From assembly GCF_023015765.1 (NCBI RefSeq), contig NZ_JALKAL010000002.1, forward strand, positions 283,778 to 347,777: a stretch of 64,000 nucleotides of DNA, read 5' to 3'. The stretch is from Ornithinimicrobium sp. F0845. Lineage in GTDB: Bacteria; Actinomycetota; Actinomycetes; Actinomycetales; Dermatophilaceae. A program made the translations under genes and the position numbers. This document shows, one piece after another, positions 1 through 64,000 of this stretch (positions are counted from its first letter, which is position 1; the number at the start of each line of letters is the position of its first letter). The notes under the pieces are model-generated. The model ran no database searches. It had not been told where the DNA came from and worked only from the letters and a program-made list of their open reading frames with translations.

Positions 1-1769
1 TCGATGGTGACGCTCCCGGCGGCGGGGACCTCCTCGGTGCGCACCTCGGTGCTGCCCTGGACGAGCGTGACGACCTCGACTCGGGCCCCTTCGGTGGAGG
101 CCACGGACAGTTCCCGCGGCAACGGGTCAGCGTCGCGGTGCGCCAGGGGCAGGCCGACCAGACCGGTCGAGGGCGTGACCGCGGGGACCCAGGCGAACTC
201 GCCCACCCCGTCCGCCTCCGCACGGAGGACGATCTGTGCCGCGGCCACGACGGGGGCGTCGGCCACGACCTCGATCGCGTGCGTCCCCTCGGGCAGGTCG
301 GACACGTCGATGTCGGCGACCGCGCCGGCGTCGACGGTGGTCACCGCGTTGGCGACCCGCACCGGCCCCTCCGCCGTCAGCGCGCGCACCTGCACCACGG
401 CCTGCTCGGTGCCGGGGACCCCCACCCGCACGGAGGATGAGTCGGCCGACTCGGCCCCGGGTCCGGGCACCGCCGGGATCACCTGGGCCGTGGCGGGTGC
501 AGCAGTGGCGGTGGTGAGCTCGGTGCCCCGGTCGAGCGTCCCCTCGAGCCACCTGTCACCGACCGCGGCGAGCACCGGACCGCCGGTGGTCGTCAGGTGG
601 ATGACGGGACGCTGCTCCCCGGGAGCCAGCGCATCGACGAGGACCACGTGGCGCCCTCCCGGAGCGATGACGATCCCGCGGCCGCCCACGACCGCGACCG
701 GTCCACCCGCACCCAGCACCTCGACGTCGGCGGTCACGGGGTTGCCCGTGGGATTGGCCAGGATGAGCCGCTCGGCTCGGCCCGGTTCGGCCCCACCCGC
801 GATGTACCAGGCCTCGTCCATCGCCTGCGTGCACGGCGCCATGCTGAGGCCGCGCTGCTGTTCCTCCTGGTCGAGCGCGAGCTGTGAGCCGGCGAAGCCT
901 GCTGCGAGTGAGCCGGTGGCGGTGCCGCGGACCCAGTTGGCGCCGGACACCTGCAGTCGTGCCACGTCGCTGCGCGCGGCCGACCGTTCCGTCGCACCGT
1001 CCGGGGTCACGGCCAGCTGGAGCTGTCCGGTGCCCGTGGGGTCGATCCCCTCTCCGAGTGCCTCCATGGGCGCACTGCCCGCCGAGACCGACACTGTCTG
1101 GTCGGGCTCGGTCACCGTGGGGTCGTCGAGACCGACGAGGTCGGGGCCCACGCAGCCGATCGAGCTCTCGGTGACCACCGCGAGTCCGGCCTGCTGCCCA
1201 TCCGGGACGGACGCGGACGCGCTTCGGTCCAGCGCGGCGGCCAGGTCCACACCGCTGATCCGACCCGAGCCAGCACCGTAGACCAGGGCGCCCGCGATCC
1301 CGACGAGAGCCACTGCCCTCGCCCACCGCCCGACGGCGGCGCGCCGACCGCGGCCCGTGCCACCGGTCGACGCCGGCCCGCCGTCGTCGCCCCCCGAGTC
1401 GTCGCCCTCCCAACCCTCGGGGCTCGAGGCCTCCGCGTCCCTGTCGCCGTCACTGTCCGGTGCCGCGTCATCGCTGCTCGCGAGGTCCGCACCGTCCCTG
1501 TCCGGCGCCGCGCCGTCACCACCCGGCGCCGCGCCGTCACCACCCGGCGACGCGTCGTCGCTGGTCCCTGAGTCCACGTCGACGGTCGCCGAGTCGGCGC
1601 TGGCGGAGGCTGTCGCCTCGGCACCTGCGGCCTGCCCATCCGGGCGGCCGTCGTCCTCCGGCACGCTGGCCGTCAACGGCGTCTGATCGGACTCCGGGTC
1701 CGGGTTGTCGTAGAAGAGGTCGTCGACGCGCGGCCGGTCCGGGCCGGAGCGCCTGGTGTAGTCCGCCAT
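1..1769 (-). CDS. DUF5719 family membrane-anchored protein (partial, C-terminus beyond window)
   Basis: This leftward reading frame stays open to the first base, so the C-terminus lies outside the window. The ATG at 1769 overlaps the stop of the upstream glycosyltransferase (ATGA), so the two are translationally coupled. The first ~120 residues are Asp/Ser/Gly/Ala-rich and disordered, then comes one membrane helix (AVALVGIAGALVYGAG) and an extracytoplasmic beta-rich region. DUF5719 proteins have no known reaction; in actinobacteria they commonly follow this glycosyltransferase and WhiB, as here. A role beside the glycosyltransferase in the envelope is inferred from context only. The N-terminal tail holds a short repeat (DGAAPGGDGAAP). 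Confidence 0.8.
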   Translation of the reverse strand, partial: MADYTRRSGPDRPRVDDLFYDNPDPESDQTPLTASVPEDDGRPDGQAAGAEATASASADSATVDVDSGTSDDASPGGDGAAPGGDGAAPDRDGADLASSDDAAPDSDGDRDAEASSPEGWEGDDSGGDDGGPASTGGTGRGRRAAVGRWARAVALVGIAGALVYGAGSGRISGVDLAAALDRSASASVPDGQQAGLAVVTESSIGCVGPDLVGLDDPTVTEPDQTVSVSAGSAPMEALGEGIDPTGTGQLQLAVTPDGATERSAARSDVARLQVSGANWVRGTATGSLAAGFAGSQLALDQEEQQRGLSMAPCTQAMDEAWYIAGGAEPGRAERLILANPTGNPVTADVEVLGAGGPVAVVGGRGIVIAPGGRHVVLVDALAPGEQRPVIHLTTTGGPVLAAVGDRWLEGTLDRGTELTTATAAPATAQVIPAVPGPGAESADSSSVRVGVPGTEQAVVQVRALTAEGPVRVANAVTTVDAGAVADIDVSDLPEGTHAIEVVADAPVVAAAQIVLRAEADGVGEFAWVPAVTPSTGLVGLPLAHRDADPLPRELSVASTEGARVEVVTLVQGSTEVRTEEVPAAGSVTI

Positions 1770-4700
1770 CAGGTCACCCTCCTGCGTCGTGAGCCGAACG
1801 GGAGCGCGAGGAAGAGCACCAGCACGGCGACCGCCACGGTGATCAGGCGCCAGGTCCCGTCCTGTCGGGGTAGCTCGATCTGGAGCTGGTCCGCCGCGCC
1901 CTGGGACACCTCGTAGCGCAGCGGCCACTCGCCGTCGACGGACTCGAGGAGCTCGCCGCTGGCCCGGACCTGCGCGACGGTGGCCCACCCCGCCTCCTCC
2001 GAGATCACCAGGGCCGCGGTGTCCGCGGGTGGGTCGGTGCTGGCGCGCAGCGTGCTGCGTGGACCGTCGACGGGCACCACCGTCAGGGGCACGCCTGCCT
2101 CGTCGACGAGGCGGACCCGGGCGGGCGGGACCAGTGCGTCGTCAGGGCCGGCGCCCCCGACACGCCACAGCAGCAGGTCGTCGGTGGAGTTCACCCGCGA
2201 CAGCGACGCCGTGGCGTCGAGCGTCGCTACGAGCGGGTCACCCTCCGGCGCCCGGAGACCGACGTAGCCGACGGCGAGATCGAGGAGTGCGTCGTGCTCC
2301 GCGGTGGAGTCACTGGCGTCTCCGGCGTCAGTGAGGTCAGCCACCGCGTCAGCCAGCGCCTCGCGCCCTGGCTCGGCGGTCGCTTCGTCCTCGCCCCTGC
2401 GGTCCCGGTCGCTCTGCGTCACGACCTCGGCGACCTGGTCCCGGACCCACAGGCCCGGCTCGCGCCCGGCGAGTCGGTAGGTGACGGTGTCGTCCTCGAC
2501 GGTGAGGTCCAGGATGCGCAGGGCCTCGGGGCCCTGCGCCTGCGCCGTGACCACGGCCGGGTAGGCCCGGGAGGCCTGGCTGATCTGCGGGCCCACGCCG
2601 GACCAGACGCTCCAGGCCAGGGTGCCCAGGCCCGCCACGGCGACCACCCCGGTGAGCACGGCGACCAGGGGCCGGTGCCAGGGCGCCCGCCCCCGGGCGG
2701 GCGGGAGCTCGATCGTCTGCGCGGCGGCCAGGAGCAGGCAGGCCGCGGCGACGCTCACGAAGAGCCCGGGCCAGGGGGTGACCACCGCACCGGCCTCACT
2801 GTGTCCGGTGGGCACGACGCCGACGTGCAGGAGCGGCGCCGCGAGCGCAGCCGCGAGGCCGAGCAGGGCGCCCACGAGCAGCGCGGAGGCGCGCCGCCCC
2901 CGGTGCCCCCTGGGCACAGCCGCCCCCACCGCGAGAACGAGCAGCGGCAGGGTCCACCAGAGCGTCGGGGACAGCCCTCCGCCGGGATGCAGCAACAGGG
3001 TCTGCCAGGACTCGACCTGCGCGGGACCCGCGGCCGCGGCCCCCGCTCCGCCGAGCAGCACCCGGGGGTCCTCGACGACCGTCCGCAGCAAGGGACCGAG
3101 CAGCACCCAGGGCAGGACCACCAGGAGCAGCCCGCGCAGCCGGCCCCATCCCGGTGCACAGAGCAGCACGAGCACACCGGCGATGCTGCCCAGGATCAGG
3201 AGGGCAGGCGTGAACAGCCCGACGAGCACGAGCAGCAGCACCGTCGCGAAGGTCGCCGAGGTGCGCTGGGCACCCTGCCTGCGCGACCCGGCCACGACCA
3301 CCCCTGCCACGAGGAGCGGCATGGCCACGTGTGCGACCACCGGCCCCAGCCGGCCCTCGTCGACCGCCGCCGACAGGGGCGCCAGACCCGCCCAGATCAG
3401 GCCGGCGACAGCGCGCACCCAGCGGGACCGCACTCCCACGCGCGTCGCGACGTAGCCGGTCAGCACCGACAACGGGATCGCCGCGAAGAGGATCCAGGTG
3501 AGCGTGACGGCCGCGGGCGAGCGGGACGCATCGACCCACGGCAACTGCTCCACGACCCAGGTGAACCCGGTCATCGGGAGCAGCCACGGGGCCGGGTCGT
3601 CGCCGCTGCCCAGGCCGCCCCCGGTCCACGGATCCGCCCACGAGTGCCACAGGTCGGACCATCCGGCCAGCACGGGATACACCGCGCCACCACGCACGCC
3701 GTAGCCGCTGCCGGACAGACTCGGCAGCAGCTCCCGCCAGCGCACCAGTGCGGCCACGATCGCCACGAGCAGGGTGATCACCAGGGGCCAGCTCCACAGC
3801 GACCGGATCCGGCTGGGCGCTGACTCCAGGGACTCGGCATCCTCCGAGACCGGTCCGGTCTCCAGTGCCGCGGCCCCACCTCCGGCGCCGGGCTCGGCGA
3901 GCGTGCCGGGCACGGTGTCGGTGGTGCCGTGCCAGGTGCTGGCCGTCGCGGCGAAGAGACCGGACAGGTCACGACGGCGCACCCGGGTCCGGCCGCGGAA
4001 CCGCCAGCGGGCGCCCAGCCCGCGCCAGGGCGCCAGGACCGCCGTCAGGTCGGCGAACTCCGCCGCGGCCTGACCCGGTCGTTTCACCAGCAGCAGGCCG
4101 AGACCGGCCAGCACCGAGGTCAGCAGTATGCCGATCGCGCGCCAGGGCGCCGACCACAGGGACCCGCGGGCGAGGGCCAGCTGGCGGACCCTGCGGCGGG
4201 TGGTCAGCGAAGGGGCCGGGTGGCCGACCCCTCCCTGGCGCACCACGGCGTCGGTCGCGACGACGACCCGGTGACCCGCCAGATGACTGCGCCAGCTGAG
4301 GTCGAGCCCCTCGGCGCCGTGGTCGAAGGCACGCTCCACGCCCCCGATCTCGGCCAGGACGTCGCTGCGCACGAGCATTCCCGGGAGCGGGACCCCGATC
4401 ACATCGAGCCGCTCGTCGTGCTGGCCCTGGTCCAGCTCCCGCGCCACCCCGGCGTCGGCCACCCGCCCACCGCGGGTGAGCTGGTGCCCGACCGAGATCA
4501 GGCGCCGTGGGTCGTCGACGCGGACCAGCTTCGGGCCGACGACACCGACCCCGCTCGAGCGCTGGGTGGCCTCGATCAGCTCGGCGAGCGCGTCGGGCTC
4601 GGGCACGGAGTCGTCGTGAAGGACCCAGATCCAGTGCCGGGGCCGCGGGGGCAGGTCGGCTCGTGCGTCCTCGACCACACGCCATACCGGCGGCTCGCCA

Positions 4701-4963
4701 TCCGGGTCCGGCAGGCGTTCGCGGACCACCAGATCAACCCCCCGGTCGGCGATCAGGGTGTGCGCGCGGGCGTCACGGACCTCCGCGTCCTGGGCGTCGA
4801 GACCGGTCACCACGATGCGGTCGGGCAGTCGCTCCTGCTGGAGGAGGGCGTCGAGTGACTGCAGGACGACCGGGCCGCCGGGGTGCGTCAGGAGGAGGAC
4901 CGTCAGGTCCTCCACCGGAACGCGCGGTCGATCGCGCACCCGGCTCGCGGGTGTGGCGGGCAC
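1769..4963 (-). CDS. large membrane-bound family 2 glycosyltransferase
   Basis: A 1064-residue protein. Residues ~18-240 form a GT-A glycosyltransferase family 2 domain (LTVLLLTHPGG at the nucleotide-sugar fold start; WVLHDDSVPE carries the acidic sugar-nucleotide/metal motif). From ~270 on there are about a dozen hydrophobic helices, with an extracytoplasmic stretch near the C-terminus and a last helix (LITVAVAVLVLFLALPFG) followed by basic residues. It probably transfers a sugar to an envelope lipid or polymer; substrate unknown. It starts 15 nt after whiB2 stops and ends in an ATGA overlap with the DUF5719 gene, a three-gene leftward unit. The whiB2-GT2-DUF5719 order next to fbiA is familiar from other actinobacteria. 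Confidence 0.88.
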   Translation of the reverse strand: MPATPASRVRDRPRVPVEDLTVLLLTHPGGPVVLQSLDALLQQERLPDRIVVTGLDAQDAEVRDARAHTLIADRGVDLVVRERLPDPDGEPPVWRVVEDARADLPPRPRHWIWVLHDDSVPEPDALAELIEATQRSSGVGVVGPKLVRVDDPRRLISVGHQLTRGGRVADAGVARELDQGQHDERLDVIGVPLPGMLVRSDVLAEIGGVERAFDHGAEGLDLSWRSHLAGHRVVVATDAVVRQGGVGHPAPSLTTRRRVRQLALARGSLWSAPWRAIGILLTSVLAGLGLLLVKRPGQAAAEFADLTAVLAPWRGLGARWRFRGRTRVRRRDLSGLFAATASTWHGTTDTVPGTLAEPGAGGGAAALETGPVSEDAESLESAPSRIRSLWSWPLVITLLVAIVAALVRWRELLPSLSGSGYGVRGGAVYPVLAGWSDLWHSWADPWTGGGLGSGDDPAPWLLPMTGFTWVVEQLPWVDASRSPAAVTLTWILFAAIPLSVLTGYVATRVGVRSRWVRAVAGLIWAGLAPLSAAVDEGRLGPVVAHVAMPLLVAGVVVAGSRRQGAQRTSATFATVLLLVLVGLFTPALLILGSIAGVLVLLCAPGWGRLRGLLLVVLPWVLLGPLLRTVVEDPRVLLGGAGAAAAGPAQVESWQTLLLHPGGGLSPTLWWTLPLLVLAVGAAVPRGHRGRRASALLVGALLGLAAALAAPLLHVGVVPTGHSEAGAVVTPWPGLFVSVAAACLLLAAAQTIELPPARGRAPWHRPLVAVLTGVVAVAGLGTLAWSVWSGVGPQISQASRAYPAVVTAQAQGPEALRILDLTVEDDTVTYRLAGREPGLWVRDQVAEVVTQSDRDRRGEDEATAEPGREALADAVADLTDAGDASDSTAEHDALLDLAVGYVGLRAPEGDPLVATLDATASLSRVNSTDDLLLWRVGGAGPDDALVPPARVRLVDEAGVPLTVVPVDGPRSTLRASTDPPADTAALVISEEAGWATVAQVRASGELLESVDGEWPLRYEVSQGAADQLQIELPRQDGTWRLITVAVAVLVLFLALPFGSRRRRVT

Positions 4964-4978
4964 GATGAGGGCGGCCGC

Positions 4979-5251
4979 CTAGACGGCGCGCTTCTTCAAC
5001 TTGCGCCGCTCCCGCTCGGACAGGCCGCCCCAGATGCCGAAGCGCTCGTCGTGTGCCAGGGCATACTCCAGGCACTCGGCGCGCACCTCGCACCCGACGC
5101 AGACCTTCTTGGCCTCGCGGGTCGAGCCACCCTTCTCCGGAAAAAAGGCCTCGGGGTCAGTCTGTGCGCACAACGCACGCTCCTGCCACGAGGCCTCCTC
5201 CGAGTCCGTGTCGGTGCTCGTCAGAAATGTCATGATCTCCAGCTCGTGCAC
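4979..5251 (-). CDS. whiB2: WhiB family transcriptional regulator (WhiB2/WhmD type)
   Basis: Iron-sulfur transcription factor of the Wbl family; WhiB2/WhmD members act in septation and cell division. The sequence shows the Fe-S cysteines (ALCAQTDPEAFF, then CVGCEVRAEC), the GIWGG turn and the basic tail RERRKLKK that contacts DNA. I chose GTG at 5251 because GGAGG lies 4 nt before it; this gives 90 residues. An internal ATG at 5233 is possible but its spacing from GGAG is very short. A strong sigma-70 promoter lies ~40 nt upstream. It is first in a unit with the large glycosyltransferase and DUF5719 gene and divergent from fbiA. Confidence 0.95.
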   Translation of the reverse strand: MHELEIMTFLTSTDTDSEEASWQERALCAQTDPEAFFPEKGGSTREAKKVCVGCEVRAECLEYALAHDERFGIWGGLSERERRKLKKRAV

Positions 5252-5292
5252 GGTTCCTCCAACCCTCACCCAGCACAAGTAACAACAAGAGA

Positions 5293-5321
5293 ATTACACG
5301 CGTGTCATCCTCTCACGTCAA
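5293..5321 (-). promoter_or_regulatory. sigma-70 type promoter of whiB2
   Basis: Read leftward, TTGACG (5321-5316) is followed after exactly 17 bp by TGTAAT (5298-5293). Predicted transcription start is near 5286, giving a ~35-nt leader with a GGAGG ribosome site before the GTG at 5251. It sits in the 215-bp gap between divergent whiB2 and fbiA. No comparable -10 was recognised for fbiA. Confidence 0.7.
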
Positions 5322-5466
5322 GCCCTGATCTGCTATCGGGCGCTGACCTCCCACGTTGCGGCGCCCGTGGGAGCCTCCACCGTCGGACCGCAAGCAGCTC
5401 TGGCCGGTGACCGGAGTCGGGCCCGGCACCCTCCGGGTGCGAGGATCAACGCATGAGGACGAGGAC

Positions 5467-6477
5467 ATGAGGATCGCAGCGCTGGCCGGCGGTGTCGGCG
5501 GGGCACGTTTCGTGCGAGGACTGCTGCACGAGCTCCGCGAGGTGCGCGGTGACCGCGACACCGAGGTCACGGTGATCGGCAACACCGGCGACGACATCAC
5601 GCTCTTCGGGCTGCGGATCTGCCCGGACCTCGACACGCTGCTCTACACCCTCGGCGGTGGGGTCAACGAGAGCCAGGGGTGGGGCCGCGCGGACGACACG
5701 CACACGGTGCAGGGTGAGCTCGCTGCACTGGGTGCGGTGCCGCAGTGGTTCGGGCTCGGCGACGCCGACTTCGCCACCCACATCGCCCGGAGCCAGTGGC
5801 TCGGACAGGGCCAGACGCTGAGCCAGGTGACCGCGCGACTCGCCGAACGCTGGGGCCTGCCCGACCAGGGCGTCCGGCTGCTCCCCGCCACCGACACCCC
5901 GATCGAGACGCACGTCGTCCTCGACGACGGCGAGGCCGGCGAGCGTGCCGTCCACTTCCAGCAGTGGTGGGTCCAGCTGCAGGCGGCGGTGCCGGCCCGG
6001 AGGTTCACCGTCGCCGGTCTGGCGCAGGCGGTGCCGGCGCCCGGCGTCCTCGACGCCCTCCGCGGCGCCGACGTGATCCTGCTCCCCCCGAGTAACCCGG
6101 TCGTGTCCATCGGCATCATCCTCGGGGTGCCCGGCGTGCGCGACGCCCTGCGCGGGTCCCGCGCCCCCGTGGTCGGGGTGAGCCCGATCATCGGCGGCGC
6201 CCCGGTGCGGGGACACGCCGACGCCTGCCTGGCCACCCTTGACGTCGAGGTCAGCGCGGCCGGGGTCGCCGGGCTGTACGCCGACTTCCTGGACGGGTGG
6301 CTCGTCGACGATGCGGACGCGGCCGGCACCCGGGGTTCACGCCCGCGGGTGCGCTCCCTCGACCTGCGGATGCGGGACGTCGCGGGCGCGGCGCGCATCG
6401 CCGGCGCCGCGCTCGACCTCGCGGCGGACCTCGCCACCCGGCCCGGCGCCGACGTCGCACCGGGAACCACCGCATGA
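5467..6477 (+). CDS. fbiA: 2-phospho-L-lactate transferase (F420 biosynthesis)
   Basis: FbiA/CofD transfers the phosphoenolpyruvyl (or phospholactyl) group from its guanylylated donor to the deazaflavin Fo, making (dehydro)F420-0 in the cytoplasm. The 336-residue product starts with the family signature AALAGGVGGARFVRGL and contains NTGDD (~residues 39-43) and PSNPVVSIG, the Fo/GDP-site motifs. The ATG at 5467 follows GAGGACGAGGAC; upstream in-frame starts encode sequence unlike the family. The gene ends in an ATGA overlap with fbiB, so both are made together. F420-dependent enzymes lie at 20.4, 49.9 and 52.1 kb. Confidence 0.96.
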   Translation: MRIAALAGGVGGARFVRGLLHELREVRGDRDTEVTVIGNTGDDITLFGLRICPDLDTLLYTLGGGVNESQGWGRADDTHTVQGELAALGAVPQWFGLGDADFATHIARSQWLGQGQTLSQVTARLAERWGLPDQGVRLLPATDTPIETHVVLDDGEAGERAVHFQQWWVQLQAAVPARRFTVAGLAQAVPAPGVLDALRGADVILLPPSNPVVSIGIILGVPGVRDALRGSRAPVVGVSPIIGGAPVRGHADACLATLDVEVSAAGVAGLYADFLDGWLVDDADAAGTRGSRPRVRSLDLRMRDVAGAARIAGAALDLAADLATRPGADVAPGTTA

Positions 6478-7517
6478 CGGGAGCACCTCCTGACGGCACG
6501 GTCACGGTCCACCCGTTGCCCGGCATACCCGAGGTTGTCGCCGGTGACCACCTCGGCAGGCTGCTGCGTGATGCGCTGACCCGCGCCGGGCTGACCCTCG
6601 CGGACGGCGACGTGCTCGCGGTCTCCAGCAAGATCGTCTCGAAAGCGCGCGGCCTGCGGGAGGTGGCCGACGGGCGCGGCGAGTCGGTGCTCCGGCAGAG
6701 CCGGCGGATCGTCGCGGAGCGGCGCACGCCCACCGGCACGACCCGGGTCGTCGAGGCGGTGGCCGGGCCCGTGATGGCCGGGGCCGGGATCGACGGGTCC
6801 AACACCGGTGCCGACAACCGGCTGCTGATCCTGCCCGGTGACCCCGACGCAGCCGCGCGGGAGCTCTATGCCGAGCTGCTGATGGCCTACGCCCCGCAGC
6901 CGCTCCCGCGCCTGGGGATCGTGGTCACCGACACGGCGGGCCGTCCGTGGCGTGCGGGACAGACCGACTTCGCCCTGGGCGCCTGTGGCGTCGCTGTCCT
7001 GGAGGACCTGCGCGGCGCCGAGGACGCCGACGGCCGGCTCCTGGCCGTCACCGCACGCGCCGTCGCGGACGAGATCGCCGCGGCCGCGGACCTGGTCAAG
7101 GGCAAGGCGGCCGGGGTCCCCGCGGCCCTGGTCCGAGGGCTCCCCGGCGGCACGGTCACCGACCCCGGCGCGGCAGGCGCCCGGACGCTGGTCCGCACCG
7201 GGCCGGGCGACTGGTTCGCGCTGGGCGCCACCGAGGCGGTGCGCGCCGCGCTGGGGGCTGCCCCGGGGTCGCCGGCCGCCGATCGCGTGGGCGTCGCCTC
7301 CGTCGTGCCCGAGGAGTATGCCGACCGCCTGGCTCGCGCGGTCCGGCTCGCCCTGCTCGGGGAGGACGGGGCCGAGGTCATGGAGGGAGCGGGCGGTCAC
7401 CTCCTGGTCAACGCCGGGACACCGTTCGTGGCGGGGCGGGTCTGCGCGCGGCTGGAGGTCGCGCTGGCGAGCGAGGCGATCGCGGACGTCACCGTCAGGT
7501 GGACCGGCGACGACTGA
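6474..7517 (+). CDS. fbiB: coenzyme F420-0:L-glutamate ligase, short form
   Basis: Adds glutamates to F420-0 (CofE reaction) after FbiA. The ATG at 6474 overlaps the fbiA stop. Residues 1-250 form a complete CofE domain (VSSKIVSKARGLREV near the N-terminus, then GIVVTDTAGRPWRAGQTD and DLVKGK). The protein has 347 residues, whereas mycobacterial FbiB has ~448 with a C-terminal nitroreductase-like FMN domain that reduces dehydro-F420-0. Here only ~95 residues follow the ligase and no FMN-binding nitroreductase motif is visible. Either the tail is a shortened version, or the reductase is encoded elsewhere, as in organisms with a separate nitroreductase. Confidence 0.93.
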   Translation: MTGAPPDGTVTVHPLPGIPEVVAGDHLGRLLRDALTRAGLTLADGDVLAVSSKIVSKARGLREVADGRGESVLRQSRRIVAERRTPTGTTRVVEAVAGPVMAGAGIDGSNTGADNRLLILPGDPDAAARELYAELLMAYAPQPLPRLGIVVTDTAGRPWRAGQTDFALGACGVAVLEDLRGAEDADGRLLAVTARAVADEIAAAADLVKGKAAGVPAALVRGLPGGTVTDPGAAGARTLVRTGPGDWFALGATEAVRAALGAAPGSPAADRVGVASVVPEEYADRLARAVRLALLGEDGAEVMEGAGGHLLVNAGTPFVAGRVCARLEVALASEAIADVTVRWTGDD

Positions 7518-7563
7518 CGAGTCCCCGGCCCGCCCGATGAGCACCGGGAGGCGAACGAGACCA

Positions 7564-8511
7564 CTACAGACGTTGCGTGGGGAGGTGACGGCGCGGGGCC
7601 ATCCGCGGTCCTCGTCGGGGTCGCATCATGCCCGCCAGTTCCAGGAGTCGCTGCACCCGGTAGCGGTGGCCGCGGTAGGGCTCGAGCAGCTCGGCCAGCC
7701 CGTCGTCGTCGACCTCCTCCCCCGTCAGCGCCCACCCGATGTTCTTCGCCACGTGGTAGTCGCCGAAGCTCACCGCGTCGGCGTCTCCCAGGGCTCGCTG
7801 GGCCGTCTCCGCCGCCGTCCAGACACCGACCCCCGGCACCGCGCGCAGCCGCCGGTGCGCCTGGGCCAGCGGCAGGTCGACCACGTCCGCCAACCGGTCG
7901 GCGACCCGCACCACGCGCATCACCGTGTCGGCGCGCTGTGGGCTCACCCCCATCCGCAGCCACTCCCAGGACGCCACCCGGCGCAGCTGCTCCGGCGCCG
8001 GCGGGACGGACAGTCCCAGCTCGGCCCCGGGCCCGGGAGCGGTCTGGCCGAGGCGGCGCACGAGGCGGCGGTAGCCGGCAAAGGCCTCCTGGCCCGTCAC
8101 CTTCTGCTCGATGATCGCCGGCACGAGTGACTCCAGCACGAGACCGGTCCGCGGCACGCGCCAGCCGGCACCGCGGTGCTCCAGGGCCGCCGCCACCGGC
8201 GGGTGGTGCGCGACAAAACCTGACGGGTCGTCGTCCTCGCCGAGCATCGACGGGAGGCGGTCCAGCAGCCAGGTCGCGGCGTCGGCAGCGCCCCAGGCGT
8301 GGCCGACGACCCGAGCCTCCGAGTGCCGTGTGGACACCCGCAGGGTCACCGCACCGAGCGGTGTGAGCACGCCGCGCCACAGCACCCCGCCGGAAGACTT
8401 CCACGTGGGGTCACCGGCACCGCGACGCAGCGTCCCCCACGTCGCGGCGACGTTCACCGGTCGTCCCGGGGCCCACGACCGGACGAGCGGTCGAGGAACG
8501 GTGATGGTCAC
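7564..8511 (-). CDS. HhH-GPD DNA glycosylase, AlkA/3-methyladenine type
   Basis: Base-excision repair glycosylase that removes alkylated bases. The helix-hairpin-helix is visible as LRAVPGVGVWTA, followed after ~20 residues by VSFGDYHVAK, where the Asp occupies the catalytic position of the HhH-GPD family. The N-terminal ~100 residues resemble the AlkA beta domain (TWGTLRRGAGDPTWK). I prefer GTG at 8511 (315 residues); an ATG at 8595 extends it by 28 residues with poor codon usage and no family likeness. It is divergent from the TIGR03089 gene and convergent with fbiB (46 bp between). Confidence 0.85.
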   Translation of the reverse strand: MTITVPRPLVRSWAPGRPVNVAATWGTLRRGAGDPTWKSSGGVLWRGVLTPLGAVTLRVSTRHSEARVVGHAWGAADAATWLLDRLPSMLGEDDDPSGFVAHHPPVAAALEHRGAGWRVPRTGLVLESLVPAIIEQKVTGQEAFAGYRRLVRRLGQTAPGPGAELGLSVPPAPEQLRRVASWEWLRMGVSPQRADTVMRVVRVADRLADVVDLPLAQAHRRLRAVPGVGVWTAAETAQRALGDADAVSFGDYHVAKNIGWALTGEEVDDDGLAELLEPYRGHRYRVQRLLELAGMMRPRRGPRMAPRRHLPTQRL

Positions 8512-8618
8512 GGGACACAGGATGACATCACCAGCAGGACGGCACCCGTGCGCCCCCGGACCGCGCCGTCCGGGACTTCGCGACCCGTCCGTCATTCCCG
8601 TGGACCGGCCCTCTCGGC

Positions 8619-8633
8619 TAGCGTGACCCCGTG
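8619..8633 (+). promoter_or_regulatory. leaderless -10 box and start of the TIGR03089 gene
   Basis: TAGCGT (8619-8624) lies 6 nt before the GTG at 8631, with no ribosome site between. The spacing predicts transcription starting at or next to the GTG, i.e. a leaderless message, a frequent arrangement in actinobacteria and one that recurs across this window. Confidence 0.5.
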
Positions 8634-9356
8634 CTCACCCCCCACCAGGCGCTCACCGACCTCGTGCACGACGACGCGACGCGGCCCGCCATCACGTTCT
8701 ACGACGACACACCCGGCCCGACCCAGGGCGAGCGCATCGAGATCTCCCGGCGCGTGCTGGACAACTGGGTCGCCAAGGCCGCCAACGCCCTCCAGGAGGG
8801 ACTGGACGTGCAGCGCGGATCCGTCGTCCTGCTGGACCTGCCGTCCCCGCACTGGCGCACCTGCTACTGGGCGCTCGCCGTGTGGGCGGTCGGCGCGACG
8901 TTGACCCTGGATGCCCACGAGGGCGCGGACGTGCTGGTCACCACCGACCCCGACTCCGGCACCGCCGAGGATGCCGACGAGGTTGTCGCGGTCACCCTCG
9001 CCGCGCTGGCCAGGGAGTATGCCGGGGACCTCCGGTCCGGCGTCATGGACGAGGCCAAGGAGATGTCGAGCTTCGGCGACGGGTTCACACCCTGGGACGA
9101 GCCGGAGGAGGACGACGACGCCCTGGTCCACGACGGCGACCGGACCACCTACGGCGAGCTGTTCGGTGGACCAGCGTCCGACGACCCCGGGTGGCCGGCC
9201 GGCTCACGGGTCCTGGTGACCAGCGACACGGCATACGACCTGATCCGGCACCTGCTCCGGGCCCTGGCGACCGGCTCGTCGCTGGTCCTGGTCCGGGGGT
9301 CGGGGCCCGCCGACGAGGACCGACTGGCGAGCGAGGGTGTGACCCTGCGCACATAG
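8631..9356 (+). CDS. TIGR03089 family protein (AMP-ligase-like)
   Basis: A 241-residue actinobacterial protein resembling the N-terminal part of AMP-dependent synthetases (RGSVVLLDLPSPHWRTCYWALAVWAVGA) but far too short to hold a complete adenylation domain; no P-loop-like TSGTTG motif is present. Function unknown. In mycobacteria the orthologue neighbours the LCP gene and fbiAB, the same neighbourhood as here, which suggests ancient co-conservation rather than a known pathway link. Leaderless GTG start at 8631. Confidence 0.85.
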   Translation: MLTPHQALTDLVHDDATRPAITFYDDTPGPTQGERIEISRRVLDNWVAKAANALQEGLDVQRGSVVLLDLPSPHWRTCYWALAVWAVGATLTLDAHEGADVLVTTDPDSGTAEDADEVVAVTLAALAREYAGDLRSGVMDEAKEMSSFGDGFTPWDEPEEDDDALVHDGDRTTYGELFGGPASDDPGWPAGSRVLVTSDTAYDLIRHLLRALATGSSLVLVRGSGPADEDRLASEGVTLRT

Positions 9357-9391
9357 GTGTGCCCGGCCACCGCGGCGTCGTGGGCCGCAGG

Positions 9392-9407
9392 TAGGGTCTC
9401 GCCCATG
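9392..9407 (+). promoter_or_regulatory. leaderless -10 box and start of scoA
   Basis: TAGGGT (9392-9397) is 7 nt upstream of the ATG at 9405 and no Shine-Dalgarno sequence intervenes, so the CoA-transferase message is probably leaderless. Confidence 0.5.
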
Positions 9408-10214
9408 GACAAGGTCGTGAGCAGCGCAGCAGAAGCCGTCGAGGGCATCGAGGACGGCATGACCCTCGCCGTGGGCGGGTTCGGGATCTCCGGCATCCCC
9501 AGCGTCCTCATCGACGCCGTGCTCGCCAAGGGCAGCACCAACCTGGAGGTCGTCTCCAACAACTGCGGCGTGGACGGTGCTGGCCTCGGTGTGCTCCTCG
9601 CAGCGCACCGCGTCGGCCGGGTCATCGCCTCCTACGTCGGTGAGAACAAGGAGTTCGCCCGCCAGTACCTCTCGGGCGAGCTCGAGGTCGAGCTCACGCC
9701 GCAGGGCACCCTCGCCGAGAAGCTCCGCTCCGCCGGTGCCGGCATCCCGGCGTTCTGGACGCCCACGGGGGTCGGCTCGCTGGTCAGCGAGGGTGGGATG
9801 CCGTGGCGCTACGACTCCGAGGGCAACGTCATCAAGGCCTCCCCGGCGAAGGAGAAGCGCGAGTACACCGTGCGCGGACACACCCGCGAGTACGTCCTGG
9901 AGAGCTCGATCTTCGCCGACTTCGGTCTGGTCCGCGCCGCCAAGGCCGACCGGCACGGCAACCTGGTCTTCAACAAGTCGGCCCGCAACTTCAACCCGCT
10001 CTGCGCGATGTCCGCCGGCGTGGCCGTCGCCGAGGTCGAGGAGCTCGTCGAGCCCGGTGAGATCCGCCCCGACGAGGTGCACCTACCGGGCATCTACGTC
10101 CAGCGCGTCCTGGTGCTGACCCCCGAGCAGGTGGCCGCCAAGGACATCGAGAAGAGGACCACCCGTCCCCGACCGGATGCCACCACCACCATCACCACCG
10201 ACGAGGAGGCCTGA
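9405..10214 (+). CDS. scoA: 3-oxoacid CoA-transferase subunit A
   Basis: Alpha subunit of succinyl-CoA (or acetyl-CoA):3-oxoacid CoA-transferase, which activates acetoacetate or related oxoacids in ketone-body, branched-chain or aromatic catabolism. The 269-residue chain has the subunit A signatures AVGGFGISGIPSVLIDAV and NNCGVDG, and YVGENKEF. The upstream in-frame extension (from 9357) is not family-like. The stop is 3 nt before scoB, so the subunits are co-translated. Sequence alone does not separate ScoA from PcaI/AtoD-type specificity; no aromatic-degradation genes are nearby. Confidence 0.92.
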   Translation: MDKVVSSAAEAVEGIEDGMTLAVGGFGISGIPSVLIDAVLAKGSTNLEVVSNNCGVDGAGLGVLLAAHRVGRVIASYVGENKEFARQYLSGELEVELTPQGTLAEKLRSAGAGIPAFWTPTGVGSLVSEGGMPWRYDSEGNVIKASPAKEKREYTVRGHTREYVLESSIFADFGLVRAAKADRHGNLVFNKSARNFNPLCAMSAGVAVAEVEELVEPGEIRPDEVHLPGIYVQRVLVLTPEQVAAKDIEKRTTRPRPDATTTITTDEEA

Positions 10215-10217
10215 GCC

Positions 10218-10856
10218 ATGGCACTGACCCGCGAGCAGATGGCGGCCCGCGCCGCGCAGGAGCTGCAGGACGGCGACTACGTCAACCTCGGCATCGGGAT
10301 GCCCACCCTGGTGCCCAACTACGTGCCCGACGATGTCGAGCTGGTGCTGCAGTCCGAGAACGGCATCCTCGGTGTGGGCCCCTACCCCTACGAGGGTGAG
10401 GAGGATCCCGACCTGATCAACGCCGGCAAGGAGACGGTGACCCTGCGGGCCGGCGCCTCGATCTTCGACTCGGCCACCAGCTTCGGCATGATCCGGGGCG
10501 GCAAGGTCGACGCGGCCATCCTCGGCGCGATGCAGGTGTCCGCCGCCGGCGACATCGCCAACTGGATGATCCCGGGCAAGATGATCAAGGGGATGGGTGG
10601 CGCGATGGACCTGGTCCTGGGCGCCAAGAAGGTCATTGTGCTGATGGACCACGTGGCCAAGGACGGCACCCACAAGATCGTGCAGGAGTGTTCGCTGCCG
10701 ATCACCGGTCTGGCCGTCGTGGAGCGCATCATCACCGACATCGCGGTGATCGACGTGACTCCCGAGGGCCTCGTGCTCCGCGAGGTCGTCGAGGGCGTCA
10801 CGCCCGAGGAGGTCCAGGACAAGACCGGCGCGCAGCTCGTCGTCGACCTGATCTGA
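10218..10856 (+). CDS. scoB: 3-oxoacid CoA-transferase subunit B
   Basis: Beta subunit of the CoA-transferase, 212 residues, carrying the active-site glutamate in SENGILG (Glu47) that forms the covalent CoA thioester. Other signatures are [14 protein letters not shown] and [13 protein letters not shown]. The ATG follows scoA by 3 nt. The pair forms a heteromeric cytoplasmic enzyme. Confidence 0.93.
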
Positions 10857-10900
10857 GCTGACCTGGCCGGTCTGGCCCGGCACGTAGCCCCGGCCGGCAC

Positions 10901-11866
10901 CTACTCCCCGTCGACACCGCGGAGGAAGCCGGCACCCCACGACAGGTGCATGGTCGTCAGGACGGCCGGCATCCGGGCCGCGACCCGCGCGCCGTGCTTG
11001 GCCCCGATCGCGAGGCCACCGACGGTGACCAGCGCGGCATACCCCAGCGGCAGCGCGAGCAGGGGGCGCCAGGCCAGACCGCCGACCGCGCCGCCGGCCA
11101 CGAGCAGCAGCGCCGTCGGGGGCGCGAGATACCGCGCGCTCACCGACTCAGGGTGCTGCTGCACGAGTCGGCGCCGCCACCGGCCGGTCCGGAAGTACTG
11201 TCGCGCCAGTGCCTGCAGGTCGGGCCGGGGGCGATAGGTGACGGTCAGCTCCGGTGTGAACCAGACCGTCCCGCCCTCCTGCCGGATCCGCCAGTTCATC
11301 TCCCAGTCCTGCGCGCGGGCGTAGGTCGGGTCGTAGCCGCCCACCCGCCGCAGCCAGTCGCGCTGGAAGACCCCCAGGAAGACCGTCTTGCTCGGGCCCG
11401 GCTGACCGCCGACGTGGAAGCGGGCGGCCCCCAGGCCCAGGCGTGAGCCCATCGCGACCGCCACGGCCCGCTCGAAGTCGGTCTGCCCCTCGGCCAGCAT
11501 GACGCCGCCGACGTTGGCGGCACCGGTCTCCTGCAGCACCCGGACGGCGGTGTCGATGTAGCCCGCCGACAGCTCCCCGTGACCGTCCATGCGCACGATG
11601 ACCTCGTGGCGTGCCGCGGCCAGCGCGGCGTTGAGCCCGTCCGGGGTCCGTCCCGAGGGATTGTCGACCAGGGTGACCCGGGAGTCGGCGGCCGCCAGCT
11701 CCTCGGCCACCTCCTGCGTGCGGTCCCTGCTCGGGCCGATGGCGACCACGACCTCCAGCTCCCCGGCATACTCCTGGGCCAGGACCGAGCGGACCGCCTC
11801 ACCCAGGTGCCGTTCCTCGTTGAGGATGGGCATGATCACGGACACGGGAGGGCGGTCGTCGGTCAC
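10901..11866 (-). CDS. family 2 glycosyltransferase with C-terminal membrane helices
   Basis: GT-A fold family 2 enzyme: PVSVIMPILNEERHLGEAV at the N-terminus, the metal-site region VRMDGHGELS, and the acceptor-side YARAQDWEMNWRI (ED-like motif). Two to three hydrophobic stretches close the 321-residue chain. Donor and acceptor are not predictable; the divergent LCP ligase 76 bp away suggests cell-envelope glycan synthesis. I chose GTG at 11866 because the family motif begins a few residues later; longer upstream in-frame sequence runs into the divergent LCP gene. Confidence 0.88.
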   Translation of the reverse strand: MTDDRPPVSVIMPILNEERHLGEAVRSVLAQEYAGELEVVVAIGPSRDRTQEVAEELAAADSRVTLVDNPSGRTPDGLNAALAAARHEVIVRMDGHGELSAGYIDTAVRVLQETGAANVGGVMLAEGQTDFERAVAVAMGSRLGLGAARFHVGGQPGPSKTVFLGVFQRDWLRRVGGYDPTYARAQDWEMNWRIRQEGGTVWFTPELTVTYRPRPDLQALARQYFRTGRWRRRLVQQHPESVSARYLAPPTALLLVAGGAVGGLAWRPLLALPLGYAALVTVGGLAIGAKHGARVAARMPAVLTTMHLSWGAGFLRGVDGE

Positions 11867-11929
11867 GACGACGAGGCTACCTTCCCCAATCGACCGGCGT
11901 GGGCGCAGCGTTCCCCCAGCCTCACCGCC

Positions 11930-11945
11930 TACCCTGGCGGGCGTG
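11930..11945 (+). promoter_or_regulatory. leaderless -10 box and start of the LCP gene
   Basis: TACCCT (11930-11935) precedes the GTG at 11943 by 7 nt with no ribosome site, predicting a leaderless message. The divergent gap to the GT2 gene is only 76 bp. Confidence 0.5.
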
Positions 11946-13256
11946 CCAACCCACTCCGAGGACGACTGGACCCGCCCGATGCCGCGCACCCCCGGCACCG
12001 GTGGGCGCTCGCGCAGGTCCCGTGACGACGACTACGACCCGCACTCCTCCGGAGAGCAGTTCACCGACGACACGGCCTACGACGACACGGCCTATGACGA
12101 CGGGTTCTACGACGACCGGACCCGGGAGCTGCCGGTCGGCCGGCGGGCGACCGCGGCCGACTACGGCTACGACGAGGACGAGTTCTCCGACGAGCGCTGG
12201 GTCGAGCAGGAGTATGCCGAGGAGCCGTCCCCGCGGCCGGGTCCCCCCAGGCGTCCGCCGGGCGGGCCGGGTGGCCGGCCGCCGCGCCGCCGGCCACGCC
12301 GTCGCTACACGCTGCGTCGCGTCCTGGCCGTCCTCCTGCTGCTCGTCCTGGCCTACGTCGGCTCGATGATCTGGGCCGTGACCAGCATCTGGAACTCCAT
12401 CGACCGGGTGGACGCCACCCCCACGAGCAGCACGCGGCCGGCTGCCGGCTCGGGCACCAACTTCCTGCTGGTGGGGACGGACAGCCGGGAGAACCTGAGC
12501 CGGGAGGAGCGCAACGACCTGGTGACCGGGCACGCGGAGGGGTCGCGGGCCGACACGATCATGTTGCTCCACCTGCCCGACTCCGGTGGGCCGACCCTGA
12601 TATCGATCCCCCGCGACTCCTACGTGGAGATCCCGGGCTACGGCGCCAACAAGATCAACGCCGCCTACGCCAACGGCGGCCCGGCACTGCTGGCCGACAC
12701 GGTGGAGCAGTCCACGGGTCTGCGCGTCGAGGGCTACCTCGAGATCGGGTTCGGCGGCTTCGTCGAGGTCGTGGCGACCGTCGGCGGTGTCGAGATGTGC
12801 CTGGACGAGCCCGTCCAGGACGAGAAGACGCGCCTCGACCTCCCGGCAGGCTGTCAGGTGCTCGAGGGCGCCGAGGCCCTCAACTACGTGCGGATGCGCT
12901 ACGGCGATCCGCGCGGCGACCTGGGCCGCGTGGAGCGCCAGCGGGAGTTCCTGGCGGCGCTCACCCACGAGATGGCCACCCCAGGCACGGTGCTGGTCCC
13001 CTGGCGGCTGCACGACGTCGGGACGGCCGCCGGATCGGCGATGGCGATCGGCGAGGACACCTCCATGTGGGAGACCGTCCGGATGGCGCTCGGCATGCGG
13101 TCGATCTCCAACGGCGAGGGCCAGTCCCTCACCGTCCCGGTCGCCGACGCCAACTACGTGACCAACGCCGGCTCCAGCGTCCTGTGGGACGAGGAGAAGG
13201 CGGGCGCCATGTTCGAGGCGTTGCGCAACGGCGAGCCGCTGTCGATCGAGCCGTGA
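11943..13256 (+). CDS. LCP (LytR-CpsA-Psr) family cell-wall glycopolymer ligase
   Basis: LCP proteins transfer lipid-linked glycopolymers (teichoic acid, arabinogalactan or capsule) onto peptidoglycan outside the membrane. The 437-residue product has a ~115-residue acidic/basic cytoplasmic tail containing a DDTAYDDTAYDD repeat, one membrane helix (VLAVLLLLVLAYVGSMIW), and an LCP domain with conserved Asp/Arg sites: GTDSRENL, SRADTIMLLHL, SIPRDSYVEI and NKINAAYANGG. The stop overlaps the GTG of the next gene (GTGA). Neighbouring glycosyltransferases fit an envelope-polymer role; the mycobacterial counterpart lies in the same whiB2-fbiAB neighbourhood. Confidence 0.93.
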   Translation: MPTHSEDDWTRPMPRTPGTGGRSRRSRDDDYDPHSSGEQFTDDTAYDDTAYDDGFYDDRTRELPVGRRATAADYGYDEDEFSDERWVEQEYAEEPSPRPGPPRRPPGGPGGRPPRRRPRRRYTLRRVLAVLLLLVLAYVGSMIWAVTSIWNSIDRVDATPTSSTRPAAGSGTNFLLVGTDSRENLSREERNDLVTGHAEGSRADTIMLLHLPDSGGPTLISIPRDSYVEIPGYGANKINAAYANGGPALLADTVEQSTGLRVEGYLEIGFGGFVEVVATVGGVEMCLDEPVQDEKTRLDLPAGCQVLEGAEALNYVRMRYGDPRGDLGRVERQREFLAALTHEMATPGTVLVPWRLHDVGTAAGSAMAIGEDTSMWETVRMALGMRSISNGEGQSLTVPVADANYVTNAGSSVLWDEEKAGAMFEALRNGEPLSIEP

Positions 13257-14191
13257 CCCCTCGCGTGCTGGACCGCTGGTGGCTCAAGGCCGCGGCCCAG
13301 GGGGTGCTCGCCGCGGCACCCGGCGCCGCCGTCCTTGACGACCGGCTCCGCCGACGGGTGCGGGCACCGCGGCTGACGACCAGTTACTTCCGGTCCAAGT
13401 GGCAGCACGTCGAGGCGCACCTGCGGGCCACCGGCCGCGAGGCGGGCACCGGGCTGCCCGACAGCCGGGTCGTGGAGCTGGGGACCGGATGGTTCCCGAT
13501 CGTGCCGCTCGGGCTGGCGCTGCACGGCGCCACGGTGGTCACCATCGACCGGACTGCGCACCTGGACCCGGCCCGGGTGCGCCTCACGATGCAGGTCCTC
13601 AGCGATCTCGAGGCCTCCGGGCAGATCCGCTGCGCAGCACCCGAGCGGCTGGCCCAACTCCGAGAGCTGCTCGGCGACCCCGGCGCCAGAACCGCCAGAC
13701 AGCTGCTCGAGCCACTGGCCGTCACCCCGGTGGTCGCGGACGCACAGGCTCTCTCCGGCGTGCCCGAGACCCACGGCGCCGACCTCTTCGTCTCCAACAA
13801 CACCCTCGAGCACATCCCGGCCGACGTCCTGGGCCGCATCTTCGCCGAGTTTCTGCGCATCGGCTCGCCTCGCGCGCGGATGAGCCACTACATCGACCTG
13901 GCCGACCACTACGCCGGCTTCGACCCCCGGATCAACGAGTTCCACTTCCTCACCCTGACCCCGGCCCGGTGGCGACTGGCCAACAACCGGCTCGGCTACC
14001 AGAACCGTCTGCGGCTCAGCGACTACCACCGCCTGCTGCGGGAGGCCGGCTGGCGGGTGTCCGGCCAGCGGCTCACCTCGCGCAGTGTCCGCCAGCTCGA
14101 GGGCCTGGAGCTGGTCTCCCCGTTCGACGCGATGTCGGCCGAGGACCTCCTGGTCGTCAAGGCCCACGTCGTCACCGACCGCCGGGCCTGA
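13253..14191 (+). CDS. SAM-dependent methyltransferase-like protein
   Basis: 312 residues; GTG at 13253 overlaps the LCP stop. A Rossmann-type motif I is seen in VVELGTGWFPIVPLGLALHG, followed by TIDRT at the end of strand 2, and SNNTLEHIPADVL resembles the methyltransferase motif IV region. The C-terminal third (FDPRINEFHFLTLTPARW) resembles methyltransferases acting in sugar or lipid modification clusters. Target unknown; coupling to the LCP gene suggests modification of an envelope glycan or its lipid carrier (inference). Confidence 0.75.
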   Translation: MTPRVLDRWWLKAAAQGVLAAAPGAAVLDDRLRRRVRAPRLTTSYFRSKWQHVEAHLRATGREAGTGLPDSRVVELGTGWFPIVPLGLALHGATVVTIDRTAHLDPARVRLTMQVLSDLEASGQIRCAAPERLAQLRELLGDPGARTARQLLEPLAVTPVVADAQALSGVPETHGADLFVSNNTLEHIPADVLGRIFAEFLRIGSPRARMSHYIDLADHYAGFDPRINEFHFLTLTPARWRLANNRLGYQNRLRLSDYHRLLREAGWRVSGQRLTSRSVRQLEGLELVSPFDAMSAEDLLVVKAHVVTDRRA

Positions 14192-14204
14192 TCCACCTGA
14201 CCGG

Positions 14205-14231
14205 CCGTGGACCATCTTTGGGTGGTCACGG
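14205..14231. promoter_or_regulatory. imperfect inverted repeat upstream of usp
   Basis: CCGTGGACCA (14205-14214) and TGGTCACGG (14223-14231) can pair with one bulge around an 8-nt loop. It lies 14 bp after the methyltransferase stop and ~48 bp before the universal stress gene. It could terminate the LCP unit or serve as an operator for usp; there is no T-run, so neither reading is strong. Confidence 0.3.
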
Positions 14232-14279
14232 AGGCGTGTGTCCGACAGGATGGGTCAAGGTCGAGCACGAGGAGTCGAG

Positions 14280-15173
14280 ATGAATGACCTGGATGCCCGC
14301 CCGGTGGTCGTCGGCTTCGACGGCTCCGAGCGCGCGGGCACGGCGGTCACCTGGGCGGCGCACGTGGCGGCGAGCCAGGAGGCACCCCTCGCGGTGCTGC
14401 ACGCGGCGGAACGCCTGCGCTACGTCCAGGACGCCGGGACGGCGATCTGGGACCCCGAGGAGGTCCACCGGGACGCCACGGCGGTTGCGGAGCGGGGCGC
14501 CGACCTGGCCCGGGCGGTGCAGCCCGAGGTCAGGGTCACCACCCGCTCCTCGCTCGCCAGCGGCGCAGCGGCCCTCGAGGAGGTCTCTCCGAGCGCACGA
14601 CTGATCGTGGTGGGCAACAGCGGGCGAGGCCGGGTCACCGGCATCCTGCTCGGCTCCACGGCCTTTCACGTAGCCAGCCGCGCCCGCTGCCCGGTGGTGG
14701 TCGTGCCGCGGGGCGAGCTCCCCGTGCCGGGCCCGGACCACGCGGTGTGTGTCGCCACCGATGGCTCTCCGAGCGGCGAGAAGGCGGTGCAGCGGGCGGC
14801 TGACATCGCCAGCCGCTTCGGCGCGCCCCTGGAGATCGTCACCGCCTGGGAGCGACCACCGCAGGACCGGTATGTCGCGGCCCCGCCCGCCGGTCAGGGT
14901 TCCTTCGCGGACCTGGAAGCCGCGCTCAGGGGCGCCGTCGAGAACATCGCCGGCGACGCCGGGCGGGCAGCCCTCGACAGACACCCGGGGCTGCGCGTGT
15001 CGACCGTGACGCCCGAGGGCCGTCCCCACGATGTGATTGCCCGCACGGCTGCGGACGCCGCCCTCGTGGTCGTGGGTGCCCGAGGTCGCGGCGATCTCAC
15101 GAGCCTGCTCCTCGGATCGACCAGCCGCGCCGTGCTGCACCTGGCCACGTGTCCCGTGCAGATCGTCCGGTGA
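14280..15173 (+). CDS. universal stress protein with two Usp domains
   Basis: Cytoplasmic UspA-family protein, 297 residues, with tandem Usp folds. Both carry an ATP-binding glycine motif: VGNSGRGRVTGILLGST in domain 1 (~residues 109-125) and VGARGRGDLTSLLLGSTS in domain 2 (~262-280), so both halves probably bind nucleotide. ATG at 14280 follows GAGGAG. The stop overlaps the GTG of selA, an unusual partner. Actinobacterial tandem Usps are often induced by hypoxia or dormancy; no clear DosR-type box is visible. Confidence 0.93.
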   Translation: MNDLDARPVVVGFDGSERAGTAVTWAAHVAASQEAPLAVLHAAERLRYVQDAGTAIWDPEEVHRDATAVAERGADLARAVQPEVRVTTRSSLASGAAALEEVSPSARLIVVGNSGRGRVTGILLGSTAFHVASRARCPVVVVPRGELPVPGPDHAVCVATDGSPSGEKAVQRAADIASRFGAPLEIVTAWERPPQDRYVAAPPAGQGSFADLEAALRGAVENIAGDAGRAALDRHPGLRVSTVTPEGRPHDVIARTAADAALVVVGARGRGDLTSLLLGSTSRAVLHLATCPVQIVR

Positions 15174-16459
15174 ACGACCCGCGGAGGCGGATCCCGCGGA
15201 CAGACCAGCTCCTGGCCGACCCCCGCCTGACTCGCGCGGGCCGTGGGCTGCGACGCGACGCCATACTGCCGGCCATCCACCAGGCGCAGGAACGGGCCCG
15301 GGCCGGCCTCATCGCGCCGGAGGACGTCCTGGAGGAGGCGATCTCTGCTCTCCCCGACGTCAGCACCGTGCGGGCGGTCCTCAACGCCACCGGGGTCGTG
15401 GTGCACACCAATCTCGGCCGGGCACCCCTGTCGGACAGCGCGATCGCGGCCGTCGTGCGTGCCGCGGCCTACACGGACCTGGAGTTCGACGTGGACACCG
15501 GGCGACGGGGTCCACGTGGCGCTGGGGTGATCGGCGCCCTGCTCGACCAGCTCCCCGAGGGCACCGACGCGATGGTGGTCAACAACGGTGCCGCGGCCCT
15601 GCTGCTGGCCATCACCGCCCTGGCCGGCGGCGGCGACGAGGTCGTGGTCAGCCGGGGGGAGCTGGTGGAGATCGGTGACGGCTTCCGGCTGCCTGACCTG
15701 ATGGTGTCGACGGGCGCCCGGTTGCGCGAGGTGGGCACGACCAACCGCACCCGCCGGGCCGACTACACCGCGGCGATCGGCCCGCGGACGGCCGCGATCG
15801 TCAAGATCCATCCGAGCAACTTCCGGGTGGAGGGGTTCACCGGGGGCGTCAGCGTGCCCGACCTGACGGATCTGGGGGTGCCCGTCGTCGTGGACATCGG
15901 CTCGGGCCTGCTGGCTCCCGACCCCGCGCTGCCCGACGAGCCTGACGCCGCCAGCGCGCTGCGGGCCGGGGCCGCGCTCGTGACCGCGAGCGGCGACAAG
16001 CTGCTCGGCGGGCCCCAGGCCGGTCTCCTGCTCGGAGAACCGCCGCTGGTGCAGCGGCTCCGACGGCACCCGATGGCCCGGGCGTTGCGGGTCGACAAGC
16101 TGACCCTGGCGGCCCTCGGGGCCACGCTGCGCGGTGGGTCGACCCCGGTCACCACCTACCGCGGTGCCGACCCGGAGGCCCTGCGGCGCCGGACCGAGGT
16201 CCTTGCAGAGCAGGTCGGCGGCCGGGTGCGCCGCCACGACGGGGTGGTTGGAGGTGGCGGGGCACCCGGTGTCCGGCTGCCCGGGTGGGCAGTCGCGCTC
16301 CCCGAGGGGCTGGCCCGGCCGCTGCGGACCGGCACGCCGTGTGTGGTGGGGCACGTCGAGGGGGGCGAGCTGTTGCTGGACCTGCGGTGCGTCCCGGAGG
16401 AAGCCGACGTCGAGCTGGCCGCTGCCGTGCTGGCCGCCATCGCCGCAGGGGGGCCCTGA
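15170..16459 (+). CDS. selA: L-seryl-tRNA(Sec) selenium transferase
   Basis: PLP enzyme converting seryl-tRNA(Sec) to selenocysteinyl-tRNA(Sec) with selenophosphate. The 429-residue length is usual. Motifs: VLNATGVVVHTNLGRAPLS, MVVNNGAAALLLA, and SGDKLLGGPQAG containing the PLP lysine (~residue 277). GTG at 15170 overlaps the usp stop. selB and selD normally accompany it, but the next gene is a sortase-like gene on the other strand and no selC-like tRNA was recognised in the window. Either the rest of the pathway lies elsewhere or this is a leftover or a repurposed SelA-like enzyme. Confidence 0.93.
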   Translation: MNDPRRRIPRTDQLLADPRLTRAGRGLRRDAILPAIHQAQERARAGLIAPEDVLEEAISALPDVSTVRAVLNATGVVVHTNLGRAPLSDSAIAAVVRAAAYTDLEFDVDTGRRGPRGAGVIGALLDQLPEGTDAMVVNNGAAALLLAITALAGGGDEVVVSRGELVEIGDGFRLPDLMVSTGARLREVGTTNRTRRADYTAAIGPRTAAIVKIHPSNFRVEGFTGGVSVPDLTDLGVPVVVDIGSGLLAPDPALPDEPDAASALRAGAALVTASGDKLLGGPQAGLLLGEPPLVQRLRRHPMARALRVDKLTLAALGATLRGGSTPVTTYRGADPEALRRRTEVLAEQVGGRVRRHDGVVGGGGAPGVRLPGWAVALPEGLARPLRTGTPCVVGHVEGGELLLDLRCVPEEADVELAAAVLAAIAAGGP

Positions 16460-16483
16460 CCTCGCGCCGCCCGGGGTCGACGG

Positions 16484-17242
16484 TCAGCCGAGCTCGGCGA
16501 CGGCCAGGAAGGTCCCCCTGTCGTCGCCCTCGCTGACCTCGTCCGAGGTGACCAGGGCGACGCGACGCGTCTCCGACTGGTCTCCCCACAGCAGGTCCGA
16601 GGACTCCACGTCATCGCGCTCGACCAGGGCGGCGCTGACCACGTCGAGCTCAAGGGTGACCCCGTCGCCGAAGACCACGACGACCCGGTCACCCTCAGTG
16701 AGCGAGGTGACCCCGGCGAACGGTGTCGGGTCCCCGTCCGCGTCGGCCGTGCTGCCGACGATGACGGCCGTCCCGAGCTCACCGGGGGTCACCCGGTCGT
16801 GCCCGGTGTACCACACCGCCTCTCCGGCGGGCGGATCGATCACACCGCGTCCGTCGACCCCCGCGGGCGACAGGTGCACGGCGCTGCCGCCGACCGGCAC
16901 GGCCAGCCTGACCGGGTCGTCGGCGGCCAGGGCCACGGGAGCAGGGGTGGCCTCGGCGGGTGTCGCGAGCTGGGAGATGAACGCGGTCACGGCCTGGACG
17001 GCCAGGACCAGTAGCACGGTCAGGACCAGCACCAGGACCGCAGCCACGATCCGCCGGCGGCGATAGACGGCGCGCTGACGCGCAGAGACGGGGCGACGCA
17101 CCGGGGTCGGCTCGGTCACCGCTTGCGCCAGGGAGGGCTCGGTCACCGGTTGCGCCGGGGACGGCTCCTCCGTCCGCAAGACCTGCCCCACGGGCTCGCC
17201 AAGGGACTCCTCGACGAGCGGTGTCTCGGGCAGAGCCGACAA
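16484..17242 (-). CDS. sortase-fold protein lacking the catalytic His and Cys (pseudo-sortase)
   Basis: 252 residues: a ~60-residue Pro/Glu-rich cytoplasmic tail, a basic patch (RRRR), one membrane helix (IVAAVLVLVLTVLLVLAV), then a sortase beta-barrel like actinobacterial class E/F enzymes (PAGVDGRGVIDPP, VWYTGHDRVTPGELGTAV). Active sortases have His in an AVIAGH-type motif and Cys in LVTC; here the aligned positions are Ser164 (AVIVGST) and Ser233 (ALVTSDE), so transpeptidation should be impossible. Arg242 may be kept. Start TTG at 17242 is supported by GGAGGG 8 nt upstream. It may be a binding or decoy protein. Stops ~24 bp from convergent selA. Confidence 0.75.
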   Translation of the reverse strand: MSALPETPLVEESLGEPVGQVLRTEEPSPAQPVTEPSLAQAVTEPTPVRRPVSARQRAVYRRRRIVAAVLVLVLTVLLVLAVQAVTAFISQLATPAEATPAPVALAADDPVRLAVPVGGSAVHLSPAGVDGRGVIDPPAGEAVWYTGHDRVTPGELGTAVIVGSTADADGDPTPFAGVTSLTEGDRVVVVFGDGVTLELDVVSAALVERDDVESSDLLWGDQSETRRVALVTSDEVSEGDDRGTFLAVAELG

Positions 17243-17375
17243 GTCCCGGTCCCTCCAGTCTCATTGATCACTCTGGTCACACGTGCAGTGACCAGCATGG
17301 GCAACGAATCCCCGAAAGGGAACCGTCTGGACCGGTGTGTCGGCAGATGCCTTGGCGCGGCCGCGCCGGCCAGCC

Positions 17376-18434
17376 CTACCTGTCCGCGGCCTCGACGAGC
17401 ATCTCCAGCACGTCCGGGAGCCCAGGAACGTCCTCCCAGTCAACATTCGCCAACAGCACCAGCGTGGTGTCGGTGGCGGGATTGAACCGTGCGAACGCCG
17501 CGACGCCGGGGTCCCCACCGTCCTTGCAGAACACCCCGTCGTCCCGCACCTCCAGGCCGTAACCGGGAGCCCACCGATCCTCGGCCGGCATGCGCGGGGT
17601 GAGGACGTCCTCGGGGGTGACGCCACGCCATACTCCCCCGCGGTGCACGGCGCGCAGGAAGACGTCGAGGTCGCCCGCCGTGGTGACCGCTCCCCCGTCC
17701 CCGCCCCCGACGGCCGGGACCGAGAAGATGTTGGTGCGCCACGGGCCGCCGGGCGTGAGCGGCGGCAGGTAGCCGGTGGCCACGTCGGGGTGGACCTCGT
17801 CCATCGCCGGGTAGCCGCTGGCCGACATCCCGGCCGGGGCGAACACGCGGGTCTCGACCGCCTCGGTGAACGGGAGCCCGGACACGTGGGCGAGGAGGAT
17901 GCCGAGCAGCACGTAGCCCGCGTTGCTGTAGTGGTGGGCGGTCCCCGGCGGGCAGACGGGAGGGAGATCGGCGAAGAGCGGCAGCAACGTGGCGTAGTCA
18001 CGGACCGTGTAGGTCGGAAGACTCTCCCAGAGTGCGCCGTAGTCCTCCCGGTAGCCGGGCAGGTCCTCGTCCTCCTCGAAGTAGTCGGCGATCCCGGACG
18101 TGTGCGACAGCAGGTGGTGCACGGTCACGTCGTCCCGCAGCGTCGAGGGTCGCCGGTCGGGCGGGAGGACGTCGACGACCGCGTCGGGCAGGCCGACCTC
18201 GCCCCGACCCACCGCGTCGAGCACCCCCACCGCCGTGAACATCTTGCTCAGCGAGGCGGTGGCGAAACGGGTGGTCGGGCGCACCGGTATGCCGTCAGCC
18301 CGGTTGGCCATGCCGTGGCAGGACTCGAACAGCACACGGTCCCCCCGGGTGAGTCGCAGAATCCCCGAAAAGTTCTCCTCGGCCTCGAGTTGGGCGGCAC
18401 GGTCCGCCAGGGATGTCCAGTCAGTTTCGTCCAT
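17376..18434 (-). CDS. serine hydrolase, beta-lactamase/DD-peptidase class C fold
   Basis: 352 residues with the penicillin-binding fold: nucleophile motif SLSK (Ser61-Lys64), HYSNAGY as the second motif (Tyr-Ser-Asn), and a late CKDGGDPG stretch where the HxG motif normally sits. HHLLSHTSGIADY is a typical family marker. No clear signal peptide, so it is probably cytoplasmic and acts as an esterase or peptidase rather than a resistance beta-lactamase. A 133-bp gap with no recognised signal separates it from the upstream end of the sortase-like gene. Confidence 0.85.
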   Translation of the reverse strand: MDETDWTSLADRAAQLEAEENFSGILRLTRGDRVLFESCHGMANRADGIPVRPTTRFATASLSKMFTAVGVLDAVGRGEVGLPDAVVDVLPPDRRPSTLRDDVTVHHLLSHTSGIADYFEEDEDLPGYREDYGALWESLPTYTVRDYATLLPLFADLPPVCPPGTAHHYSNAGYVLLGILLAHVSGLPFTEAVETRVFAPAGMSASGYPAMDEVHPDVATGYLPPLTPGGPWRTNIFSVPAVGGGDGGAVTTAGDLDVFLRAVHRGGVWRGVTPEDVLTPRMPAEDRWAPGYGLEVRDDGVFCKDGGDPGVAAFARFNPATDTTLVLLANVDWEDVPGLPDVLEMLVEAADR

Positions 18435-18486
18435 GCGCCGAGGATGTCATCTCGTGGGCGCGGGGCACCTCCCGTTTTTCCGGACC

Positions 18487-19647
18487 TCAGCCCTTCAGGA
18501 GCTGCCGCGCCATGACGATGCGCTGGACCTGGTTGGTGCCCTCGTAGATCTGGGTGATCTTGGCGTCGCGCATCATCCGCTCGACCGGGAAGTCCTTGGT
18601 GTAGCCGTAGCCACCGAGCAACTGGACAGCATCGGTGGTGATCTCCATCGCCACATCGGAGGCGAAGCACTTGGCGGCCGCACCGAAGAACGGCAGATCA
18701 GGGTCATTGCGCTCGGACTTGGCCGCCGCGACGTAGACCATCTGGCGCGCGGCCTCGAGCTTCATGCCCATGTCGGCCAGCATGAACTGCAGGCCCTGGA
18801 AATCGGCGATGCGCTTGCCGAACTGCTGCCGCTCCTTCACATAGCCGAGTGCGAAGTCCAGAGCGCCCTGCGCGATGCCGACGGCCTGGGCGCCGATCGT
18901 GACGCGGGTGTGGTCGAGAGTGCGCAGGGCGATCTTCAGACCCTCACCCGGTGCACCCACCATCCGGTCGCCGGGGATCGAGCAGTTCTCGAAGAGCAGC
19001 TCCCGCGTCGGGGATCCCTTGATGCCGAGCTTCTTCTCCGGCTCGCCGAAGGTGAACCCCTCGTCCGACTTCTCCACGACGAAGGCCGTGACGTTGCGGC
19101 CCCGCTCCCCCTCTGGGTCGGTGACCGCGAGGACGGTGTAGAACTCCGAGACCCCGGCGTTGGTGATCCACGACTTCTGGCCGTTGAGCAGGAAGGTGCC
19201 GTCGGGCTGCTCGATGGCCTTGCACTTCATGCCGGCGGTGTCGCTCCCGGCGCCGGCCTCGGACAGTCCGTAGGAGAACATCGCCTCACCGCGGGCGACC
19301 GGGGGGAGGTACCTGCTCTTGATCTCGTCGCTGGCACCGAGGATGAGCGGCATCGTGCCCAGCTTGTTGACCGCCGGGATCAGTGAGGACGAGGCGCAGA
19401 CCCGGGCGACCTCCTCGATGACGATGCAGGTGGCGAGCGCATCGGCGCCCACCCCGTCATACTCCTCGGCGATGTGCGGTGCGTGGAAGTCGGTCGACGT
19501 CAGGGCGTCGAGCGCCTCCTGCGGGAACCTGCTCTCCTCGTCGACCGCCGCGGCGTGGGGTGCGATCTTGTTGTCGCACACCTCCCGCACGGCCTCACGC
19601 AGTGCCTCGTGGTCCTCGGAGATGCGGAAGAGGTCGAAGTCGCTCAT
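18487..19647 (-). CDS. acyl-CoA dehydrogenase
   Basis: FAD enzyme of beta-oxidation or branched-chain acyl-CoA oxidation; 386 residues, normal length. Signatures: YGLSEAGAGSDTAGMK (FAD/substrate loop), and IYEGTNQVQRIVMARQLL, whose Glu (~residue 366) is the catalytic base position of short/medium-chain enzymes. Electron acceptor would be ETF, not encoded nearby. Its start is 93 bp from the divergent Uma2 gene. Confidence 0.93.
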   Translation of the reverse strand: MSDFDLFRISEDHEALREAVREVCDNKIAPHAAAVDEESRFPQEALDALTSTDFHAPHIAEEYDGVGADALATCIVIEEVARVCASSSLIPAVNKLGTMPLILGASDEIKSRYLPPVARGEAMFSYGLSEAGAGSDTAGMKCKAIEQPDGTFLLNGQKSWITNAGVSEFYTVLAVTDPEGERGRNVTAFVVEKSDEGFTFGEPEKKLGIKGSPTRELLFENCSIPGDRMVGAPGEGLKIALRTLDHTRVTIGAQAVGIAQGALDFALGYVKERQQFGKRIADFQGLQFMLADMGMKLEAARQMVYVAAAKSERNDPDLPFFGAAAKCFASDVAMEITTDAVQLLGGYGYTKDFPVERMMRDAKITQIYEGTNQVQRIVMARQLLKG

Positions 19648-19740
19648 GGGCGAAGACTACCCACCCGCAGGTTGTGGACAGGAACCGCCGGGTCCAGCCA
19701 GTTCCGGAGATGGTTGCGGGCATGTCTCGGAGGGGGAAGC

Positions 19741-20328
19741 ATGATGAGTATGCCGACGCTCACCGACCGCGCACACGAGCACCGGGTGTCCCGGGCCGAG
19801 TTCGAGGCCTTCCGCGAGGAGCGCGAGAAGCGTCAGGACGGCGCGCGCTACGAGCTGCTCGACGGTGAGATCCTGATGACTCCCTCACCGGGCGGCCTCC
19901 ACCAATTGATCGCCACCCGGTTGGTGCTCCTGATCAGCGCTGCACTGCCCGCTGGTCGGGAGGTCGTGACTGCTCCGCTGGACGTCGAGCTGCAGGCGGG
20001 TAAGGGTGACACGACGCTCCAGCCCGATGTCCTGGTGACGGACCGGGCTGACCTCACCGGAGGCGGTCTCCAGGCGACGCCGGTTCTCGTGATCGAGATC
20101 CTGTCTCCCTCGACGTGGCGACGGGACCTCGGGGTCAAGCGGGACGCCTACGCCACGGCCGGGGTCGAGCACTACTGGGTGGTGGCACCCGACACGCCCT
20201 CCATCACCGCCTACCGGCTCGGTCCCGACGGCGCCTACCGCGAGGAGTGCCACGTCACCGGCGAGGAGCAGTGGACCGCCGCCGCCCCCGTCGAGATCAC
20301 TCTCTGCCCGGCTGAACTGACACGCTGA
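19741..20328 (+). CDS. Uma2 family PD-(D/E)XK nuclease-fold protein (DUF820)
   Basis: 195 residues, a Uma2-type restriction-endonuclease fold. Visible core: ARYELLDGEIL (acidic residue of helix 1), LQPDVLV (catalytic Asp), VIEILSPST (Glu) and KRDAYATAGVEHYWVV (Lys plus C-terminal conserved helix). Such proteins are common in cyanobacteria and scattered in actinobacteria, with no settled role; transposon or defence links have been proposed. ATG at 19741 follows GGAGGGGG. It stands alone between opposite-strand genes. Confidence 0.88.
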   Translation: MMSMPTLTDRAHEHRVSRAEFEAFREEREKRQDGARYELLDGEILMTPSPGGLHQLIATRLVLLISAALPAGREVVTAPLDVELQAGKGDTTLQPDVLVTDRADLTGGGLQATPVLVIEILSPSTWRRDLGVKRDAYATAGVEHYWVVAPDTPSITAYRLGPDGAYREECHVTGEEQWTAAAPVEITLCPAELTR

Positions 20329-20407
20329 CCCGGGCGGCCCGCTGACCAGCGAGATCTGGCGCGTCCTGAACGCCCTGGAGCCCGAGCAGCGACCCTCGCT
20401 CATGACG

Positions 20408-21424
20408 TCACCGGAGTGCGGGGATGACCTGCTGCTCGAACAGCTCGACGCCCGAGGTGTCCCAGGCGGTCTCGGCGAAGTAGTGGATGGCGTAGCCCAG
20501 CCCGGCGTCCCGCAGCGCGCCCATCTTCTCGATGACCTGCTCGGGGGTGCCGACGGCCGGCTGCCGGCGCATGCTGACGATCGCGTTGTCTGCCTTGTCC
20601 TCGCTGTGCCCGGTCTTCACCAGGTGTCCGCGCAGCCACTGCAGGCGCTCCTCCACCTCGGCCTCATCCCGGCCGACCACCGTGTTGAAGTTGGAGCTCC
20701 GCACGATGCTGTCGAAGTCACGGCCGATGTCCTTGCAGTGCCCGGCGAGCACCTCGGACTTGTGCTTGAAGCCCTCGAGGTCGCCGAAGAAGTTGGTGTA
20801 GTCGGCATACTCCGCCGCGATCCGCAGCGTCTTCTGCTCACCGCCGCCGGCGACCCACATCGGGATGCCGTTGGCCTCCGAGCCCGGCAGGCTTGTCCCC
20901 TGAAGCGGTCGGGGATGCACCAGCGCACCATCCACCTGGTAGTGCTTGCCGTCCAGCGTGGCACTGCCGGTGGTCCACGCCTGGCGGAGGATCTCCACGC
21001 CCTCACGCAGCATGGCCAGACGCACGCCCGCCCGCGGGAAGCCGTAGCCGTAGGCCCGCCACTCGTGCTCGTACCACCCCGCGCCGATACCCATCTCGAC
21101 CCGACCGCCGGAGACGACGTCCACGGTCGCTGCGACCTTCGCCAGGTAGGCCGGGTTGCGGTAGCTCATGCACGTGCACATCTGACCGAGCCGCACCCGG
21201 GAGGTGGCGGCGGCGAAGGCGGCCATGAGGGTCCAGGCCTCGTGGGTCGGGTCCTCCGTGGGCTCGGGGGTGGTGTGGAAGTGGTCGTAGACCCAGAGTG
21301 ACTCCCACTCCTCGTGCTGGTCGGCACGGACCGCCAGGTCCCGCATCACCCGCCACTGGTCCGCGGTGTCGATGCCGTGCAGATCCATTCGCCAGCCCTG
21401 GGGCACAAAGATTCCGAAGCGCAT
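20408..21424 (-). CDS. LLM class F420-dependent oxidoreductase (TIGR03560 type)
   Basis: 338-residue TIM-barrel luciferase-like monooxygenase family protein. Start MRFGIFVPQGWRMDL is typical of the family; GGRVEMGIGAGWYEHEW and the C-terminal MRRQPAVGTPEQVIEKM are conserved. It should use F420 as hydride carrier, consistent with fbiA/fbiB here; substrate unknown. ATG at 21424 chosen from family length; upstream in-frame extension reaches into the divergent CoA-binding gene's promoter. Confidence 0.9.
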   Translation of the reverse strand: MRFGIFVPQGWRMDLHGIDTADQWRVMRDLAVRADQHEEWESLWVYDHFHTTPEPTEDPTHEAWTLMAAFAAATSRVRLGQMCTCMSYRNPAYLAKVAATVDVVSGGRVEMGIGAGWYEHEWRAYGYGFPRAGVRLAMLREGVEILRQAWTTGSATLDGKHYQVDGALVHPRPLQGTSLPGSEANGIPMWVAGGGEQKTLRIAAEYADYTNFFGDLEGFKHKSEVLAGHCKDIGRDFDSIVRSSNFNTVVGRDEAEVEERLQWLRGHLVKTGHSEDKADNAIVSMRRQPAVGTPEQVIEKMGALRDAGLGYAIHYFAETAWDTSGVELFEQQVIPALR

Positions 21425-21509
21425 GGGGTCAAACGTATGTCGTGTCCTCCGGTCGGCGCACACCGCACCCGCACGGGCTGGCGCACAGTCCTCAGCAGGA
21501 GGCGCGATA

Positions 21510-21971
21510 ATGGTGCCCATGACCGAGACACGTCGCCTGCACCGCAATGACGACACCGTCATCACCCGGCTGCTGCACACGACGGCCACCTGGGCGGTCG
21601 TGGGTCTGTCGGCCAACACCTCGCGCAGCGCCTACGGCGTCGCCCGGTTCCTCCAGGAGACCCTCGGGCACCAGGTGATCCCCGTGCACCCGCGCGCGGA
21701 GCACACCCTGGGGGAGGCTGGCTACGCCTCCCTGAGTGCCATCCCGGACGGCACCACCGTCGACGTCGTCGACTGCTTCGTCAACTCCGCGCGCGTCGGC
21801 GCGGTCGTCGATGAGGCCATCGACCAGGCCGAGCGGCTCGGGATCAAGGCGATCTGGCTGCAGCTCGGTGTCGTCGACCAGGACGCCGCGCAGCGCGCCA
21901 AGGAGGCCGGCCTGAGCGTGGTGATGGACACCTGCCCCAAGATCGAGTACAGCACCCCCAGCGGGTTCTGA
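21510..21971 (+). CDS. CoA-binding domain protein (YccU/PA-type)
   Basis: 153-residue stand-alone CoA-binding Rossmann domain. TWAVVGLSANTSRSAYGVARFLQ is the nucleotide-binding turn, and DTCPKIEY near the C-terminus is the conserved end motif. Biological role unknown; a link to acylation or CoA sensing is inferred. ATG at 21510 is preferred to the one at 21519 because AGGAGG lies 7 nt before it. Confidence 0.88.
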   Translation: MVPMTETRRLHRNDDTVITRLLHTTATWAVVGLSANTSRSAYGVARFLQETLGHQVIPVHPRAEHTLGEAGYASLSAIPDGTTVDVVDCFVNSARVGAVVDEAIDQAERLGIKAIWLQLGVVDQDAAQRAKEAGLSVVMDTCPKIEYSTPSGF

Positions 21972-21980
21972 CTCGTCTTC

Positions 21981-22616
21981 TCAGGTGCCTGCCGGTTCGT
22001 CGCCGCGCCGGATGCCGAGGGTGGCCAGCATGTCCTCGTGGAGCTGGATCCACACAATGTTGATGGAGGCCACCTCCGGAGCGTCGACCCACTGACGCTC
22101 GCCGTTCAGCGCCCGCTCAAGGGCCGTGGTGAGCCTCGGCTGGTGGACTCCGAACCGCGGCAGGGCGGACTCCAGACCGTGCGTGACCTCCCCCAGTTGG
22201 TCGACCAGGCGTGCGAGCTCACGCAGGATCCGGTCGTCATACCTCAGGTCTGTGTGGTCGTTGAAGGCCAGCGCGTCGTCGGGGGTCGGCCTCAGCTGCC
22301 AGCGGGTCATCAGCGGACCCAGCCGTCGGTTCAGCGGCAGGAAGCTCCGGTGCAGGGCACTGATCTCCTCGCGCACACCCAGGACGTCGAGTTCTGCGGC
22401 CAGCAGCTCCTCCTCATGGTGGCGGCCCAGCTCGGTCATCGACCAGTTGCTGCCCGGCAGATAGGCCTCGCGTCTGACCTGACCGCGCGCCTCCGCGTCC
22501 AGGAGGTGCTCCTCGACCGGTGCGTGGTCGAGCCCATAGAGTGCAGCGACGGCCCGGCTGGTGGCGTGGCCCAGCACGCGCACGCCGTGCAGCGCCAGGA
22601 GAGCGGAGTCGGTCAC
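21981..22616 (-). CDS. winged-helix domain protein, conserved actinobacterial
   Basis: 211 residues. The first ~70 residues read as a winged helix (alpha-rich, ending SNWSMTELGRHHEEELLAAE, a wing-like turn). The remainder (SFLPLNRRLGPLMTRWQLRP and IVWIQLHEDMLATLG) resembles a conserved actinobacterial all-helical domain found with MarR-like proteins and beside PEP-utilising enzymes. I do not know its ligand or targets. It is convergent with the CoA-binding gene (9 bp) and lies downstream of rpsT on the same strand beyond a terminator. Confidence 0.6.
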   Translation of the reverse strand: MTDSALLALHGVRVLGHATSRAVAALYGLDHAPVEEHLLDAEARGQVRREAYLPGSNWSMTELGRHHEEELLAAELDVLGVREEISALHRSFLPLNRRLGPLMTRWQLRPTPDDALAFNDHTDLRYDDRILRELARLVDQLGEVTHGLESALPRFGVHQPRLTTALERALNGERQWVDAPEVASINIVWIQLHEDMLATLGIRRGDEPAGT

Positions 22617-22643
22617 GAGGTCAGGGTATGCGCGGGGTGACGA

Positions 22644-22679
22644 GCGAGGGCGTCCACCCGGCCGGGTGGACGCCCTCGC
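22644..22679 (-). terminator. perfect 18-bp palindrome, terminator of rpsT
   Basis: Arms 22644-22661 (GCGAGGGCGTCCACCCGG) and 22662-22679 are exact reverse complements with no unpaired loop bases. It starts 19 bp after the rpsT stop and 27 bp before the next gene on the same strand. No T-run follows, the usual state of actinobacterial terminators. Confidence 0.7.
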
Positions 22680-22697
22680 GTCAGGTCCTGCGGTGCC

Positions 22698-22958
22698 TCA
22701 GAGGGAGGCAGCCTTCTTGGCCATCGCCGACTTCTTGTTGGCGGCCTGGTTCTTGTGGATGACGCCCTTGGAGACGGCCTTGTCCAACTTTTTGGAGGCG
22801 GTCTGCAGCGCGGCCTGGGTGGCCTCGGCGTCGCCGGAGGCAGCAGCCTCGCGGAACTTGCGGATCCAGGTGCGCAGCTCGGCCTTGTGAGCGCGGTTGC
22901 GCTCGGTCGCCTTGGCGTTGGTCTTGACGCGCTTGATCTGGGACTTGATGTTTGCCAC
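22698..22958 (-). CDS. rpsT: 30S ribosomal protein S20
   Basis: 86-residue small-subunit protein binding the 5' domain of 16S rRNA. Basic, helical, with signatures [14 protein letters not shown] and [21 protein letters not shown] at 22958 has AGGAAG upstream; the longer in-frame reading to 23087 lies in the leader and is rejected because S20 begins here. A monocistronic unit with its own promoter, a structured ~130-nt leader and a strong terminator. Confidence 0.97.
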
Positions 22959-23059
22959 GAAAGTCTTCCTGCTTGGTCGGATTGTGTCGTTGAGGGCGAC
23001 ACACGAGCCTCGGGACCGGGCGTGGGGCACCCTTGCTTGAGCCTCGTGAGGGTTGTGCT

Positions 23060-23089
23060 GCATGCGCGCACGACCTGTAGCGCGCACGC
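23060..23089 (-). promoter_or_regulatory. 10-bp hairpin in the rpsT leader RNA
   Basis: Read leftward, GCGTGCGCGC (23089-23080) pairs with GCGCGCATGC (23069-23060) around a 10-nt loop, with one G-U pair. It begins within a few bases of the predicted transcription start, so it would cap the 5' end of the message. It could stabilise the RNA or take part in S20 autoregulation (inference). Confidence 0.45.
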
Positions 23090-23097
23090 AAGGAGCA

Positions 23098-23127
23098 AAT
23101 CTACCAGCCTGACGACACCACCGACAA
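23098..23127 (-). promoter_or_regulatory. rpsT promoter
   Basis: TTGTCG (23127-23122), 18-bp spacer, TAGATT (23103-23098) read leftward, a good housekeeping sigma match. Predicted start near 23091. The rest of the 194-bp gap between rpsT and the Tad operon end holds the leader hairpin and nothing else recognised. Confidence 0.6.
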
Positions 23128-23152
23128 ACCGCTGGCGCCGGCCACGGACGGA

Positions 23153-23617
23153 TCAGCCCAGGTCGGACCGCGCCCTGGACTCCACGGTGATGGAGACACC
23201 ACCGCCTAAGGACTCCAGGACGCGGCTCACCACCGGGATCGTCGCCCGACCCTGGAGCCGGACCACGGCAGTGCGCGCGTCAGGGGTGCCCGTGCCTGCG
23301 GCGATGCCCCAGCCAGCGATGCGATCGGGCACTGGCTGTTGCGCCAGGTGCTCGCTGGCTGCGGACCACACCCCCTCGGAGGTCAGCGGGATGCCCTCAC
23401 CCAGCCCCACGTCATACACCGCGTCCTCGTCCACCGTGTCGGCTGCGGCGAGTGCTGCGGCGTCCGCCGCGTCGAGAAGGTGGATCCGGCTGAGCTGGAC
23501 CGACGTGGCACCGACGACGCCGAGGATGAGCAGGAGGACGAGCGCGACCATGCCGACGAGCAGGATGCTGATCTGCCCGCTCTCGGGGTCGCCGCACCGC
23601 CCCTGCTCACTGCTCAC
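23153..23617 (-). CDS. TadG/TadE-like pilus-locus protein (Rv3654c-like)
   Basis: 154 residues: short N-terminus, then a TadE/G-type hydrophobic segment preceded by a Gly-Gln-Ile junction ([21 protein letters not shown]), then [14 protein letters not shown], a hallmark of TadG-like proteins of the actinobacterial Flp locus. The remainder is extracytoplasmic. Last gene of the Tad operon; its start overlaps the end of the preceding gene by 11 bp. Probably a minor pseudopilin or assembly factor. Confidence 0.8.
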
Positions 23618-24059
23618 GGTAGGCCTCCACGGGTGAGACGTGGCTGGAGGTGAGTGTCACCGAGGTGGGCACGACACCGGACATGAAGTCCGGGATGAGC
23701 GGAAGCGCCACCTGGAGTGTGGCGTTGATGCGCACGGTGCTCCCGGGCGTGAGGCAGGGATCGGCGGTGCACACCAGGGCCACCCCGCCGTCGTCGGAAC
23801 CGAAGCCGTGAGCGTCCATCACCAGCCAGGCCGCTGTGGTCGCCGCCGCCTGGCCGGACGCCTCGTCCGGGCTCGCCACGAAGGTCCGGCCGGCCTCACG
23901 TGCGGCGGCAGACACCGCATAGGCCCCTGCCTGCAGCCGGCCGAGCGTGCCCACCAGGTAGAACAGGGGAAGCATGACGAGGACGAGGAGGAACACAGCC
24001 TCGATCAGCATCGACCCCCGCTCCCCATCCGAGGCCCGCAACCTGCGCCATATGGTCAC
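23607..24059 (-). CDS. TadE family pseudopilin-like protein
   Basis: 150 residues with a TadE-type leader: basic start, ERGSMLIEAVFLLVLVMLPLF where the E after the cleavage region and the following hydrophobic helix match minor pseudopilins. Two Cys (LVCTADPCLTPG) may form a disulfide outside. Overlaps both neighbours by 4-11 bp. Needs a prepilin peptidase, which is not in this locus. Confidence 0.82.
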   Translation of the reverse strand: MTIWRRLRASDGERGSMLIEAVFLLVLVMLPLFYLVGTLGRLQAGAYAVSAAAREAGRTFVASPDEASGQAAATTAAWLVMDAHGFGSDDGGVALVCTADPCLTPGSTVRINATLQVALPLIPDFMSGVVPTSVTLTSSHVSPVEAYREQ

Positions 24060-24529
24060 TGGTCCTCCGCGTAGGCCTGGCCGGTCACCGTCATGGTTCC
24101 CGGGATGCCGAGCGGTCCGACGACCGGGAGCGGGATGTCCGCGGACACGCGGACGACTTCGACGCCACCCGCCGAGACCCGTTCGCCGGTGACCGTGGTT
24201 CCGTAGCTGCCGGGCACAGTCGTCGCGAGGAGCTCGGTGGCCCGGGCCACACCATCCGCCGGCGTGTTGTCCGCGCGGGCTCCGATGCGGGCACCTTCGA
24301 TCACGTGGGCGGTGGCGGTGTTGCGGACGTGGAGGGCATAGCCGACCTGGATGGCAGCCAGGAACACCAGGACGACCAGTGCCGAGATCAGGGTGAACTC
24401 AACGGTCGCCGCTCCCCGGTCAACGGTCGCCGCTCCGCGGTCAGGGTGGCGCAGGAGAGCTGGACGGCCAGGGGCCGCCGCGCTGCTCCAGGGTCGGCCG
24501 CGTGCGAGGACGGGCCGGGGACGGGTCAC
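24056..24529 (-). CDS. TadE-like protein with an internal 7-residue duplication
   Basis: 157 residues with the TadE signature RGAATVEFTLISALVVLVFLAAIQ after a ~45-residue cytoplasmic lead. Immediately before the helix, the motif DRGAATV occurs twice, encoded by two 21-nt units (24410-24451 region) that differ at one base, so the processing-site sequence itself is duplicated. Overlaps neighbours on both sides by 4 bp. Confidence 0.82.
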   Translation of the reverse strand: MTRPRPVLARGRPWSSAAAPGRPALLRHPDRGAATVDRGAATVEFTLISALVVLVFLAAIQVGYALHVRNTATAHVIEGARIGARADNTPADGVARATELLATTVPGSYGTTVTGERVSAGGVEVVRVSADIPLPVVGPLGIPGTMTVTGQAYAEDQ

Positions 24530-24747
24530 GGCCCGCTGACGCCCGAGACCGCCGACACGAAGAGGTCGGAGAGCAGCGGCTCGGCCACGAGCCAGAGCGC
24601 CGCCACCAGCCCAGCGGTCATGATGGTGATCAGGACCCAGCCGGGCACGTCGCCGCGCTCGGGCTGCCGGCGCCAGTCAGCCAGGCGAGCCGCGTAGCGT
24701 GCGGTGGCGGCGCCAAGTCGGCTCCGGAGGCGGAGTAGTTCCTGCAT
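24526..24747 (-). CDS. small single-helix membrane protein of the Tad operon (candidate Flp-like pilin)
   Basis: 73 residues: basic N-terminus, ERGDVPGWVLITIMTAGLVAALW as charged-to-hydrophobic junction, and a short hydrophobic-polar tail. Size, position between tadC and the TadE genes, and the junction followed by a helix resemble an Flp pilin or DUF4244-type protein, but the canonical Flp G/XXXXEY site is not obvious. Good ribosome site (AGAGGAG) before the ATG at 24747. Shares a 4-bp overlap with the next TadE gene. Confidence 0.7.
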   Translation of the reverse strand: MQELLRLRSRLGAATARYAARLADWRRQPERGDVPGWVLITIMTAGLVAALWLVAEPLLSDLFVSAVSGVSGP

Positions 24748-24791
24748 GGTGTTCTCCTCTGTCGGTTCTTCCTGAATGGTGCGGTGCGTGG

Positions 24792-25721
24792 TCAGACGGT
24801 GATGCGGAGCAACGAGACGCCTGGGTAGACGGCGAACAGGACGGTCACGGGAAGGACGAGGAAGACCACCGGCACCATCATGAGAATCTCCCTGCGCCCG
24901 CCCTCCTCGATGAGCTCCTGTCGCGCGGACTCGCGGGCATCCTGGGCCTGGGCCCGCAGGACCTCACCCAGCGGGGTGCCCCGTTCGATCGCGACGACCA
25001 GGCCGTCCACGAAGCGGATGATGGGGCCGAGCCCCGTGCGGGTGCCCATGCCCTCGAGTGCCTCCGCCATCGTCGCTCCGGTCCGGGCCTGCGCCAGGCA
25101 CACTTCCAGCTCGGCGGCGAGTTCCCCCTTTGACAGGCGGGCCACCCGGTCAAGCGCCTGTGTGGTGCCCTGCCCCGCCGTGACCGAGAGCGCAAGCAAC
25201 TCGGCGACCGCCGGGAACTCAGCCATGATCCGGCGCTCGCGCCTGGTCGCGGCACGACTGAGCAGCTGGTCCCGGAGCAGCATCCCGCCGAGAGCTGCCG
25301 ACAGGGCCACCACGACGAGCGCCGGCAGACTCACGCCGCGGGTCCACATCGCCAGGGAGCCCAGGAGTGAGACGACGACCACGGCGGTGGCACCCCACAG
25401 GACCTGCTGGATGCGGAAGCCTTCGACGTCCGCGGCCAGCCCGGCCCGCTGCAGGCGAGAGGCGACCGACTCCGTGCCGCCCAGCCAGCGGTCCACGGCA
25501 CGCCCGGCGCGCCTCACCAACCGGTGAACCGTATCGGTGAGGCTCCACGGCTCGCTGGTCCGTGACCGTGGTGCGGCGTGGCCCGGAACCCTGTCCAGGT
25601 AGGGCTCGATGCGGGCCACGAGATCGGTCTGACCAGGCCACGGGATCGCCACGAGGACCAGCCAGACGCCCACCGCGAGGGCACCGCCGAGCAGTCCTCC
25701 GAGCAGAACGGGCACCGTCAC
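24792..25721 (-). CDS. tadC: TadC-like type II secretion F-domain protein
   Basis: 309 residues, inner-membrane platform protein of the Tad pilus. One N-terminal helix, a cytoplasmic F domain (AEFPAVAELLALSVTAGQGTTQALDRVA and RTGLGPIIRFVDGLVVAIERGTPL) and C-terminal helices (MMVPVVFLVLPVTVLFAVYPG). GTG at 25721 overlaps the tadB stop (GTGA). Works with TadB and ATPase TadA. Confidence 0.88.
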   Translation of the reverse strand: MTVPVLLGGLLGGALAVGVWLVLVAIPWPGQTDLVARIEPYLDRVPGHAAPRSRTSEPWSLTDTVHRLVRRAGRAVDRWLGGTESVASRLQRAGLAADVEGFRIQQVLWGATAVVVVSLLGSLAMWTRGVSLPALVVVALSAALGGMLLRDQLLSRAATRRERRIMAEFPAVAELLALSVTAGQGTTQALDRVARLSKGELAAELEVCLAQARTGATMAEALEGMGTRTGLGPIIRFVDGLVVAIERGTPLGEVLRAQAQDARESARQELIEEGGRREILMMVPVVFLVLPVTVLFAVYPGVSLLRITV

Positions 25722-26584
25722 CGCAGCACCCGCTGTTCCTCGGGCAGGCGGCCGATCCGCACCATCACCTGGTAGGCGAGGACGGACAGCACGGCGCCCA
25801 CGATCAAGATGACGACGCCGGTCGGCTCCCGGTAGGCCTGCAGGGCCGTGCCCCGGGTTGCCATGAGGAGCAGCACGATCCACGGTGCGACCATCGCCAG
25901 GCGGGCCGCGTTGACCGTCCACGACTGTCGAGCCTCAAGCTCGGCACGGGACCGTGCGTCCTCGCGCAGGAAGGTGGAGAGTGCGCGCAGCACGCGACCC
26001 AAGTCGCTGCCGCCGACCTCGCGCGCCAGTCGCACAGCCTCCACGAGCCGGTCGCCCACCGGGTCTGCCAGGCGCTCCTTCAGCCGGTCCAGAGAGTCGG
26101 TGAACCGACCGCTGGCGCGGTAGTCGTGCCCGAATGCCTCGAAGGCTGGTCGCAGCTCGACGGGTCCACGATGGCCGAGCTGGATCAGCGCCTCGGGCAA
26201 CGACAGACCGGCACGGACGCCGGAGGCGATGTGGTCCACCGCGTCGGGCCACACGTCCCGGAGCCGCGAGCGCTGCCTCCTGGCGCGTGACCGCACGACG
26301 GCCAGGGGCGACCAGGCCGCCATGACCGCGAAGGCCAGGCTGACGGCGGGCACGCGGGTGAGCGCCAGCGCGAGCACCAGGACGACCGACCCCGCGACGA
26401 GGCAGCTGGCCAGCAGTCCCGGCCAGCGGAAGGACTTCACACCCGCGAGGACGAGGTCGTCGTCGAGTTGGGTGAGGAAGGCGTTGGCCCGCCGCGGCTG
26501 CTCGCGCTCGGGCTGCGGCCAGAAGGACCACCAGATGCAGGCCAGACCGAGCCCGAGGCCAAGCCCGAGCAACGCGCCGTTCAT
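25718..26584 (-). CDS. tadB: TadB-like type II secretion F-domain protein
   Basis: 288-residue membrane platform partner of TadC. N-terminal helix, paired helices at ~55-100, a cytoplasmic F domain (WPDAVDHIASGVRAGLSLPEALIQLG, LAREVGGSDLGRVLRALSTFLRED) and two C-terminal helices. Its ATG overlaps the end of tadA by 4 bp, and its stop overlaps tadC. Confidence 0.88.
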   Translation of the reverse strand: MNGALLGLGLGLGLACIWWSFWPQPEREQPRRANAFLTQLDDDLVLAGVKSFRWPGLLASCLVAGSVVLVLALALTRVPAVSLAFAVMAAWSPLAVVRSRARRQRSRLRDVWPDAVDHIASGVRAGLSLPEALIQLGHRGPVELRPAFEAFGHDYRASGRFTDSLDRLKERLADPVGDRLVEAVRLAREVGGSDLGRVLRALSTFLREDARSRAELEARQSWTVNAARLAMVAPWIVLLLMATRGTALQAYREPTGVVILIVGAVLSVLAYQVMVRIGRLPEEQRVLR

Positions 26585-27819
26585 CTCGGTCCACCCACGG
26601 CGAGCAGCGAGGCGAGGTTGTGCCCGGCCCGTTCGAAACGCTCGGCGTGCGGCGGGAAACCCTCGGCACGCACGAGCTCACCGTGGCGCGTGACGAAGAT
26701 GTCCGCGATCTCCACGACGTCCGCCTCCACGCGCCCGGGGAGGCCAACAATCTCCTGCACCCGACGCCTGCCGTCAGCGTGGAGGGCCAGGTGGACCACC
26801 AGATCGATGGAGCTTGCCACGGTCGGCACGACGAAGCCACTCGCCACATTGGTGCCGGCCAGCAGGGGCAGCGTGCACATCTTGGTCACTGCCTCGCGGG
26901 CACTGTTCGCGTGCACGGTACACATTCCCGGAAGACCGCTGTTGAGTGCGATCAGCAGGTCCAGGCTCTCCTCCTGCCGCACCTCCCCGACCAGGATCCG
27001 GGAGGGCCTCATCCGGAGCGCCTCCTTGACGAGGCGCCGGAGCGGGACCTCTCCGGTCCCCTCCAGGCTCGCCTGCCGGCACTGGAGCGATGCGACGTCA
27101 CGCAGCGGCACCTTGAGCTCGAAGACCTCTTCGCAGGTCACGACGCGCTCCGTCGGCGGGATCGCCGCGGCCAGACAGTTCAGCATCGTGGTCTTGCCTG
27201 CCTGCGTCCCCCCGGCGACCAGGATGTTCAGCCCGCTCTCGACCGCGGCGGCCAGGAACGTTGCCGCGGCAGAGGTCACGGTGTCCAGCCGCACGAGGTC
27301 TCCCAGCTCGTCGGCGGCCACGACGAACTTGCGGATATTGACCGCCCAGTGCCGCCGCGTGATGTCAGGAATGACGACGTGGAGCCGTGAGCCGTCCGGG
27401 AGCGCGGCGTCCACGAACGGGCTGCTCAGGTCGACCCGTCGCCCCGAGCTGCGCAGCATCCGCTCGACGAGGTCCCGAACCTGCTGCTCTGTGAGCAGGG
27501 TCGGGGTCAGCTCCGACCGGCCGCGACGCGCCACGAACACCTTGCCAGGTTCGTTGATCCAGATCTCCTCCACGTGCGGGTCGTCGAGGTACTGCTGAAG
27601 CGGCCCCAGACCGGCCACCGACTCCAGCACGAGCCGCCCGGCCTCCTCCGGGTCGGTCAGCGGCCGGATCCCGCCGTTCAGTGCGCGCTCGTCAAACTCC
27701 TCCACGACCTCCCGCACCAGGGTGCGCAGCGCCACGTCGTCGGTGGCAGGGTCCAGACGGCGGGCCCTGATCAGCTCCCTGACCTCGTGTTCCAGGGACT
27801 GCAACGTCGTGGCGTGCAC
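26581..27819 (-). CDS. tadA: CpaF/TadA family secretion ATPase
   Basis: 412-residue hexameric AAA-like ATPase powering Flp pilus assembly. Walker A GGTQAGKTT, Asp-box region (VVTCEEVFELK), Walker B-like RPSRILVGEVRQEE and the His box TVHANSAREAV are all intact. First gene of the leftward seven-gene operon; no TadZ/CpaE-like gene precedes it, unlike the mycobacterial ssd-tadA order. Promoter and inverted repeats lie just upstream. Confidence 0.93.
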   Translation of the reverse strand: MHATTLQSLEHEVRELIRARRLDPATDDVALRTLVREVVEEFDERALNGGIRPLTDPEEAGRLVLESVAGLGPLQQYLDDPHVEEIWINEPGKVFVARRGRSELTPTLLTEQQVRDLVERMLRSSGRRVDLSSPFVDAALPDGSRLHVVIPDITRRHWAVNIRKFVVAADELGDLVRLDTVTSAAATFLAAAVESGLNILVAGGTQAGKTTMLNCLAAAIPPTERVVTCEEVFELKVPLRDVASLQCRQASLEGTGEVPLRRLVKEALRMRPSRILVGEVRQEESLDLLIALNSGLPGMCTVHANSAREAVTKMCTLPLLAGTNVASGFVVPTVASSIDLVVHLALHADGRRRVQEIVGLPGRVEADVVEIADIFVTRHGELVRAEGFPPHAERFERAGHNLASLLAVGGPR

Positions 27820-27864
27820 GGGTCCCCCACTTTCCGCTGTGCGTCGGCATGATGACCGGCCCGT

Positions 27865-27926
27865 GTCCGGGCATTTACCGGACCCGAGTCCGGGACCAGA
27901 TAACCTGCTGGCGACAAAGAGGTAAA
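27865..27926 (-). promoter_or_regulatory. Tad operon promoter with GTCCGG inverted repeats
   Basis: Read leftward, TTTACC (27926-27921), 17 bp, TTATCT (27903-27898) suggests a promoter with start near 27891. Across the start lie three half-sites: GTCCGG (27865-27870), CCGGAC (27878-27883) and GTCCGG (27888-27893), i.e. inverted pairs with 7- and 4-bp spacing. Their position downstream of the -10 suits a repressor operator. No cognate regulator is evident. Confidence 0.45.
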
Positions 27927-27931
27927 CACAT

Positions 27932-28021
27932 TTGACAGAACCTTTACGGGGCTCAGATCAAATCTGTGGATAACTCCCGGGCACTCCGCCCGGGCCTCGT
28001 GCGCGACCCGCCTGTGGATAA
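27932..28021. promoter_or_regulatory. two exact DnaA-box-like 9-mers and a TTGACA between tadA and the FHA-FtsK gene
   Basis: TGTGGATAA, the complement of the DnaA box TTATCCACA, occurs at 27965-27973 and 28013-28021, 48 bp apart in the same orientation. A TTGACA (27932-27937) sits in a locally A+T-rich stretch, without a clear -10 at the right distance. The 233-bp gap is the likely shared control region of the Tad operon and the rightward ATPase gene. Confidence 0.4.
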
Positions 28022-28052
28022 GGAGCCCGCGCCGGGTGCGCCTTCCTGCACC

Positions 28053-31000
28053 ATGGGTCCGGTGCTCCTGCGACTGTCCTACTCCGACGGGCACCGGCTG
28101 CGCACCGTCAGCATCCGGGCTCCACGTCATACGTCGTGGGCCGCTGTCGCCGCACGGCTCGGCATGCCGTCGACCACAGGGTTCGCTGCGGAGTATGCCG
28201 GGACAACCGTCCCGCTGACGCCTCACCTGGTCCTGGGGTCACCACCCCTGGTGCACGGAGCCGTCGTCGCCCGCGGGGCAGCGGGTTCGAGCCCCGAGCT
28301 CCGCGCCCCGGTCTCGCTCCGCGTGACCTCCGGGCCGGATGTCGGCGGGTGCTACGCCCTCCGGCCCGGCCACCGTCTCATCGTCGGCCGCGGCCAGTGG
28401 TGCGATGTCGTCATCGACGACGCCGGCCTGTCCCGTCACCATCTGAGAATCACGACCACGCGGGACGGGATCGTGGTCGAGGATGCCTCGTCGACGAACG
28501 GGACGATGCTCGGTGGGTCGACCATCGATGGGCCGACCGTGTGGCCGCCAGGTGTCCCGCTGCGGGCCGGTGGCACTACCCTCGATCTCGCCCCGGACGC
28601 GGGACACCTCGGGCGTGGCCGACCGGACGGCAGCGGCGGGATCGTGGTGGTCCCCAGACAGCGCCCGCCGACCGCCGTGGAGCCGCTGGCACTGCCCCTG
28701 CCAGAACCCTCGACGCCCTCGGCCCCGGTGCCACCGTCCGTGCTGGGGTGGTTGCTCCCGCTCGTGGTCTCCGTCGTGCTGGCCGTCATCCTGTCTATGC
28801 CTGCGCTGATGCTCTTCGGACTGATGGCTCCGGCGATGTCGCTGGGCGGCTACGCCGGGGAACGACGTCGCTTCCGTCGTGCCAGCGCCGAGGCGACGCG
28901 AAGCCATCGCGAGGCGGTGACCGCCACGCGGGCCGCGGCTCAGGAGGCCGTCGCCCAGGAGGTGCGGCGTCGCCACGACCGGGCTCCGGACCTGGCGCAC
29001 CTCATCCAGGACGCGCAGACAACTGGCGAGCTGCTGTGGAGCCGGGCGGGTGAGGCGCCGATCGCCCGCCTCGGGCTCGGCCGCGTGACCACGGCCGTCG
29101 CGGTCGACGGCGTCGCCGAGACGGTCGACCGTGCACCGATCGAGATCGACCTCACCGGCGGGCTCGTCGTGGCCGGGCCACCGGACCTGGCCAGGGCGGT
29201 CGCGCGCAGCGTGCTTCTCCAGGTGGCGGTCCTGCACCCCCCGGGCGAGCTCGGGATCACCCTGGCGGGATCCGCTCACGGACAGGACTCCTCGGCCGCC
29301 CCGGTGGGTCCGGCCTCACCGTGGGACTGGCTGGCGTGGCTTCCGCACGCTGCGGCAGGGGACGTCATCCGAGCGGATTCGGTGCTGATGGTGCACGACC
29401 TGACCGACGACTCCGCGGCGGCGCGCGACCTGACCGACCACTCGATGACGGCCCACGGCCTGCGCCCCGACTCCGCCAGTCCCCACGCGCCCGCTGCAGG
29501 CCTCACCCCGGACGTCGGAGGAGCCGGCAGGACCGAGCGGGCGACCACCCCGATTCCGGTCATCCTGTGCCGGAGCCTGTCGCAGGCCCCGGACGTCGGG
29601 ACCACGGTGATCCTCCGGGGCGCGGTCGCCGAGGTCCGGACCCAGGGTCATGGCCAGGTGGTCGTCCCCGACCGCCTGTCCGTCCACCGGGCGAGCCGCG
29701 TGGCCCGTGCCATGGCACCGCTCCGGGACGGCGGCGGACACAGCGACAGCGCGTCCCTGCCGGAGTCGGTCAGCTATGCCTCGATCAGCCCGGTCGCGCT
29801 CGAGGCCCACGCCCTGGCCAGGAGCTGGCGCGACAGGCCACGGAGCACCGGGTTCGTCCTCGGCCGCGGCACGGGCGGAGACCTGCGGCTCGACCTGGCG
29901 ACGGACGGACCGCACGCCCTGGTCGCCGGCACCACAGGGTCGGGCAAGTCCGAGCTGCTCCGGACGCTGGTCACCTCCCTCGCGCTCGGCAACCGACCGG
30001 ACGAGCTCGTGATGGTGCTGGTCGACTACAAGGGTGGCTCTGCCTTCGCCGAGGCCGCGGCGCTGCCCCACGTGGTTGGGCTCATCACCGACCTCGACCC
30101 TCATCTGGCCGACCGGGCGCTGACCTCCCTGACGGCCGAGCTCAAGCGTCGCGAGCGGGTCCTGGCCGACGCCGGCGTCCCCGACCTTCCTGCGCACCAG
30201 GGACTCACCGGCCGCGCACCCCTGCCACGGCTCGTCATCGTCATCGACGAGTTCCGGGCCCTCGCCGAGGAACTGCCGGGCTTCCTGGACGGGCTGGTGC
30301 GCATCGCCGCACTGGGCCGGTCCCTCGGCGTCCACCTGGTGCTGGCGACCCAGCGCCCCGGAGGCGTGGTCTCCGCCGACGTCCGGGCCAACGTCAACCT
30401 CCGGATCGCGCTGCGGGTCAGGGACGGCTCGGACTCCTACGACGTGATCGACTCCCCGGCGGCCGCAGACCTCCCCGAGGGGCTCCCGGGCCGTGCGCTG
30501 ATCCGCACCGGCGCCTCCCCGCCGCGCGAGGTGCAGGTCGCCACGACCTCGACGAGCCACGCCACCGGAGGGGAGGGGTCCGCGGACGGGCTCAGCATCG
30601 TGACCGTGACCGACCTGTGGGGGCCGGACACTCACGGGGCACAGCCGCACGACACCGCTGACAGCGGACAGGAGTCCACCCTCGCCCGGGCCGTGGCCGC
30701 GGCCACGGGGGCCGCGGAGCTCGTTGGTGCCGTGCCACCAGCCTCACCGTGGCTCCCCGCCCTGCCGCGCCTCGTCCCGCTGGCCGGCCTGCCGGAGCCC
30801 GACGAAGCCACTCCCGAGGACACCATCGGCGAGCCGACGACCGTCGAGTGGACAACGACCGAGCCGACGACCGAGCGGACGAAGACACCGGGCACAGCGA
30901 CGACGTTGACGACGGCCCCGGGTGAGCGCACGGCATACTCCGTGCCGCTCCTGCTCACCGACCTGCCCGCGCAGCAGTGCCAGCCCGTCCACCATTGGCG

Positions 31001-32423
31001 ACCGCTCAGCGAGGGCCACCTCGGCGTGGTCGGTGCGGGCCGGACTGGGCGGAGCACCGTGGCCCGCACGGTCCTGGCCGGGCTGCTCTCCGGGCACCCG
31101 GACGACGTGCACTGCTATGTCTTCGACCTCGCGGGCGGGGTGGGCCCGGTCGGCGACGCGCCCCACGTCGGAGCGGTGCTGGGCGCGGCCGACGTCGCGC
31201 TGGGGTGTCGCGTCATCGCGCACCTCGTGCGGCTGGTGGCGGACCGGCAGCGCGAGCTCGCCGCCGCCGGGCACACCTCGCTCGCCGAGCAGCGCGCGAC
31301 CGGCGAGCGCCCGTGGCCCCTCGTGGTCCTGGTGATCGACGGATGGCCGCGGTTCGTCGAGCTCTTCGGCGAGGCCGATCGCGGTCGCCCGCTCGAGCAG
31401 GTCCTGCAGGTCCTGCGCGAGGGTGTCGGCGCCGGCGTGGTGGCGGTCGTCACCGGCGACCGGTCGCTCCTGAGCGGGAGGATCGCGTCGCTGCTCCCCG
31501 AGATGTGGTCGCTGCGCCTCACCGACCCCTCGGACCTGCTGATGGCCGGGCTGACCAGGGCCCAGGTCCCGGTGAGTATGCCGCCGGGCCGGGTCATCCG
31601 GCTGCGCGACGGCGTGGTGGGCCAGGTCGCGGTGGTGGGGGCCTCCGGTGAGGGCGCCGCACAGATCAGCGCGCTGACCGAGGTGGTCCGCGCCAGCACC
31701 CGCAGGGAGTCGGCGAACGGTCACCCGACCGACGGTCACCCGACCGACGGTCACCCGACCGACGGTCCACCGACGGACGGCCCAGCCGTGTTCACCCGGC
31801 TGCCCCGGACCGTCGCCCTCGGCCGGGTGACCGCTCCGCCGAGCGGGCTCCTGCTCGGCCTGGGCGGCGACTCGGCCAGCCCGGTCGCGCTGCCCCTAGA
31901 TCCGCACGGGGTGACGGTGGCCGGCGTCCTGGGGCCACCGGGCAGCGGACGGTCGACGACGCTGCGCACCCTGGCGGTCTCGGCCCGCTCCCAGGGGTGG
32001 TCCGTGCTGCACGTCACCGCGGAACACCTCCGGGACGCTTCCTGCCTCGACCCGGTGCTGGCGGACCGCTCGGCCACGGGCGTGCTGGTCACCGTCGACG
32101 GGCTCGACCAGGTCGCCCAGACGTCGGTCGAGGACGCGCTGCTCGGCTGGCTCGACGAGGCGGCGCGGGCCAGCGGGTCCGGACCGCGCGTGCTCATCGT
32201 GGCGGGCGCGCCGGAGGACTTCGGGGGCTTCCGTGGGCTCGGGGCACGGGTCCAGCGCGAGCGCACCGGCATCGTGCTGCAGCCGACCAGCCCCGCCGAC
32301 GGCAGCGGGCTCGGCGTCGCCGTCCCGACCGGAGACGAACCGCTTCCCGGACGGGGAGTGCTCGTCCTGCGCGGCGCCTGCACCGCGGTGCAGGTCGCGC
32401 ATGCGGACGAGCGGCCTGAGTGA
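28053..32423 (+). CDS. FHA-FtsK/SpoIIIE ATPase, EccC/EssC-like
   Basis: 1456 residues from ATG 28053 (a GTG at 27966 would add 29 residues but lies in a DnaA-box-like site). Order: N-terminal beta-grasp-like region; FHA domain (~105-190, IVGRGQWCDVVIDDAGLSRHH) that should bind phosphothreonine; two membrane helices (~230-265); then three FtsK-type ATPase modules. D1 (~625) has a complete Walker A (GTTGSGKSE) and Walker B (LVIVIDEFRAL). D2 (~990, GAGRTGRST) and D3 (~1290, GPPGSGRST) have Arg in place of Lys. A four-fold HPTDG repeat (~1222-1242) links D2 and D3. This is the type VII secretion coupling-ATPase plan, but no WXG100 substrate or other Ecc gene is adjacent. Confidence 0.87.
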   Translation: MGPVLLRLSYSDGHRLRTVSIRAPRHTSWAAVAARLGMPSTTGFAAEYAGTTVPLTPHLVLGSPPLVHGAVVARGAAGSSPELRAPVSLRVTSGPDVGGCYALRPGHRLIVGRGQWCDVVIDDAGLSRHHLRITTTRDGIVVEDASSTNGTMLGGSTIDGPTVWPPGVPLRAGGTTLDLAPDAGHLGRGRPDGSGGIVVVPRQRPPTAVEPLALPLPEPSTPSAPVPPSVLGWLLPLVVSVVLAVILSMPALMLFGLMAPAMSLGGYAGERRRFRRASAEATRSHREAVTATRAAAQEAVAQEVRRRHDRAPDLAHLIQDAQTTGELLWSRAGEAPIARLGLGRVTTAVAVDGVAETVDRAPIEIDLTGGLVVAGPPDLARAVARSVLLQVAVLHPPGELGITLAGSAHGQDSSAAPVGPASPWDWLAWLPHAAAGDVIRADSVLMVHDLTDDSAAARDLTDHSMTAHGLRPDSASPHAPAAGLTPDVGGAGRTERATTPIPVILCRSLSQAPDVGTTVILRGAVAEVRTQGHGQVVVPDRLSVHRASRVARAMAPLRDGGGHSDSASLPESVSYASISPVALEAHALARSWRDRPRSTGFVLGRGTGGDLRLDLATDGPHALVAGTTGSGKSELLRTLVTSLALGNRPDELVMVLVDYKGGSAFAEAAALPHVVGLITDLDPHLADRALTSLTAELKRRERVLADAGVPDLPAHQGLTGRAPLPRLVIVIDEFRALAEELPGFLDGLVRIAALGRSLGVHLVLATQRPGGVVSADVRANVNLRIALRVRDGSDSYDVIDSPAAADLPEGLPGRALIRTGASPPREVQVATTSTSHATGGEGSADGLSIVTVTDLWGPDTHGAQPHDTADSGQESTLARAVAAATGAAELVGAVPPASPWLPALPRLVPLAGLPEPDEATPEDTIGEPTTVEWTTTEPTTERTKTPGTATTLTTAPGERTAYSVPLLLTDLPAQQCQPVHHWRPLSEGHLGVVGAGRTGRSTVARTVLAGLLSGHPDDVHCYVFDLAGGVGPVGDAPHVGAVLGAADVALGCRVIAHLVRLVADRQRELAAAGHTSLAEQRATGERPWPLVVLVIDGWPRFVELFGEADRGRPLEQVLQVLREGVGAGVVAVVTGDRSLLSGRIASLLPEMWSLRLTDPSDLLMAGLTRAQVPVSMPPGRVIRLRDGVVGQVAVVGASGEGAAQISALTEVVRASTRRESANGHPTDGHPTDGHPTDGPPTDGPAVFTRLPRTVALGRVTAPPSGLLLGLGGDSASPVALPLDPHGVTVAGVLGPPGSGRSTTLRTLAVSARSQGWSVLHVTAEHLRDASCLDPVLADRSATGVLVTVDGLDQVAQTSVEDALLGWLDEAARASGSGPRVLIVAGAPEDFGGFRGLGARVQRERTGIVLQPTSPADGSGLGVAVPTGDEPLPGRGVLVLRGACTAVQVAHADERPE
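31723..31773 (+). repeat. four-fold 15-bp coding repeat in the FHA-FtsK gene
   Basis: The unit CACCCGACCGACGGT is repeated nearly perfectly about four times, encoding GHPTDG units in the linker between ATPase modules D2 and D3. Length may vary between strains by slippage. Confidence 0.7.
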
Positions 32424-32446
32424 CGTCTGTCGCTCAGGCCGCTCGT
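32407..32446. terminator. bidirectional terminator between convergent genes
   Basis: An 18-bp stem (ACGAGCGGCCTGAGTGAC at 32407-32424 with 32429-32446, one G-U pair) closed by GTCT. The ATPase-gene stop codon (32421-32423) lies inside the 5' arm, and the peptidase gene stops 10 bp beyond on the other strand, so one hairpin serves both. Confidence 0.75.
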
Positions 32447-32456
32447 CGCGATGGCG

Positions 32457-35400
32457 CTACTCCAGGGTGCGGAGCTGGTCCGCTACCGCCTCGGAGACGA
32501 CCCCGGCGCCACCCATCACGAACACGGTCTCGGGGTCGAGCCGGTCCAGCTCGTCCCAGGTCACGTTGGGCACCTGGTTCTGCTTGACCAGCAGCAGCGG
32601 GGCCTCCCAGCGCCCGGCCAGAGCCGATGCGGTGACCGCGTCCGGCCAGGCCATCCCGTTGGCGACGAACGCGTGCTGCGCGGTCGGGTAGTCGCCGGAG
32701 ATGAGCGCGGCGGTCGCGTACCGGTCGGCACCCACGATGCGCTCCACGGTGCCGTAGGCGCCGAGCGCGGCGACCACGTCGTCCGAGATGGCTGTGTCAC
32801 CGCCCAGCACCCGAATCGTGGTGGGCGCCAGCCGCTGCAGCTCACCGATCGTCGCGCTCGGCACCGAGCCGTGGCGGACCAGCAGCACCGGGGCGTCCAG
32901 GGCACCGGCCCTGGCCGATCCGGCGAGGGCGTCCGGGAAGCCCTGACCCGTCGCGACGTACACCACGTCGGCGCTCGCAAAGTGCCCGGAGACCACCGCG
33001 GCGGTGCGGTAGCGGTCGCTTCCCGACCATCTCTCGACGGTGGCGCCGGTGGCGACCTGCACCTCCTGCAGCACGTCGCCGGAGATCGCGCTCGACCCGC
33101 CGAGCACCACGACCCGCGACGGCCGCAGCCTGCGCAGCTCGGCCTCGGTGGCCTGCGGCAGCCGATCCGGCTTGGTCAGCAGGACCGGGGACTCCAGGCT
33201 GCCGGCCACCGCGGACCCGGTCAGGGCGTCCGGGAAGGCCGCGCCGGTGGCCAGGAAGACCGTGTCCAGCCCCGGCTCGTAGTGCGAGGACACCGCGACC
33301 GCTGTCTGGTAGCGGTCCGCGCCGGAGAGTCGCAGCACGTCCGGGTGGACCGGAACCGGTCCCCCGCACTCCGCGTCGAGGAGGTCGAAGTCCTGCACGG
33401 TGACCAGGCCCCGCGGGATCGACCTGACCACGGACTCCGGGAAGAAGCCCGCCAGGAAGGCGGTGATCTCCAGCTCCCCGACCCGCGTGTCGATCCACCG
33501 GGCGTACTGGCCGTCCCCGTCGGTCGTCAGGTACCACCTCGACTCCCCGCCGTCGGTGGGCACCAGGGTGACCGCTGCCCCCGGCAGGGGGCTGGGCACA
33601 CCCTCGCAGGACTCCCCGCTGACCGTGCCCATGATCTTGCCCCAGGCGTTCGGCGGGAGGACCTCCATCGTCACCGGGACCACCGGGTCGGTGCCCGGCA
33701 GGCCGCCGACGACGCTGATGCCGGCGGTGTAGGTGCCCGGCTGCGGCACCGCACCGTCGGTGGTGACCTGGACGGTCCAGGACTCACCGGGGTCGAGGAC
33801 CGTCATGGTCTCCGACAGGGACAGCCAGTCGACGTCCGCACCGTCAGCGCCGCAGTCGTCGAAGCCGGGCAGGTACTCCACCGCGTCCGTCGGCGCCCAG
33901 CCGCCCAGATCGCCACCGATCCGGACGAAGCCGCAGGCGGCCGCGCCACGATAGGTCGGGGTATTCGGGTTGGGCAGGTCGGTCCAGCTGTCGGTGCTCG
34001 GGTCATAGCCCAGTGCCTCGTTGGAGACCTCACCGTTGATGATGCCTCCGGTGACCACCAGCATCCCGTTCGCCACGGCATACGAGCTGCCCCACCAGGG
34101 TGCTGGCGCCTCCGCCACCTCGGACCAGGAGTCGGTGGCCGGGTCGTAGGAGTAGGTCGCCGACACATCGGCGGACTCGCCGGTGCCGCCGGTGCACACG
34201 ACCTGCCCGTCGAGCGCGCCACAGGACGCGAACGCGGCCGCGACCGGGTAGTCCGCCAGCTCCAGCCACTGGTCGGCAGCGGCGTCGTAGGCCGTCACGG
34301 CCGAGCTCATCGGCACGCAGTCGCCCGTGGAGCAGCCGCCGATCGAGTAGAGCAGCCCGTCGGCCACCGCCTGACCAGCCGCCGAGACGGCGCTCGGGTT
34401 GTCCGCGACCTGTGACCAGGAGTCGGCAGCGGGGTCGTAGGCGTAGGTCGCTCCGCTGGTGTTGCCGTCGGGCCGCCAGCCGCCGCTGACGACGATCTGC
34501 CCGCCGACCACACCCGCGGTCGTCGCCCAGGCGGCCTCCGGCAGCGCTGCCACGGTGCCCCACGACATACTCTCTGCGTCGTAACGGAAGACGTCAGCAA
34601 AGCCCTCGAAGCCGTCCGTGCCGCCGATCGAGTACCACTCTCCGTCGAGGTTGACGGCCCGGTTGTCGATCACCGGCAGGGGCAGGGACGTCAGGTCGGT
34701 CCACGGTTCCTCCGCGGGGCCGGCGGGCTGGCGCTCCGCGGGTTCTGCTGCCGTCTCGGCCGCTCCGGACAGGGCGCTGGTGGAGGCCTCGACCTCGACG
34801 GTCCGCAACGGGGCACCGGCACCGAGCCGGCTGGTGTCGAGCCGGGTCCCGTCGGCCCGGAGCATCTCGAATCCGCCGCGGACCTCCCGGAGCTCCACCT
34901 CCGCGGCCGCGTCGCCGCTGTTGGTGACGGTCAGGTCGACGGTGGCCTCCTCGCCCAGCACGACCTCGGTGCCGATCTGCTCCGGGTCCACCTCCAGCAA
35001 CCCGCTGCCGAGCTCGAAGTCGGCCCGCACGGCGCCACTGTCCGGGACGTCCACGTCCTGGGTCTCGGTGCTCATCCGCCGTGCGGTCGCCTCGAACGGG
35101 GTGGTGCCGGTGAGCGTGCTGAACAGCCAGTAGAACCCGTCGTCCAGGTTCTCGTCCGCGGGGGTGTCCACGCTGATCGCCCGGTCCTGCGGAGCGTTCA
35201 CGCTGGTCACGATCGCACCGCGCACAGGGTCGCCGGTCGTGCTGGAGTAGACGTTGCCCACGACGTAACCGCCCGGCTGGTCGGGCAGGCAGCTGTACTC
35301 ACCGACGAAGACGTCATCCACCTGCCACAGGAGTGCCCAGAAGGCGTCGTAGTAGTGGAACCGGACCCGCACGTCCGACATGTCGTCGGCCACCGGGACC

Positions 35401-37757
35401 TCCAGGATCTCCTGCACACCCTCGGCCTGACCCGCGGTGAGGATCGTCTGCCAGGTCGCGCCGCCGTCGTGGCTGACGTCCACGTCGGCCCGTTCACCGA
35501 ACGGCAGGTAGAAGTGGCGGAAGCTCAGGGTCGGGTTGGCCACGCCGGTCAGGTCGACGGACGGGCTCACCAGTGAGGTGTCCTGCTGACCCTCCGGCCC
35601 GTAGTTGTCGCTGTCGACGACGGCGAAGCCGCCCTCGCCGCCGGTCTGGTTGCCCCAGAGACCGAGGTCCTCGAAGACCCAGACCTGGCCGTTGCCGAGG
35701 TTGTCCTCGACGGTCCAGCCCGGTGGCGCGGTCGGCCCGTCAAAAGTCTCTGTCAGACCCACGGTGTGCTGTGTGTAGCCATTGGCGACGCAGGACAGGA
35801 CGTCGACCTCCAGGGCGAAGTCCTCGACGCTGTCCCCGCTGAGCTGGACCTCCCGGAAGCCCTGGGTGTACCCCGGGTACTGCGCATCCACGATGATCTG
35901 GGCATAGGTGTCCAACGGGAGGTCGAGGCTGTAGGTGCCGTCGACGGGGTCGGTGTAGGTGAACAGGGTCGTCCCCGCCACGCTCACCCGGGCGTACAGC
36001 GGGAAGCCGTGGCCGGACCCGTCGGTCACCGTGCCGGACAGCGTGCCCGTGGGGGCGGCGTCCAGCCCGATGTCCAGCACCACCGTGCCCTCGACGGGCA
36101 CGGTCACGGTCGTCGTCTCGGTGATCCAGCCGAACTTGCTCGCGGTCACGGTGAAGTCGCCGGCCAGCAGCCGGGCCCGGAACGCGCCGTCGGCGCCGGA
36201 GGTCAGGGTGCGGCTCTGCGGACCCGTCAGCGTCAGCCGCACCCCGGGGATCGGGTCGCCGGTCGCCGCGTCGGTGACGGTGCCCTCGAGCGTCCCGACG
36301 TCACCGACGGGCGCCGCCAGCACCAGCTCGTAGGCGTCCAGCCGGCCCTCACCGTAGACGTTGTTGTCATCGTCGGTGCCCCCGCACTGCAGGTCGGGGG
36401 CATCGGACGCGGTCTCGTCCAGCAGGTCCTTGGTGCCCGCGACGTCACCGATCATCGCCGGCGAGGCCGACCACATCAGCGCGATCGCGCCCGTCAGGTG
36501 CGGAGCGGCCATCGAGGTGCCGTCGAAGACGGCATAGTCGTTGCCCGGCACGGACGACCGGACGCCCTCGCCGGGGGCGGCGATGTTGGGCTTGGTCTCC
36601 CCGTTCTCCCCGGGGCCGCGGCTGGAGAAGGAGCTGATCTCCCGAGCCGCGTCGTAGGCACCCGTGGCGTAGGTCGTCTGCATCCGGGGCGGGGTCCGCA
36701 GGGTCTCACACGTCGGACCCTCGTTCCCAGCGGCCCAGACGCCGAACATGCCCGAGGCCTCCCAGGCCGCCAGGATGTCCGGCATGAACGGGTCGGTGCT
36801 GTCCGGCACGCCCCAGGAGTTGTTGATGATGTGCGGACGCATCGCCGGGTCCGGGTTCCCACCCGACAGGTCGGTCGGGGCCAGGAACCACTCGCCCGCG
36901 GCGAACAGGGACGCGTCGCTCCAGTCGGTGCCGGCCGCGATCCACCGCGCGCCGGGGGCGACTCCGATCTGGTTGTTCCCGCCGTCGTCGCCAGCCATCG
37001 TGCCGGCGGTGTGGGTCCCGTGCCCGTCGTAGTCGGCCGGCTCGTCCGGCGAGAACGCGGCACCGTCGAACCAGTTGTAGTCGTGGGTGAACGTGCCGTC
37101 CCCGTTGTTGCCGCGGTAGCTGTTGACCAGGGCGGGGTGGTCGAACTGGACACCGGTGTCGAGGTTGGCCACCACGATGTCCTCCCCCAGCACGCCGATC
37201 TCGGACCACACCTGATCGGCACGGATGTCCGTGACGCCCCACTCCACGGCCAGCGGTCCGACCGCGGTCAGCTCACCGGGTCGGTGGTCCGGCGGCTCGT
37301 AGTCGCGGGTTGGGTAGATGCCCTCGACCCCCGGCAGCGCGGCAGCGCTGTGCAGGGAGGCCTCGTCACCGGCGTGGACCAGGACCGCGTTGGTGATCAC
37401 GTATGACGTGTAACGCGTCCCGGCCGCGTCGAGGTCGGCACGCAGTTGCGCCTGGCTCTCCTCGGCGGTGCTGGCGAGCGCGTCGTAGACCGCCTGACCC
37501 CGCTGGTCCCAGTCGCTGATCTGCTGCATCGGGGACAGGTCCGGGCGCTCCGCGAAGCGGACCCAGTAGTCGGCCCGCCCCCGCTCCTCGAGGTCAGCCA
37601 GCACGTCCGCGCTGACCACCGTCTCGTCCGGTGGCGGTGTGGGGGCGGCCGGCAGTCCGCCGCTCGCTCCTGCCGCGCCACTACCCATGGTGGTGACCAG
37701 CAGCGCGAACCCCGCGGCTGCGGCCGACCACCCCCTGACGACCGTCGACCTGACCAT
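32457..37757 (-). CDS. secreted S8 subtilisin-like peptidase with kelch and CWB2 cell-wall-binding domains
   Basis: 1766 residues. Signal peptide (~1-35), propeptide, subtilisin domain with Asp in NLDTGVQFDHP (~200), His in DGHGTHTAGT (~246) and Ser in DGTSMAAPH (~414), all intact. Then carboxypeptidase-regulatory-like beta domains (GTVTDAATGDPIPGVRL and two more), a MAM/jelly-roll-like region, five kelch blades (~1025-1290) and three C-terminal CWB2 repeats (SGADRYQTAV, SGSDRYRTAA, VGADRYATAA) for wall attachment. ATG at 37757 is chosen because AGGAG lies 5 nt upstream; an ATG at 37805 is less likely. It follows a small winged-helix gene on the same strand and ends at a shared terminator. 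Confidence 0.92.
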   Translation of the reverse strand: MVRSTVVRGWSAAAAGFALLVTTMGSGAAGASGGLPAAPTPPPDETVVSADVLADLEERGRADYWVRFAERPDLSPMQQISDWDQRGQAVYDALASTAEESQAQLRADLDAAGTRYTSYVITNAVLVHAGDEASLHSAAALPGVEGIYPTRDYEPPDHRPGELTAVGPLAVEWGVTDIRADQVWSEIGVLGEDIVVANLDTGVQFDHPALVNSYRGNNGDGTFTHDYNWFDGAAFSPDEPADYDGHGTHTAGTMAGDDGGNNQIGVAPGARWIAAGTDWSDASLFAAGEWFLAPTDLSGGNPDPAMRPHIINNSWGVPDSTDPFMPDILAAWEASGMFGVWAAGNEGPTCETLRTPPRMQTTYATGAYDAAREISSFSSRGPGENGETKPNIAAPGEGVRSSVPGNDYAVFDGTSMAAPHLTGAIALMWSASPAMIGDVAGTKDLLDETASDAPDLQCGGTDDDNNVYGEGRLDAYELVLAAPVGDVGTLEGTVTDAATGDPIPGVRLTLTGPQSRTLTSGADGAFRARLLAGDFTVTASKFGWITETTTVTVPVEGTVVLDIGLDAAPTGTLSGTVTDGSGHGFPLYARVSVAGTTLFTYTDPVDGTYSLDLPLDTYAQIIVDAQYPGYTQGFREVQLSGDSVEDFALEVDVLSCVANGYTQHTVGLTETFDGPTAPPGWTVEDNLGNGQVWVFEDLGLWGNQTGGEGGFAVVDSDNYGPEGQQDTSLVSPSVDLTGVANPTLSFRHFYLPFGERADVDVSHDGGATWQTILTAGQAEGVQEILEVPVADDMSDVRVRFHYYDAFWALLWQVDDVFVGEYSCLPDQPGGYVVGNVYSSTTGDPVRGAIVTSVNAPQDRAISVDTPADENLDDGFYWLFSTLTGTTPFEATARRMSTETQDVDVPDSGAVRADFELGSGLLEVDPEQIGTEVVLGEEATVDLTVTNSGDAAAEVELREVRGGFEMLRADGTRLDTSRLGAGAPLRTVEVEASTSALSGAAETAAEPAERQPAGPAEEPWTDLTSLPLPVIDNRAVNLDGEWYSIGGTDGFEGFADVFRYDAESMSWGTVAALPEAAWATTAGVVGGQIVVSGGWRPDGNTSGATYAYDPAADSWSQVADNPSAVSAAGQAVADGLLYSIGGCSTGDCVPMSSAVTAYDAAADQWLELADYPVAAAFASCGALDGQVVCTGGTGESADVSATYSYDPATDSWSEVAEAPAPWWGSSYAVANGMLVVTGGIINGEVSNEALGYDPSTDSWTDLPNPNTPTYRGAAACGFVRIGGDLGGWAPTDAVEYLPGFDDCGADGADVDWLSLSETMTVLDPGESWTVQVTTDGAVPQPGTYTAGISVVGGLPGTDPVVPVTMEVLPPNAWGKIMGTVSGESCEGVPSPLPGAAVTLVPTDGGESRWYLTTDGDGQYARWIDTRVGELEITAFLAGFFPESVVRSIPRGLVTVQDFDLLDAECGGPVPVHPDVLRLSGADRYQTAVAVSSHYEPGLDTVFLATGAAFPDALTGSAVAGSLESPVLLTKPDRLPQATEAELRRLRPSRVVVLGGSSAISGDVLQEVQVATGATVERWSGSDRYRTAAVVSGHFASADVVYVATGQGFPDALAGSARAGALDAPVLLVRHGSVPSATIGELQRLAPTTIRVLGGDTAISDDVVAALGAYGTVERIVGADRYATAALISGDYPTAQHAFVANGMAWPDAVTASALAGRWEAPLLLVKQNQVPNVTWDELDRLDPETVFVMGGAGVVSEAVADQLRTLE

Positions 37758-37838
37758 GATGGCTCCTCTCCCCAACCCGAGCCAGACAGCCCGGATGAGC
37801 CGCAACCTAGGCCCGGTCGGACACCCCCCGCAACGAGT

Positions 37839-38348
37839 TCACTGGGGCAGTTGTGGGGCAGTTGCGGGCGTGCTCCACCCGGACCCTGTCGCGACCCGCA
37901 GCCCCCGGCCCCGGACCGACTCGATCTGCAGGTCGGCACCGGCCGCGAGCAGTTTGCGACGGAGCCGCTTGAGCACCGCACGGACCTGGCTGCCGTCGCC
38001 GACGAAGGAGGTCCCCCAGACCCTTTCGCTGAGAGCCAGCAGGCTCCACACCGAGCCGGGCGGCGAGAGCAGGCACTGCAACATGGCGTGCTCGAGCGGG
38101 GTGAGGCTGACCTCCGTCTCGGCCACCAGCGCACCGTCCGGCAGCAGACGCATCCCCGTCGCCGACTCGATCCCGAGCGGGCCGTTCGACGACTGCAGCA
38201 GGCCGAGGGCCTGCTCACCGGTGGCGGCCAGGTGCACTGCGACACCAGCGGGAAGGCAGCGCCTCAGACGCTCGCGTTCCCCGGGATGCGGGGAGACGAT
38301 GAGCACGACCGTCTCCGACACGGCGGGAGACCGCGGTTGGGAGTCCAC
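37839..38348 (-). CDS. winged-helix (OmpR-type output) domain regulator without a functional receiver
   Basis: 169 residues from GTG 38348. The C-terminal ~100 residues are an OmpR/PhoB winged helix (VSLTPLEHAMLQCLLSPPGSVWSLLALSERVWG, then VRAVLKRLRRKL and VRGRGLRV). The N-terminal ~60 residues start like a receiver (VVLIVSPHPGERERLRR) but are far too short and lack the phospho-acceptor Asp and Lys. It probably acts unphosphorylated. It precedes the subtilisin gene by 81 bp on the same strand and may control it. Confidence 0.75.
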   Translation of the reverse strand: MDSQPRSPAVSETVVLIVSPHPGERERLRRCLPAGVAVHLAATGEQALGLLQSSNGPLGIESATGMRLLPDGALVAETEVSLTPLEHAMLQCLLSPPGSVWSLLALSERVWGTSFVGDGSQVRAVLKRLRRKLLAAGADLQIESVRGRGLRVATGSGWSTPATAPQLPQ

Positions 38349-38386
38349 GACACGATTCTGGCGGTCGCGGACGCCTGGGTCCAGAG

Positions 38387-38773
38387 CTAGTCGAGACGAC
38401 CCATCAGGAAGGTCGACGCGATCGTGGCCACGGCACCCACGAGCACCGCTCCGGCCAGCCAGGGTGAGGCGAACTGGAACATCGCGATCCCCAGGGGCAC
38501 GAGCAGGAAGTTGAACGCGATCGCCGGCGCCTGGGCCCGTGGGTGGCGGTGCCAGAGCCCGACCGTGGCATAACCCAGCCCGACGACAAAGACCACCATC
38601 GTCAGCACCGACGTGAGCACGATCATCGGGTCGCTGCCCTCGCCGAGGATGAGCTCGACCAGGTAGAAGAGCGCGAACCCGGCGATCGCCAGCACCTCAA
38701 GACCGAGGAGTGCGGCGGCGACCCGGCCGAGCAGCAGTTCCCGGTCGGTGGGCGGTGCGGTAGGTGCCGGCAT
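38387..38773 (-). CDS. small four-helix membrane protein, unknown function
   Basis: 128 residues with four predicted membrane helices (AALLGLEVLAIAGFALFYLVELIL; IVLTSVLTMVVFVVGLGYATVGLW; AIAFNFLLVPLGIAMFQF; LAGAVLVGAVATIASTFLMG). Such proteins are widespread in Micrococcales without an assigned role. Same strand as the winged-helix gene, 38 bp before it. Confidence 0.7.
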   Translation of the reverse strand: MPAPTAPPTDRELLLGRVAAALLGLEVLAIAGFALFYLVELILGEGSDPMIVLTSVLTMVVFVVGLGYATVGLWHRHPRAQAPAIAFNFLLVPLGIAMFQFASPWLAGAVLVGAVATIASTFLMGRLD

Positions 38774-38854
38774 GGGCGCAAGGGTAATGCTGATGCACCT
38801 GCCTCGCCGCGTCGCCCGTCCGGACTGGTGAGAGGACTCGCAGGAACCCGCCCT

Positions 38855-39871
38855 TCAGCTGGTGGCCAGCAGGCGGATGACGGCGCGCTCCAGCTTGGCG
38901 CGCACGCGCGGGCGGTCCAGGTTGTCTGACCCGACACGGTCGATGGCCGCCCCGATGGTCCGCCCCTTCTCCTGGGCGGTCACCACGCGCGGGTCGACGT
39001 AGGACCCGCGCGCCACGGCCGGGGTGTTGCCCAGGTCGTCGGCGACCCGGCTCATCACCTCGCGCAGGATGCGGCGCCGCTCGGTGTCGCTGGCCGACTC
39101 CTGCGCTCCCGCGAGGTAGAGGGCGGCGCGCACGGTGGCCTGCCAGGTGCGCAGGTCCTTGACCGAGCACTCCTCCCCCGCGAGCTCCTTGAAGCGTGCG
39201 TTGATGTCCTCCGCGTGCACCTCACGCCAGTCCCCGCCCGCGGCCGGTCGGTAGCAGAACAGCCGGTCCGAGCCGGTGCGGGCCCGCCGGAGGGCCTTGA
39301 CCAGCTCTGACAGGTCCTTGTCGTGCAGGGTGACGTCTCGCTCGAGACCACCCTTGGCCACGAAGGTGAACCTGACCGCCTGCTTGCGCACCGCCACGTG
39401 GCTGCGCAGCAGGGTGGCGACGCCGTGGGTCTCGTGCTCCTCGGCATACTCCTCGCCGCCGGTGCGGAACGCGCCGCTGTCCAGCATCCGCAGCGCCCCG
39501 GCCAGCACCCGGTCGGAGGTGAGCCCGTCGGCACGCAGGTCCTTGGTGATCTGGGCCCGCACCTTGGGCAGGCGGCGGGCCATCGCCACGACACGGTCGT
39601 GCTTGGCGTCGGCCTGCTGCTGCGACCACTGGGAGTGGTAGAGGTACTGCCGCCGGCCAGCGTCGTCGGTGCCGATCGCCTGGATGTGCCCCAGCTCGTC
39701 CGGGCAGATCCAGACGTCCTGCCACGCGGGCGGGATCACCAGCTTCTCAACCCGCTCCCGGTCCGCAGCGCTGATCCTGCGTCCCGTGGGTCCGGTATAG
39801 CTGAAACCCCGGCCACGCCGGCGCCGGGTGATGCCAGGGGCATCGGGGTCGGCGCGTCGCAGCCGGGGCAC
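38855..39871 (-). CDS. DNA topoisomerase IB (eukaryotic/poxvirus type)
   Basis: 338 residues, a bacterial topoisomerase IB that relaxes supercoils through a 3'-phosphotyrosyl link. The catalytic Tyr is in RGSYVDPRV (~residue 291); the catalytic pocket residues are visible in VAVRKQAVRFTFVAKGG and EDINARFKELAG plus DLRTWQATVRAA. Start GTG at 39871, 13 bp after the SDR stop on the same strand, so the two may be co-transcribed. Such topoisomerases are sporadic in bacteria. Confidence 0.92.
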   Translation of the reverse strand: MPRLRRADPDAPGITRRRRGRGFSYTGPTGRRISAADRERVEKLVIPPAWQDVWICPDELGHIQAIGTDDAGRRQYLYHSQWSQQQADAKHDRVVAMARRLPKVRAQITKDLRADGLTSDRVLAGALRMLDSGAFRTGGEEYAEEHETHGVATLLRSHVAVRKQAVRFTFVAKGGLERDVTLHDKDLSELVKALRRARTGSDRLFCYRPAAGGDWREVHAEDINARFKELAGEECSVKDLRTWQATVRAALYLAGAQESASDTERRRILREVMSRVADDLGNTPAVARGSYVDPRVVTAQEKGRTIGAAIDRVGSDNLDRPRVRAKLERAVIRLLATS

Positions 39872-39884
39872 CGTCCTGGCCGCT

Positions 39885-40787
39885 CTAGAAGACGGGTTTT
39901 CCGCCGGTCACGCCCAGCACCGTCCCCGAGACATAGCTCGCGTCCTTGGGCGAGGCCAGGAAGACGAAGGCTGGGGCGACCTCGGAGGGCTGCCCGGCCC
40001 GACCCAGCGGGGTGTCCGCGCCGAAGCTCTCGATGCTCTCCGCGGGCTTGGTGGCCGGCTGCAGGGGCGTCCAGATCGGGCCGGGGGCCACCGCATTGAC
40101 GCGGATCCCGCGCTTCCCCACCTCGGAGGCCAGGTTGACGGTGAAGTTGTTGATCGCCGCCTTGGTCGCCGCGTAGTCCAGCAGGGTCGGTGACGGCTCG
40201 TAGGCCTGGATCGAGCTGACGTTGATGATGCTCGCCCCCTTGCCCAGGTGCGGCAGCGCCGCCCTGGTCAGCCAGAGCAGGGCATAGAGGTTGGTCTTGA
40301 AGGTGCGGTCGATGCGTTCGGAGCTCATCTCCTCCAGGCCGTCGTCCCGGGCCCCCTGGACCCCCGCGTTGTTGACCAGGATGTCCAGCCCGCCGAGCTC
40401 CCTGACCGCGGCGTCGATCACCTCCTGGCAGACCTGCTCCTGGGTGATGTCACCAGGACACAGCACGGCGGTGCGGCCGGCCTTGCGGACCCACTCGGCG
40501 GTGTCCTCGGCGTCCTCCTGCTCCTCCTCCATGTAGGACAGGACCACGTCTGCGCCCTCCCGGGCGAAGGCGATGGCGACGGCCCGGCCGATCCCGGAGT
40601 CGCCACCGGTGACCACCGCCCGGAGCCCCTCGAGCTTGCCGTTGCCCTCGTAGGTGTCCTCGCCGTGGTCGGGCACCGGGTCCATCGCTGTCGTGCTGCC
40701 CGGGAGCTCCTGCCGCTGCGCGGGGAAGCCACCCTTCTCGGCCGTGGGCATCTGCGCCGCCTGCTGGGCCACGGGTGCTTCGGTCAT
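39885..40787 (-). CDS. SDR family oxidoreductase (YghA/general-stress type)
   Basis: 300-residue NAD(P)-dependent short-chain dehydrogenase. A ~45-residue N-terminal extension (QRQELPGSTTAMDPVPDHGE) marks the YghA/Gsp39-like subgroup linked to stress. Cofactor motif VVTGGDSGIGRAVAIAFARE, NNAGVQ, and catalytic YAATK with an upstream Ser (NVSS). ATG at 40787 follows GGAGGGCAGG. Divergent from the MerR-clamp gene with 129 bp between. Confidence 0.9.
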   Translation of the reverse strand: MTEAPVAQQAAQMPTAEKGGFPAQRQELPGSTTAMDPVPDHGEDTYEGNGKLEGLRAVVTGGDSGIGRAVAIAFAREGADVVLSYMEEEQEDAEDTAEWVRKAGRTAVLCPGDITQEQVCQEVIDAAVRELGGLDILVNNAGVQGARDDGLEEMSSERIDRTFKTNLYALLWLTRAALPHLGKGASIINVSSIQAYEPSPTLLDYAATKAAINNFTVNLASEVGKRGIRVNAVAPGPIWTPLQPATKPAESIESFGADTPLGRAGQPSEVAPAFVFLASPKDASYVSGTVLGVTGGKPVF

Positions 40788-40879
40788 GATCCTGCCCTCC
40801 TCGTGCCGGGTCGGTCGGTTCGCTGTCCACGCTAGGTGCGGCGTCCTGGTCGCGCACGCCCGGAGCACCCCTGTCCCGC

Positions 40880-40919
40880 TTGACTCTCCACCAGGGTGAG
40901 GGCTCACAGTGGTCGAGTG
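40880..40919 (+). promoter_or_regulatory. MerR-type promoter with 19-bp spacer, leaderless on the merR start codon
   Basis: TTGACT (40880-40885) and CACAGT (40905-40910) are separated by 19 bp, the stretched spacing that MerR regulators correct by twisting DNA. The spacer holds an imperfect dyad, CTCTCCACC-AG-GGTGAGG. The GTG at 40917 is 6 nt after the -10, so transcription would start at the start codon. This suggests autoregulation by the gene it drives. Confidence 0.65.
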
Positions 40920-41966
40920 ACCGACGACCACCGCCTCCTGCCCATCGGCGAGCTCTCCCGCGCCAGCGGCCTGACCGTGAGCGCCCTGCGGTTCTACGAC
41001 CGTCAGGGGGTGCTGACGCCCGCCGCCGTCGATCCGGCGACCGGCTACCGCCGCTACTCCCCCGCGCACGTGCACGACGCGCGCCTGATCGCGGGGATGC
41101 GCAGGATCGGGTTGCCCCTGGCCGAGATGACCGCGGTGCAGGAGTCGCTGCCGGACACGGCCGCCGCCGAGGACCTGCTCACCGCCCACCTGCGCCGGCT
41201 CGAGGACGGTCTGTCCGACGCTCGGCGCGAGGTGGCCCGGCTGACCGGGCTGCTGGCCGGCCCGCGCCACGCGCCGGTCGAGATCCGCGTCGGGGCGGCC
41301 GCGCTGGCAAGGGCTCTCGACGGCGTCCGGTATGCCGCGTCCTCCGACCCCGACTACCCGATGCTCTGCGCGGTCCTGCTCGAGCCGCACCCCGACGGCG
41401 TTCGGCTGGTGGCCACGGACCGCTACCGCCTGGCGGTCGCCGAGGTCGAGGGCGCCCCGGGCGGTCACGACGAGGGCAGTATGTCGCTGCTCCCGACCGC
41501 GCTGGCCGACCAGGTCCGCAGGGCACTCTGGGAGACGCCACGGACGACCGGGGAAGAACGCACGGTGCACGTGACCCTGCGGATCTCCCCCGCGCGGTTC
41601 TCGGCGACCCTCCCCGGCGGCGCCGTGGTCGACGGAGACTGCCTGGACTTGGACTTCCCCGACTACCGCAGGTTGCTGCACGACCCGGGCTCCACCCGGG
41701 TGACGTCCACGCAGGTCCCGGTGGCCGACATACTGGCTGGTCTGTCCGGACGTGCGGAGCGGCACGTGCACCTGGACCGCACGGGGGTGACCGACGCGAC
41801 GGGCCTGCTGCTCGACCGTGCCTTCCTCTGGGAGGCGGCCAGCACGCTCGGGGAGGGGTATGCCGTGCTGCCGGCGGAGGGCGAGATCGCCCCGCTGGCG
41901 CTGCGCGACCTCGACGGCCAGCTCGTGTCCCTCCTCATGCCGGTCCAGCCGGACGTCGCACCGTGA
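40917..41966 (+). CDS. MerR DNA-binding domain fused to a DNA polymerase III beta-clamp-like region
   Basis: 349 residues. Residues ~6-75 are a MerR winged helix (LLPIGELSRASGLTVSALRFYDRQGVL) followed by a coiled-coil linker. Residues ~120-345 match DnaN domains 2-3: LVATDRYRLAVAEVEG, then LDLDFPDYRRLL and a C-terminal VSLLMPVQ, the same order and spacing as in sliding clamps. It is too short to be a real clamp (domain 1 absent), so the clamp part probably senses a ligand, dimerises, or binds replication/repair proteins. Start GTG 40917 (40896 is an alternative). Ends in a GTGA overlap with a Cys-rich gene. Similar fusions are annotated in actinobacteria as beta-clamp family proteins; function unreported to my knowledge. 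Confidence 0.87.
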   Translation: MTDDHRLLPIGELSRASGLTVSALRFYDRQGVLTPAAVDPATGYRRYSPAHVHDARLIAGMRRIGLPLAEMTAVQESLPDTAAAEDLLTAHLRRLEDGLSDARREVARLTGLLAGPRHAPVEIRVGAAALARALDGVRYAASSDPDYPMLCAVLLEPHPDGVRLVATDRYRLAVAEVEGAPGGHDEGSMSLLPTALADQVRRALWETPRTTGEERTVHVTLRISPARFSATLPGGAVVDGDCLDLDFPDYRRLLHDPGSTRVTSTQVPVADILAGLSGRAERHVHLDRTGVTDATGLLLDRAFLWEAASTLGEGYAVLPAEGEIAPLALRDLDGQLVSLLMPVQPDVAP

Positions 41967-42334
41967 GCGTCCTGCTGCACGTCTGCCGCACCTGCCGGCA
42001 CCGTGAGGTGTCCCACCAGGGCGGGGACCGCGGCTACTCCGCCTGCCCCTGCTGCCGCGGTGCGGGCGACATCGACCCCGAGCCGCTGCTGGTCCCCACG
42101 TGGGCGTTCCCACGCTGGGAGGCCGAGCCGCTCTACCGGCCGGGGAGCCAGTGGAACGCCGGGACCACCCACCGGCTCGAGCTCTGCGCCTGCGCCCGCT
42201 GCTTCGAGCGCTATCGCCTGGGAGACGACACCGGACTTGCCGACGCGTCTTCGAGCGCCCAAGCGTTCCTCGGGCCGACTGCAACCGGCTCGATGAACAG
42301 CGAGGCGCTCGAAGACGGGTCCGAGACCCGCTGA
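41963..42334 (+). CDS. small Cys-rich protein coupled to the MerR-clamp gene
   Basis: 123 residues from GTG 41963, overlapping the MerR-clamp stop. Cys pairs CRTC (~8-11), CPCC (~33-36) and CACARC (~75-80) look like one or two zinc ribbons; the last ~40 residues are low-complexity. No family recognised. Tight coupling suggests it works with the fusion protein. Confidence 0.6.
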   Translation: MSVLLHVCRTCRHREVSHQGGDRGYSACPCCRGAGDIDPEPLLVPTWAFPRWEAEPLYRPGSQWNAGTTHRLELCACARCFERYRLGDDTGLADASSSAQAFLGPTATGSMNSEALEDGSETR

Positions 42335-42438
42335 CCCCCCCTTTGTTGGCTGACCACCACCCTTGTGGAGCGGTTTCGTCCGCCCAAGACAGTCAAACCT
42401 GTTGGCCACTGCACCCGCTCCTGCCAGGCTGGGTCGGG

Positions 42439-43179
42439 ATGAGAGTTGTCACCTGGGGTGCTCCGCCGCACGAGGCCCGCGCCGTCCGCCGCCCCGACGG
42501 TCAGTGGTCCCTGCGGCTGCCGGAGGATCCTGCGACATGGGCCAGCCTGGTCGCCACGCTGCCCGACGGTGTCGCCCCGGCGCTGCTCTCCCTCGACGAG
42601 GGGCCTGCTGGTGCACTCCTGTCGGGACTGGGCTTCGAGGCGCACCGCACCGAGCAGTTGTGGGAGGTCCCGGTCGGTGGTCTGCGCAGCACTATCCGGA
42701 GCGCCCACCACGACCTGGTGCCGGTCACGGAGTGCGACCTGGCCAGGGTCACGGCGCTGGACAACGCCATCCGAGCCCAGATCCCCGGCACGGGGGCGTG
42801 GTGGGGCACGGTGACCGAGCTGCGGGACTCCCTGGACGACGACGAGTTCGACCCCGAGCTCTACCTCGTCGCAGTGGACGGCGGCACCGGTTCCTACGAC
42901 GGGTTGATCCGGGTGTGGAACCGCCGGCCTCTGCCGAGGCTCGGCTGCGTCGGCGTGCGACCGGAGTGGCGCCGGACCCGACTCGGACCAGCGCTGCTGG
43001 GAGCCGCGGCGACGACGCTGGCTCAGCGTGGCGTGACCCACGTGGTGACCGAGACCGACGTGACCAATCGTGACTCGCATCCGCTCGCTGCCCGCCACGG
43101 GGCGGTGCCGCGCGGCCGGACGGTGGAGTGGGTCCTCCGCGCTCATCCGGGCCAGGCGGGAGCCGACAGCCTGGACTGA
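42439..43179 (+). CDS. GNAT family N-acetyltransferase
   Basis: 246 residues. The acetyl-CoA motif A is in CVGVRPEWRRTRLGPALLGAA (degenerate R/Q-x-x-G-x-G/A with R-T-R-L-G-P). The N-terminal ~100 residues look like a second, decayed GNAT half. Substrate unknown. It converges on thrS and their 3' ends overlap by 37 bp, so the last 12 codons also encode the thrS C-terminus in antisense. Confidence 0.82.
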   Translation: MRVVTWGAPPHEARAVRRPDGQWSLRLPEDPATWASLVATLPDGVAPALLSLDEGPAGALLSGLGFEAHRTEQLWEVPVGGLRSTIRSAHHDLVPVTECDLARVTALDNAIRAQIPGTGAWWGTVTELRDSLDDDEFDPELYLVAVDGGTGSYDGLIRVWNRRPLPRLGCVGVRPEWRRTRLGPALLGAAATTLAQRGVTHVVTETDVTNRDSHPLAARHGAVPRGRTVEWVLRAHPGQAGADSLD

Positions 43180-44375
43180 TGCGCCTCGCGCAACAGGCTC
43201 ACCAGCGCCTCGACGCCGACCCGGCGCTGGACCCGGTGGCCGACGTCGTTGACCTGGACCGCCCCGCGGGCCTGCTCCTCCGGGCCGATCACGGCGAACA
43301 GGGCGTCCCGCCTGATGCGGGAGGCACGGATCCGCCCACCCAGGGTCCCCTCGTGGTCGACCCGCACGCGCAGGCCGGCAACCCTCGCCCGATCCGCCAG
43401 GTCGCGGGCGGCCCCGTCCTGGCCCGGGCCGAGCGGCAGGACGGCGAGCTGGACCGGGGCCAGCCAGAACGGCAGCCGTCCCTGGTGGTGCTCCAGCAGC
43501 GCGGCGACGACCCGCTCCATCGACCCGACGGTGCCACGGTGGATCATCACGACACGCACCTGGCTCCCGTCGCTGGTGGCATAGGTCAGGTCGAAGCGCT
43601 CGGGCAGGGTGAAGTCGAGCTGGACGGTGGCGATGGTCTCCTCGTGGCCTCGCCCGTCACGGACCTGCAGGTCGAGCTTGGGGCCGTAGAACGCGGCCTC
43701 GCCAACGCCGATCTCCAGCGCGAGGCCCTCGCTCAACACCTCCTCGGCCGCACCACGCAGCGCCCGCTCCGCGGCGGCCCACTGCTCGGCCCCGCCCAGC
43801 CAGCCCGGACCGTCGTCCCGCACGGAGAGCCGCACGTAGTCGATGTCGAGCCCCAGGGTGCGCTGGGCACGGATGGCCGACCGCAGGGCCCGGGACACCT
43901 CCTCGGCCACCTGGTCCGGACGACAGAAGACGTGGGTGTCGTCAAGGTTGATCTGCCGCACCCTGCTCAGCCCGGACAGCACACCGGAGCGCTCGGCCCG
44001 GAACATCGGCGCCAGCTCGTTGAGCCGGAGCGGGAGCTCGCGGTAGGACCGCTGGGTGCTGGCATAGATGAGCGCATGGTGCGGACAGTTCGCCGGCCGC
44101 AGCACGAGCCCGTCCTCCCCCACGTCCATCACGGGGAACATGTCGTCGGCGAACTTCGCCAGGTGCCCGGAGCGCTCGAACAGCTCCGGTTTGGCCAGCA
44201 CCGGGCTGTGCACGTCGACGCACCCGTCCGCGTGCGCGATGTCCTTGGCCAGGCGGTGCAGCTCGTCGCGGATCGCGGCACCGTTCGGGAGCCAGAGCGG
44301 CAGCCCGGACCCGATCATCGGATCGGTGGCGAAGATCTGCAGGTCTGCGTTGAGGTCACGGTGATCGAGGTTCAC
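43143..44375 (-). CDS. thrS: truncated threonyl-tRNA synthetase (catalytic and anticodon domains only)
   Basis: 410 residues versus ~650 for full ThrRS: the N-terminal TGS and editing domains are absent. The class II catalytic core is intact: zinc ligands Cys (RPANCPHH), His (DDTHVFC) and His (MIHRGTVGS), motif 2 (RAERSGVLSGLSRVRQINLDD) and motif 3 (GSMERVVAALLEHH), then an anticodon-binding domain (LAVLPLGPGQDGAARDLA). Without editing it should misacylate serine unless helped in trans. The GTG at 44375 (GAAGGAG upstream) is set by the preceding attenuator, which excludes the longer frame. Probably an auxiliary ThrRS induced by threonine limitation, analogous to B. subtilis thrZ in logic. Confidence 0.87.
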   Translation of the reverse strand: MNLDHRDLNADLQIFATDPMIGSGLPLWLPNGAAIRDELHRLAKDIAHADGCVDVHSPVLAKPELFERSGHLAKFADDMFPVMDVGEDGLVLRPANCPHHALIYASTQRSYRELPLRLNELAPMFRAERSGVLSGLSRVRQINLDDTHVFCRPDQVAEEVSRALRSAIRAQRTLGLDIDYVRLSVRDDGPGWLGGAEQWAAAERALRGAAEEVLSEGLALEIGVGEAAFYGPKLDLQVRDGRGHEETIATVQLDFTLPERFDLTYATSDGSQVRVVMIHRGTVGSMERVVAALLEHHQGRLPFWLAPVQLAVLPLGPGQDGAARDLADRARVAGLRVRVDHEGTLGGRIRASRIRRDALFAVIGPEEQARGAVQVNDVGHRVQRRVGVEALVSLLREAHQSRLSAPAWPG

Positions 44376-44415
44376 GGTCAGCTCCTTCGGGGAGGGGAGC
44401 CGCTTCGGGAGACAT

Positions 44416-44442
44416 AAAAGCCCCGGAGCGTGCTCCGGGGCT
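44416..44442 (-). terminator. intrinsic attenuator-terminator upstream of thrS
   Basis: Read leftward, AGCCCCGGAGC (44442-44432) pairs perfectly with 44429-44419, followed by four U residues (44419-44416). It lies between a Thr-rich leader peptide and thrS, 40 nt before the thrS start, so it must be conditional. Among the few hairpins here with a U-run. Confidence 0.8.
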
Positions 44443-44461
44443 TGTGTAACGGTGACAGCGG

Positions 44462-44521
44462 TCAGGCCATCGCGGCGCCGGAGGGATCCGGCGTCGTGGT
44501 GACCTGGGGCATCTGATGCAC
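44462..44521 (-). CDS. thrS leader peptide (19 residues, three consecutive Thr codons)
   Basis: GTG at 44521 opens a 19-codon frame ending TGA at 44462: MHQMPQVTTTPDP then SGAAMA. Codons 8-10 are ACC ACG ACG (44500-44492), immediately before a hairpin CGCCGGA-TCCC-TCCGGCG (44493-44476). Its 3' arm (CTCCGG, 44483-44478) can instead pair with CCGGAG (44438-44433) of the terminator's 5' arm. A ribosome stalled for Thr-tRNA would block the first hairpin and favour antitermination. A TACCGT box (44533-44528) 6 nt before the GTG predicts a leaderless leader peptide. Confidence 0.75.
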   Translation of the reverse strand: MHQMPQVTTTPDPSGAAMA

Positions 44522-44580
44522 AGTTCGACGGTAGCACCGCGAGCCAGCCGCCCACCAGGCAAAGTTGCCCGGGCGGCGAC

Positions 44581-44658
44581 GATCACGACGTCCCGCGCCT
44601 CGGGCAGCGACGATGACGACGTCCCGCGCCTCGGGCAGCGATCACGACGTCCCGCGCC
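44581..44658. repeat. tandem copies of the GNAT gene 3' end
   Basis: GATCACGACGTCCCGCGCC recurs at 44581, 44612 (one change) and 44640, with units of 31 and 28 bp. The third copy contains the last codons and stop (44642-44644) of the leftward GNAT gene; the other two lie downstream, between the gene end and the thrS promoter. Looks like local duplication by slippage. Confidence 0.75.
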
Positions 44659-45445
44659 CAGACCGCTCCTCCGGTGAGCGCCGGACCGGCACGAAGTCCC
44701 GGGTGTGGAAGTGGTGGTGGGTCGTGTAGCCCAGTGAGCGGTAGAGCCCGATCGCAGCGAGGTTGTCGCTGAACACGCCGAGGGTGCAGACACCGTGCTG
44801 TCGCAGCGCCGCCCTGGTCAGGTCGACCGTGAGCAACCGGCCGAGGCCACGCCCGCGTTGATCCTGGTGGACGACCAGACCCGAGAGGTGGGGCAGCCCG
44901 GTGTCCAGCTCGTGCAGCGCTCCGATGGCCAGCAGGTCTCCCTGTGCGTCGACGACCGTGCGCCACCGCAGACTGAAGCCGTGCCCCGGAAAGCCCTCGA
45001 AGCCGTCGTTGTGAGTCGTGCCGAAGGCCTGCAGACGTTCCGCGTCCGTGGCGTCGTCGAGGGTCACCAGATCCAGACCCTCGGGCAGCGGGAGCGGCGA
45101 CGGGGCCGTCCTCGTGCTGAGGAAGTCCCAACGGCCCGCCCCGGTGGGCTCGAACCCGGCGGGCAGGCGCAGGTCCCGCCCCTCAGCGGTGGAGAACCAC
45201 TCGAGCGGGAAGTCCGGTGCGGTCTCCAGCAGCGCCGCCAGGGCCGTGGACTCGGCGTCATCCGGCGCCCCCGGACGGACCACGGCGAGACCGCCCCAGT
45301 GGCCCGTGGGGCGCCACCGGTGCATCGCGGCCCACCCGTGCTCTCCCACCACCCCGACGGTCACCGGACCGCACGTCATCCTCACGTACGGGTCGTCCCC
45401 GGAGATCCGCACCAGCTCCGCGTGGCCGACCTCGCGCCAGGTCAC
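44642..45445 (-). CDS. GNAT family N-acetyltransferase
   Basis: 267 residues. A full GNAT domain lies in the C-terminal half: acetyl-CoA loop LVVHQDQRGRGLGRLLTVDLTRAA and the C-terminal NLAAIGLYRSLGYT. N-terminal half is variable and may bind the substrate. GTG at 45445 was chosen because GGGAGG lies 9 nt before it; longer frames enter the divergent ECF41 operon. Substrate unknown. Confidence 0.85.
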   Translation of the reverse strand: MTWREVGHAELVRISGDDPYVRMTCGPVTVGVVGEHGWAAMHRWRPTGHWGGLAVVRPGAPDDAESTALAALLETAPDFPLEWFSTAEGRDLRLPAGFEPTGAGRWDFLSTRTAPSPLPLPEGLDLVTLDDATDAERLQAFGTTHNDGFEGFPGHGFSLRWRTVVDAQGDLLAIGALHELDTGLPHLSGLVVHQDQRGRGLGRLLTVDLTRAALRQHGVCTLGVFSDNLAAIGLYRSLGYTTHHHFHTRDFVPVRRSPEERSGRGTS

Positions 45446-45522
45446 GATCGATCGCCTCCCTGCCGGCACCTCGCCATCGAGCGACGCTAACACCACCCTG
45501 GCAGGACGAGTTGTGGCCGGCT

Positions 45523-45549
45523 TGTCACAGCAGGACCCCGCGCGGCGTC
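45523..45549 (+). promoter_or_regulatory. ECF41-type promoter of the carboxymuconolactone decarboxylase-sigJ operon
   Basis: TGTCACA (45523-45529), a 16-bp spacer, and CGTC (45546-45549) reproduce the known ECF41 target exactly. It lies 38 bp before the ATG at 45588. Since the operon ends in an ECF41 sigma gene, this is an autoregulatory promoter. Confidence 0.85.
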
Positions 45550-45587
45550 CCATGGGTATCCGACGAGAACCCACAGGAGGAAACGAC

Positions 45588-46187
45588 ATGAGCACCACGA
45601 GGATCCCGCCGGCAGAGGTCACGGGCATGTTCGGACGTTTTGTCAAGATCATGACCCAGCGGATGTTCGGCACGACGCCGGAATCCATCGGCGTGATGTG
45701 GCACCACAAGCAGGTCTTCAAGGACGGGATGGGCTTCGGCCGCAAGGTCGAGGCCTGGGACAAGCTGGACCCCAACCTGGCGACCTACGCCTCGATGGCA
45801 GCCTCAGCCGCGGTCGGCTGCAGCTTCTGCCTCGACCTGGGCTACTACATGTCCCACCACAAGGGGCTGGACGAGGTCAAGGCGCGCGAGGTGCCGCAGT
45901 GGCGTGAGTCCACCGTGTTCACCCCGCTCGAGCGGCGGGTCATGGAGTATGCCGAGGCCATGTGCACGGCCCCGGTCACCGTCACCGACGAGCTGGCCGC
46001 GGCGCTCCTGGACGACCTCGGGCCGGCGGGACTGGTCGAGCTGACCGCTCGGGCCGGGTTCGCGAACTACAGCGCCCGCAGCAACATCGCCCTGGGGATC
46101 CGCTCGGAGGAGTTCGCCGAGGCCTGCGGCCTGCCCCCGCTGTCCGGACGCCCCGCCGAGGCGACCCCGGTACCGTCCAGCGCATGA
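45588..46187 (+). CDS. carboxymuconolactone decarboxylase/AhpD-fold protein, ECF41 partner
   Basis: 199 residues with an AhpD-like all-helical fold. The redox pair and proton-relay motif are visible in AAVGCSFCLDLGYYMSHH (CxxC). Likely a peroxidase- or disulfide-type enzyme rather than a true decarboxylase. ATG 45588 follows AGGAGG. Its stop overlaps the sigJ ATG. COE-type genes (carboxymuconolactone decarboxylases, oxidoreductases, epimerases) are the regular neighbours and targets of ECF41 sigma factors. Confidence 0.9.
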   Translation: MSTTRIPPAEVTGMFGRFVKIMTQRMFGTTPESIGVMWHHKQVFKDGMGFGRKVEAWDKLDPNLATYASMAASAAVGCSFCLDLGYYMSHHKGLDEVKAREVPQWRESTVFTPLERRVMEYAEAMCTAPVTVTDELAAALLDDLGPAGLVELTARAGFANYSARSNIALGIRSEEFAEACGLPPLSGRPAEATPVPSSA

Positions 46188-47068
46188 GCGCTGACACCAG
46201 CGTCGACCCGTTCGCCGACCACCGCAACCTGCTCTTCACCGTCGCCTATGAGCTGCTCGGCTCTGCCGCCGACGCCGAGGACGTCGTGCAGGACGCCTGG
46301 CTGAAGTGGGACGCGGTCGACCAGGAGGAGGTCCACAACCCGCGCGCCTACCTGGTGCGGATCGTCACCCGGACGGCGCTGGACCACCTCCGGTCAGTCA
46401 GCCGCAGACGCGAGGAGTATGTCGGGCCGTGGCTGCCCGAGCCGCTGGTCACCACCCGCGACGTCGCGGAGGATGTCGAGCTCGCCGAGAGCGTCTCGAT
46501 GGCCATGCTCCTCGTGCTCGAGACGCTCTCTCCGACCGAACGGGCGGTCTTCGTGCTGCGTGAGGTGTTCGGCCTGGAGTATGACGAGCTCGCCGTCGCA
46601 GTGGACAAGAGCCAGGACGCGGTGCGCCAGATCGCGCACAGGGCACGCTCGCACGTCACCTCGCGCCGACCCCGCGCCGACGTCTCCCGCGCCGAGGCGG
46701 AGGACGCCGTCGTGGCCTTCCGCCGCGCGCTGGAGACCGGGGACCTGCAGGCTCTGGCCGACACCCTCGCTCCCGACGTCGTCGCGCTCGCCGACGGCGG
46801 CGGCATCAAGCAGGCCCTGCCGCAACCGGTCCAGGGAGCGGACAAGGTGGCCAAGCTCTACCTTGCCGGGCTGACCCGGTTCGGCGACCGGCTCACCTTC
46901 GAGACGTTGGAGCTCAACGGGTGGCCGGCGCTCCTCGCCCGGCTCGACGGCGAGGTCGACAGCGTGCTGGCCTTCGCCGTGCTGGACGGCCGGATCACCG
47001 GGCTCTACGGGGTCCGCAACCCCGAGAAGCTGTCCAGGCTCACCGGGGAGACTTCGCTCAGCCGGTGA
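46184..47068 (+). CDS. sigJ: ECF41 family sigma factor (SigJ type)
   Basis: 294 residues. Sigma2 (LLFTVAYELLGSAADAEDVVQDAWLKW) and sigma4 (LSPTERAVFVLREVFGLEYDELA, then DKSQDAVRQIAHRAR) are followed by a ~120-residue SnoaL-like C-terminal domain, the ECF41 hallmark that replaces an anti-sigma factor. The DGGGK-type regulatory motif appears as ADGGGIKQALPQP. ATG 46184 overlaps the upstream stop. Autoregulated from the promoter at 45523. Confidence 0.93.
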   Translation: MSADTSVDPFADHRNLLFTVAYELLGSAADAEDVVQDAWLKWDAVDQEEVHNPRAYLVRIVTRTALDHLRSVSRRREEYVGPWLPEPLVTTRDVAEDVELAESVSMAMLLVLETLSPTERAVFVLREVFGLEYDELAVAVDKSQDAVRQIAHRARSHVTSRRPRADVSRAEAEDAVVAFRRALETGDLQALADTLAPDVVALADGGGIKQALPQPVQGADKVAKLYLAGLTRFGDRLTFETLELNGWPALLARLDGEVDSVLAFAVLDGRITGLYGVRNPEKLSRLTGETSLSR

Positions 47069-47138
47069 GCGTCCGGATCAGGAGACTGCGCGGGGAGCGT
47101 CAGGAGACCGCGCGGGGAGCGTCAGGAGACCGCGCATG
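47067..47138. repeat. 22-bp tandem copies of the miaB 3' end
   Basis: GAGCGTCAGGAGACCGCGC occurs at 47095 and 47117, with a diverged first copy from 47067, filling the gap between convergent sigJ and miaB. The last copy holds the miaB stop (47122-47124); the middle copy repeats the same stop context at 47100-47102. Same pattern as at 44581. Confidence 0.7.
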
Positions 47139-48645
47139 GAGCGGAGGCGATCTGCGGCGTCGCGGGCTTCCCGATGCCGGGGATCCCGAGGCTGACGGCG
47201 GGACGACCCGAGCCGGGCTTGTCCTGCAGTGCCTCCCAGGCGTCGCCGCCCCGGGTGCGGCGCACGGCATACTGCCCGCCCTGGACACCGGAGTCGGCGA
47301 CCAGGTGGTGGGGCGCGCCGTAGGTGACCGCCACGGTCACCATGTCGCCGGGGCGAGGCACCTCGGCACCCTCCGGCACGGCGAAGTGGACGAGCCGGTT
47401 GTCGCGGGCACGACCGGACAGACGCTGGGTCTCGGCGTCCTTGCGGCCCTCGCCCGGCGCGACGAGGACCTCGACCTCGCGACCCTCGATCTCACGGTTG
47501 CCGGCCCAGGAGACCTCCTCCTGCACCGCGATCAGCCGGTCGAACCGGTCCTGCACAACGGCCTTGGGCACCTGTCCGTCCATCTCGGCGGCGGGGGTCC
47601 CGGGGCGGATGGAGTACTGGAAGGTGAAGGCCGAGGAGAAGCGAGAGGCGCGGACCATCCGCAGGGTCTCCTGGAAGTCCTCCTCGGTCTCGCCGGGGAA
47701 GCCGATGATCAGGTCGGTCGTGATGGCAGCGTCCGGGACCTGCTCCCGCACCCGGTCCAGGATGCCCAGGAACCTGGTGCTGCGGTAGGAGCGCCGCATG
47801 TCCTTGAGGACCTTGTCCGAGCCGGACTGCAGCGGCATGTGCAGGCTGGGCATGACGTTCGGCGTCTGCGCCATGGCGGTGATCACGTCGTCGGTGAACG
47901 CCGCCGGGTGCGGGCTGGTGAAGCGGACCCGCTCCAGGCCCTCGATCTCACCGCAGGCGCGCAGCAGCTTGCCGAACGCGAGCCGGTCGCCGAACTCCAC
48001 CCCGTAGGTGTTGACGTTCTGCCCGAGCAGGGTCACCTCGACGACACCCTGGGCGACCAGGGCCTTGATCTCGGCGAGCACCTCGCCCGGGCGACGGTCC
48101 TTCTCCTTGCCGCGCAGGCTGGGGACGATGCAGAAGGTGCAGGTGTTGTTGCAGCCGACCGAGATGGACACCCAGGCTGAGTATGCCGAGTCACGCCGGG
48201 TGGGCAGGGTCGAGGGGAAGGTCTCGAGGGACTCGAGGATCTCGACCTCCGCCTCCTTGTTGTGCCGGGCCCGGTCCAGCAGGGCCGGCAGCGACCCGAT
48301 GTTGTGGGTGCCGAAGACGACGTCCACCCAGGGTGCCTTCTCCACGATGGTGCTGCGGTCCTTCTGCGCCAGGCACCCGCCGACGGCGATCTGCATGTCG
48401 GGGTTCCTGAGCTTGGCGGGGCGCAGCTGCCCCAGGTTGCCGTAGAGCTTGTTGGCGGCGTTCTCCCGCACGGCGCAGGTGTTGAAGACGACGACGTCGG
48501 CGACGTCGGGGCGCTGCTCGGCGGGCAGGCTCTCCAGCTCGACATAGCCGGCGGTCTCCAGCAGGCCGGAGAGGCGCTCGGAGTCGTGCACGTTCATCTG
48601 GCACCCGTGGGTGCGCACGTCGTAGGTCTTCACAGCGGTGTCCAT
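47122..48645 (-). CDS. miaB: tRNA-2-methylthio-N6-dimethylallyladenosine synthase
   Basis: Radical-SAM methylthiotransferase modifying A37 of tRNAs reading UNN codons. 507 residues: N-terminal Fe-S domain ([35 protein letters not shown]), radical-SAM CxxxCxxC in [18 protein letters not shown] and a TRAM domain near the C-terminus ([17 protein letters not shown]). Fits the conserved actinobacterial neighbourhood with recX and recA, here 4.5 kb away. Confidence 0.96.
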
Positions 48646-48702
48646 GGCACTGAACAGGGTAACCGGGAAGCCGCTCGGATCAGGCCCCGGCGACGACGAC
48701 CA

Positions 48703-49311
48703 TCACGAGCGCATCGCCGTCGCCAGGAATACCTGGTAGGACGCGCCCTCCTTGAAGATCGTGGTGCAGTCCTCGACGCGGACCTCAGCGAAACCCGCAG
48801 CGCGCAGCGCCTCGCTCAAGTCTGTGCGGTCGAAGCCGTGGTGCCCGTCGAAGTCATGCTGGTGGAAGGAGCCGTCCTCCCGGTCGAGGTCGGCGATGCA
48901 CAGGTGCCCGCCCGGGCGCAGCAGGGCCGCGAACCCGCTCAGGACGGTCGGCAGGTCACGGACGTGGTGCAGCACCAGCGCGGTGACCACGAGGTCGAAC
49001 TGCTCGTCCGGGACGGGGTGGCGCTCCAGGTCGAGGTTCCACACGACTGCGTCAGGGAGGAGCCCCGCGGCGATCTTCTCCTCGATGACCTGCCGCATCC
49101 CCGCCGAGTTGTCCGCCAGCACCACCTGGCCCACGCGGTCGCGGAGAGCCTGGGTCACCAGCCCCGTGCCCGCGCCATACTCCAGCAGCCTGGTCCCAGG
49201 AGCCAGGGGCACGGACTCGGCGACCGCCGCCCCGATCTCCTGCGCCCTGCTGACCTTGGCCGGGTCCTTGTCCCAGTCGGCGGCCTTGCTGTCGAAGTGC
49301 TCTGTGCCCAT
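48703..49311 (-). CDS. class I SAM-dependent methyltransferase
   Basis: 202 residues. Motif I is LLEYGAGTGLVTQALRDRVG, motif II VVLADNSAGM, motif IV FDLVVTALVLHHV and post-motif [14 protein letters not shown], so a typical small-molecule methyltransferase fold. ATG at 49311 starts MGTEHFDSKAADWD, a usual N-terminus. Substrate unknown. Divergent from the DUF5709 gene with 57 bp between. Confidence 0.85.
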   Translation of the reverse strand: MGTEHFDSKAADWDKDPAKVSRAQEIGAAVAESVPLAPGTRLLEYGAGTGLVTQALRDRVGQVVLADNSAGMRQVIEEKIAAGLLPDAVVWNLDLERHPVPDEQFDLVVTALVLHHVRDLPTVLSGFAALLRPGGHLCIADLDREDGSFHQHDFDGHHGFDRTDLSEALRAAGFAEVRVEDCTTIFKEGASYQVFLATAMRS

Positions 49312-49368
49312 GGAAGGCAGACTGCCATGCCCGGGTCTAGGCTCGTCAGGAACGGAAGGAGTGACCGC

Positions 49369-49866
49369 ATGAGTGATCAGCCCAATCGGGAGAACCTCGA
49401 CGGTGAGTACGGCACCTACAGCCTGGACGACGAGGACCAGCTCCAGCCGGAAGACACCCTGGTCGGTGACCGCGACCCGCTCGACGTCGGCTACCAGACG
49501 CCCGACCGGCTGCACGGCTCCCTCGCCTTCGGCACGACGGCCGAGGAGCAGCAGTCGGAGGAGACGATCGACCAGCGCATCATGCAGGAGGTGCCGGACC
49601 CGCACTCCGCCTACGGCGCCCCGGACAACGAGAGCGGCCTGGACGCCGACCCGCGGGTCGGCGGCGACGACCCGGACTCGATCGATGCGGAGCGGGACTG
49701 GTATGGCGAGTCCAGCGAGCGTGCGGATCGCCTCGTGGCCCCGGACGAGGGTCAGGGCCAGGACACCGAGAAGGACATGGTCGCTCGGTCCACCGGCAAC
49801 CCGGATGGCTCTCCGGAGGGGTCCGCGATGCACTACGTCTCTGACGACGAGGACCTCGAGGACTGA
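49369..49866 (+). CDS. DUF5709 family protein
   Basis: 165-residue, very acidic, Asp/Glu-rich soluble protein. YQTPDRLHGSLAFGTTAEEQ, TIDQRIMQEVPDPHSAYG and a C-terminal AMHYVSDDEDLED tail match the actinobacterial DUF5709 pattern. No catalytic motif. ATG at 49369 follows GGAAGGAG. Function unknown; likely intrinsically disordered in part. Confidence 0.85.
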   Translation: MSDQPNRENLDGEYGTYSLDDEDQLQPEDTLVGDRDPLDVGYQTPDRLHGSLAFGTTAEEQQSEETIDQRIMQEVPDPHSAYGAPDNESGLDADPRVGGDDPDSIDAERDWYGESSERADRLVAPDEGQGQDTEKDMVARSTGNPDGSPEGSAMHYVSDDEDLED

Positions 49867-49875
49867 CGCCTCGCT

Positions 49876-49950
49876 GGGCCCGATGGTCGGCCGGGGCCGG
49901 TGGTCCATCGGTCCCGGTTGGTCAGCCGGGCCTGGTGGTCAGCCGGACCC
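49876..49950. repeat. short GGTC/CCGG-rich repeats between convergent genes
   Basis: The 72-bp gap between DUF5709 and TIGR03668 consists of imperfect repeats of GGTCAGCCGG-like units (e.g. GGTTGGTCAGCCGGGCCT next to GGTGGTCAGCCGGACCC). It can form several alternative hairpins and may act as a terminator for both genes. Confidence 0.4.
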
Positions 49951-50376
49951 GCCGGACCGCTCCCCGGACCACCCGCTGAGCGCCACGACGCGCAGGACCA
50001 GCAGGTGCGAGAACGGCCGGTCGTGATACTGCACGTAGCTGGCGGCGAGCAGTTCCTCAAGCCTCTGTGTGACCCTGTCGGGGGGATCTGACTCCCGGTG
50101 CAGGGAGGCCCTCACCCACCACAGGGCGGACCAGTCCGCCGGGTCCCAGTGCTCGATGAGCAGCGTGGCGCGCGGGTCGGCTTGCAGGTTGCGCTCACGC
50201 TGCAGGGTCGTGCCGGTCTTGGGCTTCACCCGGTCGACGGGGATCCCGACCAGATCCTCGTCCACGGCGTAGATCACCGGCACGGCGTCCACACCGCGCT
50301 CGGGGTGCACGGTGGCGAGGACCCCGTGGTCGTGGGTGACCAGGAGCGCACGGGCCCTCTCAGGTGTGATCCGCAT
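49939..50376 (-). CDS. TIGR03668 PPOX-class F420-dependent oxidoreductase
   Basis: 145-residue split-barrel flavin/deazaflavin reductase. Core features: VTHDHGVLATVHPERGVDAVPVIYAV and RNLQADPRATLLIEHWDPADWS, matching actinobacterial PPOX proteins named for F420 use. Likely reduces a small substrate with F420H2. Its start is 17 bp from the divergent mini-ORF at 50394, so the promoters must overlap. Confidence 0.88.
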   Translation of the reverse strand: MRITPERARALLVTHDHGVLATVHPERGVDAVPVIYAVDEDLVGIPVDRVKPKTGTTLQRERNLQADPRATLLIEHWDPADWSALWWVRASLHRESDPPDRVTQRLEELLAASYVQYHDRPFSHLLVLRVVALSGWSGERSGGSG

Positions 50377-50381
50377 TACAC

Positions 50382-50396
50382 TACGATGCCGCCATG
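50382..50396 (+). promoter_or_regulatory. leaderless -10 box before the mini-ORF
   Basis: TACGAT (50382-50387) lies 6 nt before the ATG at 50394 with no ribosome site, so the message of the acyl-CoA synthetase operon probably starts at the mini-ORF. Confidence 0.5.
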
Positions 50397-50477
50397 TCCG
50401 TGACCGTGCACCTTCTCCTGACGATCGTCACGCCGCTGATGAAAGTCAGCCTCGGCGCTCGCGGCGCGGGCCGATGA
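50394..50477 (+). CDS. 27-residue leaderless mini-ORF coupled to the acyl-CoA synthetase
   Basis: ATG 50394 opens a 27-residue frame starting MSVTVHLLLTIVTPL and ending in a basic tail; its TGA overlaps the ATG of the downstream gene at 50474 (ATGA). The hydrophobic stretch could pass for a small membrane peptide, but the simplest view is a translated leader delivering ribosomes to a gene that lacks its own ribosome site. Confidence 0.5.
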   Translation: MSVTVHLLLTIVTPLMKVSLGARGAGR

Positions 50478-52051
50478 ACGTCGCGACGTGGCTGGACCGC
50501 AACGCCCGCCAGCTCCCCGACCACGCGGCGATCGCCGACGGGGCGCGGGTCCACGCGACCTGGCGTGACTGGGCCGCCCGCTCGGCTGCGCTGTCCACCG
50601 GGCTGCGCGAGCTGCTGGGCCTGTCGACCGGCGACCGGGTCGCGATCATCATGCGCAACCGGCCGGAGTATCTGGAGGCGCAGTTCGCGATCTGGCGGGC
50701 AGGGCTGGTGGCGGTGCCGGTCAACGCGCGTCTCCACCGGGACGAGATCGCCTTCGTGCTCAGCCACAGCGGGACATCGGTGGTGGTGGCCGACGAGGAG
50801 CACGCCGAGGACATCTCCTCCCTGGTCGGGGAGGTCCCCTCGCTCCGCACCGTGGTCGTCGCCCCCGGCGAGGACTGGCAGCGGCTGCTGGCCTCCGCCG
50901 CTGGCCCGCTCGTCGACCGCGCACCCGGCGACGCGGCCTGGCTGTTCTACACCAGCGGCACGACGGGCCGGCCCAAAGGGGCCACACTCACCTTCCGCAA
51001 CCTGCTGATGGCCTCGCTGAGCTACTTCGCCGACGTCGACAGCGTGACCCCGCGGGACAGCATCCTGCAGTCCGCGCCCCTGTCGCACGGCGCCGGCCTG
51101 TACGGGCTGCCCCACGTCGCCAAGGGCGCGACCAGCGTCATCCCGATCTCCGGTGGTGTCGACGGTGAGGAGATCGCGTGGCTGCTTGACAGGTGGTCCG
51201 GGATGTCCCTCTTCGCGGCGCCCACCATGGTGCGCCGCCTGGCCACCGACCCCCACGTGGTCAACGCGAACCTGGATCATGCGCGCACGATCATCTACGG
51301 CGGCGCGCCGATGTACCTCGCCGACCTGCAGTACGCCCTGGACGTGATCGGCCCCAAGTTCGCGCAGATCTACGGGCAGGGCGAGGCGCCCATGACCATC
51401 ACCGGGCTGTCCAAGGCCGACCACGCCGCCCGGGACCATCCCCGCTTCGAGCAGCACCTGCAGAGCGTCGGTGTGCCCCGCACCGACGTGGAGGTCCGCG
51501 TGGTGGACGAGCAGGACGTCGACGTGCCGGTCGGCGAGCTCGGGGAGGTGCTGGTCCGGGGCGAGGTGGTGATGCCCGGCTACTGGGAGGAGCCGGAAGC
51601 GACCGCGGAGACGCTGCGGGGCGGCTGGCTGCACACCGGCGACATCGGCGCCTTCGACGAGGACGGCTACCTGACCCTGCACGACCGGTCCAAGGACCTG
51701 GTGATCAGCGGGGGCATGAACATCTATCCCCGCGAGGTGGAGGAGGCGCTGCTGCACCACCCTGCGGTGGAGGCGGTCGCCGTCACGGGCCGCCCGGACG
51801 CGGAGTGGGGGGAGGCGCTGGTCGCCTTCGTCGTCCCCAGCGACGGGACCAAGCCACCCAGCCCGGCGGAGCTCGACGCAGCGTGCCTGGACCGCCTCGC
51901 CCGCTACAAGCGGCCCAAGGAGTACCGCTTCCTCGACGCCCTGCCCACCAACAACTACGGCAAGGTCGTCAAGCGCGAGCTTCGCGACCAGCTGCAGGCT
52001 GAGGCCCACACCGGGTCGGCCCCAGGCACTACGCAGGAGCCGCCCGTCTAG
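50474..52051 (+). CDS. AMP-binding long-chain acyl-CoA synthetase family protein
   Basis: 525 residues. Full adenylate-forming fold: P-loop WLFYTSGTTGRPKGATLTF, YGGAPM (A5-like), IYGQGEAPMTI, GWLHTGDIGAFDEDGYLTLHDRSKD and NIYPREVEEALL, and the catalytic Lys in NYGKVVKRELR. Activates a carboxylic acid to acyl-CoA; substrate unknown. No Shine-Dalgarno precedes ATG 50474, consistent with coupling to the mini-ORF. An F420 LLM oxidoreductase gene follows by 43 bp. Confidence 0.93.
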   Translation: MNVATWLDRNARQLPDHAAIADGARVHATWRDWAARSAALSTGLRELLGLSTGDRVAIIMRNRPEYLEAQFAIWRAGLVAVPVNARLHRDEIAFVLSHSGTSVVVADEEHAEDISSLVGEVPSLRTVVVAPGEDWQRLLASAAGPLVDRAPGDAAWLFYTSGTTGRPKGATLTFRNLLMASLSYFADVDSVTPRDSILQSAPLSHGAGLYGLPHVAKGATSVIPISGGVDGEEIAWLLDRWSGMSLFAAPTMVRRLATDPHVVNANLDHARTIIYGGAPMYLADLQYALDVIGPKFAQIYGQGEAPMTITGLSKADHAARDHPRFEQHLQSVGVPRTDVEVRVVDEQDVDVPVGELGEVLVRGEVVMPGYWEEPEATAETLRGGWLHTGDIGAFDEDGYLTLHDRSKDLVISGGMNIYPREVEEALLHHPAVEAVAVTGRPDAEWGEALVAFVVPSDGTKPPSPAELDAACLDRLARYKRPKEYRFLDALPTNNYGKVVKRELRDQLQAEAHTGSAPGTTQEPPV

Positions 52052-52094
52052 TCCGCACCACCCGTGATACCCCAACCCCACAAGGAGACCCGCA

Positions 52095-53087
52095 ATGAAG
52101 CTCGCTCTCTACCTGCCCAACTTCCGTGACAAGGTGACCGTCCAGGAACTGGAGGACCTGACCAACCTCGCCGAGGAGCTGGACTTCGACTCGGTCTGGA
52201 CCCTGGACCGCATCGTCGTCCCGGAGGCCTCCGACCGGGGTGAGCTGCAGTACGCCTTCGGCATGATGGAAGGTTTCCCGACGCAGCTGCCGGTCTCCTC
52301 CCGTGGCGAGTGGCTGCAGGGCTGGCCCCTCCTGCCGTGGCTTGCGGCGAAGACGACCAAGCTGCGGATCGGGATGAGCATCACCGACACCCCCTACCGG
52401 GCACCCGGTGTCCTGGCCACCGAGCTCGCCACGATCGACCAGCTCTCCGGCGGCCGGCTCAACGTCGGCGTCGGCTCGGGGTGGATGCCGGAGGAGTTCG
52501 CCGCGGCCAGCGCCTCCCACCTGTTCCCCCGGCGCCACGCCCACGTGCGCGAGACGCTGGAGATCATGCAGGGCATCTGGACCAACGACGTGTTCGAGTA
52601 CCACGGCGAGTTCGCCGACTTCGACCGGTGCGGGTTCGGCGCCAAGCCGGTGCAGAAGCCGTACCCGCCGATCTTCTTCAGCGGGCTGAAGGACCCGGCC
52701 CGGTCCGCCAAGCGGGTCGCGAAGTATGACCTCTCCGGCTGGATCGGGATCCAGGACTCACCGGAGGCCATGGGGACGTGGCGCGCTGCCATCGCCGAGG
52801 AGCTGGACAAGCTCGACACCGAGCGGTCGGTGGACGACCTGGAGATGTCCAGCATGATCTGGTTCGTGATCACGGACGAGGACGTGGACCAGTCCGACCA
52901 GGGCAAGCTCAGCAACCTGCTGGTCGGCAGCGCCCGGCAGATCACCGACCAGCTCAAGAGGTACAAGGAGGCCGGCATGACCATGCCGATGCTGTGGCCG
53001 CCGTTCCAGGACGTGCCGGTCTCCAAGACCCTCGACGACCTCAAGCAGCTGAAAAACGAGATCATGCCGCAGGTCGATGACATGTGA
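52095..53087 (+). CDS. LLM class F420-dependent oxidoreductase
   Basis: 330 residues; luciferase-like TIM barrel. N-terminus MKLALYLPNFRDK, then FDSVWTLDRIVVPEA, and GGRLNVGVGSGWMPEEF (cofactor phosphate loop). Ribosome site AAGGAG before the ATG. It lies directly after the acyl-CoA synthetase, hinting at a shared fatty- or aromatic-acid pathway. Its terminator is the 13-bp hairpin at 53130. Confidence 0.92.
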   Translation: MKLALYLPNFRDKVTVQELEDLTNLAEELDFDSVWTLDRIVVPEASDRGELQYAFGMMEGFPTQLPVSSRGEWLQGWPLLPWLAAKTTKLRIGMSITDTPYRAPGVLATELATIDQLSGGRLNVGVGSGWMPEEFAAASASHLFPRRHAHVRETLEIMQGIWTNDVFEYHGEFADFDRCGFGAKPVQKPYPPIFFSGLKDPARSAKRVAKYDLSGWIGIQDSPEAMGTWRAAIAEELDKLDTERSVDDLEMSSMIWFVITDEDVDQSDQGKLSNLLVGSARQITDQLKRYKEAGMTMPMLWPPFQDVPVSKTLDDLKQLKNEIMPQVDDM

Positions 53088-53129
53088 CGAGCGCGGCGCG
53101 GGACCGTGCCCGCACGGAACGCTGACCCC

Positions 53130-53160
53130 GACCCGGGGCCGTCGCGCACGGCCCCGGGTC
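53130..53160. terminator. bidirectional terminator between LLM gene and recX
   Basis: GACCCGGGGCCGT (53130-53142), loop CGCGC, exact complement 53148-53160. The recX stop codon (53161-53159) overlaps the right arm, so one hairpin serves two convergent genes. No T-run. Confidence 0.75.
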
Positions 53161-53797
53161 AGTCGCGCTGGTGCTCGGGCAGCTCGTCGAGTGCCTCGCG
53201 GATCACCCGGTAGGCGACGCTGCTGTCGTAGCCCTTGCGGGCCAGGAAACCGGCCAGCCGTCGAGTCTGGACCTGCCGATCGAGACCACGCATGGTGCGC
53301 AGGCGCTTCTCGACCAGTTGGCGTGCCCGGTCGGCGTCGTCGTCGGGGTCTACGTCGGCCAGAGCGTCCTCGATGACCTCGTCGGCGACCCCCTTGCGGC
53401 GCAGCTCCTGGGTCAAGGCCCGGGGTGCCAGGCCGCGCGTCTCCTGCCTGCTCCGCACGAGCATCCGCGCGTAGGCCTCGTCGTCGACGAGGCCGACCTC
53501 GGTCAGACGGTCGAGGACGGACCGGGCCACGCCGTCGTCGCAGCCGCGCTGCCTGAGCTTGTCCTCGAGCTGCTTCCGGCTGCGAGGGGCCAGCTCGAGC
53601 TGGCGCAGCGCGATCTTCCGCGCCACGTCGTGGGGGTCGGGCTCGTCGTCCGACCGTGCCTGCTCCCGCACGTCCCGGTCGCGGGCCGCCGCATCGGCCC
53701 CGACCAGCGTCGTGCCGGCCTCGGCCGACTCCAGTGCCTGGCGGGCCCGGGCCAAGCGCTCGCTCGCCCCGGACCTGCCTGCTGGACCGTCCGTCAT
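53159..53797 (-). CDS. recX: regulatory protein RecX
   Basis: 212 residues: a ~70-residue actinobacterial N-terminal extension followed by three RecX three-helix repeats (ARKIALRQLELAPRSRKQLEDKLRQRG; LVDDEAYARMLVRSR; TRRLAGFLARKGY). RecX binds and limits RecA filaments. It follows recA by 5 bp, a classic recA-recX operon. Confidence 0.95.
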   Translation of the reverse strand: MTDGPAGRSGASERLARARQALESAEAGTTLVGADAAARDRDVREQARSDDEPDPHDVARKIALRQLELAPRSRKQLEDKLRQRGCDDGVARSVLDRLTEVGLVDDEAYARMLVRSRQETRGLAPRALTQELRRKGVADEVIEDALADVDPDDDADRARQLVEKRLRTMRGLDRQVQTRRLAGFLARKGYDSSVAYRVIREALDELPEHQRD

Positions 53798-53802
53798 ACT
53801 GA

Positions 53803-54945
53803 TCAGAAGTTGACCGAGACCTCGCCGGTCCGCGGGTCGACCCCGGCCGGGACGTCGCGGTCACCGCCCACGGCCGACAGCTCGGCGTCGATGGCGTCCT
53901 CACCCTCGGGCCGCGGACCCACGCCCAGCTTGGCCTTGACCTTGCGCTCGATCTCGTCGGCCAGGTCAGGGTTGTCCTTGAGGAACTGGCGGGCGTTCTC
54001 CTTGCCCTGACCGAGCTGGTCGCCCTCGTAGGTGTACCAGGCGCCCGACTTGCGCACGAAGCCGTGCTCCACGCCCATGTCGATGAGGCCTCCCTCACGG
54101 GAGATCCCCTGGCCGTAGAGGATGTCGAACTCGGCCTGCTTGAACGGCGGGCTGACCTTGTTCTTCACGACCTTGACGCGGGTCCGGTTGCCGACAGCGT
54201 CGGTGCCGTCCTTGAGCGTCTCGATGCGCCGGACGTCCAGCCGGACGGAGGCGTAGAACTTCAGCGCCTTGCCTCCCGTGGTCGTCTCAGGACTTCCGAA
54301 CATGACCCCGATTTTTTCACGGAGCTGGTTAATAAATATCGCCGTCGTGCCGGTCGTGCTCAGCGCACCGGTGATCTTGCGCAGCGCCTGTGACATCAGG
54401 CGGGCCTGAAGGCCGACGTGGCTGTCGCCCATCTCTCCCTCGATCTCGGCCCGCGGGACCAGAGCCGCCACCGAGTCGATAACGATGATGTCCAGCGCGC
54501 CGGAGCGGATCAGCATGTCCGCGATCTCCAGCGCCTGCTCGCCGGTGTCGGGCTGGCTGACGAGCAACGCGTCGGTGTCGACCCCGAGCTTCTTCGCATA
54601 CTCCGGGTCGAGCGCGTGCTCGGCGTCGATGAAGGCGGCGATCCCGCCGGCCTTCTGGGCGTTGGCGACCGCGTGCAGCGCCACGGTTGTCTTTCCACTG
54701 CTCTCCGGTCCGTACACCTCCACCACGCGGCCGCGCGGGAGGCCGCCGACCCCGAGCGCCACATCAAGGGCGATGGAGCCGGTCGGGATGACCTTGATCG
54801 GCGGGCGGATGTCGTCGCCCAGGCGCATCACGGCGCCCTTGCCATACTGCTTCTCCACCTGCGCGAGGACCGAGTCAAGCGCCTTGTTCTTGTCCCCCTG
54901 GATCTGCTGCACCGTCGTGTTGGGCCTGCTGGGTCGTGCTGCCAT
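53803..54945 (-). CDS. recA: recombinase RecA
   Basis: 380 residues: strand-exchange recombinase and LexA coprotease. Walker [10 protein letters not shown], Walker [17 protein letters not shown]1 ([16 protein letters not shown]) and L2 ([17 protein letters not shown]) loops, and an acidic C-terminus. No intein interrupts it. Leader of ~170 nt from a promoter carrying a LexA-like box. Confidence 0.99.
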
Positions 54946-55125
54946 GTCCTGCTCCTTCGCACTCGTGGGTGGGCGCGCCTACCGGCGACCGACCGCGGCG
55001 TGCCCGACCCCACTGGGTCGCGTGCTCATCCGTGTCCTGTCAGACGCTAGATGCCCCCACCGACACTCCCCCGACCCAGGACGAGCCTGTGGACGGACGA
55101 GGTGTCCTGCAGGCACCTGTGGACC

Positions 55126-55148
55126 ACAATAATCGAAAGTGTGTGCGA
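55126..55148 (-). promoter_or_regulatory. LexA-like SOS box and -10 of recA
   Basis: Read leftward, TCGCAC-ACAC-TTTCGA (55148-55133) matches 10 of 12 positions of the actinobacterial SOS box TCGAAC-N4-GTTCGA, and TATTGT (55131-55126) follows at once as a -10. Predicted start ~55118, leaving a ~170-nt leader before recA that holds no gene. The rest of the 279-bp gap up to 55224 shows only a weak GGTGGG/CCCACC hairpin after the NYN gene. Confidence 0.5.
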
Positions 55149-55224
55149 CTCGCGGCGACACGCCCGGGCAGGCCGGGGATTCTGAGCTGAGGTGGTGTGC
55201 CGTGTGCTCGGTGGGTGGGGGGAC

Positions 55225-56358
55225 TCAGCCCACCGTCTCCAGCAGGTAGTCCTTGTCGATGTCGCTCCAGTCGAGGGTGATGACGCCTTCTGTGGCGGCC
55301 GCCCGGCTGAACTGCAGGAACGAGCGGTAACCCAGCTTCTTCTCCGAGAAGCCTGGCTCCTTGCGGCGGAGCTGGTCCTTCAACCCGGACAGGGGCACGC
55401 TCTCCTGCCCCTTGGAGAGCTCGTCGACCACCGAGCGCAGCAGTGCGAAGGCCTCCTCCTTGTCCCCGGCCTCGGGCAGCAGGATCTCGGGGTCACCCTT
55501 GGCGGGACCCTCCGAGAGCTCGATGACGTTGCGGTCCGCCAGGTGACGCAACAGCTCGCCAAAGGCCCGGAAGCCGTAGTCGGCCTCGCTGAACGTGGGG
55601 TCCTTGCGCACCAGCGTCCTCTTCAGGACGGACGCGGTGACCTCGCCCGCCAGACTGCTCTGCAGGCCGCTGACCGTCTGGGCGACGAGCACCGCGAGGT
55701 CCGGGGCCGCGGACTCGTCCGTGGCCTCGTCCGTGGCGTCGCCAGGGTCAGCTGTCTCCGCCGCTGTCTCCGCCGGTGCCTCCGCCGGTGGCGAGGTCCG
55801 GGACCCCTCCTCCGCGGTGCTCTTGCGTGACCTTCCGGACTTCTTGCCCGGGCCGTTCGCGGCCGACTCCTTGGTCGGCACGGGCTCGACGCCCTCGAGG
55901 TTGTCGTAATAGAGGAACTCGTCACAGGCCGGCGGCAGCATCTTCGAGGTCGAGTCGCGCACGCCGAAGCCGATGACGCGCTTGTCCAGCTCGCGCAGCT
56001 TCAGCACCAGCGGCGTGAAGTCGCTGTCCCCAGTGCAGATCACGAAGGTCGAGATGTAGTCCTTGGAGAAGGCCATCTCGATGGCGTCCACCGCCATCTT
56101 GATGTCTGCGGCGTTCTTGCGCGAGGCACCCATCCGCTGGGTCATCTCGATCAGCTCCACCTGGGCGCGGGTCAGCATCCGCCGGTCCTCGTCGAAGTAG
56201 GACCAGTCGGCATACGCCCGGCGCACGACGACGCGTCCCCGTTCGGCCAGGGCATCCATCACCGGCTTCAGCTCGAAGTCACCCCCCAGGTGGTCTCGCG
56301 CGCCCAGCGCGAGGTTCTCGTAGTCCAGAAACAGGGCGATGCGCTCTTCGTTGGCCAC
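55225..56358 (-). CDS. NYN ribonuclease-fold protein with two OST-HTH/LOTUS domains
   Basis: 377 residues from GTG 56358. Residues ~1-150 are a NYN/PIN-like domain: IALFLDYENLALGARD (first Asp pair) and STFVICTGDSDFTPLVLKL (catalytic Asps). A ~75-residue low-complexity linker follows. Then two OST-HTH domains, ending LRHLADRNVIELSEG and FLQFSRAAATEGVITLDWSD. This resembles the eukaryotic MARF1/limkain architecture; OST-HTH domains bind RNA. Predicted RNA-binding nuclease or regulator. Divergent from lysC, 142 bp apart. Confidence 0.88.
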   Translation of the reverse strand: MANEERIALFLDYENLALGARDHLGGDFELKPVMDALAERGRVVVRRAYADWSYFDEDRRMLTRAQVELIEMTQRMGASRKNAADIKMAVDAIEMAFSKDYISTFVICTGDSDFTPLVLKLRELDKRVIGFGVRDSTSKMLPPACDEFLYYDNLEGVEPVPTKESAANGPGKKSGRSRKSTAEEGSRTSPPAEAPAETAAETADPGDATDEATDESAAPDLAVLVAQTVSGLQSSLAGEVTASVLKRTLVRKDPTFSEADYGFRAFGELLRHLADRNVIELSEGPAKGDPEILLPEAGDKEEAFALLRSVVDELSKGQESVPLSGLKDQLRRKEPGFSEKKLGYRSFLQFSRAAATEGVITLDWSDIDKDYLLETVG

Positions 56359-56433
56359 GTCCCCCAACCTACTGGTCAGGCCACGCGGCGAGCGCAACAA
56401 CCGGCAACCTCACGGCCTCCAGTCGTCCAGTCG

Positions 56434-56439
56434 TAGACT
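56434..56439 (+). promoter_or_regulatory. candidate -10 box of lysC
   Basis: TAGACT at 56434-56439 in the 141-bp gap between the divergent NYN and lysC genes, predicting a ~55-nt leader. No clear -35 or riboswitch is visible, although amino-acid control would be expected for aspartokinase. Confidence 0.35.
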
Positions 56440-56441
56440 GA

Positions 56442-58928
<2,487 letters not shown>

Positions 58929-58960
58929 CGGTTCGAGCGCACTGGGTGGGTGCTGCGCAC

Positions 58961-61294
58961 TCAGGTGCGGGGCTCCCGGCCGACCGGCTGCCGTGGCTCC
59001 GGCAGCATCGGCTCCGGGTCCCGCAGCGTCACCGTCACCGGGGCGTCCGCCCGCAACTCGTACCGCTCCCCGTCCACCAGCACCGGCAGCGGACCCGGGC
59101 CGTCCAGGAGGGTGAGGATCGTCCCCTCGCGGGTGGTCTCCACCTCGAGGAGGCACCCACGCCACCGCAGCCGGTAGGCCGTGCGGGTGAGCGCGGCCGG
59201 CAGCGCCGGGGCGATCTCCAGGTCCTCGTGGTCCAGGCGCACGCCACCCAGCCCCGCCACGAGCGCCAACCAGGACCCGGCCGCCGCGGCCATGTGCAGT
59301 CCGTCCACGGTGTCGCCCTGCACGTCTCGCAGGTCCACGAGCGCGCTCTCCCTGAGGTAGCGCAGGGCCAGATCCAGGTGGCCCGCCTGCGCGCACACCA
59401 CCGCCTGGACCGCTGCGGACAGGGACGAGTCGCGCACCGTCCTGGCCTCGTAGTAATCCAGGTCCCGGGCCACCTGCTCGGGGGTGAAGTCGTCACGGCA
59501 CCACCACAGGGCCTGGACGAGGTCCGCCTGCTTGAGCACCTGCCGGCGATAGATCTTGGCGTAGTGGTGGTGCTCCTGGATGGGGTAGTCGTCCTGACGC
59601 TCCTCGAAGCGCCACTCCCGGTAGCCGGTGAAGTTGTCGTTCATCGGGTGCACGCCCAACGTCTCGTCGAACGGCACGCAGGCCGAGTCAGCGGCGGCCT
59701 CCCACGACTCGACCTCCTCGTCCGTGACCCCAAGTTGCGCAGCCCGGTCCGGCGCGACCCGGACCATCGCGGCCGCCCGCCGCAAGTTGCCCCGGGCCAT
59801 CAGGTTGGTGAAGACGTTGTCGTCCACGACGCCCGTGTACTCATCGGGGCCGGTCATCCCATACAGGTGCCACGTGCCCTGATGGTCCTGCCGACCCACC
59901 GACATCCACAGGCGGGCGGTCTCGACCATGACCGGGAGGGAGCCGACCCCGTCCGGCGGTTCGCCGGTCACGTTGCCGTAGAGCCAGAAGGCCAAGGCGA
60001 TGTCGGCGTTGACGTGCATCGCGGCGGTGCTCGCCGGCCAGTACGGGGAGCACTCGTGCCCGTCGATGGTGCGCCAGGCAAAACTCGCTCCTTGCAGGCC
60101 GAGGACGCCTGCCCGGTGACGTGCCTCGTCGAGCGTCGAGGAACGCCAGTGCAGCAGCCGCGCGGCCGCCTCGGGCCGCAGCAGCGTCAGCACCGGCAGC
60201 ACGAAGCCCTCGATGTCCCAGAAGGTGTGGCCGTCGTAGCCGAGACCGGTCAACCCCTTGGCGCCCACCGGGGCGTCCGAGATGCACGCCGCGGCGCAGA
60301 ACACCTGGAACAGGTCGTAGCGCAACGCCTGCTGAAGCTCCGGATCACCCTCCACCTCGACATCGGCGTCGTGCCAGAACCCGTCCAGCACCTCACGCTG
60401 CGCGTCGGCCAGACCGTCCCAGCCCCGGTCCTGGGCGGACTGCACCGCGGCGCTCGCCAGCCCCAGCAGGGACTCGGCGGAGGACTCTCGCGCCCACGCG
60501 TAGCCGACCACCTTCGTCACGGTCAGCGACTGCCCCTCAGCCAGTTCCGCGACGATGGTCGTGGACACCGTGTGCCCACCGCCGTCGGAGGTCATGCTCG
60601 CCGCGCCCTCGACCTCGTGTCCGACCGCGGCCGCCACCCCGATGCCGGACTGGCGGGTCCGGCAGGACAGGACGCCACCTGAGTCAGTATGCCGTCGCAC
60701 CAGGACCTCGAGCGGGTCACCGAGGGCATCAGCCACCCTGGGATCACCCTTCTCGACCGTGGGTCGGCCGACGACCGCCGCCAGGTCGGATCGGACGACG
60801 ACGTGCGCGCGCCCGTCCACTGCCCGAACCGTGTAGCGCACCGCCAGCACCCCGCGCTCTGCCAGGGAGACGAGTCGAGCGCTTCTGACCTCCAGGATGG
60901 TCCCGGAGGGTGCCCGCCAGCGGACCTGGCGCTCGAGGACCCCGGCGCGCAGATCCAGGGTTCGCTGATGCAGCTGTGTCCCGGCAGCCCGGATGTCCAA
61001 CGACGCTCCGTCGACGAGTAGCTGGATCTGGGTCCCGTCGGGCACCGACACCATCGCCTGGCCGTGGGACGGGTCTCCGTAGCCCGCCTCGGGATAGGAC
61101 AGCGGATAGTGCTCGAAGACGCCCGACAGGAACGTGCCGTGGACCTCGCACGGCTCCGCCTCATCGAGCGTGCCGCGAACGCCCAGGAACCCGTTGGACA
61201 GGCTGAACACCGTCTCGGACACCGGGATGGCGGCTGGATCCACCGACGGCTCGTGCACCAGCCACGGATCGACCTGGAAGCGCGGCGCAGTCAT
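58961..61294 (-). CDS. glycoside hydrolase family 65 disaccharide phosphorylase
   Basis: 777 residues: N-terminal beta-sandwich (FSLSNGFLGVRGTLDE), (alpha/alpha)6 barrel with GYDGHTFWDIEGFVLP and catalytic Glu in GMTGPDEYTGVVDDN (~residue 484), and C-terminal beta domain. A phosphate-binding HHYAKIYRRQVLKQAD stretch supports a phosphorylase acting on kojibiose, trehalose, maltose or nigerose; sequence does not decide. No beta-phosphoglucomutase gene is adjacent, unusual for this family. Converges on asd with 32 bp between. Confidence 0.92.
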   Translation of the reverse strand: MTAPRFQVDPWLVHEPSVDPAAIPVSETVFSLSNGFLGVRGTLDEAEPCEVHGTFLSGVFEHYPLSYPEAGYGDPSHGQAMVSVPDGTQIQLLVDGASLDIRAAGTQLHQRTLDLRAGVLERQVRWRAPSGTILEVRSARLVSLAERGVLAVRYTVRAVDGRAHVVVRSDLAAVVGRPTVEKGDPRVADALGDPLEVLVRRHTDSGGVLSCRTRQSGIGVAAAVGHEVEGAASMTSDGGGHTVSTTIVAELAEGQSLTVTKVVGYAWARESSAESLLGLASAAVQSAQDRGWDGLADAQREVLDGFWHDADVEVEGDPELQQALRYDLFQVFCAAACISDAPVGAKGLTGLGYDGHTFWDIEGFVLPVLTLLRPEAAARLLHWRSSTLDEARHRAGVLGLQGASFAWRTIDGHECSPYWPASTAAMHVNADIALAFWLYGNVTGEPPDGVGSLPVMVETARLWMSVGRQDHQGTWHLYGMTGPDEYTGVVDDNVFTNLMARGNLRRAAAMVRVAPDRAAQLGVTDEEVESWEAAADSACVPFDETLGVHPMNDNFTGYREWRFEERQDDYPIQEHHHYAKIYRRQVLKQADLVQALWWCRDDFTPEQVARDLDYYEARTVRDSSLSAAVQAVVCAQAGHLDLALRYLRESALVDLRDVQGDTVDGLHMAAAAGSWLALVAGLGGVRLDHEDLEIAPALPAALTRTAYRLRWRGCLLEVETTREGTILTLLDGPGPLPVLVDGERYELRADAPVTVTLRDPEPMLPEPRQPVGREPRT

Positions 61295-61386
61295 GGGCCC
61301 TGTCCTACCCGGTCCGGACGGCGCACGCGACCGGGACGATCACCCCGGTGCGGTGCCCCCGGTGACGGAAACCGACTCGCCGGGAG

Positions 61387-61395
61387 TTATCCACA
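61387..61395 (+). promoter_or_regulatory. DnaA-box-like 9-mer TTATCCACA
   Basis: An exact DnaA-box sequence ~54 bp upstream of the small coiled-coil gene, in the 154-bp gap after the GH65 start. With the two at 27.97 and 28.01 kb it makes three in this window. Confidence 0.35.
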
Positions 61396-61448
61396 GTCGG
61401 CGATTCGGGGCTCGGCGTGTCGCCGCCCGGACGCTTATCGTGAAGCCC

Positions 61449-61751
61449 ATGTCCCCCGCAGACCTCGAGCGCAAGGTGCGTCAGCACGACAACGACATCT
61501 CCGCGATCTATGCGCTGATCGGCGACGTCCAGAACACGCAGGTTCGTCACACAACCCGGTTCGACGAGCTCACTCAGGATGTCGCCGGTCTGGGCGAGCG
61601 CCTCGGGTCCGTGGAGACGCGGATGACTTCGCTGGAAGGCAAGGTCGACCACCTCGACACCAAGGTCGACCACATCGCGGCTACCGTCGATGACCTTCAG
61701 GGCTCGGTCAACCAGGTTCTGGACCTGCTGCAGCAAGGGCGAGACGGGTGA
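61449..61751 (+). CDS. small coiled-coil protein
   Basis: 100 residues. Heptad-like tracts DELTQDVAGLGERLGSVETRM and SLEGKVDHLDTKVDHIAA indicate a long alpha-helical coiled coil with no other domain. TATCGT (61436-61441) lies 7 nt before the ATG, so the message is leaderless. Function unknown; such proteins are scattered in actinobacteria. Confidence 0.7.
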   Translation: MSPADLERKVRQHDNDISAIYALIGDVQNTQVRHTTRFDELTQDVAGLGERLGSVETRMTSLEGKVDHLDTKVDHIAATVDDLQGSVNQVLDLLQQGRDG

Positions 61752-61764
61752 AGTTTCGACCTGC

Positions 61765-61992
61765 TCAGCGCGTGCGGCGTGGCCTGACCTCCTGGGGCAA
61801 CCACCGCTCCTCGGGCACCCCCATGTGGCGACAGAACTCGACCCAGACCTGCTTGACCGGCATGCCTGCCTCGATGGCCTCGACGGGCGTGCGCTCCCCG
61901 AGGGCGCTCAGCACCTGGCTGGCGGCCTGGTGCCGACCGTAGGGTCCGCCGAACTCGTCCTCCACGGCCCGCCAGAACTCACTCACGCGCAT
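61765..61992 (-). CDS. DUF3046 domain protein
   Basis: 75 residues, start ATG 61992 (MRVSEFWRAVEDEFGGPYG matches the family N-terminus). RTPVEAIEAGMPVKQVWVEFCRHMGVPEERW is the conserved helical body. Unknown function; in actinobacteria it usually sits next to recA-recX, as in the broader neighbourhood here. Converges with the coiled-coil gene. Confidence 0.88.
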   Translation of the reverse strand: MRVSEFWRAVEDEFGGPYGRHQAASQVLSALGERTPVEAIEAGMPVKQVWVEFCRHMGVPEERWLPQEVRPRRTR

Positions 61993-62187
61993 GCGTCGCT
62001 GCTGCTTCCTGTCCTCATGTGCGCACAGGGTATGCGGTGCGCCTGACAGTCCTCGCGTGCGGGTGGGCACCGGGACACTCCTGCGTCCAGGCGACGCGGT
62101 GACGCTCCGACCCTTGAGCGCACGAGACCGGGCGAGATGAGATGATGAGCCCAGGAACGGCTTGACCCACGCGAGACGGAGGACCCG

Positions 62188-62397
62188 GTGGCACGACCTG
62201 AGCAGACCTTTGCGTGGTGGCAGAAGTTGCTGATCAAGGCCAAGCTCTGGCAGCCGCCACACCTCACGATGCACCACGTGGTGCGCGACATGGAGCGCCC
62301 CGTCCCGCCGCCGGTGACCGGTGCCTACGGCAACGAGGTCGTGACCGCGACCCGGCCGCGCCTGGTCCCCCAGCGCGGCGATCAGAAGCAGGGCTGA
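62188..62397 (+). CDS. small basic hypothetical protein
   Basis: 69 residues from GTG 62188 with GGAGG upstream. Sequence (QTFAWWQKLLIKAKLWQPP then HHVVRDMERP) is basic and aromatic-rich at the N-terminus, without a membrane helix or known motif. Codon bias and the ribosome site support coding. Role unknown. The preceding 195 bp carries no other gene I can support. Confidence 0.55.
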   Translation: MARPEQTFAWWQKLLIKAKLWQPPHLTMHHVVRDMERPVPPPVTGAYGNEVVTATRPRLVPQRGDQKQG

Positions 62398-62520
62398 GCC
62401 CACGGCCGAGTGCCTTTGCGGTCGGCTCTCCACGGTGTTGCTCCCGCACAGCCGGCACAGGTTGTCTGAGTGTCGGTCCGTCCTCCCTGAGTGTCAGTCC
62501 GGCGTGACAGGCTGACCGCG

Positions 62521-64000
62521 ATGAGCGCTTCCCCGACCGCGGACGTGCTGGACCAGTTCTCCCCGGCGACCCGGGAGTGGTTCCGCGCGTCGTTCGCCGC
62601 GCCCACGCAGGCCCAGGAGGGCGCCTGGAGCGCGATCAGCCGCGGGCAGCACACGCTCGTCGTGGCGCCCACCGGGTCGGGCAAGACCTTGTCTGCCTTC
62701 CTGTGGGCTCTCGACCGGATCTCGGCATCTCCCCGGGATCCCGAGCGAGCCAGGTGCCGGGTCCTCTACATCTCCCCGCTGAAGGCGCTGGCCGTCGACG
62801 TCGAGCGCAACCTGCGCTCGCCGCTGGTCGGCATCGGGCATGCCGCGGCCCGGCTGGGTCTCCCCGCGCCCGAGGTCACTGTCGCCGTCCGCTCCGGCGA
62901 CACCCCTGCGGCCGACCGGCGGCGCTTCGCCCGCGCCGGTGCCGACGTCCTCATCACCACGCCAGAGTCGCTCTTCCTGCTGATGACCTCTGCCGCCCGT
63001 GCGGCCCTGTCCGGCGTCGAGACCGTGATCGTCGACGAGGTCCACGCCGTCTTCGGCACCAAGCGGGGGGCTCACCTGGCGGTGACCCTGGACCGCCTCG
63101 ATGCGCTGCTGCCCCAGCCGGCGCAGCGGATCGGGCTGTCCGCCACGGTGCGGCCGGTCGAGGAGGTCGCGCGGTTCCTCACCGGCGGGCGGCCGGTGAC
63201 CACGGTCCAACCGCCCTCGACCAAGCAGTGGGACCTGCGCGTCGTCGTGCCCGTGCCGGATATGACCGACCCCGGGGCAACGGCCGGCACCGAACCAGCC
63301 GCCCCCGACCAACCCGCAACCGACCAGGACGCCGCCACCGACCAGCAAGCCGCCACCGACCAGGACGCCGCCCCGGCCCCGGGCACCGGCAGTGTGCCGG
63401 ATCCCTGGGACACGGGTCCGCGCGTCGACCCCACGGCAGGCGGTGACCGTGCCGACGACCTGCCTGACCTTGAGGACATCGACTGGGTGATGCCGGCGCA
63501 GGACCCGACCGAGCGTGCCTCGGTGTGGCCGCACATCGAGCGCCGGGTCGTCGATCTGGTGGCCCGCCAGACCTCGACCCTGGTCTTCGCCAACTCCCGC
63601 CGCCTCGCCGAGCGGCTCACGAGTCGGCTCAACGAGATCTGGGACGAGCAGGACGACTCCCCGCGCGAGGGGGGCAACGGTGGCGCCCCCGGGACCGGCG
63701 ACGGAGACGCGCCACGTCGACCGCCGGCCCAGGTCATGGCACAGTCCGGCAGCTCCGCCGGAGCGCCTCCCGTGCTCGCGCGTGCCCACCACGGGTCGGT
63801 GAGCCGGGAGCAACGGGCCGACATCGAGGACTCCCTCAAGACGGGTCGTCTGCCTGCGGTCGTCGCGACCAGCTCGCTCGAGCTCGGCATCGACATGGGC
63901 GCGGTGGACCTCGTCGTGCAGGTGGAGAGCCCGCCGAGCGTGGCCAGCGGGCTGCAACGGGTCGGCCGCGCCGGTCACCAGGTCGGGGCCGTCTCGCACG
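62521..64000 (+). CDS. lhr: Lhr-type ATP-dependent DNA helicase (partial, C-terminus beyond window)
   Basis: At least 493 residues, cut by the window end. DEAD/DEAH superfamily 2 motor: Q-like motif (FAAPTQAQEGAW), Walker A VVAPTGSGKTLSAFLWALDR, PLKALAVDVERNL, DEVH box in VIVDEVHAVFGTKRG, SAT in GLSATVRPVEE, and the second RecA fold (LVFANSRRLAERL, SSLELGIDMGAVDLVVQVESP, QRVGRAGHQVG). Lhr enzymes are large 3'-5' helicases in repair. A ~70-residue repetitive linker (ATDQDAA units) lies between the two motor halves. ATG at 62521. Confidence 0.92.
   Translation, partial: MSASPTADVLDQFSPATREWFRASFAAPTQAQEGAWSAISRGQHTLVVAPTGSGKTLSAFLWALDRISASPRDPERARCRVLYISPLKALAVDVERNLRSPLVGIGHAAARLGLPAPEVTVAVRSGDTPAADRRRFARAGADVLITTPESLFLLMTSAARAALSGVETVIVDEVHAVFGTKRGAHLAVTLDRLDALLPQPAQRIGLSATVRPVEEVARFLTGGRPVTTVQPPSTKQWDLRVVVPVPDMTDPGATAGTEPAAPDQPATDQDAATDQQAATDQDAAPAPGTGSVPDPWDTGPRVDPTAGGDRADDLPDLEDIDWVMPAQDPTERASVWPHIERRVVDLVARQTSTLVFANSRRLAERLTSRLNEIWDEQDDSPREGGNGGAPGTGDGDAPRRPPAQVMAQSGSSAGAPPVLARAHHGSVSREQRADIEDSLKTGRLPAVVATSSLELGIDMGAVDLVVQVESPPSVASGLQRVGRAGHQVGAVSH

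Follow-up and report, generated by a model that had tools for sequence, protein, structure and literature searches.

Which mechanism controls the gene of a short, auxiliary threonyl-tRNA synthetase (ThrRS) in Ornithinimicrobium sp. F0845, and what does the DNA between the leader terminator and the start codon of this gene contribute? The locus lies in a 64-kb stretch of DNA, hereafter the window, with all leader and thrS parts on the minus strand, from 44533 to 43143. We consider it very probable that it is a ribosome-mediated threonine attenuator of the auxiliary ThrRS gene, to which are added a segment, D, with two covarying partners and a proposed translational layer. As judged from sequence, thrS is most likely switched on when threonyl-tRNA runs short. 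The parts of the locus are the following:

44528 to 44533, minus strand: TACCGT, putative -10 box of a leaderless promoter, 6 nt upstream of the leader GTG
44462 to 44521, minus strand: leader open reading frame of 19 codons, VHQMPQVTTTPDPSGAAMA, with its GTG at 44521 and its TGA stop at 44464-44462
44492 to 44500, minus strand: control codons ACC ACG ACG (Thr-Thr-Thr)
44476 to 44493, minus strand: protector hairpin (segments 1:2), CGCCGGA-TCCC-TCCGGCG, obtained by folding and conserved in alignment A1
44478 to 44483, minus strand: antiterminator arm A, CTCCGG, directly complementary to its partner CCGGAG at 44438-44433
44418 to 44443, minus strand: terminator hairpin (segments 3:4), a perfect 11-bp stem with loop CACG and TTTT across the stem end
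44396 to 44404, minus strand: segment D, AGCGGCTCC, whose partner, from pairing in the window and covariation, is either the upper 5′ arm and loop of the terminator or the Shine-Dalgarno sequence
44381 to 44386, minus strand: Shine-Dalgarno sequence of thrS, AGGAGC, paired with the D region in folds
43143 to 44375, minus strand: auxiliary ThrRS gene, GTG start at 44375, 410 codons

The leader peptide starts with V-H-Q-M-P-Q-V-T-T-T-P. The original prediction for this DNA described a 19-codon leader with ACC ACG ACG placed exactly before a hairpin, an 11-bp terminator with a U-run 40 nt before thrS, a 6-bp alternative pairing and a TANNNT box 6 nt before the leader GTG, and each of these elements was found. 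The third and last Thr codon enters the protector hairpin, whose 5′ arm begins within it, and the terminator stands 42 nt from the thrS GTG. The leader RNA (44533-44410) folds at -56.3 kcal/mol, compared with -38.9 ± 3.6 kcal/mol in shuffled sequences (z -4.8, 0/200), and a scan of 2 kb gave this terminator as its sole terminator-like site, where shuffles lead one to expect 0.3. A consensus scan detected no two-hexamer promoter of the sigma-70 type in the region; thus, the -10 box alone represents the leader promoter. A 31-bp unit, CGGGCAGCGACGATCACGACGTCCCGCGCCT, occurs three times at window positions 44570-44658, around the end of the upstream gene and shortly upstream of the leader promoter. 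On the plus strand, the window holds at 45589-47068 an AhpD-like gene followed by a sigma-factor-like gene, both named by eye from their translations.

The enzyme is also truncated, as had been predicted. Its 410 codons contain only the class II core and the anticodon-binding domain in Pfam searches, with no N-terminal domains. The alignment to the ThrRS model TIGR00418 starts only at model position 172 and scores 391 bits, barely over the cut-off of 383.65, and the protein aligns with the core of solved ThrRS, the match to chain 1nyq (645 residues) starting at residue 241. It is an extra copy as well: the window's genome contains, at another place, a second ThrRS match in an open frame of 771 codons, whose length suggests the full-length enzyme. 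The short ThrRS would be a regulated spare enzyme lacking the editing domain and might confer tolerance to ThrRS inhibitors. In the nearest relative, a third ThrRS-like match (G024:C409:15-1022) is present at a contig end, beside a short and a longer ThrRS.

A protein search identified close short ThrRS sequences in 24 of the 186 genomes of the family, counting that of the window, and in 16 of 396 genomes at the order level, where the window's own and G044 overlap with the family set. Thirteen further loci were those with actinobacteria named in the title, out of 80 loci, and may share species with the class genomes. With L086, a longer ThrRS from another genome, excluded from the leader counts, a Thr-Thr-Thr leader precedes 49 of the 51 short-ThrRS loci. 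In 48 of them the three residues are followed by Pro in a short frame (Leu in L113), and the 49th, L106, was recovered, as L173, with the RNA model described below. The leader of L087 reads Thr-Ala-Thr. At L014 (Streptomyces sp. ms191) a Thr leader was not found within 110 nt upstream of thrS, although both the hairpin and a matching segment D are retained. In 44 of 49 sequences TANNNT lies 6-8 nt ahead of a leader start, in a count that allowed spacings of 3-12 and every in-frame start, and the five exceptions all belong to one family, f15. In alignment A1 the placement of the Thr codons relative to the protector hairpin is constant. The peptide after Thr-Thr-Thr-Pro varies (D-P-S-G, D-P-L-R-R, E-S-V-P-A-R) while the RNA retains CCGG twice, which points to a constraint at the RNA level.

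A leader RNA model built from 49 sequences gave 24 matches at ≤8.4e-11 among 184 family genomes, which are exactly the 24 short-thrS genomes; the next best match was at 3.5e-6. Since 23 of these 24 matches came from the training alignment, the informative part of this result is the absence of the leader from the other 160 family genomes. Among 394 class genomes, 64 matches were obtained at ≤2.4e-7, the window included. The 63 others come from six families and all encode Thr-Thr-Thr-Pro; thrS follows in 62, and the remaining one, L122, is at the end of a contig. None of the weaker matches inspected has thrS downstream (0/7 in the class; 0/6 in the family, where 6 of 23 were fetched). Overall, the occurrence of box, Thr leader and hairpin ahead of thrS extends from the family to four more groups at the order level and six families at the class level. 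The model has a single match at E 0.001 in the window's genome, so the longer thrS there is without this leader at that threshold. In G768, G887 and G867 (loci L206, L210 and L213), a longer thrS frame with N-terminal regions, as judged by length and by eye, stands behind the Thr leader and is the sole ThrRS match at E 1e-20; therefore, the leader is not bound to the truncated gene.

The original prediction proposed that orthologues be compared for conserved Thr codons and covarying alternative pairings. The Thr codons are conserved, as described above. Covariation of the antiterminator has support across clades, where the observed pairing was reached in 6 of 5000 free permutations; within clades it is marginal (211 of 5000), and the class set gives no support (3591 of 5000). 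The antiterminator sequence scarcely varies. In alignment A1, where the terminator 3′ arm is misaligned, protector and terminator are nearly invariant, and RNAalifold returned 9 pairs with no compensatory change.

Segment D, downstream of the terminator, was absent from the original prediction. In the window, GGAGC(A)CGCT (44436-44427, with one bulged A) in the upper 5′ arm and loop of the terminator can pair with D. The pairing is preserved despite changed letters in three favourable examples: GGGGTGAGC with GCTCACCCC in L120, GGGGCAGGTG with CGCCTGCCCC in L121, and GGGCGAACG with CGTTCGCCC in L211. When each 5′ arm was paired with its own D, the summed duplex energy was -958.7 kcal/mol, compared with -838.9 ± 14.4 kcal/mol for Ds swapped within clades (0/5000), an exchange within families that leaves some shared descent. 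With the whole spacer in place of D, the values were -955.4 and -853.9 ± 14.2 kcal/mol (0/5000 within-clade permutations). The own D was better than the mean of foreign Ds in 43 of 49 sequences (the exceptions are L037, L075, L098, L102, L108 and L110); the corresponding figures were just 33/48 for the whole spacer and 31/48 for the Shine-Dalgarno pairing. In the class set, D with the hairpin 5′ arm gave 1/5000, in a test where the hairpin finder wrongly identified the D helix as the terminator at L193, L206, L207 and L211.

The same helix was followed in an alignment of 60 sequences. Out of a pool of 69, these are the members of the Streptomyces-like and class families whose loop has 4 nt, whose stem is at least 7 long and whose start lies 30-60 nt past the hairpin. 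Base pairs were possible in 92.7% of the cells, and 24 cells had changed on both sides, compared with 6.0 in shuffles (0/500), although cells of an alignment are not independent events. The 48 rows first chosen, picked by eye from the 60, had given 15 double-sided cells against 4.3 (0/500). Columns 9 and 11 of alignment A3, which belong to the loop, keep their pairing with D through 7 and 11 double changes, respectively.

The second partner of the D region is the Shine-Dalgarno sequence. The D-containing spacer with the Shine-Dalgarno region gave 3/5000 permutations and, in the class set, 0/5000; the permutation tests with the whole spacer and with the Shine-Dalgarno region used 48 of the 49 sequences, a Shine-Dalgarno sequence not being found in L087. 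The helix tested in the alignment, taken from the fold of one of the 60 sequences (L029), had 29 double-sided cells compared with 15.6 in shuffles (0/500); it was weaker on the first 48 rows (16 cells against 10.2, 25/500). Local folds, made for the thrS loci only, paired the Shine-Dalgarno sequence in 47 of 48 cases, with a mean z of -1.56 that is inflated by L023 (z -10.7).

Eight control pairings, which joined the leader, the linker or the far upstream region to the spacer, the 5′ arm to the Shine-Dalgarno region, or arm A to the spacer, showed no excess, with 1784 to 4998 of 5000 permutations reaching the observed value. Two of them deviated the other way, by 2.7 sd (far upstream) and 3.5 sd (linker, class set), and hence the z-scale of the permutation tests is inexact. 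A pairing of the 5′ end of the leader with the linker that follows the protector, plausible by eye, was rejected at 596/5000. At the level of sequence comparison, covariation is shown to support both pairings of the D region, i.e., with the upper 5′ arm and loop of the terminator and with the Shine-Dalgarno sequence.

How the two pairings may act was analyzed by constrained equilibrium folding of 104 of 112 sequences (without L087, L009, L023, L193, L206, L207, L211 and L212). To model the antiterminator state, the leader was masked in imitation of a stalled ribosome and the terminator 3′ arm was displaced; arm A then takes the terminator 5′ arm. Exposure of the Shine-Dalgarno sequence was 0.27 in the terminator state and 0.27 in the antiterminator state (n=104), or 0.27 and 0.26 when the 3′ arm was free to pair elsewhere. 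The first version of the second layer, in which stalling frees the Shine-Dalgarno sequence at equilibrium, was not supported by this equal exposure. Only when the spacer was engaged elsewhere did exposure rise, to 0.55, with a gain above 0.1 in 83/104. For RNA ending before the Shine-Dalgarno sequence, D holds the 5′ arm by at least 4 pairs in 42/104 sequences, the window included, and shares that arm with A in 19/104, the window not among them; with arm A also covered, D holds the 5′ arm by at least 5 pairs in 104/104. This partial pairing in the shorter RNA makes a capture of D during transcription possible in the folding model.

The strongest competitor, to which we give real though clearly minority weight, is that in most relatives the attenuator is mainly translational, with a hairpin that does not terminate and competes with D for the 5′ arm; the leader ribosome would then decide whether the Shine-Dalgarno sequence opens. 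A T-run of at least 4 at the hairpin end is found in 13 of the 104 sequences, the window among them, and 91 are without it; the pairing of the Shine-Dalgarno sequence in local folds is also in favour of this explanation. Nevertheless, terminators with a poor U-run may still function in actinobacteria, the window itself has a U-run, and folding predicts no opening on stalling. The authors of the S. lividans TK24 reannotation also report one hairpin without U-rich sequence (PMC8079986), which agrees with the translational explanation.

Rather unlikely, in our judgement, is a purely transcriptional attenuator in which D is a decayed repeat of the terminator 3′ arm and the Shine-Dalgarno fold is incidental. 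The complete terminator of the window with its TTTT and the lack of a Shine-Dalgarno switch between states in equilibrium folding speak for such an attenuator, but D covaries with loop nucleotides that the 3′ arm leaves unpaired (columns 9 and 11), and the D region covaries with the Shine-Dalgarno region as well, in two largely separate sets of sequences. It is highly improbable that the hairpin serves to terminate the upstream gene, with the Thr codons there by chance and a thrS promoter further down: the upstream frame (acetyltransferase-like by eye) does end at 44642, 198 nt ahead of the hairpin, and the consensus scan gave no two-hexamer promoter anywhere in the region, but box, Thr leader and hairpin recur before thrS across family, order and class. 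The chance of a tRNA-sensing T-box or another catalogued riboswitch is negligible, for although T-box control is common for ThrRS genes of Firmicutes, no Rfam family (Rfam 15) reaches its gathering score in the window, and a search of six loci at E 1 gave no T-box match and a single hit, to an unrelated family whose gathering score it missed by far.

For the ribosome-mediated attenuator, we propose the following course of events. A leaderless transcript would start at the leader GTG, as the box and the relative in S. lividans suggest. With ample threonyl-tRNA, the ribosome would clear the three Thr codons, the protector hairpin would form, followed by the terminator, and transcription would stop. 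With scarce threonyl-tRNA, the ribosome would stall on the Thr codons, where its footprint would cover the protector 5′ arm; arm A would then pair with the terminator 5′ arm and thrS would be transcribed, a step for which the anatomy and its conservation argue. In the translational layer, D would close the Shine-Dalgarno sequence unless captured by the terminator 5′ arm, both the function and the state being proposed here. With 91 of 104 sequences lacking a T-run of four, this layer is attractive, as it would help to explain regulation.

More tentatively, the terminator 5′ arm and loop might serve both the transcription and the translation decision, a scheme that we regard as possible but clearly short of probable. 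The antiterminator arm would take the lower half of the terminator 5′ arm, RNA polymerase would pass, and the bared upper half and loop would capture D before the Shine-Dalgarno sequence is made. Read-through RNAs made under threonine shortage would then be open for translation, while leaky read-through RNAs would be closed by D.

Since a leaderless thrL-thrS leader has been reported in S. lividans, the attenuator core is already known in kind; it is here much extended, and the D pairing is what is added. In the S. lividans TK24 reannotation, based on RNA-seq, a leaderless thrL (MKRVRPFLETTPGFVPAR) precedes thrS with one hairpin and no U-rich sequence, and the transcription start is reported at the leader start codon (PMC8079986). 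Both systems thus share a leaderless, Thr-containing leader and a hairpin ahead of thrS, and the peptide end PAR of thrL recurs in the Streptomyces and class-level leaders found here. The S. lividans leader has two adjacent Thr codons and termination is described as 'not clear', whereas in the window there are three Thr codons and a U-run; a pairing of the Shine-Dalgarno sequence is not mentioned in the accessible part of that report (PMC8079986). Table 4 of the same paper lists a 'metL' leader called methionine-dependent that contains Thr-Thr-Thr-Pro-Gly-Ala-Arg, resembling the thrS leaders; from its sequence, this leader may sense threonine.

The consulted portion of a 2005 actinobacterial survey (PMC1262725) describes classical attenuators for trp, trpS and leuS, which resemble the thrS leader in placing a leader peptide, an antiterminator and a terminator ahead of a gene for an aminoacyl-tRNA synthetase. 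The LEU element before leuA in Actinobacteria, described in the same portion, also reaches the ribosome-binding site; there the Leu codon run of the leader itself pairs with the leuA Shine-Dalgarno sequence, whereas in the thrS leader it is a segment downstream of the hairpin (PMC1262725). For threonine operons, that portion of the survey gives no conserved RNA structure (PMC1262725), and thrS is not mentioned in the accessible parts of PMC4833913 and PMC13236596. No published precedent for the D pairing was found in the literature searched, in which the pairing has no name to search by directly.

A threonine attenuator known from Streptomyces but not found in the early actinobacterial survey thus precedes thrS in many families of actinobacteria. 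Its added covarying pairing extends to the ribosome-binding site and could explain how leaders mostly without a U-run regulate. Dual control of transcription and translation is a property of the Bacillus trp leader, which likewise combines a terminator decision with a hairpin able to close the Shine-Dalgarno sequence in read-through RNA. In Bacillus a protein decides, whereas in the thrS leader the decision would be taken by the leader ribosome.
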